A stretch of 34,341 nucleotides of DNA from Candidatus Peregrinibacteria bacterium CG10_big_fil_rev_8_21_14_0_10_49_10. GTDB taxonomy: Bacteria > Patescibacteriota > Gracilibacteria > Peribacterales > Peribacteraceae. The number at the start of each line of letters is the position of its first letter. Position 1 is the stretch's first letter. The translations under genes and the position numbers were made by a program. The notes below the pieces were generated by a model, which was given only the letters and a program-made list of their open reading frames with translations, ran no database searches and was not told the origin of the DNA. Below, piece by piece: positions 1 through 34,341 of the stretch. The stretch lies in contig PFDR01000042.1 in the NCBI GenBank assembly GCA_002772545.1, positions 6,384-40,724 of the forward strand, written 5' to 3'.

Positions 1-699
1 AACCAGGCCTCGCTCCTCCGGCAAATAGCCTACCGGTTCAGCATGCGGAAGGCTGTGCAAAGATCTTCCCGCATCATAGCCGTGAGCTCGTTTACGGCTG
101 AGGAGGTACGGAGGACCTACGGAGAGCACATAGCGGAAAAAACAACCGTCATTCAGGAGGCTGTTTCTTCGCAGTTCACTCCCCGTTCCACGGAGGAACA
201 GGAAGCTGTGCGTAGCAGGTATCATCTTCCGAAAACGTTTCTTCTGTACGTCGGTAATGCCAAACAGCATAAAAATCTCCCCGTACTGCTCGCTGCGTTT
301 CGGCAGGCACAACTGCAGGAGACCGCTCTCGTTCTTGTGACGGGCGAAAAAGAAGCATCCCGTCTGCACACCGGTACGAACGTACAACGCATTGAATCGG
401 TACGGGAGGAAGATTTACCTGCTCTCTACAGTGCTTCCCGTGCTTTCGTAACAGCTTCCCTGTATGAGGGTTTCTGCTTTCCTCTTCTGGAGGCTGCCGC
501 GTGCGGCTGTCCGGTTCTAGCTGTAAACGGTTCGGCTATTGCAGAAGTAGCCCCTCCGGGTGCGGTACTTGTGGAACCGATGGTTGCCTCTTTTGCTGCG
601 GCATTCAAACATCTTCCTGCTCCTGCCCCTTCTCCTTCGCTGCATTCTCGTACCTGGAAGCATGTCGCAGAAGAAACACTCTCTGTACTCCGGAAATAG
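1..699 (+). CDS. Glycosyltransferase family 1/4 (GT-B), C-terminal part; truncated by window start
   Basis: Frame 1 is open from nt 1 (NQASLLRQIAYRFS upstream of the listed ATG); motifs FLLYVGNAKQHKNLPVLLAAF and ASLYEGFCFPLLEAAACGCPVLA are typical of GT1/GT4 C-terminal domains. Confidence 0.88.
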   Translation, partial: NQASLLRQIAYRFSMRKAVQRSSRIIAVSSFTAEEVRRTYGEHIAEKTTVIQEAVSSQFTPRSTEEQEAVRSRYHLPKTFLLYVGNAKQHKNLPVLLAAFRQAQLQETALVLVTGEKEASRLHTGTNVQRIESVREEDLPALYSASRAFVTASLYEGFCFPLLEAAACGCPVLAVNGSAIAEVAPPGAVLVEPMVASFAAAFKHLPAPAPSPSLHSRTWKHVAEETLSVLRK

Positions 700-764
700 A
701 GACAATTCTTTTCTTCTCACACCTTTGTTTCCTTTCTTCTCCAACAGGTAGTACTGTGGACGGT

Positions 765-1058
765 ATGGATCATATTAGTTCTCTCCTTACCAAGGTGCTG
801 CAGAAGCGTGGCCTGACTTCACACGCCGAAGCGTCTCTCCTGATCCTGCGCTGCAGGGAATGGCTCACAGAGCATCTGCCGGAATGTGCGCAGGAACTCC
901 ATCCACAAACGTTTACGGACGGTGTTCTCGCCATATCCTGTGATCACTCCATTGCCGCACAGGAATGCCGTCAGCAAACAGAAGCATTACTTTCTCACCT
1001 TCGGGAAGTTTGTCCCGGTATTGCCGTAGAACAGATTCGTCTTCTCCGCGGTGTGTAA
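765..1058 (+). CDS. DUF721/DciA-like protein
   Basis: MDHISSLLTKVLQKRGLTSHAEA... ends VEQIRLLRGV; size and layout like DUF721 proteins; in-frame ATG at 765 within the longer ORF 501..1058. Confidence 0.55.
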   Translation: MDHISSLLTKVLQKRGLTSHAEASLLILRCREWLTEHLPECAQELHPQTFTDGVLAISCDHSIAAQECRQQTEALLSHLREVCPGIAVEQIRLLRGV

Positions 1059-1139
1059 GCGGAGAATTTGCATCTTTTTGGCTTGCGAAGCGTCTGGGGC
1101 TTACCTACACTCTGCGGGCTGGCTTTACGCTCGTTTTCT

Positions 1140-1712
1140 ATGCTTGTTATTCGACTACAACGCACCGGCGCCCGCAATGCACCAACCTATCGCTTGGTTG
1201 TAGCCGAACACAGCAAACCTGTGAAGGGCCGCTTTAAGGAAATCGTAGGACACTACCTGCCTACACGTGAACCTGCACAATTGAACTTTGACGAGGAACG
1301 CATTCGTCACTGGATGAGCAAAGGAGCTCTCCCCAGCAATACCGTTGCCCGTCTTCTCTCCAAAAACGGTGTGGCGGGTCTGGAAAAATACATTGAGTCA
1401 TATGCCAAGCAGAAACCAAAGAATCCCGAAGAAGTGCCGGAGGCACCTGCCGCAGCACCGGAAGCACCCGCTGCGCAAACAGAAGAAGCACCTGCACAGG
1501 AGAAAGCACCCGTTGCCGAAGAACAGAAATCAGAACCGGTCGCAGAGGAACCTGCTGCAGAGAATGCTGCACCTGAGGTGCCCGCAGAGGAGACAAAGGC
1601 TGAACCTGCCAAAGAAGAACCGCAGGATGCAGCTCCTGCTGCCCCGGAAGCAGCACAGAGTGAAGAGGAAAAAGCCTCTGGAGATACTGATGACAATGAG
1701 AAGAAAGAGTAA
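1140..1712 (+). CDS. rpsP: 30S ribosomal protein S16 with long Ala/Pro/Glu-rich C-terminal extension
   Basis: MLVIRLQRTGARNAPTYRLVVAEHSKPVKGRFKEIVGHYLP is a canonical S16 N-terminus; start at 1140 rather than ORF start 1068. Confidence 0.95.
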   Translation: MLVIRLQRTGARNAPTYRLVVAEHSKPVKGRFKEIVGHYLPTREPAQLNFDEERIRHWMSKGALPSNTVARLLSKNGVAGLEKYIESYAKQKPKNPEEVPEAPAAAPEAPAAQTEEAPAQEKAPVAEEQKSEPVAEEPAAENAAPEVPAEETKAEPAKEEPQDAAPAAPEAAQSEEEKASGDTDDNEKKE

Positions 1713-1726
1713 TATACTCCCCGCGT

Positions 1727-1993
1727 ATGACTGCCACTGAGTTCCCCGGCGAAAGCTTTCTTCGTTACGTTCTGGAATCCCTCATAGAGGATCCGGACCA
1801 GTTGGTTATAGAGTCTGTAGAAGACGATCTGGGTATTTTGCATACCATCCGGGTGAGTGAGAACGATATGGGAAAGCTGATAGGAAAAGGAGGGCAGACT
1901 ATTAAAGCTCTCCGCACGCTCCTGCGTATTATTGGCGGCAATACAGCGAAGCGTATTAACTTAAAGGTTTTGGAGCCTGCCGCTGCTTCTTAG
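1727..1993 (+). CDS. KH-domain RNA-binding protein (KhpA-like)
   Basis: GKLIGKGGQTIKALRTLLRIIG (GxxG KH motif); located directly after rpsP, as in many bacteria. Confidence 0.9.
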   Translation: MTATEFPGESFLRYVLESLIEDPDQLVIESVEDDLGILHTIRVSENDMGKLIGKGGQTIKALRTLLRIIGGNTAKRINLKVLEPAAAS

Positions 1994-2009
1994 TTTTCCC
2001 CCCCATCCT

Positions 2010-2327
2010 ATGATCCGAGATCTTCTGGAAGGCGCAAGTGTCGTAGAAATTGTCGCCACCTTTGTTGCGATGGCTCTCATAGCTGCAACCATTCTCTGTC
2101 TTGTGTATGTTATTTTCGGAGGTATTTCCTTTATTCTCTCTGCGGGAAACGAAGAGAAGATAAAAAAAGCGGTTCACACTATTCGCTTTGCGGTCATAGG
2201 CCTGTTTGTCTCGTTCATTGCCTTCTTCATTGTGCGCTTTATTGCCAATATTCTGGATATTCCGTTCGAACTTAACTTCTCCGACATCCTGGATCTCATG
2301 CAGGAGATTTTTAGTGCACTTTCCTAA
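2010..2327 (+). CDS. Small two-TM membrane protein (VirB2/pilin-like topology)
   Basis: Two hydrophobic segments around a GNEEKIKKAVHTI loop; typical of CPR pilin-like small membrane proteins. Confidence 0.65.
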   Translation: MIRDLLEGASVVEIVATFVAMALIAATILCLVYVIFGGISFILSAGNEEKIKKAVHTIRFAVIGLFVSFIAFFIVRFIANILDIPFELNFSDILDLMQEIFSALS

Positions 2328-2333
2328 CGGAAG

Positions 2334-4202
2334 TTAGAGAAGCTTCCTTCGAAGTAATCCTGTTGCAGCTGCTCCCATGAGTCCTGTAAGTGCAAGGAAG
2401 AGACCGCCAAAACCCACACCCGAGTGAGGAAGATTTGTGACAACACGCATCTCAGAGGTACGTATGCGATCGGTGAGTGAAAAGATTTCCAGACCGTTTC
2501 CGCTTACGGATGTGACCGTGCGGATGGTACTTCCTGTCGGTGCTCTCTGAGAGACAACTGCTGTGTAGCGCACACTCCATTTTGCTCCCGGAGCAAGAAG
2601 AGGGACGTTCCACACAAGGGCATTCCCGTCACGTCGTGCGCCCGCTGAATCAGCAACCTGCAGGAAACGATCATCAGTGCGTTCCTGTACGGCAATGTTA
2701 CTCATTGTCTCGGTCGTCGTATTGCGAAGAGTAAGGGTGTAACTTACGGTGTCTCCCGTTCGCACTTCATTCCTGTCTGCTACTTTGCTCAGTAGGACCG
2801 AAACACTGTTTTGCACTCCGGTAAGAGGAAGCAGAGATCCCTTTCCTCCGCTGTTCACCACACGCTTGGTAGAAACCATAGTGGTATCTGCAGCCCTGTT
2901 TCCTTTTACATCTGCGCTGGCTCTCAACTGTGTACCCAGTGGAGCATCACTGCGTATGCGGCCGGTCACCTGAAGGTTGCGTGTGCCATTGGGACTTACC
3001 ACTAACCCGGTCCAGTGTACGTTCTTCCCTGTCCATGCACCTCCTTCCGTAGAAGACACAAATTCAACATACCTCGGCAGTGCGACATTTACATCAACAT
3101 CCGTAGCGAGTTTGTTGGTCGTATTACGAATGGCAATGCTGTACGACACATACTCTTTGGAAACAGCGCTTTCCAGACCATCTGAAATGGTGGCGATCAG
3201 TGCAGAATTTGGCGTACCGGTTACCACTCCGGTGGTATCCCGTGCTATGGAAGGACCGCTGGATACCTTCAGCTGAATATTCACATTGTTTGGGGTTCCA
3301 CGATCTACGATGGCAGTAAGGTAGTACTCCTTTACTTCGCCCGGTTCTATCTGCTCGTTCGTCCACTCAATTGCATCATTTGTGACCTTCGGCTTGCCGC
3401 TTGCGTTTACAAAGTTCAGGAATTCAGAAAGATCTGTGCGCAACTTAAATGCACGCCCCGGTCCACTGGGATTACTCACCACTATACGGTACATCAGTTT
3501 ATCATTTGGCTCTGCGTAGGCCTTTCCGTCACTCACAGAGAGTCTGAGCTGCGGAATCGACTGGTGCTCAGGATCATCGGCAATACCTTCTATGCGCGTA
3601 ATATCTGTAGCTTCCTCGCCATCTGCATACGCCTTTGCCACTACAAGGAGATCCTGGCCGGCACGCGGTTGTACATTCACGTTCACGTACAGCTTCTGCG
3701 TTCGTGCGGGGTAGAGCGTCACGTTCTTCCACACCACATAGTCCCCCACGACTGCTCCTCCCTCGGATGCCGAAAGAAAGTTTGCCTGTGGAGGAATGAA
3801 GAACTGTACATCTACATTCGAATTCTTCTCTCTGTCGCTTGTGAGAGAAAGTGTGTACGTCATGTGACCGTTGGCCTGCACCGTCTGTAAACCGTCTGTA
3901 ACTGTCAAAAAGACTCCCCTACCGGAAGCCCCTTCAGACTGATCATGAAGAGAAAGGCACTGTGGATCCTGCGGATAATCAATTTTACCATCAAAGTCAT
4001 TGTCTATTCCGTCTGCACATTCTGTGGAAGCAGCATAGACGTTGTACCCCAGCGGAGCATTCAGCATGCTATGCGCAAGAACTACCAGTATGCTGGCTGC
4101 AAGCAGCAGAGAGAGCGTTTTTAAGCGTAATGAGGCACACAGCATGAATGTGTTGGGATGAAAAAAGGAAGATAATATAAATGTTTTTTGATAATTTGTC
4201 AA
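2334..4202 (-). CDS. Secreted DUF11-repeat surface protein with C-terminal sortase-like signal (start may be Met at 4145)
   Basis: Repeats such as VSYTLTLRNTTTETMSNIAVQE and VSYSIAIRNTTNKLATDVDV are DUF11-like; N-terminal signal peptide; ECADGIDNDFDGKIDYPQDPQC motif; C-terminus LPHSG + hydrophobic stretch + RRKLL. Confidence 0.85.
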   Translation of the reverse strand: MTNYQKTFILSSFFHPNTFMLCASLRLKTLSLLLAASILVVLAHSMLNAPLGYNVYAASTECADGIDNDFDGKIDYPQDPQCLSLHDQSEGASGRGVFLTVTDGLQTVQANGHMTYTLSLTSDREKNSNVDVQFFIPPQANFLSASEGGAVVGDYVVWKNVTLYPARTQKLYVNVNVQPRAGQDLLVVAKAYADGEEATDITRIEGIADDPEHQSIPQLRLSVSDGKAYAEPNDKLMYRIVVSNPSGPGRAFKLRTDLSEFLNFVNASGKPKVTNDAIEWTNEQIEPGEVKEYYLTAIVDRGTPNNVNIQLKVSSGPSIARDTTGVVTGTPNSALIATISDGLESAVSKEYVSYSIAIRNTTNKLATDVDVNVALPRYVEFVSSTEGGAWTGKNVHWTGLVVSPNGTRNLQVTGRIRSDAPLGTQLRASADVKGNRAADTTMVSTKRVVNSGGKGSLLPLTGVQNSVSVLLSKVADRNEVRTGDTVSYTLTLRNTTTETMSNIAVQERTDDRFLQVADSAGARRDGNALVWNVPLLAPGAKWSVRYTAVVSQRAPTGSTIRTVTSVSGNGLEIFSLTDRIRTSEMRVVTNLPHSGVGFGGLFLALTGLMGAAATGLLRRKLL

Positions 4203-4471
4203 TAGTCTTGTTTAATATAATTATTGTTGACCATATAGGATTTAGACCGAAGAGTTGGAAAGCACATGTAAAGTTAGTTGATGCAAATGTTACTCCGCTA
4301 CTAGGACACAGAGGATGTCTTGATCGCTTTGATGCAAGATTGAATGGAAAAGCACACACAATGAAACTTGTTGAATCTAAGTGAATTACTAGGATTTGCA
4401 GCAAGCTATTTTAAAAGTTCTTGAATCTTAAATATGTGGTTGTAAACATTTTGATTCCTTTAGCAGGAGAA

Positions 4472-4507
4472 TGGTTTACCATGAGCGAACGAAGTGAGTT
4501 GAATGGT
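4472..4507 (-). repeat. tRNA 3' trailer element, copy 1 (tRNA-Val)
   Basis: tRNA-strand sequence ACCATTCAACTCACTTCGTTCGCTCATGGTAAACCA begins in the discriminator/CCA tail; shared with 8233..8274 and 17324..17375. Confidence 0.8.
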
Positions 4508-4581
4508 GGGTGGTACTGGAGTCGAACCAGTGACCTTCTGGGTGTAAACCAGACGCTCTAGACCAACTGAGCTAACCACCC
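4504..4581 (-). tRNA. tRNA-Val (UAC), CCA encoded
   Basis: Cloverleaf read by hand: GGGTGGT/ACCACCC acceptor, TCTGG-TTTACAC-CCAGA anticodon arm, ACTGG-TTCGACT-CCAGT T-arm, CCA at 4506..4504. Confidence 0.96.
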
Positions 4582-4616
4582 GATGGTTTTGAGTATAAAG
4601 ATTTTTTTGAGTTCTT

Positions 4617-4690
4617 CCAGACACTCTTCACTACCAACTGCCTGTCCGCCGTAGTTCGCCGAGGCGGACGAAGGTGGAAGCTAACCACCC
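4617..4690 (-). pseudogene. 5' half copy of tRNA-Val interrupted by a REP-like palindrome
   Basis: GGGTGGTTAGCT + [TCCACCTTCGTCCGCCTCGGCGAACTACGGCGGACAGG] + CAGTTGGTAGTGAAGAGTGTCTGG, versus tRNA GGGTGGTTAGCTCAGTTGGTCTAGAGCGTCTGG; insert has a GTCCGCC/GGCGGAC inverted repeat (4644..4650/4663..4669). Confidence 0.75.
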
Positions 4691-4767
4691 CCTGGCTCGT
4701 AGTATACGGATTCCGGTTGAGGGTTCCAGAATTCCCACTCGGGAATCCACAAAAGTGTACCACAGAG

Positions 4768-4796
4768 TTGCATGCACACACGCTTCTCCGTAGACT
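4768..4796 (+). promoter_or_regulatory. Predicted secG promoter (TTGCAT-17-TAGACT), leaderless start
   Basis: -35 4768..4773, 17-nt spacer, -10 4791..4796; ATG at 4803. Confidence 0.65.
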
Positions 4797-4802
4797 CTCG
4801 TT

Positions 4803-5015
4803 ATGCTTCATATTGTACATGCAATCATTTCCGTGCTGCTTATATTCACCATAATGCTGCAGCACAGAGCTTCCGGCCTTTCTGCCACCTTTGGCGGAGG
4901 GGGTACTACCAATGTTGTGCAGCGCAGAGGTGCGGAGAAGGTCATCTACAAAGCGAGTATCTGGCTGAGTGTGCTCTTCTTCGGTCTGGCCATTCTCCGC
5001 TGGTACGTCTACTAG
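4803..5015 (+). CDS. secG: Preprotein translocase subunit SecG
   Basis: Two TM segments around LQHRASGLSATFGGGGTTNVVQRRGAEKVIYK, a SecG hallmark. Confidence 0.85.
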   Translation: MLHIVHAIISVLLIFTIMLQHRASGLSATFGGGGTTNVVQRRGAEKVIYKASIWLSVLFFGLAILRWYVY

Positions 5016-5060
5016 GAGATCAGTGATTCCGCAGGGCATCTAAGCTATACTTCCCGTCAC

Positions 5061-7262
5061 ATGTTTCGCTTTTTCCGAACAGTAGCACACCATGAACGGA
5101 CAATACTCTTTTGCTGTATTGTTCTGTTTCTCATCAGCTTTGGCGTACTGCTACGCAAATTCTATGTCGAAAATACCACACTGGTGCCTAGCCGCGGGGG
5201 AACGTATATAGAGGGATCTGTCGGTGAACTGCAGCCACTCATCCCCTGGTTTACCGTTACCAATGATGTGAACCGCGATATTGTGTCTCTCGTCTTCGCC
5301 GGGTTACAGAAGTACAACCCGGAAACCAAGAAAATAGAGGATGATCTGGGAGTGCTGCAGGTCTCTGAGACTAACAAGGTGTACACCGTTCGTCTGCACG
5401 AAAACATTGAATGGCATGATTCCACACCTGAAGATCCCCATCTTGTCACGGCAGACGATGTTCTGTTTACCTTCCAATCCATTCAGAACCAGGATTTTCC
5501 GAACAGTCTGCTGAGGCAGAACTTTTTGGGAGTAACCATAGAGAAAGTGGATGAGCGTACGGTGAAGTTTATACTGGAGAAACCCTACCGTTTCTTTGCC
5601 AGTAACCTCACATTGGGGCTTCTCCCCAAGCGGTCATTTGAAGGAGTCCCCGTTGCAAAATTCGACCAGGTACTGGATTATGGCTTTGAACCTATTGGTG
5701 CTGGCCCCTATGCCTTTAAAGGGCTGGTACAAACAGACCTCAGTGTAGAAATTACGCTGGAACGCTTTGCCAGACCACTGGAACCGTTCTACCACCTGGA
5801 ACGCGTAGTGTTCCGGGTGTTTCCCGACTACAACACGCTTCTCTCCGATATCCGCACACTGGATGGCGTACGCCTGGTACCGCGAAACGATACCGGCGAA
5901 CCTATAGTTCCCCGCAGTTTCCGCGCGACAAACTACACGCTTCCGCAGTATGTGGCACTGTTCTTTAACCTGGATAAAGAAATTCTAGCGGATAAAAAGC
6001 TCCGGCTCGGCTTGCAGCTTGGTACAGATAAACAGGCACTTGTAGACAGAGTAAAAGAACTCGTGATTACAGATACTCCTCTCCTGGAAATAAATACGGA
6101 AGACTGGCGCTACCAGTACGATCCTCTTTCCGCTCAGGGAGCGCTGTTTAATTCCGACTGGCATCTGCCGGAGAAAGTGCGTCTGCAGCGACTCCTCGAA
6201 ATGCGGGAGTCCAATACCGTAGGTCCTCTGCATGTGGAACCTATTGTGTACATAGATACCGGCGCTTCACTCATCCTCACCGGTGCACTGCTCGACGTAC
6301 AACTCGGATCAACCATCAATGGTATTCCCATTCAGGCATCATCTACCGGTACCTGGGTTTCTGCTTTGCCCACTCACGGTGGAACCGGAAGCATACAGCT
6401 GGGCTATAACCTCCTTCGTTTGTCAGATAAAAAAGGAAAGGTTATAGATTCTGCTTATGTCTGGAGAACCACAAAGTCCAAAGACTACAAAGCAGCCTCC
6501 CTGGAACAGCAACTTCTTGAACAATTTGTAGCCTCTCGTTCAGAGGCACTCCCACCCGAGGAACGCATTACCGTAGCGAATTTATATCTGGAAAAGGGGT
6601 TCCTGCGCCGCAAGCTCTCTACGGATCCCACAGATATACGCATCAACGACAAAGGCGAACGTCTTTCCCTCAGACTTGTCACCAGCAAACAACCGCCGCA
6701 GTACGAAGAAATTGCCAAAGAAATTCAGCAACAGTGGGCGCAGCTCGGTGTGCACGTAGGTATTGAAATACCCGAAACCCGTGCAGAATTTGAAAAGAAG
6801 CTGATTAATAGAGATTACGATATTTTACTCTACGGGCAGTCTCTGTTGGACAACCTCGATAGTTACCCCTACTGGCATGGCAGCGGCGTACAGCATTTTA
6901 CGGGTAAACGATCGGATTTACGTATAGATGCCTACAATCTCTCACAATACGCCTCTTTGGAAGCAGATACCCTCCTGGAAGTCATACGGGAAACCGGCAG
7001 CAGTGACGAACAAAAACAGGCTCTGAGCGACTTGCGGGAAGTCCTAAAAAAGGACGTACCGGCTATTTTCCTCTACTCGCCTCTCTACACCTTTGCATAC
7101 AATGCTCGTTTACAGGGTGTTCGTCTGGGTACACCCTCCCTCCACTCCGACCGATTCCTTACCCTGCACCGGTGGTACCTCAAGGAAGGACGCCAGTTCC
7201 AGAGCGGAAAAAGTTGGTTTTCCTTCATCCCGTGGGTCTTTTCATCGGCTCTCTGGCAATAG
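5061..7262 (+). CDS. ABC transporter substrate-binding protein, family 5 (oligopeptide/DppA-like), N-terminally anchored
   Basis: N-terminal TM, GELQPLIPWFTVTNDVNRDIVSLVFAGL, VRLHENIEWHDSTPEDPHLVTADDVLFTFQSI; SBP_bac_5 signature. Confidence 0.9.
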   Translation: MFRFFRTVAHHERTILFCCIVLFLISFGVLLRKFYVENTTLVPSRGGTYIEGSVGELQPLIPWFTVTNDVNRDIVSLVFAGLQKYNPETKKIEDDLGVLQVSETNKVYTVRLHENIEWHDSTPEDPHLVTADDVLFTFQSIQNQDFPNSLLRQNFLGVTIEKVDERTVKFILEKPYRFFASNLTLGLLPKRSFEGVPVAKFDQVLDYGFEPIGAGPYAFKGLVQTDLSVEITLERFARPLEPFYHLERVVFRVFPDYNTLLSDIRTLDGVRLVPRNDTGEPIVPRSFRATNYTLPQYVALFFNLDKEILADKKLRLGLQLGTDKQALVDRVKELVITDTPLLEINTEDWRYQYDPLSAQGALFNSDWHLPEKVRLQRLLEMRESNTVGPLHVEPIVYIDTGASLILTGALLDVQLGSTINGIPIQASSTGTWVSALPTHGGTGSIQLGYNLLRLSDKKGKVIDSAYVWRTTKSKDYKAASLEQQLLEQFVASRSEALPPEERITVANLYLEKGFLRRKLSTDPTDIRINDKGERLSLRLVTSKQPPQYEEIAKEIQQQWAQLGVHVGIEIPETRAEFEKKLINRDYDILLYGQSLLDNLDSYPYWHGSGVQHFTGKRSDLRIDAYNLSQYASLEADTLLEVIRETGSSDEQKQALSDLREVLKKDVPAIFLYSPLYTFAYNARLQGVRLGTPSLHSDRFLTLHRWYLKEGRQFQSGKSWFSFIPWVFSSALWQ

Positions 7263-7430
7263 TGATGCAAAGAGATGTGGACAAAGATTCCGATCCAAAC
7301 ATAGTGCAGTTTGCCTATGCAGTTTCTTTCCTTTTTTTTGGACTAAAAGTCGCATAAGACCAGATCCAGACCAGAAATCTTACTCTCAGAAGAATTTCTG
7401 GGGTGTAGAAATTAAGTATACATACATCCA

Positions 7431-7459
7431 TTGACAAGGTTTCTTTACGCGAGTAGACT
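7431..7459 (+). promoter_or_regulatory. Predicted rplI promoter (TTGACA-17-TAGACT)
   Basis: -35 7431..7436, -10 7454..7459, 17-nt spacer; ATG at 7482. Confidence 0.7.
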
Positions 7460-7481
7460 GGCGCGGCTTTCAAATCGAACT

Positions 7482-7928
7482 ATGGAAATTTTACTCCTAG
7501 AAGACCTCCCCGGCGTTGGTAAGAAGAACGATCTCCTCATTGTAGGAGATGGCTATGCCATGAACAAACTGCTCCCGAACCGCATGGCTCTTGTTGCCAC
7601 ACCTACCGTACGTCGCCGCTATGCAGAGGAGATCAAGCGTCGCGCAGTAGAGAAGGTTGCAGAAACTGCAGCTGCACAGGCAGGAGGCACGAAGATTCAG
7701 GGAAAGAGTATTACTGTAGCTAAAAAGGCAACAAAGACCGGCAAGCTCTACGCCGCAGTCTCCGAGAAGGTTCTTGCAGAAGAAATGATGAAACAGCTCT
7801 CTGTCTCTGTGAAGCCGGAAGCAATTACCATCGCAGAACCTATTAAAGCTCTGGGCACCCACAGCGTTATCGTTACGCTTGCAGGTATTGCTCACGCTAT
7901 GAGCGTGGAAGTAACACAGGAGAAATAG
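7482..7928 (+). CDS. rplI: 50S ribosomal protein L9
   Basis: MEILLLEDLPGVGKKNDLLIVGDGYAMNKLLPNRMALVATP matches the L9 N-terminus. Confidence 0.95.
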   Translation: MEILLLEDLPGVGKKNDLLIVGDGYAMNKLLPNRMALVATPTVRRRYAEEIKRRAVEKVAETAAAQAGGTKIQGKSITVAKKATKTGKLYAAVSEKVLAEEMMKQLSVSVKPEAITIAEPIKALGTHSVIVTLAGIAHAMSVEVTQEK

Positions 7929-7935
7929 TTTTGCT

Positions 7936-7970
7936 TCATTAGCTTTGTTAGCGAGATTAGCTTGATTAGC
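7936..7970 (+). repeat. 9-nt periodic repeat TTAGCTTTG TTAGCGAGA TTAGCTTGA TTAGC
   Basis: Four phased TTAGC units just after the rplI stop; related to 34198..34242. Confidence 0.75.
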
Positions 7971-8079
7971 ATTTTGCTGTTCTCTATTCCACGAGCATTC
8001 TTCTCTTACTTCGCTCCTCACTCAGGGCAAGAGCCTATTTGATGTAAAAGTGGCTTTCTTCCTGTATATTTAGTTTGCA

Positions 8080-8127
8080 GGCCAGTAGCTCAGCCCTTCG
8101 GCTACGCTCAGGACTTAGAGCACCAGA
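8080..8127 (+). pseudogene. 5' half copy of tRNA-Ile interrupted by an 18-nt REP-like insert
   Basis: GGCCAGTAGCT + [CAGCCCTTCGGCTACGCT] + CAG(GAC)TTAGAGCACCAGA, versus tRNA GGCCAGTAGCTCAGTTGGTTAGAGCACCAGA; copy ends at tRNA nt 31. Confidence 0.78.
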
Positions 8128-8159
8128 AGGGAATTAAAATGTTGTATACTATTTGTAAT

Positions 8160-8236
8160 GGGCCAGTAGCTCAGTTGGTTAGAGCACCAGACTTATAAAC
8201 TGGCGGTCGGTGGTTCAAGTCCACCCTGGCCCACCA
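8160..8236 (+). tRNA. tRNA-Ile (UAU), CCA encoded
   Basis: GGGCCAG/CTGGCCC acceptor; CCAGA-CTTATAA-ACTGG anticodon arm (A31.A39 mismatch), anticodon TAT; GGTGG-TTCAAGT-CCACC T-arm. Confidence 0.93.
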
Positions 8237-8274
8237 TTCGACTCGTCGCTTCGCTCCTCGCTCATGGTAAACCA
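8233..8274 (+). repeat. tRNA 3' trailer element, copy 2 (tRNA-Ile)
   Basis: ACCATTCGACTCGTCGCTTCGCTCCTCGCTCATGGTAAACCA. Confidence 0.8.
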
Positions 8275-8294
8275 CAGGAAGAAGTTCAAACCTG

Positions 8295-8326
8295 CCACGT
8301 AGACGAGCGTAGCGAGTTCTTCGTGG
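8295..8326. repeat. REP-like hairpin CCACGTAGACGAGCGTAGCGAGTTCTTCGTGG
   Basis: CCACG/CGTGG ends around a GAGCGTAGCGAG core. Confidence 0.5.
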
Positions 8327-8441
8327 TCACCAAAAATATCTACGAGGGACCTCGGCTAACCTAACTGGTCATATTTCTACAGAAGACAGTAAACTCACAA
8401 ATCTCATTGCCACAGAGGTTCAAAAGGAGAATACTAAACAA

Positions 8442-8669
8442 TTGCCTATGGATCTTACGTTTGCTCCTATCGGCTGGGCTCTCTTCATCCTTTTCATGGA
8501 GTTTGTGACCTGGCGCATCTTTTACAGGAAAACGGTGAGGATTTGCTTTTTAACCGAACCGGATCTTCCCTTCTCCCGGTACTTTACCATTGGATTCATG
8601 CGCGCTCTTACCATAATGCATGCCTGCATTCTTATCGGAATCGTTTTCTACTTCCACGTGATTCTATGA
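8442..8669 (+). CDS. Small membrane protein, overlapping the next gene start (ATGA)
   Basis: Two TM segments; stop overlaps the ATG at 8666, suggesting translational coupling. Confidence 0.6.
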   Translation: MPMDLTFAPIGWALFILFMEFVTWRIFYRKTVRICFLTEPDLPFSRYFTIGFMRALTIMHACILIGIVFYFHVIL

Positions 8670-9280
8670 TAGTAGCACGACTCGTCCCTTCTCCGGCAGA
8701 TTTGGAATTTCAGGGTAAGCACAGCGGTGAAATATTTCAGTTCCAGTTTCATCAGCACTGGATACGCCTGCTTGGTCCCATTGTGCGTTTGTGTGTATCT
8801 ACCATGGCGGTGTTTGGGGTCGGGTATTCTATTTTTGTACTTGCTCCCATAGAGGATCCATTTACGCATTATCTCGTACTGAACGTTCTTACATTTCTCT
8901 TCGTGTTTGCGCAGTTTGATTTCATGTTGCGCTTTTACAGGTATCTGCTTTCCATGGTGGTGATAACGGATAAAAAAATACATCGTATTAAAAAGACCCT
9001 TATTCTTACGGATGAGCATATCAGTGTGGATTTGTGGATGATGCAGGATATCCAAAAGTCACAGAATGGCATTCTGCAAAACCTTCTGAGGTTTGGAACC
9101 ATCACCCTGGAAGTTCAGGAGACTATTATGAGTCTGCACTTTGTGCCGCATGTTGTGGATAAATACGAAGAAATCATGTCCCTGCGGGAGCAGGCACGGG
9201 AGAAGATGGGGTATTTTGGGGGTGTTTTACGTCAGGATTCCAAACAGCAGAAACAAATTCCAAAGGAGGTTTTTGCATGA
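8666..9280 (+). CDS. Membrane protein with bacterial PH-like domain
   Basis: Two TM segments, then VVITDKKIHRIKKTLILTDEHISVDLWMMQDIQKSQNGILQNLLRFGTITLEV, a bPH2-like pattern. Confidence 0.6.
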   Translation: MIVARLVPSPADLEFQGKHSGEIFQFQFHQHWIRLLGPIVRLCVSTMAVFGVGYSIFVLAPIEDPFTHYLVLNVLTFLFVFAQFDFMLRFYRYLLSMVVITDKKIHRIKKTLILTDEHISVDLWMMQDIQKSQNGILQNLLRFGTITLEVQETIMSLHFVPHVVDKYEEIMSLREQAREKMGYFGGVLRQDSKQQKQIPKEVFA

Positions 9281-9290
9281 GTGTTTTAAA

Positions 9291-10640
9291 TTAAAAGTGA
9301 GTCTGCAGATATGTTTCCGCCTCCTTCTTGGTCGTAATCTCCTTTCGCACCTGTGCATCGTACAGGGCTTTCATTACTTCACCTACTTTCTCTCCGGGTT
9401 GTATACCGAGCAGAGTAATGACCTCCTCACCCTTCAGGAGTGGTTTTGGCGGGAGAGGATGAGAATCCAGAAAGGTACTCCAGTCGCGGACTATGCGTTC
9501 GTAGAGCTCATAGTCCCTGGGCTCTGTACCGCCTATGTCCAGCCAGAAGAGCTGCAGGAGCTCCGTAAACCACGGGTGGTAGTACCAGTGAGACTTCCGC
9601 TCCTCGTTCATGTCCGCAAAGGATCCCATCATCATGTGGTGACCTACAATCCACTGGATCTTCTGGATACGCTTTTTTGTACACTGCAGGCGTTGTAGCA
9701 TTGCTCCGGCTATGCGAGCGGAAACAGGTGCGTGCTCGTCAAACCGGATGCGCTCTTTGAGTGAAAATGTTTCTGCTTTGCCTACATCATGAAAGAGCGT
9801 AGCCCATCGCACATCCGCACCATGATCCTCTGTACAGGCAGCTATGGCCATCATAGTGTGATTCCATACGTCTCCTTCTTTATGGTAGTCGGCCGGTTGG
9901 GCAACTCCTTTGCATTTGTGGAGCTCCGGAAGTAAGTACTCCAAAATATCGGTTTCCCACAAATCTTCAAATGCAATCTCCGGATGCGGTCCCAAAAGCA
10001 TTTTTTCCAGTTCCTGAAAAGCGCGTGAACCAGAGAGGACTTCTATATTCTTTGCCTTTGCATGCAATGCCTGAAACGTGTCCGGATGGTACTGGCCGGC
10101 AACAAGAGCGCGAAAACGTACCACCCGCAGCAGACGGAGAGCATCTTCCTCTATACGGGTAGCAGGGTCGCCTATAAAACGAACTAGACGTTCCGTAAGG
10201 TCATGCTCACCTCCAAAAGGATCATACAGTTCGCTGGAAATAGGGTGCCAATATAAGGCGTTCATGGTGATGTCTCTGCGCTGCGCATCCCTTTGGCGCG
10301 TCGTAAAAACAACAGATTCCGGCTGCCGACCATTACCTGCCTCTGCTTCTTCACGAAACGTGGTCACTTCAAAGGTATGACCCTCATGCGCAATGATGAC
10401 TGCTCCCAGCGCGGCAGCAATGTCATCATTCTTCGGAAACAGTCCTATAATTTCCTGCGGTGTTGCGCTGGTAGCTATGTCGATATCCTTGGGAATTTCT
10501 CCCAGAAGCATATCGCGCACGCAGCCACCTACCCACCAGGCTTCGTACCCGGCATCCAGAAGTATTTCTACAGCTTTGTAGGCAGCTGCACCTTCTGCAG
10601 AGTGGAAGGTGCGGTCGATGATTTCCTGACTTACGCTCAT
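9291..10640 (-). CDS. CCA tRNA nucleotidyltransferase / poly(A) polymerase family with HD domain
   Basis: WWVGGCVRDMLLGEIPKDIDIATSATP nucleotidyltransferase motif; RRDITMNALYW; HD segment WATLFHDVGKAETF; start MSVSQEIIDRTF at 10640. Confidence 0.93.
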   Translation of the reverse strand: MSVSQEIIDRTFHSAEGAAAYKAVEILLDAGYEAWWVGGCVRDMLLGEIPKDIDIATSATPQEIIGLFPKNDDIAAALGAVIIAHEGHTFEVTTFREEAEAGNGRQPESVVFTTRQRDAQRRDITMNALYWHPISSELYDPFGGEHDLTERLVRFIGDPATRIEEDALRLLRVVRFRALVAGQYHPDTFQALHAKAKNIEVLSGSRAFQELEKMLLGPHPEIAFEDLWETDILEYLLPELHKCKGVAQPADYHKEGDVWNHTMMAIAACTEDHGADVRWATLFHDVGKAETFSLKERIRFDEHAPVSARIAGAMLQRLQCTKKRIQKIQWIVGHHMMMGSFADMNEERKSHWYYHPWFTELLQLFWLDIGGTEPRDYELYERIVRDWSTFLDSHPLPPKPLLKGEEVITLLGIQPGEKVGEVMKALYDAQVRKEITTKKEAETYLQTHF

Positions 10641-10676
10641 AACGAAAGAATAGCAGAGAAACCATGCCTCACGAAC

Positions 10677-10708
10677 ACGAGCCGCATCCCTTCGTGGGTG
10701 CGGCTCGT
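10677..10708. repeat. Perfect hairpin ACGAGCCGCA(T)CCC-TTCGT-GGGTGCGGCTCGT
   Basis: 10-bp stem plus CCC/GGG with a single bulge. Confidence 0.8.
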
Positions 10709-10740
10709 ACGGTGGATGAAATTTGTCCTTGCCATTCTCA

Positions 10741-10859
10741 GCCGCACCGGTGAAATATCGGTTTATGCGTGTCATCTTCAGCCGCACCGGTGAAATATCG
10801 GTTAAGCGTGTCATCTTCAGCCGCACCGGTGAAATATCGGTTTATGCGTGTCATCTTCA
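10741..10859. repeat. Three tandem 40/39/40-nt repeats GCCGCACCGGTGAAATATCGGTTTATGCGTGTCATCTTCA
   Basis: Units start at 10741, 10781 and 10820, almost identical; unit 2 has GTTAAGCG instead of GTTTATGCG. Confidence 0.97.
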
Positions 10860-10886
10860 GCCGCACCCACGGAGGGGTGCGGCTGA
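10857..10886. repeat. 12-bp perfect hairpin TCAGCCGCACCC/GGGTGCGGCTGA closing the repeat array
   Basis: Direct inspection; 6-nt loop. Confidence 0.85.
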
Positions 10887-10918
10887 GCATGATTCATAAG
10901 GTGTGTTATGCTGATAAT

Positions 10919-11743
10919 ATGCTTCACTTCGCTGTTGCCGGCACTCCCCTCTCCACCCCCGGCAGTGGAGGAACGGTACATGGCCTCAGGCATGCTCACA
11001 AACTGGGGATCACTGCCATGGAGCTGGAATGGGTCCAGCGTGTACCGGCAAATTCAGAACGAATGGCAGAGATAAGGCAAACAGCAGAAGAATTCAACAT
11101 GTACCTTACGGTACACGCACCGTACTACATCAATTTGAATGCTAAAGAAAAGGAAAAACTGGTAGCAAGTAAAAAGCGGATTCTGGATGCACTCCATATG
11201 GCAGAACTCTGCGGAGCGCACTCTGTATGCGTTCACCCGGCATTTTACCTTGGTATGGATCCTTCCGATGTGTATGAAAACGTCCACAAAGCAACGGCAG
11301 ACATTATGAAGCACAAGCAGAAACTTTTCCCCCATGTGAACTTGGGATTTGAGACCATGGGAAAGCAGGCGCAATTTGGCACATTGGAGGAGGTACTGAA
11401 GCTCAGTACAGAATTTAAGATCTACCCCACCGTAGACCCCGCCCACATGCATGCACGAACCAATGGCGGGTGGAATTCGAAAAAGGAGTGGAATGCGATG
11501 TTTGATCTGTATCAGAAGTATTTGGGCAAGAAGTCCCTGCAGTCCGTTCATATGCACTACTCAGGGATCGAATACACCGAGAAGGGAGAACGGAGACATC
11601 TGCCCCTTAAAAAGAGTGATGCAAAATGGAAGGACTTTCTCAAAGTGCTGAAAGAACGAAGGATAGAGGGCACCGTCGTGTGCGAATCCCCTCTTTTAGA
11701 GGAGGATACGCTGGTGCTACAGAAGGAATTTAAAAAGTGTTAA
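10919..11743 (+). CDS. Endonuclease IV / xylose isomerase-like TIM-barrel protein
   Basis: LTVHAPYYINLNAKEKEKLVASKKRILDALHMAELCGAHSVCVHPAFY and HVNLGFETMGKQAQFGTLEEV are AP endonuclease family 2-like; upstream ORF extension is translated repeat array. Confidence 0.85.
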   Translation: MLHFAVAGTPLSTPGSGGTVHGLRHAHKLGITAMELEWVQRVPANSERMAEIRQTAEEFNMYLTVHAPYYINLNAKEKEKLVASKKRILDALHMAELCGAHSVCVHPAFYLGMDPSDVYENVHKATADIMKHKQKLFPHVNLGFETMGKQAQFGTLEEVLKLSTEFKIYPTVDPAHMHARTNGGWNSKKEWNAMFDLYQKYLGKKSLQSVHMHYSGIEYTEKGERRHLPLKKSDAKWKDFLKVLKERRIEGTVVCESPLLEEDTLVLQKEFKKC

Positions 11744-11960
11744 AGGAACCCACCACGCCAGCTTTCACTGATGTAGTGGGTAATTCCTTATGAAAAATCT
11801 TATCCTTCCACACACCAATAAAGACTTCATTGTCCTTAAAACGTACCTCAAGGGTACCCTCTTCTTTGGGTGTGGGGCTCTCCATGGGGATTTTTTCCGA
11901 AAGAGCTTCTGCGGAGACATACATATACGTGAATAAGCTAAGACAGTACACGAACTTCAT
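11730..11960 (-). CDS. Small putative exported protein
   Basis: 76 aa with N-terminal hydrophobic segment; convergent with the 10919..11743 gene. Confidence 0.4.
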   Translation of the reverse strand: MKFVYCLSLFTYMYVSAEALSEKIPMESPTPKEEGTLEVRFKDNEVFIGVWKDKIFHKELPTTSVKAGVVGSFNTF

Positions 11961-12148
11961 GAACGTTCTCCTTCATTATATGGGACCCATTTTGTAAACT
12001 TCCCCAAGGAAAGCACTACCGGCGCCTTCCACATGGAAAACAGAAATCCGGTAACACTGTATTGAGGAAGTGCGGTGGTGCCAAAGAGCAAAGGAAGTGA
12101 CTATAGAATTCCAGTACGCTACAATCAACGCAACTACCAACCTTTTCT

Positions 12149-13135
12149 ATGAACCTGGCTATAAACGGTTTTGGTCGCATAGGCAGACAAGTCATGCGCA
12201 TCCTTCTGGAAAAGCACCCCGATGTGCACATTGTCCTCATCAATGACCTTACAGATGATGAAACGCTCAGGCACCTCTTTGAATTCGACTCTTCCTACGG
12301 AACATACTCAAATGCCAAGGCATTCAATGGTATCACTATGACTGCAGAAAAGGACCCAACCGCACTGCCCCATAGCGATTTACAGGTAGATGTGGTTTTG
12401 GAGTGTACGGGCGTTTTTCGTAAACGGGACGATGCTGCCCTGCACCTAAAGGCCGGAGCAAAAAAGGTAATTATTTCCGCACCCTGTAAGGACACAGCCG
12501 ATGGGACCTTTTGTATAGGTGTGAACGAAGAGACCTATGATTCCAACACAATGGATGTCATCTCCAATGCGTCCTGCACCACAAACTGCTTGGCCCCCAT
12601 GGCAAAAGTACTGCTTGATAGTTTTGGGATTCAGCAGGGTTTTATGACGACTGTTCACAGCTACACAAACGACCAGCAACTGCTGGACCTGCCGCATAAA
12701 GATCTGCGGAGAGCCAGAGCTGCTGCAGTGAACATTGTTCCCACTACCACGGGTGCTGCAAAGGCAGTAGGCTTGGTTATTCCTGCACTACAGGGGAAGC
12801 TGGATGGTATGGCCATACGTGTGCCTACTCCTACCGGTAGCATGACCGACCTCACGGTGGTTGTAGAAAAGGAGTGTGACGCAGAAGCAGTGAATGCTGC
12901 ATTCAAAGCCGCTGCAGAAGGTCCTATGAAAGGAATTCTCGGCTACGAAGAACGCGAACTGGTCCTCAAAGATTTTGTGGGAGACAGTCGCAGTTCCATT
13001 ATAGATGCTCCTTCTACCAAAGTGCACAAAGAGGGCGGTACAACTCTGGTCAAAACCCTCTCCTGGTACGACAACGAGTGGGGCTATAGCTCAAGACTTT
13101 CAGAGCTTGCGGTATTGGTGGGTTCGAAGCTTTAA
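12149..13135 (+). CDS. gap: Glyceraldehyde-3-phosphate dehydrogenase
   Basis: NGFGRIGRQVMRILLE, SNASCTTNCLAPMAKVL active site, WYDNEWGYSSRL. Confidence 0.97.
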   Translation: MNLAINGFGRIGRQVMRILLEKHPDVHIVLINDLTDDETLRHLFEFDSSYGTYSNAKAFNGITMTAEKDPTALPHSDLQVDVVLECTGVFRKRDDAALHLKAGAKKVIISAPCKDTADGTFCIGVNEETYDSNTMDVISNASCTTNCLAPMAKVLLDSFGIQQGFMTTVHSYTNDQQLLDLPHKDLRRARAAAVNIVPTTTGAAKAVGLVIPALQGKLDGMAIRVPTPTGSMTDLTVVVEKECDAEAVNAAFKAAAEGPMKGILGYEERELVLKDFVGDSRSSIIDAPSTKVHKEGGTTLVKTLSWYDNEWGYSSRLSELAVLVGSKL

Positions 13136-13149
13136 ATGCTAATACATCT

Positions 13150-13192
13150 ATCCCTTCACTCGTTTTCTCCATAACGAGTGAACGAGAGGGAT
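13150..13192. terminator. Hairpin between convergent gap and dnaK (bidirectional terminator candidate)
   Basis: ATCCCTTCACTCGTT ... AACGAGTGAACGAGAGGGAT with a 5-nt bulge. Confidence 0.45.
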
Positions 13193-15085
13193 TTAGTCCT
13201 TCTTTTTATCCACAACTTCCGCATCCACGACATTCTCATCCTTTTTTCCTGCTCCCCCTTCTGAGGATGCCTGCTCCTTCTGTGCCTGTTCGTACACAAT
13301 CTTCCCTATTTCCTGCGCTTCCGTTCCCAGATCCTCAGTTGCTTTTTTGAGTGCATCCAGAGAAGCATCTTCTTTCTTCAGAAGCTCTTTGACCGTATTC
13401 ATCTTCTCATTCACCTTCTTTTTTAGATCGTCGGGGAGCTTTGCGTCGTGTTCACGCATCTGCTTTTCCAGATTAAATACCAGTGCATCGGCAGTATTAC
13501 GTACCTCCACTCCTTCTTTCTTCTTCTTGTCTTCTTCGGCGTGCAGTTCGGCATCCTTCTTCATCTTTTCCACCTCCTCGTCGGAAAGCCCGGTGGAACC
13601 CTGAATGGTGATGTGCTGCTCTTTTCCTGTGCCTTTGTCTTTAGCTTTTACATGCAGTATGCCGTTCGTATCTATATCGAATGTGACTTCAATTTGTGGC
13701 ATGCCCCGTGGAGCGGGTGCTATGCCATCCAATATAAAGCGGCCGAGAGATTTGTTATCTCCGGCCATTTCACGCTCACCCTGCACAACATGCACCTCCA
13801 CAGAGGGCTGGTTATCTGCGGCAGTGGAAAAAATCTGACTCTTACTGGTTGGAATCTTGGTATTGCGTTCTATAAGCTTGGTAGCCACTCCTCCCAGTGT
13901 CTCTAAACCAAGAGAAAGTGGAGTGACGTCTACGAGGACAATATCTTTATCGATATCCCCTCCCATAACTCCGGCCTGAATGGCAGCACCTATGGCAACA
14001 ACCTCATCGGGATTCACACCCTTGTGTGGTTCCTTTCCAAAGAGCTCCTTCACTTTCTCATGCACCGCAGGCATACGTGTCATACCTCCTACCAGCACTA
14101 CCTCCGCTATATCCCCTTTACTCACACCGGCATCCTTGAGTGCAGACTCACAGGGCTTTATTGTCTTTGTAATGAGGTCTGCGACGAGGCCTTCCAGCTT
14201 TGCCCTGCTGAGCTTGAGTGTGAGGTGCTTGGGTCCGGTGTTATCCGCCGTAATGAACGGAAGATTCACTTCTGTCTCTGTTTGAGAACTGAGTTCTATT
14301 TTTGCTTTTTCAGCAGCTTCCTTGAGGCGCTGTAGGGCAATTTTATCCTTGCTGAGATCCACGCCCTGATCCTTCTTAAACTCGTCTAAAAGCCATTCGA
14401 TAATCAACTGATCAAAGTCATCTCCTCCAAGGTGGGTATCACCGTTCGTTGCCAGTACTTCAAACACACCTTCCGCAAGATCCAGTACAGACACATCAAA
14501 TGTTCCGCCTCCGAGGTCGTACACAACGATCTTATGCTCATTTCCTTTGTCCAGACCGTATGCCAGAGCTGCAGCCGTGGGTTCATTAATAATACGCAGT
14601 ACTTCCAGTCCGGCAATTTCACCGGCATTTTTTGTCGCCTGTCTCTGCGAATCGTCAAAGTACGCAGGCACAGTAATGACTGCCTTAGTGACGGTTGTAC
14701 CCAGGTAGGCTTCTGCATCCTTTTTCAGTTTCTGTAACACCTTTGCAGAGACTTCCTGCGGCATCATTTCTTTCCCCTGCACTTCTATAACTGCCCGCCC
14801 TTCCTTACCGTTTTTAACCTGAAATGGCATTTGCTGGGCTTCGTCCTTGGTTTCGTCGAACCGACGACCGATAAAACGTTTTGCAGAAAAAATAGTATTC
14901 TCCGGATTCGTGACTGCTTGTCTTTTTGCGGCCACTCCAACCAATACTTCCTTATCCTTAAAAGCCACCACAGAGGGTGTCGTTCTGTTTCCTTCGGCGT
15001 TGGGTATGACTACGGGTTCGCCTCCTTCTATAACGGCAACACAGGAATTGGTTGTTCCAAGGTCTATGCCTATAACTTTAGACAT
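13193..15085 (-). CDS. dnaK: Molecular chaperone DnaK (Hsp70)
   Basis: [58 protein letters not shown]. Confidence 0.98.
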
Positions 15086-15106
15086 AACATAAACGGGGAA
15101 AGAAAG

Positions 15107-15133
15107 TTAGCACTCGTGAGTTTAGAGTGCTAG
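15107..15133. promoter_or_regulatory. CIRCE operator (HrcA site) TTAGCACTC-N9-GAGTGCTAG
   Basis: One mismatch to TTAGCACTC-N9-GAGTGCTAA; 22 nt upstream of the dnaK start. Confidence 0.95.
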
Positions 15134-15147
15134 ATCTCCTTCGTCAA
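15119..15147 (-). promoter_or_regulatory. dnaK promoter TTGACG-17-TAAACT with -10 inside the CIRCE spacer
   Basis: -35 complement 15142..15147; -10 complement 15119..15124. Confidence 0.75.
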
Positions 15148-15219
15148 CTGCCATCACAAAAAAATGTATAGCAAAAATCATGCTATCGGTTAGGAGAGTG
15201 TTCGTTTGTACTAACTGAA

Positions 15220-15363
15220 CTATTCTTCCCTTCCGCCAATAATGCTTATAAGTCTTCCCAGCACGGAATGCTGTGTACTATGCGTAGCATCTTGCTGCAC
15301 ACGGGGCTTCTGTCGAATGTGTTCGTGTAGTGGTGCTAAATGATCCAGTGCATCAAAGTCCAT
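15220..15363 (-). CDS. Possible 47-aa microprotein MDFDALDHLAPLHEHIRQKPRVQQDATHSTQHSVLGRLISIIGGREE
   Basis: Below the ORF-track cutoff; preceded by a near-consensus promoter at 15393..15421; upstream of and co-oriented with dnaK. Confidence 0.45.
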   Translation of the reverse strand: MDFDALDHLAPLHEHIRQKPRVQQDATHSTQHSVLGRLISIIGGREE

Positions 15364-15392
15364 GTGTCTGTGTGGGAAGAAAACTATTGTAT

Positions 15393-15421
15393 ATTATAAC
15401 ATATTCTATATATATAAACAA
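15393..15421 (-). promoter_or_regulatory. Promoter TTGTTT-17-TATAAT (minus strand)
   Basis: aaacaa at 15416..15421 and attata at 15393..15398 on the + strand, 17-nt spacer, AT-rich. Confidence 0.65.
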
Positions 15422-15510
15422 TCTCTCCGATTGCCTGTGAAACGAGGAGTCATTGCGTGATTCAGCGCAAAGTACTGGCAAATGACGGATAAAACAACGA
15501 CACTACAGCC

Positions 15511-16866
15511 ATGTTCCTCGACGAAGCCATCATCGAACTCAGCGGGGGAAACGGCGGCGACGGAGTCGTGCGGTGGCGCCGTGAGAAGTTTATAGCTAAA
15601 GGAGGACCAAATGGAGGAGATGGAGGCAGTGGTGGTAGTATCTACCTGATTGCAAATGCCAATACAGATACCCTCAGTGACTACTCCTCCAAAAAAAAGT
15701 ACAGAGCTGAGGACGGTGAGCCCGGTGCTAAGAACAACAGGCACGGAAAGTCCGGTGACGACCTTTTTCTTTCCGTACCACCCGGCACACTGGTATTTGC
15801 CGTGTCTGAATCCGGTACGGTTTCGGAAAACGATCTACTCGCAGATCTTGCGCAGAACGGAGACCAGATGCTCCTGGTACGGGGGGGTCGTGGGGGCTTC
15901 GGCAACGGACACTTTAAAAGTTCTACTCGGCAGCGACCCGACTTTGCAGAAAAGGGAGAACCCGGAGAAGTACGCAGGCTGAAGCTGGAACTCAAGCTGG
16001 TAGCGGATGTCGGGATCATCGGTTACCCCAGCGCCGGAAAATCTACGCTCATCTCCGTGATGAGTGCCGCAAAACCAAAGATTGCCGACTACGAGTTCAC
16101 GACTATTGTGCCAAATCTCGGTGTGGTAGATGTAGGAGACCGGTCGTATATCGCCTGTGATATTCCCGGACTTATAGAAGGGGCACACGAAGGGAAGGGC
16201 CTGGGAGATCAGTTCCTCCGACACATTGAACGTTGCGGATTACTCGTGCACCTTCTGGATAGTGGCAGATGCCTCGAGTCCGGTGAACCAGATCCGGATA
16301 CTCTCCTGAAAAACTATCAAACTATCCGTAAAGAACTGGAACACTACTCCCCTGCTCTTGCCTCCAAGCGGGAAGTAATTGTATTGAATAAAACAGACCT
16401 CATACCCGGTCAGGTGGAACCGCTCGTCTCTGCACTAAAAGTAAAGGGGCTGAAAATTTTTGCCTCCATTTCTGCAGCCACGACGGAAGGTGTAAAAGAT
16501 CTCAAAGAGAGCCTTCTGGCACCGGTACTGGAAGAACGTGAAAAACAGAAGGAAACCGCTCCGGGAGCTGAAGAACTACAGATTCTTACCCCCCATCTTG
16601 ATGATGTACACATGGGAGCATATCGCATCCAGCGGGAAGCAGACGGTTCTCTCCATGTAAATGGGAAACGGCTGGTGCAGCTCACGGTCATGACAAACTT
16701 TGAAAGTGAGGGCGGTATCCGCAGATTCCGTGATGTGTGCGAAAGGATCGGTTTGCTTCGAGCCCTGGAAAGGGAAGAAATGAAAAAAGGAACTCCGGTC
16801 TACATAGGAGAGGTACGGGTGGATGACTTCCTGCATTCATCCCATGCCTCGAAACATTCGGGTTAG
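15511..16866 (+). CDS. obg: GTPase Obg/CgtA
   Basis: MFLDEAIIELSGGNGGDGVVRWRREKFIAKGGPNGGDGG glycine-rich Obg fold; GYPSAGKSTLIS P-loop; NKTDL; OCT-like C-terminus. Confidence 0.96.
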   Translation: MFLDEAIIELSGGNGGDGVVRWRREKFIAKGGPNGGDGGSGGSIYLIANANTDTLSDYSSKKKYRAEDGEPGAKNNRHGKSGDDLFLSVPPGTLVFAVSESGTVSENDLLADLAQNGDQMLLVRGGRGGFGNGHFKSSTRQRPDFAEKGEPGEVRRLKLELKLVADVGIIGYPSAGKSTLISVMSAAKPKIADYEFTTIVPNLGVVDVGDRSYIACDIPGLIEGAHEGKGLGDQFLRHIERCGLLVHLLDSGRCLESGEPDPDTLLKNYQTIRKELEHYSPALASKREVIVLNKTDLIPGQVEPLVSALKVKGLKIFASISAATTEGVKDLKESLLAPVLEEREKQKETAPGAEELQILTPHLDDVHMGAYRIQREADGSLHVNGKRLVQLTVMTNFESEGGIRRFRDVCERIGLLRALEREEMKKGTPVYIGEVRVDDFLHSSHASKHSG

Positions 16867-17117
16867 TTCAGTAAGGATTCCGGCCTCGTCGATGTTCCCT
16901 GCATAAGATGTCGCCTTGTTCTCGCAAGTGCAGCATTTGTAAGCAGAGTACGAACTTGCTCTTCCGTAGTCTCTGCCTCCAAAAAAACAGTCAGGACTCC
17001 CTGCTCTATAACAGATCCAATGCCTTGCTCTTGCAGGACATTATGCAGTACCAAAGCGTCATCATAACTTCCTATTCTGTCTCTTGGGACAAGCAAGACA
17101 TCAAGTTGGCTTTCCAT
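16863..17117 (-). CDS. Hypothetical 84-aa protein
   Basis: Compact ORF, convergent with obg (4-nt overlap), soluble alpha/beta composition. Confidence 0.45.
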   Translation of the reverse strand: MESQLDVLLVPRDRIGSYDDALVLHNVLQEQGIGSVIEQGVLTVFLEAETTEEQVRTLLTNAALARTRRHLMQGTSTRPESLLN

Positions 17118-17160
17118 AGTGGAACAAGAAAATGAAGTGTGGAACGAGTCGAATGATAGA

Positions 17161-17323
17161 ATAGATCAGGGTGAGTTGGAGGTGCAACGTTTATCCCGGA
17201 TCCAGGACCCTCCTTCGCTCCTTCGCTCCTTCGGGCTTCGGAGATCAGGATGACGTGAAATGGTCCTTCGATTCGCACTCGCATTGCTCGTGCTCACTCA
17301 GGATCATTCGACTGTAATAATTC
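17161..17323. repeat. Mosaic of REP-like intergenic fragments, including three tandem CTCCTTCG octamers (17210..17233)
   Basis: CTCCTTCGCTCCTTCGCTCCTTCGGGCTTCGGAGATCAGGATGAC and TCCTTCGATTCGCACTCGCATTGCTCGTGCTCACTCAGGATCATTCGA. Confidence 0.6.
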
Positions 17324-17375
17324 TGGTTCACCATGAGCAAGGAGTGCGCCAAAGGCGAACGACGAGTCGAATGGT
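17324..17375 (-). repeat. tRNA 3' trailer element, copy 3 (tRNA-Phe)
   Basis: tRNA strand ACCATTCGACTCGTCGTTCGCCTTTGGCGCACTCCTTGCTCATGGTGAACCA. Confidence 0.8.
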
Positions 17376-17446
17376 GGCCCAGGACAGGATCGAACTGTCG
17401 ACACCTCGCTCTTCAGGCGAGTGCTCTACCACTGAGCTACCGGGCC
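17372..17446 (-). tRNA. tRNA-Phe (GAA), CCA encoded
   Basis: GGCCCGG/CTGGGCC acceptor; CTCGC-CTGAAGA-GCGAG anticodon arm; GACAG-TTCGATC-CTGTC T-arm. Confidence 0.95.
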
Positions 17447-17669
17447 AGCTCACCAAAGTAGAATATAACACATCTGCTCTACGCAAAGAATAAATCTCAG
17501 AATAAGGAAGAGACTTGCCCTGTTAAATCTCCACAGTATACTTTCGTGGCCTCCCTCGTACTTTTCGGTTGGGGCTCTCCTGTACCAGTCGTCCGCCTGC
17601 GGCGAGCTCCGGTGCAGGACGTATTCCTCCACTGCTGATCTTTATCCACTCTTCCTTTCCATGTTACTT

Positions 17670-17746
17670 GGGGCTGTAGCTCAGTTGGCTAGAGCGTCTG
17701 GTTCGCAATCAGAAGGTCGGGGGTTCAAATCCCCCCAGCTCCACCA
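17670..17746 (+). tRNA. tRNA-Ala (CGC), CCA encoded
   Basis: GGGGCTG/CAGCTCC acceptor; TCTGG-TTCGCAA-TCAGA anticodon arm; GGGGG-TTCAAAT-CCCCC T-arm. Confidence 0.94.
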
Positions 17747-18016
17747 TGATCTGTACCCCAAAAAGTGGACACAGAAATCTACCGCCATCCATTGTTTCTT
17801 TTGTTACTCTTTATCTCTTAACAAAAGAACAATATGAGAACTACATATTCAAACGAACCATCCTTCGCGAAGCAACGGATACCTCTTGCAAACGAGAGGC
17901 CGTCCAGGAGCCAAAGCTGACGAATTCTACAATCAACCTCCTGTCCCCACTGGACAATACGGGGTTTGCCATCGTATGGTATGTGGTATACTCCCTATCG
18001 ATTTCCACCCTCTATA

Positions 18017-18676
18017 ATGGATAAACGTCTTCTCCCCGTCCTCGCTACCGCTCTTGTTCTTACATCGTGTTCGCTCTTTGGCTCCGGAGAAGAAACATCT
18101 ATGGAGAATGGCGATAAAAACGCTGCACCTGTAGAAGAACTGAACGGAGGTATGAATATGGAGGAAGGAAGCACAAAAGAAGATGCCAAGCCCGCGTATC
18201 CCATAGTATTACGTGGAGATGTAGGCAGCAGCCATATTGCCATTGCCGGGAAAAAAGGGAGTGTCGTGCTGAACCAGGGGAAGTTTAATACGTTTGACTT
18301 TCAGGTCTTTTTAAACCCGGAGAAGCCCGATGCGTTTGAAGTAACTCAGATGGGAGTAGGTGTACTCGTGTCCAGTTTGGTAACAGATAATGCCGGCCTT
18401 ACAGATAATCTTCTTTCGGCGAACTTTCTTGACCCTGTCTCCTACCCCATGGCTACCTTCGTTTCCACAAATATTGAGAATACAGAAGGTTCCCGTTACC
18501 ACGTGACAGGGGAAGCAACAGTGCATGGCGTAACCAACGAAGTTTCCTTCGATGCCACCATTACAAGAGAATCTCTCGAGGCAAATCTTCTGCTCAATAT
18601 TGGTGACTTCGGTCTAAGCGGCATGAATGACTACGATGCGGATGTTCCTATGCAGATATCGGTGAAATTCCAGTAG
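18017..18676 (+). CDS. YceI-like domain lipoprotein
   Basis: Lipobox LVLTSC; YPMATFVSTNIENTEGSRYHVTGEATVHGVTNEVSFDATI is YceI-like; in-frame ATG at 18017. Confidence 0.85.
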   Translation: MDKRLLPVLATALVLTSCSLFGSGEETSMENGDKNAAPVEELNGGMNMEEGSTKEDAKPAYPIVLRGDVGSSHIAIAGKKGSVVLNQGKFNTFDFQVFLNPEKPDAFEVTQMGVGVLVSSLVTDNAGLTDNLLSANFLDPVSYPMATFVSTNIENTEGSRYHVTGEATVHGVTNEVSFDATITRESLEANLLLNIGDFGLSGMNDYDADVPMQISVKFQ

Positions 18677-18680
18677 GAAT

Positions 18681-19760
18681 TTAGCAAAACTTTTCCAAGA
18701 GCTTTCTGCCGATTTTGTAGTGCTGCAAAAGTGAGGGAATGGAAACCCATTCATTGGGACCGTGCAGATCTCCACCCATGGGTCCGTAGAGGAAGGCAGG
18801 AATCCCCTGCTCACTAAAGAAGCGGGCATCCGTTCCGCCATGTTCCCGAATAATTTCAATCTCTCGCTCCTCTACCTCTTTTGCAAGAGTCCGTACAAGG
18901 TTCACCATGGGGTGGTCTGCATTTGTGTACAGAGGGCTTGCACGTACCATCTCATGCAGTACACAACCTGCCGGTAGAACTGCCTGCACAAGAGCAAGTG
19001 CTTCCTCAGGTTCTTTGCAAAGTTCCGGTGGGTAACGAATGTCCAGATTGCAGGCTGCATCACCCGGCACCTGGTTTCGTGCATTACTGCCACGCAGCAT
19101 GGTGGGTACAACCGTTACCTGCCAGTCATCTTGTGTTCCGGGAGGAAACGCATCATGAATACGGTTCAGTGCGGTACAGAGCTTCCAGATGGCATTATCA
19201 CTCTCCCAGGGCATAGCCGCATGCCCTCCCGTTCCCCGGGCTCTAAGCTCCACCCAAAGAGCACCCTTATGCTCCGTAACAATTCCCGGACTACTGCCTG
19301 TATCCGGCGTAAAGGCTACAGGAGTATTCACCACACCCTCTGTAAGAAGTTGCGGAATACTTCCCCCGGCTGTTTCTTCGTCGCTGGTAAGAAGGATACT
19401 GACGTTCGGCTTTTTCCCTTCTGCTGTTATGTCCCTGTAGGCGAGCAGAAATGGAACAATTCCTCCTTTCATATCTTTTGCGCCTCTTCCAAAAGCTCTC
19501 TCGCCTTCTACCAGTAAGCTGAATTGCTTCTCTGTTGCCGGAACTACATCTACATGAGCAAACCAGAGCAAATCTGGGTGTGTGCAGGAAAGATGCAGGT
19601 AGGGTGCTCCTTCTATTTCTCCCCGCTGCATCTCTCCGTTCGGCTGGCTCAGAAAAGTGCCTTGTATCCAGTCCAAAGCACGCACTTTTTCCGGTGTGTT
19701 CCCTTCCACTGTCTGAAAGGAGACCAATGTTGTAAGTGCATCCACTACTGTATTGCGCAT
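18681..19760 (-). CDS. M20-family metallopeptidase (DapE/ArgE-like)
   Basis: LLWFAHVDVVPA, FGRGAKDMKGGI, LLTSDEETAGGS, GTGGHAAMPWESDNAI, EHGGTDARFF. Confidence 0.92.
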   Translation of the reverse strand: MRNTVVDALTTLVSFQTVEGNTPEKVRALDWIQGTFLSQPNGEMQRGEIEGAPYLHLSCTHPDLLWFAHVDVVPATEKQFSLLVEGERAFGRGAKDMKGGIVPFLLAYRDITAEGKKPNVSILLTSDEETAGGSIPQLLTEGVVNTPVAFTPDTGSSPGIVTEHKGALWVELRARGTGGHAAMPWESDNAIWKLCTALNRIHDAFPPGTQDDWQVTVVPTMLRGSNARNQVPGDAACNLDIRYPPELCKEPEEALALVQAVLPAGCVLHEMVRASPLYTNADHPMVNLVRTLAKEVEEREIEIIREHGGTDARFFSEQGIPAFLYGPMGGDLHGPNEWVSIPSLLQHYKIGRKLLEKFC

Positions 19761-19816
19761 TTCTGGAGTGTACGACGACTCTATCCCGGAGGTGAATGTG
19801 TGATGGAAAGGTGTAG

Positions 19817-19845
19817 TTGCAAAAAGTATAAAAATGTAGTATAAT
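19817..19845 (+). promoter_or_regulatory. Promoter TTGCAA-17-TATAAT for the VanW-like gene
   Basis: -35 19817..19822, -10 19840..19845, 17-nt spacer. Confidence 0.7.
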
Positions 19846-19879
19846 ATAAATCAAGAAATTTTACACAAACACATACACT

Positions 19880-21283
19880 ATGAAGCACTCACGTACACAT
19901 CTCGTCGCAGCGAATGTTTCACTGCTCAATGTTCTTGCGGTTGCGCTGCTTGCCACCGGAAATCACGATGGGTCCACACTTCGCATGATGCAGTCTCAGC
20001 AAGTTGTAGGACTGCCTTCTTCCCTCCTGGCTATGGTGCCGGGAAAGATAATACAAACACCTGAAGATCGCATTGCCTATCGCCTGCAGAAGCGTCTGTA
20101 CAAGACAGGGAAGGTCACTCCTCCTCTGGGCGTTTTAAGTAAAGCAGTTACAGAGAGAAAGGAGTACTTTAAACGCAGTGTAGATGTGCACGTGCTGAGT
20201 CCGGACGGAAAAGTGCAACAGGAACTTACGATATCTGCTCACAGAAACCCCCTCATTCTGACACCTGAATTCAGTTACACTCGCGCGTCGTACCACATCA
20301 ATACAGATGCTGTGCGTACGCAGCTGGAGAACGAAGAGTTTGATGGAGCAACTCCTCCGGAAGATATTGTTCTTACAGCCATGGAAAAAAAGGACGACAT
20401 ACTGCGTGCAGAAACGAGTGGTGTTGCCAAGGCTGGCATGCGGCTCCAGGCCGCATCCGGTGCTGAACTTATTTCAAAGGCACTGGAAACGCAGCAGAAG
20501 GAAGTCAGTGTGCATCTCATTCCTACACCCGGTGTCGTTATCAATGAGACGGGAGAAGATGTAGGTGAAATGAAACTACTCGCCATAGGACGATCCAACT
20601 TTGCAGGTTCTACCTACGCCCGTATGCAAAATGTGCGAAAAGCACTCCGGAGTCATGTGAACAACACTGTGGTATTGCCGGGTGAAACATTTTCATTCAA
20701 TAGCACTTTGGGGGGGCCTGTTACAGAAAGCAGAGGATGGTATATGGCAAAAGTAATTTTTGAAGGAGATCAGTTGCGATACGCTCCCGGAGGAGGCATT
20801 TGTCAGGCATCCACCACAGTATACCGAGCTATTGTAAATGCAGGGTTCCCTGTCGTCGAACGGCGTGCGCACAGCCTCTACGTAAGCTACTACAAAGAAT
20901 ATGGAGTAGGCATAGACGCGACTATTTACCCCGGAAGTCAGGATCTTGTGTTCCTGAACGACACAGAACACCCCCTGCTCATTCAGGCCTACGATGACGG
21001 GTATGATGCTGTAGTAAGCATATTCGGGACTCCGGATGGCCGCTCAGTGGAACTGAATGGCCCCTACTTTACAACCAATGCTCCGGACGAATTGCTCATT
21101 CATAACAGGAAAATAGCACCCAACGAAATTGCCTGGCTGCAACGAGTATCATACGCAGATGGTGCAGTAAAAGAGAACACTATTCTTTCACGGTATATGA
21201 CACTTCCGGAATACGTGAAACGGGAATTCACAGCACCCATAGCGGTTATTCAGGAGAAAACAGCTGTTTCTTTGGGTTCCTAA
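19880..21283 (+). CDS. VanW-like family protein
   Basis: VVLPGETFSFNSTLGGPVTESRGW...APGGGICQASTTVYRAIVNAGFPVVERRAHS. Confidence 0.92.
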   Translation: MKHSRTHLVAANVSLLNVLAVALLATGNHDGSTLRMMQSQQVVGLPSSLLAMVPGKIIQTPEDRIAYRLQKRLYKTGKVTPPLGVLSKAVTERKEYFKRSVDVHVLSPDGKVQQELTISAHRNPLILTPEFSYTRASYHINTDAVRTQLENEEFDGATPPEDIVLTAMEKKDDILRAETSGVAKAGMRLQAASGAELISKALETQQKEVSVHLIPTPGVVINETGEDVGEMKLLAIGRSNFAGSTYARMQNVRKALRSHVNNTVVLPGETFSFNSTLGGPVTESRGWYMAKVIFEGDQLRYAPGGGICQASTTVYRAIVNAGFPVVERRAHSLYVSYYKEYGVGIDATIYPGSQDLVFLNDTEHPLLIQAYDDGYDAVVSIFGTPDGRSVELNGPYFTTNAPDELLIHNRKIAPNEIAWLQRVSYADGAVKENTILSRYMTLPEYVKREFTAPIAVIQEKTAVSLGS

Positions 21284-21322
21284 GCAGAGGAGATAAATAT
21301 CGGGTTCGTACTACGGAGAAAG

Positions 21323-21784
21323 GTGCGGTACAGTATGGCCGCATCTTTCTTTATGTCTACCCGTACATTCATCATAGGTTTGCTCGCAGTAGGTATAAAC
21401 TTTTCCGCATGCAGTGCACTTGCACTTACTAGTCTGTTTCTTCTTCCAACCCGGAGTGTTGCTGCCGAAAACATACTCATGACACCGTCTCAGATGAGTT
21501 TTTCCTGCGAAAAACAAAGTTCTCACACTGCCCTAGATGTTCATACACAGAGAACTGGCTGCAGGGATACAAAGGCTTGCATACAGAATTCCATTCATGC
21601 AGAAGTACACAGGGGTTTACATGCATCTGCTCATACACAGAATCTGCTGGTGTTTCTGCAGACACCCTGCCCCGGCAAGAGATCTATGAATACTGCACAA
21701 ACAGAGTCTGTGAGCCTTGCCCGGGACGGACCACTGTACCCGGAAGCCCCTTTATTCGCTCATCAATTGATGAAGAGAGAATGA
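21323..21784 (+). CDS. Putative Cys-containing exported protein
   Basis: N-terminal hydrophobic segment STRTFIIGLLAVGINFSACSALALTSLFLLP; no recognised domain; fits between neighbouring + genes. Confidence 0.4.
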   Translation: MRYSMAASFFMSTRTFIIGLLAVGINFSACSALALTSLFLLPTRSVAAENILMTPSQMSFSCEKQSSHTALDVHTQRTGCRDTKACIQNSIHAEVHRGLHASAHTQNLLVFLQTPCPGKRSMNTAQTESVSLARDGPLYPEAPLFAHQLMKRE

Positions 21785-21827
21785 GTGTATACTCCCTCTG
21801 ATTTCTATTTATTTTTTTCTTCTTCTT

Positions 21828-22556
21828 ATGCCGAATCTTACAACAAATGGCTCTAATCCCTGGTTTGGTGTATCTATGGCTCTCATTGGAGTGATCATAG
21901 GGTACTCCGTTGCTCTGGGAACAGCAGATTCTCAACCGGGAAAGCCCGCAGGTGCTGCCGCACCCAGTCCCTCAGTTGCAGCACAACCCACTGCTCCTGC
22001 ACCACAGGCTCCCAGTGCTGCTAATATTGTGGCACCGGATCCTAAAACAGATCACATCCGTGGCAACCCGAAAGCAACGGTTTCTCTCATTGAATACTCC
22101 GATTTCGAGTGCCCCTTCTGCCAGCGCCATCATCCCACTCTCCAGCAGGCACTGGATGAATACGGAGATGATGTGAACTGGGTCTACCGTCACTACCCGC
22201 TCTCCTTTCACCCCAATGCAAGGCCATCGGCTCTTGCATCCGAGTGCGTTGCGGAACTTGGAGGAAACGATGCCTTCTGGCAGTTTGCAGATACCGTGTT
22301 TGAGAAAGGCGCGGTGGTGGCCAACCTGCAAAGCTACGCAGGTGGCATTGGTATCAATACGACTGCATTCAGCGACTGTCTCTCCAGCGAGAAATACGCT
22401 GAGCATGTAGACGGCCAGCTCGACGAAGGTTCCGCATCCGGCGTGAGCGGCACGCCCGGCACTATTGTGTACAACAACGAAACAAAGGAATCCCGTTACA
22501 TTTCGGGCGCTCAACCCTACTCAAATATCAAAGCAGCCATAGACGCTATTCTGTAG
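21828..22556 (+). CDS. DsbA-family thiol:disulfide oxidoreductase, membrane anchored
   Basis: YSDFECPFCQRHHPTLQQALDEY CPFC active site; GVSGTPGTIV cis-Pro loop. Confidence 0.93.
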   Translation: MPNLTTNGSNPWFGVSMALIGVIIGYSVALGTADSQPGKPAGAAAPSPSVAAQPTAPAPQAPSAANIVAPDPKTDHIRGNPKATVSLIEYSDFECPFCQRHHPTLQQALDEYGDDVNWVYRHYPLSFHPNARPSALASECVAELGGNDAFWQFADTVFEKGAVVANLQSYAGGIGINTTAFSDCLSSEKYAEHVDGQLDEGSASGVSGTPGTIVYNNETKESRYISGAQPYSNIKAAIDAIL

Positions 22557-22573
22557 TACCTTCAGGTGAACAG

Positions 22574-22602
22574 AAACGAGGCGGGATTGCCGCCTCGTTT
22601 TT
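22574..22602 (+). terminator. Intrinsic terminator AAACGAGGCGG-GATTG-CCGCCTCGTTTTT
   Basis: Perfect 11-bp stem followed by a T-tract, 18 nt after the dsbA-like stop. Confidence 0.93.
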
Positions 22603-22683
22603 CTGTACTTGCATTCCCGATGATTTCATTTTTATCCTGGACTAAAAGGATGTATACTTTCGTGCCATTATCATTCAATACTT

Positions 22684-23658
22684 ATGAAAAATCAGCTCTG
22701 TATAGCCGTATGTACAGCTGTGGTACTCACCTCCTGTACTACACCGTCTCCGCAGAACAATGCATCCTCTTCTTCTGAATCTGCCTCCCAACCGCAAAGT
22801 TCAAGTTCAAGCGAGAAAGTTATTCGTGAGACGAAGAATGTGTCGTACTCCGGTATTGTGCGACCATTGGGCATAAGCGTGTACATGGAAGGAACGCATC
22901 GGCTTTCTCTGGAGAATGACCGCTTCATCCTGCTGGAAAGTGATGCTGTAGATTTAAATGGCTATGTGGACGAACATGTAGAAGTACTCGGCTCCATTCG
23001 ACCAACCGTAGAGAGCGATGCCATGATTATGCGTGTGGAATCCATAGCCCTGCAGGAAACGAGTACGAGTGCGCAGAGTGCAGACACAACTCCTTCTGCA
23101 GGAAATACGCAGTCCAGTACTGCTGCTTCCACTCTCGGATTTTCGTTCTCTTCTCTTTCTTCCCGTACAGAGTCTGCTTCCAGTACACCAAGCAGTGCTA
23201 CACAAGTTGCTTCACAGACGTCTTCCACTGATGCCACATCCGGTGCACAGAAGAAGACTCCAGGCCCCGCCTTCCTTGCACGTCAGGAGAAAATGGCAAG
23301 CGAAAGTTTTACGGCAGAAAACTGGACACAGGAGTACTGCAGCGAACACATAGGTTTCTGCATCCCTGTGCATCGCAATTGGTGGTTCACCTCCTTTGGA
23401 GCAACTTCCACACACTACTGGCATGTGGAACTGAATTCCGAAGCGTTTGAAGATTTGTACGAAGGCCCTGTTGTCATAGACCTGAACGGCGAAAGCCTCA
23501 ATGCGCTCAGTATTGCAAATGGATCCATTCATACCGATGGCCAGACAGTCACAGGCTACCGCAGTTGGACGAATGGACGTCACTTTGCCATTCATGCAGA
23601 TGTCTCTCTGCGTAATGCCGTTGAGTACATCACAAATAATTTAAGAGAGGGAGACTAG
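22684..23658 (+). CDS. Lipoprotein with Ser-rich linkers
   Basis: Lipobox VVLTSC; low-complexity Ser/Thr segments between two folded parts. Confidence 0.75.
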   Translation: MKNQLCIAVCTAVVLTSCTTPSPQNNASSSSESASQPQSSSSSEKVIRETKNVSYSGIVRPLGISVYMEGTHRLSLENDRFILLESDAVDLNGYVDEHVEVLGSIRPTVESDAMIMRVESIALQETSTSAQSADTTPSAGNTQSSTAASTLGFSFSSLSSRTESASSTPSSATQVASQTSSTDATSGAQKKTPGPAFLARQEKMASESFTAENWTQEYCSEHIGFCIPVHRNWWFTSFGATSTHYWHVELNSEAFEDLYEGPVVIDLNGESLNALSIANGSIHTDGQTVTGYRSWTNGRHFAIHADVSLRNAVEYITNNLREGD

Positions 23659-23704
23659 CTCCCAGTCTTTGGGAACTCCTCAACAGACATGATACAATTT
23701 CTTC

Positions 23705-24304
23705 ATGCTCTTCTTCTACTCTGCACGCAATCAGGATAATGAACTTGTCCGTGGCACCATAGAAGCTATTTCCACGCAGGCTGCACGCGAAGCCCTGCGC
23801 GATATGGATTTGCAGGCAGAAGAATTACACGAAGCTACCATGCGTGAAAAGGAAGCTATTGCTTCCGGAAAGCACATATTACCGCACTCTTTTCACACCC
23901 CAAATCTTGTGCTGGAAGGTGAAGAGAAAGCACTTCCCAAGCCGCCCGCTCCTCCCCCTTCTACGGTACACAGGAAGGAAGAACACCCCGAGAAAAAAAA
24001 GAAGAAGCAGTACTACCCGTTTACAGATACTCTCCGGCTGTACGCAGGCTGGCTTTTAGCCTGGTACTCTCTTGTGTATATACTGGGAAGTTACCAACAT
24101 ATCCGAAGCCTTCCGTTCCGCATACCGTACGTGGAAGCCCTCCTGCCACCCTTCTCCCCTATTGTTCTCACCTTTACACTGGCCACCTTCCTCTTCCTGC
24201 TCTGTACAAGTGTGCAGAGAACTGTAGGCAAGGGGAAACTCACGGGGGTAGCTTGTAGCATCCTCGGAGTAGGGATATTTGTATGGTATCGACTGAATGT
24301 GTAA
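23705..24304 (+). CDS. Membrane protein with GspF/PilC-N-terminus-like segment
   Basis: FFYSARNQDNELVRGTIEAISTQAAREALRDMDLQAEEL resembles the start of GspF/PilC; three TM helices follow. Confidence 0.6.
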   Translation: MLFFYSARNQDNELVRGTIEAISTQAAREALRDMDLQAEELHEATMREKEAIASGKHILPHSFHTPNLVLEGEEKALPKPPAPPPSTVHRKEEHPEKKKKKQYYPFTDTLRLYAGWLLAWYSLVYILGSYQHIRSLPFRIPYVEALLPPFSPIVLTFTLATFLFLLCTSVQRTVGKGKLTGVACSILGVGIFVWYRLNV

Positions 24305-24317
24305 CAGGAATATAGGT

Positions 24318-24347
24318 ACTGACCACTGAAAGTTATCAGTGGTCAGT
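24318..24347. other. 12-bp perfect hairpin ACTGACCACTGA-AAGTTA-TCAGTGGTCAGT between convergent genes
   Basis: Direct inspection; no T-tract immediately 3' on either strand. Confidence 0.85.
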
Positions 24348-24378
24348 GAATCCAAAAAAAAGGCCAAAGGACAAAAAG

Positions 24379-25059
24379 CTACAAGCCCAATTGCTTTCTA
24401 ATTTCATCTGCCTGCTCAGCCTCCTGCTTTTGCGCATCCTGCTGGACCGTAACAGTCTGCAGATCCTTCCAGTCTTCTGCATGCTTTTGTTCCAGCTTCA
24501 TCAGCTGAAGAAGGTGCTTGGGTGAGAGTTCAGAAAATTTCTTTCGCTCTTCCTGCAAAATCTTCTGGAGTTCATCTATCTGAAACTGGCTGAGTTTGGG
24601 AATGGCCTGAATAATGCGCCACTTCTCATCTCGTGTCAGTGAAATGCTTCCACGGAGAAGCGTAAGAAAGCCCTGTTCATCGAACTGGGTTTCGGGGTGT
24701 GCAGGAGCACCGATCTTATCGTTACTCAGCTGAGCGGCAATACTGCCAAAGCGGTAGTCCCCTACTTCTCCAAGTATGCGGATATCTTCGTCATCATACC
24801 CCTGTTCCTTCGTCGCCTGCTGTCCGGGAGGAGGCGGAGGTGGCCCCTGATCCTGCGGAGGTGGGGGTGGCTGCGTTCCGGCCGGCTGAGCGCCTGCTGC
24901 CACTGCAGAACCTGCTGCGGGAGACGTTTGTGGTGGCGGAGGCGGAGGTGGAGAAGAAAACACCTGTGTAGGATCAAGTCCACCCTCGGGAACACTGTCT
25001 CCGGGGCGTACGGGCTTGGCATCGCCTTGTCCTGCCGGAGGTGTAGTACCGTCTGTCAT
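24379..25059 (-). CDS. Hypothetical protein with polyproline-rich N-terminus and helical C-terminus
   Basis: SSPPPPPPPQTSP and QPPPPPQDQGPPPPPPGQQ tracts; C-terminal KWRIIQAIPKLSQFQIDELQKILQEERKKFSELSPKHLLQLMKLE. Confidence 0.75.
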   Translation of the reverse strand: MTDGTTPPAGQGDAKPVRPGDSVPEGGLDPTQVFSSPPPPPPPQTSPAAGSAVAAGAQPAGTQPPPPPQDQGPPPPPPGQQATKEQGYDDEDIRILGEVGDYRFGSIAAQLSNDKIGAPAHPETQFDEQGFLTLLRGSISLTRDEKWRIIQAIPKLSQFQIDELQKILQEERKKFSELSPKHLLQLMKLEQKHAEDWKDLQTVTVQQDAQKQEAEQADEIRKQLGL

Positions 25060-25096
25060 ACTGCAATGGGAAATTTCTCTGGTATTCTATCAATTC

Positions 25097-25111
25097 ATTT
25101 CCGTAATGGAA
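25097..25111. promoter_or_regulatory. Candidate operator copy 1 ATTTCCGTAATGGAA
   Basis: 14/15 identical to 25180..25194, 83 nt apart. Confidence 0.5.
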
Positions 25112-25153
25112 GCCAAAAGTGCTAAGAAATACCGTGGCCATTCAGATCAGTAC

Positions 25154-25181
25154 TTGACACACAATTCGAAATACGTATGAT
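25154..25181 (+). promoter_or_regulatory. Promoter TTGACA-16-TATGAT
   Basis: -35 25154..25159, -10 25176..25181. Confidence 0.75.
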
Positions 25182-25194
25182 TTCGGTAATGGAA
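25180..25194. promoter_or_regulatory. Candidate operator copy 2 ATTTCGGTAATGGAA
   Basis: Located at the predicted +1 of the promoter at 25154..25181. Confidence 0.5.
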
Positions 25195-25221
25195 TTTGTC
25201 CAAAGAACACCCGCAGGCAGC

Positions 25222-25272
25222 ATGATGATGCACATGATGCACACCCCTCTGCGAGGCGTTCGTAAGACATAA
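25222..25272 (+). CDS. Candidate 16-aa leader peptide MMMHMMHTPLRGVRKT
   Basis: ATG ATG ATG CAC ATG ATG CAC ACC CCT CTG CGA GGC GTT CGT AAG ACA TAA between the promoter and the terminator. Confidence 0.5.
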   Translation: MMMHMMHTPLRGVRKT

Positions 25273-25298
25273 TCTACTAAGAACTACGAATCTAATGC

Positions 25299-25320
25299 CC
25301 CGCAGAGATGCGGGTTTTTT
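25299..25320 (+). terminator. Intrinsic terminator CCCGCA-GAGA-TGCGGG-TTTTTT located 23 nt before the next start codon
   Basis: 6-bp GC-rich stem, tetraloop, six Ts. Confidence 0.8.
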
Positions 25321-25342
25321 GTATCTCTTTACTTTTTCTCCC

Positions 25343-26380
25343 ATGGCCATCCTTACTCCATTCGAAGAAAATATCCTCTCCAGAGAGGTAAGTGCCGTAC
25401 ATGCTTTTTCGGACACATTTGATGCAAATGCTGCAAGAGACGCTTCCGACCCTCGTACAGCAGACTTTGATGCAGAGGTCACAACGGACTTTCGGTCTTT
25501 GAGACTGACCAATGATACAAAGCACTCCATTGCCCGTAATCCTGACTTAGGTGCATATGCAGCAGAAACGATAATTCGTTTACAAGATCATGCAGCAGGA
25601 CTCATAGAAAGAATTGAACAGAACGGAGTACCGGCTTCTGCAGTACGGAAATACAGAGAGCAACTTCAAGAGCAAACACGACAAGTTGTAGTAAATTGTG
25701 CTAGACGCAATAAACCGGGTGAGCAGAGAACAAACGGTTCGGATTTCCTGCTTGGCATTACCCACAACGGTATAGAAATTTACAGTACACCAGCAGAACT
25801 TCTCCGATTCTGTCGTAGAGATATTTTGAGTTTATTTAGAATTCCTAACAAAAGCCATCCTCTGTTCGATGGACAGAGAGAGCAATTTCGCTCTTCTATT
25901 ATTGCATTAAGTCGATATTTCCCAGAGCATCTGGAACTTCTCTATCGTTACAGTTCAAGAGAAGAGCTCTTAGCGGCATTGGAGAATGGCTCAGAAACAA
26001 CAATTCCCGATCAGAAGCATCCACTTCAGCTCGCCTTTGCAGACCGATATGGAAACGTGCGAGCGCGGGCAAGAGATATTGCGCATACCCGTGGACAGAT
26101 GGAGGAATGTCTCAATGGCAGTGGTGTAGTAGGTATTCGCAATGGGCATGAATCCACACCTATTATCGCTCATGTTACGAAATGCTTAGATGAAGTACCA
26201 GGAGATCAAATAGGTATTTATCACAACGTTGCAGATGGAAAAACACGTACTGGAGAACCTGGATACCTCGAAATTGTGCGTAAGTTTCCTGATGAAGGCG
26301 GGGAAGAAGAAGTAACACAAGATGCCTACGAAACTATCGGTGCAAAATTAGGACATCAATTGGAAATTGTTGCTGTGTAG
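25343..26380 (+). CDS. Uncharacterised protein; C-terminus resembles SAM-hydroxide adenosyltransferase (DUF62) C-terminal barrel
   Basis: FADRYGNVRARARDI...GDQIGIYHNVADGKTRTGEPGYLEIVRKF...IGAKLGHQLEIVAV recalls the DUF62 C-domain pattern; N-terminal SAM-binding motif not seen. Confidence 0.6.
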   Translation: MAILTPFEENILSREVSAVHAFSDTFDANAARDASDPRTADFDAEVTTDFRSLRLTNDTKHSIARNPDLGAYAAETIIRLQDHAAGLIERIEQNGVPASAVRKYREQLQEQTRQVVVNCARRNKPGEQRTNGSDFLLGITHNGIEIYSTPAELLRFCRRDILSLFRIPNKSHPLFDGQREQFRSSIIALSRYFPEHLELLYRYSSREELLAALENGSETTIPDQKHPLQLAFADRYGNVRARARDIAHTRGQMEECLNGSGVVGIRNGHESTPIIAHVTKCLDEVPGDQIGIYHNVADGKTRTGEPGYLEIVRKFPDEGGEEEVTQDAYETIGAKLGHQLEIVAV

Positions 26381-26410
26381 CAATATTCGCTCTTTAACAT
26401 CACTTTTTTT

Positions 26411-26472
26411 ACACTGCCGACTGGTGGTCACCGTGTTACAACGTGTAATACTGTGGATACCACCGGCAGTGT
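26411..26472. other. Large imperfect hairpin of about 30 bp in the 5' region of the 26498 gene
   Basis: ACACTGCCGACTGGTGGTCACCGTGTTACA-ACG-TGTAATACTGTGGATACCACCGGCAGTGT. Confidence 0.85.
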
Positions 26473-26497
26473 ACTGCGTTTAGAAAGGAGGCCTGTT

Positions 26498-27097
26498 ATG
26501 GCCAAGAAATCTTCTAGGAAGAAGCCGAAGGCTACTGCAGATGCTTCTGCACAGGAGAGTGTGGGAAGCGTTCTCTGTAACCTTACAGAAAGTCAGGAAG
26601 GATTTTTACAGAAATGTATAAAACATAAATTCTTCTGTGCAATCGAAAAACCTCTTCCTGTTACGTTCCCAGATGAGATGCTTTCACTCTGGAATACACT
26701 CCCGCACTTTGCAGAACTCAATGGAATCTGGCAGAGAGTGTATCTGAATAGAATGCTCACTCTGGGTGAGGAATCGGCAGTCTTACGAGTGGGACTTTTT
26801 ACGTTGATCCCTCCTCTGCAAAAACCGGAGACGACAGAGAAACCAAATACTCTTTTCTTATTTCAGAGTGAGGAAGAAGCAAGAAGTTCTCTTTTGGAAA
26901 CAGAAAAAGCCCTGGTAAGAAATATCGGTTCTTTAGGGGGCATTTGGGTGAGTTCTGCTCTTGCTGTTTGCTTTAGTACCTCAAAAGACATCTGTATCGG
27001 TGAAGAAATAGTATGGCAAAGAGGTATTTATCTCCTTGCTCATGCCAGAGGCTTCTCACATACCGATTTCGTTCCTCAGAAATGGACCCAGGAGTAG
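26498..27097 (+). CDS. Hypothetical protein with basic N-terminus
   Basis: MAKKSSRKKPK...; strong SD AAAGGAGG at 26484..26491. Confidence 0.7.
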   Translation: MAKKSSRKKPKATADASAQESVGSVLCNLTESQEGFLQKCIKHKFFCAIEKPLPVTFPDEMLSLWNTLPHFAELNGIWQRVYLNRMLTLGEESAVLRVGLFTLIPPLQKPETTEKPNTLFLFQSEEEARSSLLETEKALVRNIGSLGGIWVSSALAVCFSTSKDICIGEEIVWQRGIYLLAHARGFSHTDFVPQKWTQE

Positions 27098-27117
27098 AAA
27101 ACGCAGTAAGGTCGGAA

Positions 27118-27149
27118 GGCGGGGAGAAGAGTAATCTTCTTCCCCGCCA
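27118..27149. other. Hairpin GGCGGGGAGAAGA-GTAA-TCTTCTTCCCCGCC between convergent genes
   Basis: 13-bp stem with one bulge, no T-tract. Confidence 0.75.
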
Positions 27150-27200
27150 ACCAATAGAAAGAATACCTCTCCAAATGTGGTACATGCTATGAAATGTGGG

Positions 27201-29234
27201 CTATTTTACTGAAGACAAAAACTTCTCCGCCGCCCTCCTCGCCCGTACCACCAATTCCGGATTCATGAGACCGGATTGCCGGTATTCGGGAATGCCGCTC
27301 TGTCGGAAGCCGTAGAGCTCTCCGGGGCCGCGAATCTGCAGGTCTATTTCTGCCAGCTTAAAGCCATCGTGGTGTTTTTCCATCGCTTTCAGGCGCTGTG
27401 AGCGAGATTGTTCCGGTGTGGTGGTAAACAGGAAGCAGTAGCTTTTATGGTCCCCCCTTCCCACACGACCACGAAACTGATGAAGTTGTGAGAGTCCAAA
27501 ACGTTCGGAGCCTTCTATAATCATTATAGAGGCATTGGGCACATCTATTCCCACTTCTATTACCGATGTGGAAACGAGGATATCGCTGTTGCAGTCTTTG
27601 AATGTGCGCATGGTTTCCTCTTTTTCCGCGGGCGTCATTTTGCCATGCAGGATGGCAATGCGGCGGCGCGGAAAACTTTCTGTTAAACGAGCAGCCTCCT
27701 GCTGCACACTTTTAATTTCTGCCATCTCTTCGTGCTCAGATCCCGTTATGAGCGGACAGATGACAAAGGCCTGCCTCCCTTGATCAATTTGATGGTCTAT
27801 AAAGAGCTCCACTTCTTTTCTCCCTGTGGGAGGCACCACCTTGGTATCTATGGGCTTGCGATTCCCCGGTTTTTCTAGCAAAACAGAAAGGTCATGATGA
27901 CCGAATGCGGTAAGCGCAAGAGTACGCGGAATGGGTGTGGCTGTCATAGAAAGAAAGTGGGGACTCCCCTTCTCCTTGAGTTTCTGGCGCTGGAGTACAC
28001 CAAAGCGGTGCTGCTCATCCACAATCACCAAGGTAAGATCCTTAAACTGCACACTCTCCTGTATGAGTGCATGGGTACCTATAATCAGGTCTATGCTTCC
28101 GTTTGCGAGTCTCATGCGCACATCGTCTGCATCATTCTTTGGAACAGATCCTGTGAGCAGTGCAACGGTAGGGTGCCGCATGGTAAGTTTTCCTTTTTGA
28201 GCCTTCAGGTATTTGTGAAAACTGATGAGCGTTTGCCCTATGCTCTGTGCATGCTGCTTTGCCAGAACTTCCGTAGGCACCATGAGCGCACACTGGCCGC
28301 CATGTCGTATGACATTGGCCATCACTGCAGTTGCGACCAATGTTTTGCCGGAACCCACGTCTCCTTCCAGGAGTCGCGACATGGATTTTCCCTTCTCCAT
28401 ATCTTTCAGAATTTCATAGATGGCAACCTTCTGGCTTCCTGTGGGAGTAAACCTAAGTGACGCAAAAAATGCACGAATGAGTTCTATATCCATAGGAACC
28501 TTCAGGCGGTTCTGTACCTCTCCCTGCCATTCCTTCTTTCTCTCCAGTGCCTCTTTCTGTACCCGGTACATCTCCTCAAACTCCATACGGTCACGCGCAC
28601 GCTGTACCTGTGCTGGTTCACTCGGGAAGTGAAGCCACCGCACAGCTTCGCTCCGACCTATCAGGCCTTCTTCCTGCAGCACTTCTTCCGGCAGGGTTTC
28701 CTGGAGCAACCCTATGGCATCCTGTACCAGAACAATTTTTTCCCGCAGCCACTTACTCGTTATAATTTCGTACTGTGGATAAAGCGGAACAAGCCTGCCG
28801 GCATGGAGAAGGTCGTGTACTCCTCCCACTCCGGAAGATTCAAACTGCGGACTCTGTATTTGGAGTTTTCTGCCTTTGAGTGTGACCTTACCCGTACATA
28901 CGACCTCTTCTCCGTTACTGAGCATCCGTACGATGTGCGGCTGATTGAACCAAATGAGCTCAGCCTGATCCCCGTTTTCATCGGTCATCACCGCACGCAC
29001 AAATTGCTTTCGTGAGCGGGTACGTATGAGCTTAAGGCCTTCCACCACACCACGAATACTTACTTTAGCCCCAACAGGAGCGCTTTGCAGGGTGTGCATT
29101 TGACTCAAATCTTCATGCGCACGCGGAAGGTACAGCAGAAGGTCCTCCACCGTCTGTACATGCAGCACCCTCAGAGCATCTATGTACTCTTCCCGTGTAC
29201 GGAGCACCTTTGCAAGCGGAGTGGTGAGATCCAT
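27201..29234 (-). CDS. recG: ATP-dependent DNA helicase RecG
   Basis: LLEGDVGSGKTLVATAVMANVI, DEQHRFGVLQRQKLKEKG, SMTATPIPRTLALTAFG, QFRGRVGRGDHKSYCFL. Confidence 0.97.
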   Translation of the reverse strand: MDLTTPLAKVLRTREEYIDALRVLHVQTVEDLLLYLPRAHEDLSQMHTLQSAPVGAKVSIRGVVEGLKLIRTRSRKQFVRAVMTDENGDQAELIWFNQPHIVRMLSNGEEVVCTGKVTLKGRKLQIQSPQFESSGVGGVHDLLHAGRLVPLYPQYEIITSKWLREKIVLVQDAIGLLQETLPEEVLQEEGLIGRSEAVRWLHFPSEPAQVQRARDRMEFEEMYRVQKEALERKKEWQGEVQNRLKVPMDIELIRAFFASLRFTPTGSQKVAIYEILKDMEKGKSMSRLLEGDVGSGKTLVATAVMANVIRHGGQCALMVPTEVLAKQHAQSIGQTLISFHKYLKAQKGKLTMRHPTVALLTGSVPKNDADDVRMRLANGSIDLIIGTHALIQESVQFKDLTLVIVDEQHRFGVLQRQKLKEKGSPHFLSMTATPIPRTLALTAFGHHDLSVLLEKPGNRKPIDTKVVPPTGRKEVELFIDHQIDQGRQAFVICPLITGSEHEEMAEIKSVQQEAARLTESFPRRRIAILHGKMTPAEKEETMRTFKDCNSDILVSTSVIEVGIDVPNASIMIIEGSERFGLSQLHQFRGRVGRGDHKSYCFLFTTTPEQSRSQRLKAMEKHHDGFKLAEIDLQIRGPGELYGFRQSGIPEYRQSGLMNPELVVRARRAAEKFLSSVK

Positions 29235-29373
29235 GCAGGAAGTATAGCGTATGCGTATGCTGTATGCGGTATGGCGTCTGTGAGTTTTTAGGAGAAATTC
29301 TCCCTTTGTTTTTTACCCGACTTCGCAGAATGCCTCGAGCGTAAGCCGGTGGAGCTTCACATACGACATACCC

Positions 29374-29925
29374 CTATGAAGAGCTTGCCTGTTCCAGCAG
29401 TGACACAATGTTTTCATTATGCCCATTATAGACCGCCACAACTGCTCCGTTTCTAAAGTATGCTGCATCCTCACCCCAGTACACACCCATCCCCTTGGTT
29501 GTTTTGCCGCTTTCCTGCACACTCGTTATGTCCTGCTGCGCCTCCTCTGCAGAAGCGAAACGGAAGAAGAAGACCATTTCATTCTGAAGCACAACAGTTT
29601 TACCATGTTCACCCATCACGGCAGGATCCATATCCCAGGTGAAATCAAGTGCTTCACCCCTCTCCTGCAGAGCGAGGAAGAAAGGTTCGTTTTTCCAGTC
29701 CTCCGCTCCGGGTTCCCGCTGTGTCTCCTGTATGGGTTTCCCCAACGGAAACTCTCCGCTTTCTGTCACACACTTCAGGTACTCCCCCTGCACTACGAGA
29801 CCACCCTCCTCCTTACAATCTTTTACATCCCGAACTTCCTCCGTAGGTATCACATCCGCGGTGGAAGAGCTTTTGCATGCTGAGAGCAGCAGGAGCGTTG
29901 CGATGAAGATGGAATACTTTTTCAT
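29374..29925 (-). CDS. Lipoprotein, unknown function
   Basis: Lipobox LLLLSAC; 183 aa. Confidence 0.75.
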   Translation of the reverse strand: MKKYSIFIATLLLLSACKSSSTADVIPTEEVRDVKDCKEEGGLVVQGEYLKCVTESGEFPLGKPIQETQREPGAEDWKNEPFFLALQERGEALDFTWDMDPAVMGEHGKTVVLQNEMVFFFRFASAEEAQQDITSVQESGKTTKGMGVYWGEDAAYFRNGAVVAVYNGHNENIVSLLEQASSS

Positions 29926-29929
29926 AATT

Positions 29930-30382
29930 TTAGGGCAGAGAGAATGAAACAGTCACCTCCAGGCGGTCCAGGTGTACACCGTCCTTCGGCGAAACATCGT
30001 ACAACTCCAGTGTACCTGCCGGCGCACCCGGCATGCCATAGAAAATAGAACCTTCAAATGGAAGAAATGCTTTTTCGTTCACTCCCTTTGTGCGGAGCTT
30101 CCCCTCTGCAAGGGACTTCCCGAGTGCATCTGTGAGTGTATAGAAGACAGTCCCTTCAAAGACACGAGCCGTACCCCGCACCGTAAAGGGACTTTGAATA
30201 CTATCGTATGCATATGGCACTTCTACCCGGATGTTTTCACTCCTTTCCTTAGAAACCCTATTCGTAAACGCAGAAAATACAGAACCGCAGGTATCTCCTC
30301 TGCACATATAAGCAAGAAGAACGATTCCTGCACTAAGTGCTATAAAGCCGCCGGCAAACTTTCCAAATGCTTTAAGGAGCAT
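29930..30382 (-). CDS. Membrane-anchored Gmad2-like (Ig-like) domain protein
   Basis: SIQSPFTVRGTARVFEGTVFYTLTDALGKSLAEGKLRTKG...LELYDVSPKDGVHLDRLEVTVSF; start MLLKAFGKF at 30382. Confidence 0.7.
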   Translation of the reverse strand: MLLKAFGKFAGGFIALSAGIVLLAYMCRGDTCGSVFSAFTNRVSKERSENIRVEVPYAYDSIQSPFTVRGTARVFEGTVFYTLTDALGKSLAEGKLRTKGVNEKAFLPFEGSIFYGMPGAPAGTLELYDVSPKDGVHLDRLEVTVSFSLP

Positions 30383-30497
30383 ATATACCCTGATTGTAGC
30401 ATTTATCCTTCGTTCATGTGCGTCGATATTTTTCTCTACGAAGAAAAAGAGATGTACTCTAGTCATTGTATACATCTTTCATCATACTGGAACCAAT

Positions 30498-30510
30498 CGG
30501 GGCGTAGCTC
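30498..30510 (+). pseudogene. 13-nt 5' fragment of tRNA-Pro followed by REP-like sequence
   Basis: CGGGGCGTAGCTC identical to tRNA-Pro 5' end, followed by CAACCTCCGTCCGCCTTCCAACTTCGC. Confidence 0.55.
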
Positions 30511-30586
30511 CAACCTCCGTCCGCCTTCCAACTTCGCTTTATATTCACTGTAATTTCTCATAGCGTATGAGATACTATTGGACACA

Positions 30587-30662
30587 CGGGGCGTAGCTCA
30601 GTTGGTAGAGTGCGTGGTTTGGGACCACGAGGTCGCTGGTTCGAGCCCAGTCGCCCCGACCA
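30587..30662 (+). tRNA. tRNA-Pro (UGG), CCA encoded
   Basis: CGGGGCG/CGCCCCG acceptor; CGTGG-TTTGGGA-CCACG anticodon arm; CTGG-TTCGAGC-CCAG T-arm. Confidence 0.96.
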
Positions 30663-30810
30663 AGTTGAATTGAAAATAAGTAAGAAGCGCAGGGACGAAT
30701 CCATCGCAATTACCAATATTTTCACCAGCACAGGATGCATCCTGCGCGTTCATTTGGGCATATAAGTCAGTGCAACTGCTAAAGAGAAAATAAGGTACAA
30801 TGTATTTCCT

Positions 30811-32934
30811 ATGGAGTGCACGGTTCTCACCGCATCAAAATCATCGGGTATTTCAAATGGTCTCACCTACGAGGCACCCGAGGGCAGTGTAGGCATCGGC
30901 TCCCCTGTTCTTGTGCCTCTGCGGAAGAAGATGACAGAGGGTATTGTACTGGCACTCAACGAAAAGCGGGAAAACACATTTGACGTAAAAGCTATTAAAC
31001 AGGCTCTGAGTGCAAATCCACTTCTCCCGTCGTTTCATATACAGACACTGCGCTGGATGGCTGAGAAGTATATGTGCACTCTTCGTCAGGCCATAGCCAT
31101 CTTTCTTCCCTCACTCTCCTGGAAGGACCTGCTCCCAAAAGAGCAGAAGACGTACAGACTCTCCGGTAAGAAAATAGAGGGTATAAAGGGGAAGAAACAA
31201 CGCACTGTCTGCGACTATCTCCTGGGAAAAGATGCTGTAGAGGCTTCTGCGCTGCGGGAAGAGACGGGATGTTCCCTTGCCACCCTACGTTCGCTTTTGG
31301 AAAAAGGAGTACTCACCGAGGAAACAAGTACAAAATCATCACTCCCCTCCTCTCCTGCAAACATCACGTGGCCAACGCTTACAGATGTACAACAGTCTGT
31401 AGCATCATCCATAGCAAAAGAAGACCGTCCTTCTCTCCTTTTTGGCATCACAAGCAGCGGAAAGACAGAAGTGTACGCACAGATGATTGCAGAGGCCGTA
31501 ACGTCCGGAAAATCCGCCATTCTCCTCGTTCCGGAAATTTTGCTTACCGAGCACTGCATTCACCGGTTTCAGGCGCTGCTTTCCCCCGAGCGCATTCAGG
31601 TGGTACACAGCAGACTGACGCCTTCGGCACGCAAGGCTGCCTGGCGTGCGTGCCGTGCGGGGGAGGTAGACTTGGTCATCGGCTCCCGGAGTGCCCTCTT
31701 CTCTCCTCTGGAAAACCTCGGTCTGGTGGTGATAGATGAAGAACACGAGTGGACGTATAAAAATGAACAGACACCTCGGTATCATGCACGGGAAACCGCG
31801 GAGGCGCTCTGCAGATTTGCAGGCGCCAAACTCCTGCTGGGTACTGCAACACCGTCGCTGGAATCCTGGCAACGCGCAAAGGGGGGGGTGTACCATCTTG
31901 TAAGGCTCCCCGACCGGTACAAAGGACACGCGCTTCCTGCCGTACGTGTTGTGGATTTGGCAGACGTGACATTTGGCAAAAGCTACCCCTTTTCTCCTCC
32001 GCTCTTCGAAGCGATAGAACAGCGGCTCAAAATGGGTGAACAATCCATTCTGTTTCTCAACAGACGTGGCCTGGCCAGCGCTTTGCTCTGTCTGGAATGT
32101 CGCCGGCGGGTAGTCTCTCCCGATTCACAGCTGCCATTTACCGTACATAGAGGGATAGACGGAAGGTCTCGTCTCATTGATCATACGACCAATCTCACAG
32201 TAGAGGCTCCCAAGTACTGCCCGCACTGCGGCTCTGCTTCTCTACGGGAAGTGGGAGCGGGAACTGTGCGCATAGAAGATATTCTTTTAGAGCGGTTTCC
32301 GCAGGCACGCATTCTACGTGCCGATAAAGACACGCTCACGCATCCGGAGCACATGCGTCTGCTCTTACAGAAGATGCGCCAGGGACAGGCAGATATTTTG
32401 CTGGGTACCCAGTCTGTGGTAAAAGGCCTGGACCTGCCCCATGTGACACTCGCAGCGGTGCTCATCGCAGACATTGGTCTCTCACTGCCTCACTTTCGTG
32501 CGGGAGAAAGAATTTTTCAGCTTCTCACACAGCTGACGGGGCGCAGCGGACGAGCGCAGCCCGGTGAAGTCATCATACAGACCTTCCGGCCGCAGGCACC
32601 CGAAGTGCGCCTTGCGGCGGAGCACAAAACAGAAGAGTACCTGGACACAGAACTCAAATTGCGCGTACACGCCGGCTACCCCCCCGCAACGGAAATGGTA
32701 CGACTCCTTACGCGCGGAACCGGAGCTGCACATCGTGCTCAGGCTGTAGCCACAGATGCTCGTGAACGAGCAAGAACACATACCGGAGAACTCCATATCA
32801 GCTGTGCCCCCACTCTTTTTGGTGGCGGTAAGGTCTGGCATGTGCTCCTCCGTGGCAACGATTCCCGATCTCTGCTTGCACATCTCAGCCTGGAAGACAT
32901 GATCGTGGATATCGACCCGGTCGAGTGTGTGTAA
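30811..32934 (+). CDS. priA: Primosomal protein N' (PriA helicase)
   Basis: LLFGITSSGKTEVYAQMI, IDEEHEWTYKNEQTPRYHARETA, Cys motifs CLECRRR and YCPHCGS, LTGRSGRAQPGEVIIQT. Confidence 0.95.
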   Translation: MECTVLTASKSSGISNGLTYEAPEGSVGIGSPVLVPLRKKMTEGIVLALNEKRENTFDVKAIKQALSANPLLPSFHIQTLRWMAEKYMCTLRQAIAIFLPSLSWKDLLPKEQKTYRLSGKKIEGIKGKKQRTVCDYLLGKDAVEASALREETGCSLATLRSLLEKGVLTEETSTKSSLPSSPANITWPTLTDVQQSVASSIAKEDRPSLLFGITSSGKTEVYAQMIAEAVTSGKSAILLVPEILLTEHCIHRFQALLSPERIQVVHSRLTPSARKAAWRACRAGEVDLVIGSRSALFSPLENLGLVVIDEEHEWTYKNEQTPRYHARETAEALCRFAGAKLLLGTATPSLESWQRAKGGVYHLVRLPDRYKGHALPAVRVVDLADVTFGKSYPFSPPLFEAIEQRLKMGEQSILFLNRRGLASALLCLECRRRVVSPDSQLPFTVHRGIDGRSRLIDHTTNLTVEAPKYCPHCGSASLREVGAGTVRIEDILLERFPQARILRADKDTLTHPEHMRLLLQKMRQGQADILLGTQSVVKGLDLPHVTLAAVLIADIGLSLPHFRAGERIFQLLTQLTGRSGRAQPGEVIIQTFRPQAPEVRLAAEHKTEEYLDTELKLRVHAGYPPATEMVRLLTRGTGAAHRAQAVATDARERARTHTGELHISCAPTLFGGGKVWHVLLRGNDSRSLLAHLSLEDMIVDIDPVECV

Positions 32935-32998
32935 TGCTGCGACTTGAATGCTCAGGAGGAATTCCCTAGACTCAAACGTACCCTCCCCTCTCTTTCGT

Positions 32999-34195
32999 AT
33001 GAAAAAAACTGCTGCGCTCTGGCTCGGACTTTTCCTTTTTGTTCCGGTATCCGCTTCTGCCTCGTTCCTCTTTGCAGAAGAGGATTTGACCATTGTTATA
33101 CCCTTGAATGATGACACCTATGCCGCAGGAGGAACCGTAGTCGTACAGGAAGATGTAGACGGAGACTTGTACCTTGCAGGAGGAGACGTAACAGTAAAAG
33201 GTACTGTGAAACAAGATCTGATTGTTGCCGGTGGCGATGTTACACTCGGTGGAACCATAGGAGATGATGCGCGCATTCTTGCCGGGAAAGTCTTCATTAC
33301 CTCCACAGTAGAGGATGACCTTATTATTTTGGGCGGTGATGTGACCCTTTTAGAAGGCTCACATGTCAAAGGTGATGTACGTGTGCTGGGGGGAGATGTG
33401 GTAGTGGATGGCATGGTGGATGGCAACCTGCATGTGCGCGGTGGCTCACTCAAGTTTAGCGGCAGTATAGGGGGCGATGTAGATGTACGCACCGAGACAT
33501 TGCGTTTCAACGGTCACACCGCCGGCAATGCGGTTCTCGCCGCAAAAGATTTTAACATCAGCAATACGGCCCACTTTGAGCAGGATGTGCACTACTGGCA
33601 GCCGGAAGGTGTGTACTACTTTGCAGGAGCAACCGTGGAAGGGAAGAGTGCATACGACGAAGACCTTGCTCTCAAAGCATTCGACAGTGTTAAAAAGACC
33701 GCTCTGGATGTCTTTAAAGCAGGGCTCATTGCCATAGCCGGGTTCAGCCTGCTCTCCGCTTCTCTGCTTATATTCCTGATGATCCTTACAACAAAAACGT
33801 ATTTTGTAGACGGAGCGAATCGTCTCAAAAAGGCGCCCGGCCTCAGTCTGTGGTACGGCTTTTTGTATCTCCTTGTTACACCCGTGATTGCTCTGGCCTT
33901 CTGCGCGACCATTATTGGTATTCCCATCGGTCTCTTTATTGCTGTGCTCTACCTCTTTACGGTCTTCTATGCACATGCATTTGCATCCGTTCTCTACGCA
34001 AAGTGGCTACAACTCCGCTACAAAAAGAATTGGAGCACCTTCCGTCTCTTCCTCGCTTCCGTAGGCATCTACGTTCTCCTCCGGGTCGTTTCCCTCATTC
34101 CACTCCTGGGTACCTTTGCTATTTCTCTTCTGGTTCTCATGATGTTTGGCGCACTCGCACATACGGAGTACGTGAAGTACAAGAAGGTCTGCTGA
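32999..34195 (+). CDS. Exported bactofilin/polymer-forming-like beta-helix protein with C-terminal TM domain (DUF8173-like)
   Basis: Signal peptide; repeats DGDLYLAGGDVTVKGTVKQDLIVAGGDVTLGGTIGDDARILAG; four or more TM segments at the C-terminus. Confidence 0.8.
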   Translation: MKKTAALWLGLFLFVPVSASASFLFAEEDLTIVIPLNDDTYAAGGTVVVQEDVDGDLYLAGGDVTVKGTVKQDLIVAGGDVTLGGTIGDDARILAGKVFITSTVEDDLIILGGDVTLLEGSHVKGDVRVLGGDVVVDGMVDGNLHVRGGSLKFSGSIGGDVDVRTETLRFNGHTAGNAVLAAKDFNISNTAHFEQDVHYWQPEGVYYFAGATVEGKSAYDEDLALKAFDSVKKTALDVFKAGLIAIAGFSLLSASLLIFLMILTTKTYFVDGANRLKKAPGLSLWYGFLYLLVTPVIALAFCATIIGIPIGLFIAVLYLFTVFYAHAFASVLYAKWLQLRYKKNWSTFRLFLASVGIYVLLRVVSLIPLLGTFAISLLVLMMFGALAHTEYVKYKKVC

Positions 34196-34197
34196 CC

Positions 34198-34242
34198 AGC
34201 TTATTAGCTTTGCTAGCTTGACTAGCTTTATGAGCTACGTTA
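34198..34242 (+). repeat. 9-nt periodic repeat, second copy (AGCTTAT TAGCTTTGC TAGCTTGAC TAGCTTTAT GAGC)
   Basis: Phased TAGCTT units immediately after a stop codon; same family as 7936..7970. Confidence 0.75.
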
Positions 34243-34341
34243 GAAGATCTTGATACCAAGATTCGGTAAAGTGGACATTTTTGCAGGCTGAAACACAGAT
34301 CACTCGCCTCGTAGGAACTCCTCAATCATCGGTTGTTTCTG

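Follow-up and report, generated by a model that had tools for sequence, protein, structure and literature searches.

The Met-rich reading frame and terminator that lie in front of a 345-aa gene at position 25343 raise the question of whether they form a leader that governs transcription of that gene, and if so, what the leader senses. The window, that is, the whole 34,341-nt stretch of contig PFDR01000042.1 analyzed here, comes from a Candidatus Peregrinibacteria genome of 1.25 Mb in 98 contigs. We hold with high confidence that the element is a methionine-specific, ribosome-mediated transcription attenuator placed before a gene for an SAM-splitting type of enzyme. An earlier, sequence-only reading had proposed a Met/His leader-peptide attenuator here; its methionine part is upheld by conservation, by covariation of the 2:3 and 3:4 pairings, by the match of codon and pathway in relatives, and by the SAM_HAT fold of the product. 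The promoter, Met-rich ORF, segments 1 and 2, terminator, and gene start all lie in the sequence where that reading had placed them, and the features are as follows.

24379-25059, reverse strand: 226-aa gene (ORF), a divergent neighbor; the leader sits between it and the 345-aa gene

25154..25159, forward strand: -35 box TTGACA (TTGAC kept in 34 of 40 Met leaders)

25176..25181, forward strand: -10 box TATGAT, 16 nt from the -35 box (30 of the 34 strong-promoter relatives share the 16-nt spacer)

25189..25272, forward strand: putative leaderless leader-peptide ORF MEFVQRTPAGSMMMHMMHTPLRGVRKT, 27 aa, starting in frame 7 nt past the -10 box, stop at 25270-25272

25210-25217, forward strand: segment 1, CCCGCAGG, read from the sequence at the place given earlier

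25222..25242, forward strand: putative control codons ATG ATG ATG CAC ATG ATG CAC (the Met run); Met codons kept and indels in threes among 39 relatives

25222-25272, forward strand: MMMHMMHTPLRGVRKT and its stop codon, the 16-codon ORF of the sequence-only reading, as read from the sequence; second half of the 27-aa leader

25247..25256, forward strand: segment 2, CTCTGCGAGG, 5' arm of the antiterminator, within the leader ORF; pairs with 25301-25307

25299..25307, forward strand: segment 3, common to the antiterminator and the 5' arm of the terminator (from the sequence and the conservation of pairing)

25299..25320, forward strand: intrinsic terminator CCCGCA GAGA TGCGGG TTTTTT, from the terminator scan; pairing kept, with covariation, in relatives

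25343..26380, forward strand: putatively regulated gene, 345 aa, ATG at 25343; predicted divergent SAM hydroxide adenosyltransferase/chlorinase/fluorinase fold

Within the window, positions 25247-25253 (CTCTGCG) are the exact reverse complement of 25301-25307 (CGCAGAG), and the leader stretch folds better than shuffled sequence (z = -3.7). The terminator scan says little by itself, since it returned 9 matches in 3.6 kb against 3.6 expected. The decisive argument against chance is conservation across dozens of genomes. BLAST with the intergenic region gave recurring short matches that coincide exactly with the Met run and segment 2. The loci of these matches and, independently, the regions upstream of the 345-aa protein's homologues, found by protein search, carry the same arrangement: a Met-rich ORF, a segment TGCGAGG, and a terminator CCCTCGCA...TGCGAGGG-T. 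A covariance model (R1) built from 13 such elements has a match at E <= 1e-4 in 38 of the 74 genomes of the window's family. Conservation in relatives had been suggested as a check on the original proposal; the Met-rich ORF and the segments of both the 2:3 and the 3:4 pairing do recur there.

The R1 element is also found in other families of the class (353 genomes), where some weak matches are not real, and among 380 genomes sampled across the phylum there is one clear case outside the class (L126), followed by a gene that resembles the SAM_HAT-like family by eye. Genomes of the relatives are mostly 0.7-2.1 Mb. Weak R1 matches such as L105, L109, L110, L113, L114, L116, L128, L131 (a GroEL-like C-terminus), and L132 were inspected and are not counted as leaders. 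An exact-pattern scan of public genomes, in a collection without near relatives, gave five matches, all of them in ordinary coding sequence and none a leader. Four loci (L034, L035, L041, and L047) have tandem pairs of Met attenuators before a single gene; the targets of such pairs include a SAM_HAT-like protein and SAM-type methyltransferases.

Strong promoters in the Met leaders (TTGACA, mostly a 16-nt spacer, TAnnnT) are followed 6-9 nt past the -10 box by an in-frame ATG or GTG, with the frame open into the Met run, in all 34 of the relatives that have a clear promoter. Of the start codons at that position, 38 are in frame and one is out of frame. The leader ORF very likely starts, judging from these sequences, at ATG 25189, leaderless and 27 aa long, and not at the Met run. 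The 16-codon ORF drawn from the Met run by the sequence-only reading thus had the correct frame and stop (25270..25272) and too late a start. Since the Met codons are internal to the leader, they would be read by elongator Met-tRNA.

Met leaders mostly carry four to eight clustered Met codons. These codons are kept; methionine has no synonymous codons, so selection on the amino acid and selection on the RNA at ATG are not directly separable. The residue between the two Met blocks may be His, Ser, Ala, Pro, Gln, Leu, Gly, Asp, or Thr, and His is therefore no control residue: of the proposed Met/His control run the methionine half stands, and histidine as a co-control residue is rejected, position 4 of the run accepting any amino acid. 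Across 39 leaders, 119 of the 122 gap runs in the ORF part have a length divisible by three, which is not so in the 3' part; this count is supportive and not independent, because the alignment of the 39 leaders was fitted to R1.

The window's own genome also has leaders built in this way around other codons; there, a search for a promoter plus a leaderless start gave 11 places, against 2 in the reversed control. A leaderless Leu-rich leader MHQRTLALGLLTLPALSRVEGLLTAEGRLHA with a terminator (L140, C71:3160) is followed by LeuA (540.6 bits, against an NCBIfam cut-off of 532), and a leaderless Phe/Tyr-rich leader VIQQTFSYGFYFSPFSAGKEPMRLM (L137, C53) stands before a prephenate dehydratase-like gene. 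A third, Lys/Thr leader MQLASTKTMQMKKTSPKRKGNC (L070/L139, C71:1247-1407), also leaderless and with a terminator, precedes a 134-aa gene; in relatives, Lys/Thr leaders precede aspartokinase-type proteins (L068, L075, and L096). Ile-rich leaders, MMYQSIISSIIILALGVRR and MAQSLMIISMIIISATKA, occur in L071 (own genome, C73; leaderless) and L080 and are followed by divergent isopropylmalate/citramalate-synthase-like genes, which suggests an isoleucine branch. The window's own genome further has a leader-like ORF MIHSRSSNGSQATLGGGCCSAVYYAVSA with promoter and terminator on C49 (L135). The pairing of Leu codons with LeuA, Phe/Tyr with prephenate dehydratase, Lys/Thr with aspartokinase, and Ile with isopropylmalate-synthase-like genes, all in the same layout, supports the methionine reading of the window's leader.

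These leaders also bear on two other ways of reading a run of AUG codons. The run could sense translation initiation (fMet-tRNA or initiation factors) or serve as a ribosome decoy, and not gauge elongator Met-tRNA; methionine is also the start residue, and the ORF as first drawn appears to open with ATG repeats. We reject this on the leaderless in-frame starts, as the frame begins upstream at an ATG or GTG in 34/34 clear-promoter relatives and leaves the Met codons internal, and in other leaders of identical layout the place of Met is taken by Leu, Ile, Phe/Tyr, or Lys/Thr codons that suit the pathway in question. Sensing of initiation is thus highly improbable. Alternatively, the nascent peptide might stall the ribosome in response to a ligand (methionine, SAM, or a metal held by Met and His), with no part for codon starvation. 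Met- and His-rich peptides are able to bind metals, and PLRG/MRG-like residues are common to the leaders past the Met run. However, the LRG/RG residues are accounted for by the RNA of segment 2 (TGCGAGG), His is not conserved, the spacer residues vary freely, and the other leaders exchange the amino acid to suit the pathway; we give arrest by the peptide itself very little credence.

The RNA side of the methionine attenuator was assessed in 39 leaders. Terminator pairs are intact in 93% of cells, against 33-58% when slid, and both-sided changes occur in seven cells. For the antiterminator (2:3), the pairs are intact in 89% of cells, against 35-60% when slid, with both-sided changes in eight. 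A swap test over 74 leaders shows that a leader's terminator arm fits its own ORF better than other leaders' arms (P = 1e-8); restricted to the 34 leaders outside the core set, P = 8e-4. The 3:4 terminator and a 2:3 pairing that breaks it, both claimed from the single sequence, are thus supported. In 39/39 leaders, the antiterminator is the more stable of the two structures, and the RNA that links segments 2 and 3 gives it an extra, sequence-variable helix (mean z = -1.85). The third proposed pairing, 1:2 (CGCAG/CTGCG), is not supported: It is possible in the window with a nonsignificant shuffle P = 0.12, and it is not enriched across the family (mean z = -0.4). Such a protector hairpin is present in trp and his and is not taken as essential.

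We simulated the ribosome by masking the RNA to 15 nt past the start of the P-site codon and folding at equilibrium. The mean P(terminator) over 39 leaders is 0.27 (median, 0.05) when the run's first Met occupies the P-site, 0.93 when its last Met does, and 0.94 at the stop codon. Ribosome position thus flips the predicted fold, the antiterminator being favored by a stall at the Met run and the terminator by a ribosome at the stop codon, which is the behavior that the sequence-only reading had foreseen when it let a stalled ribosome free segment 2 and a ribosome at the stop hide it. For the window's own leader, P(terminator) stays at 0.00 as far as codon 4 of the run; beyond that it is 0.55-0.76. 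In 11 of the 39 leaders, this equilibrium model gives P(terminator) >= 0.5 already at the first Met codon, so that equilibrium folding is not enough for all of them and cotranscriptional timing would have to play a part.

A ligand-binding riboswitch or T-box, the ORF then being fortuitous, would also account for competing terminator and antiterminator folds in front of SAM and methionine genes. However, what is conserved is a reading frame whose indels come in threes, and outside segments 2 to 4 nothing like an aptamer core is kept. No Rfam 15 family matches the window's leader or 20 further loci at the gathering threshold, which speaks against a known SAM riboswitch or T-box family at these loci, and we consider a riboswitch or T-box extremely unlikely.

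The genes behind the Met leaders accord with a methionine attenuator. In other families of the class, they include MetA/HTS (homoserine O-succinyltransferase; L101, E = 3.6e-121, L089, and L107), an O-succinylhomoserine sulfhydrylase-type enzyme (L102, 4.6e-138), homocysteine S-methyltransferase (L082, L092, L095, L104, and L108), and SAM_HAT_N proteins (L081 and L087). The window's family contributes a homocysteine S-methyltransferase (L060) and a full SAM_HAT protein (L066). A likeness to homocysteine methyltransferase is seen by eye only at L083, L084, L085, L090, L094, L097, and L111. The Met control codons and the pathway of the genes behind them agree, for the window's gene by fold only. 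The element has its own promoter and terminator and might be taken for a separate small gene (for a peptide or sRNA) with no relation to the gene downstream. This is barely plausible, since the downstream start codons lie ~20-30 nt past the T-run in most relatives, too near for a separate promoter, the genes downstream belong to methionine-related classes, and segment 2 keeps its match to segment 3.

Against this, not every Met leader stands before a gene with a known link to methionine; exceptions include the genes for small "MVNILP" proteins of ~70 aa. At 12 loci (L036, L038, L039, L044, L048, L050, L053, L055, L056, L058, L063, and L064), the Met leader is followed by a small protein of 64-99 aa; these mostly begin MVN(I/L)LP or MVVL, start ~22-35 nt past the terminator, and form a small-protein family. 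A flavoprotein-like gene stands behind a Met leader at L035:1-1311 and L093:1643-2902 (Pyr_redox_2 in L093). In the window, a long near-perfect hairpin, CACTGCCGACTGGTGG...ACCACCGGCAGTG (26410-26473, z = -3.2), lies between the 345-aa gene and the next gene, which encodes 214 aa and has AGGAGG before its start; a 15-base part of this hairpin recurs in one other genome of the family (G041), directly behind that genome's Met leader.

The window's 345-aa protein has no family match at the Pfam gathering score; one relative (L033) matches SAM_HAT_C at E = 5.8e-5, just under the Pfam cut-off. A profile search of PDB sequences was uninformative, returning mainly maltose-binding-protein fusions and a nonsignificant match to 2zbu, so fold comparison was used instead. 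With an AlphaFold2 model (pLDDT 89.5, from 16 aligned sequences), every one of the 29 PDB matches below E = 1e-3 is a SAM hydroxide adenosyltransferase, a chlorinase, or a fluorinase, the best being 2zbv (3.2e-10, 13% identity). The TM-scores, 0.40-0.49 by query length, indicate the same fold, diverged and extended, a likeness at the level of fold only. On the predicted model, the product is a divergent member of the SAM hydroxide adenosyltransferase/chlorinase/fluorinase (ex-DUF62) fold, too divergent for Pfam. The resemblance to SAM hydroxide adenosyltransferases that had been noticed in its C-terminus is borne out to that extent, and hydrolysis of SAM to methionine and adenosine is a plausible reaction for it.

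We propose that transcription from ~25188 would yield a leaderless mRNA whose first codon opens the 27-aa leader. With ample Met-tRNA, the ribosome would pass the Met codons to the stop and cover segment 2 (25247-25256); the terminator (25299-25320) would then form, and transcription would end ~22 nt short of the enzyme gene. When charged Met-tRNA is scarce, the ribosome would halt within the Met run, segments 2 and 3 would form the antiterminator, and polymerase would continue into the 345-aa gene. If the product is a SAM hydrolase, its reaction would yield methionine and adenosine and so could plausibly win methionine back from SAM. More broadly, we lean slightly toward the view that the class runs leaderless leader-peptide attenuators genome-wide (Met, Leu, Ile, Phe/Tyr, and Lys/Thr) and that these are its chief means of amino-acid control; in the methionine branch, starvation would turn on SAM-splitting enzymes that recover methionine from SAM.

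Ribosome-mediated attenuation of the trp/his type is the classical mechanism of amino-acid operons. Like the trp, his, thr, ilv, leu, and phe leaders of Proteobacteria, the element has a promoter, a short ORF with clustered control codons that match the pathway, an antiterminator that overlaps the ORF, and an intrinsic terminator before the gene. It differs from them in its Met control codon, in being apparently leaderless, in lacking a conserved 1:2 protector, in its targets (MetA, sulfhydrylase, homocysteine methyltransferase, and SAM_HAT-like proteins), and in belonging to a lineage of ~1.2-Mb genomes. As with SAM riboswitches and Met T-boxes, methionine and SAM genes would be controlled by premature termination, but the sensor here is a putatively translated ORF and not an aptamer or a tRNA-binding RNA.

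In 2010, leader-peptide attenuation was reported as known only from Proteobacteria and Actinobacteria, and the same work extended it to Firmicutes, with histidine leader peptides before hisS/hisZ (PMC2965389). The present leaders likewise lie outside Proteobacteria and Actinobacteria and differ from the Firmicutes cases in amino acid, gene, and lineage. Leaderless leader-peptide attenuators are described in Actinobacteria, e.g., Streptomyces lividans leuL, trpL1, and ilvL (PMC8079986), which resemble ours in placing a leader peptide from a leaderless transcript before amino-acid genes, in an unrelated lineage. In a survey of Actinobacteria, the upstream regions of methionine operons yielded no conserved RNA regulatory structure (PMC1262725). 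The only methionine leader-peptide proposal that we found in the literature is one weak Streptomyces case, S. lividans metL MSTTSDRTPATEATTTPGARCMCRRMCAF before metNIQ, which has scattered Met codons and, as its authors state, no typical intrinsic terminator (PMC8079986); the leaders described here have, in contrast, clustered Met codons (mostly four to eight), a clear terminator, and wide conservation. In the open-access literature, we found no leader peptides for Patescibacteria or the candidate phyla radiation, and leader-peptide control in this class does not seem to have been described before. Attenuation itself is known; a widespread, leaderless methionine attenuator in this lineage appears to be new. 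The logic of these leaders is conserved over many genera, in ~1.2-Mb genomes, for several amino acids and from leaderless starts. From sequence, the leaders show what such hard-to-grow cells sense and make; they also offer functional hints for divergent SAM_HAT-like and "MVNILP" small proteins, and predictions that are testable in metatranscriptomes now.
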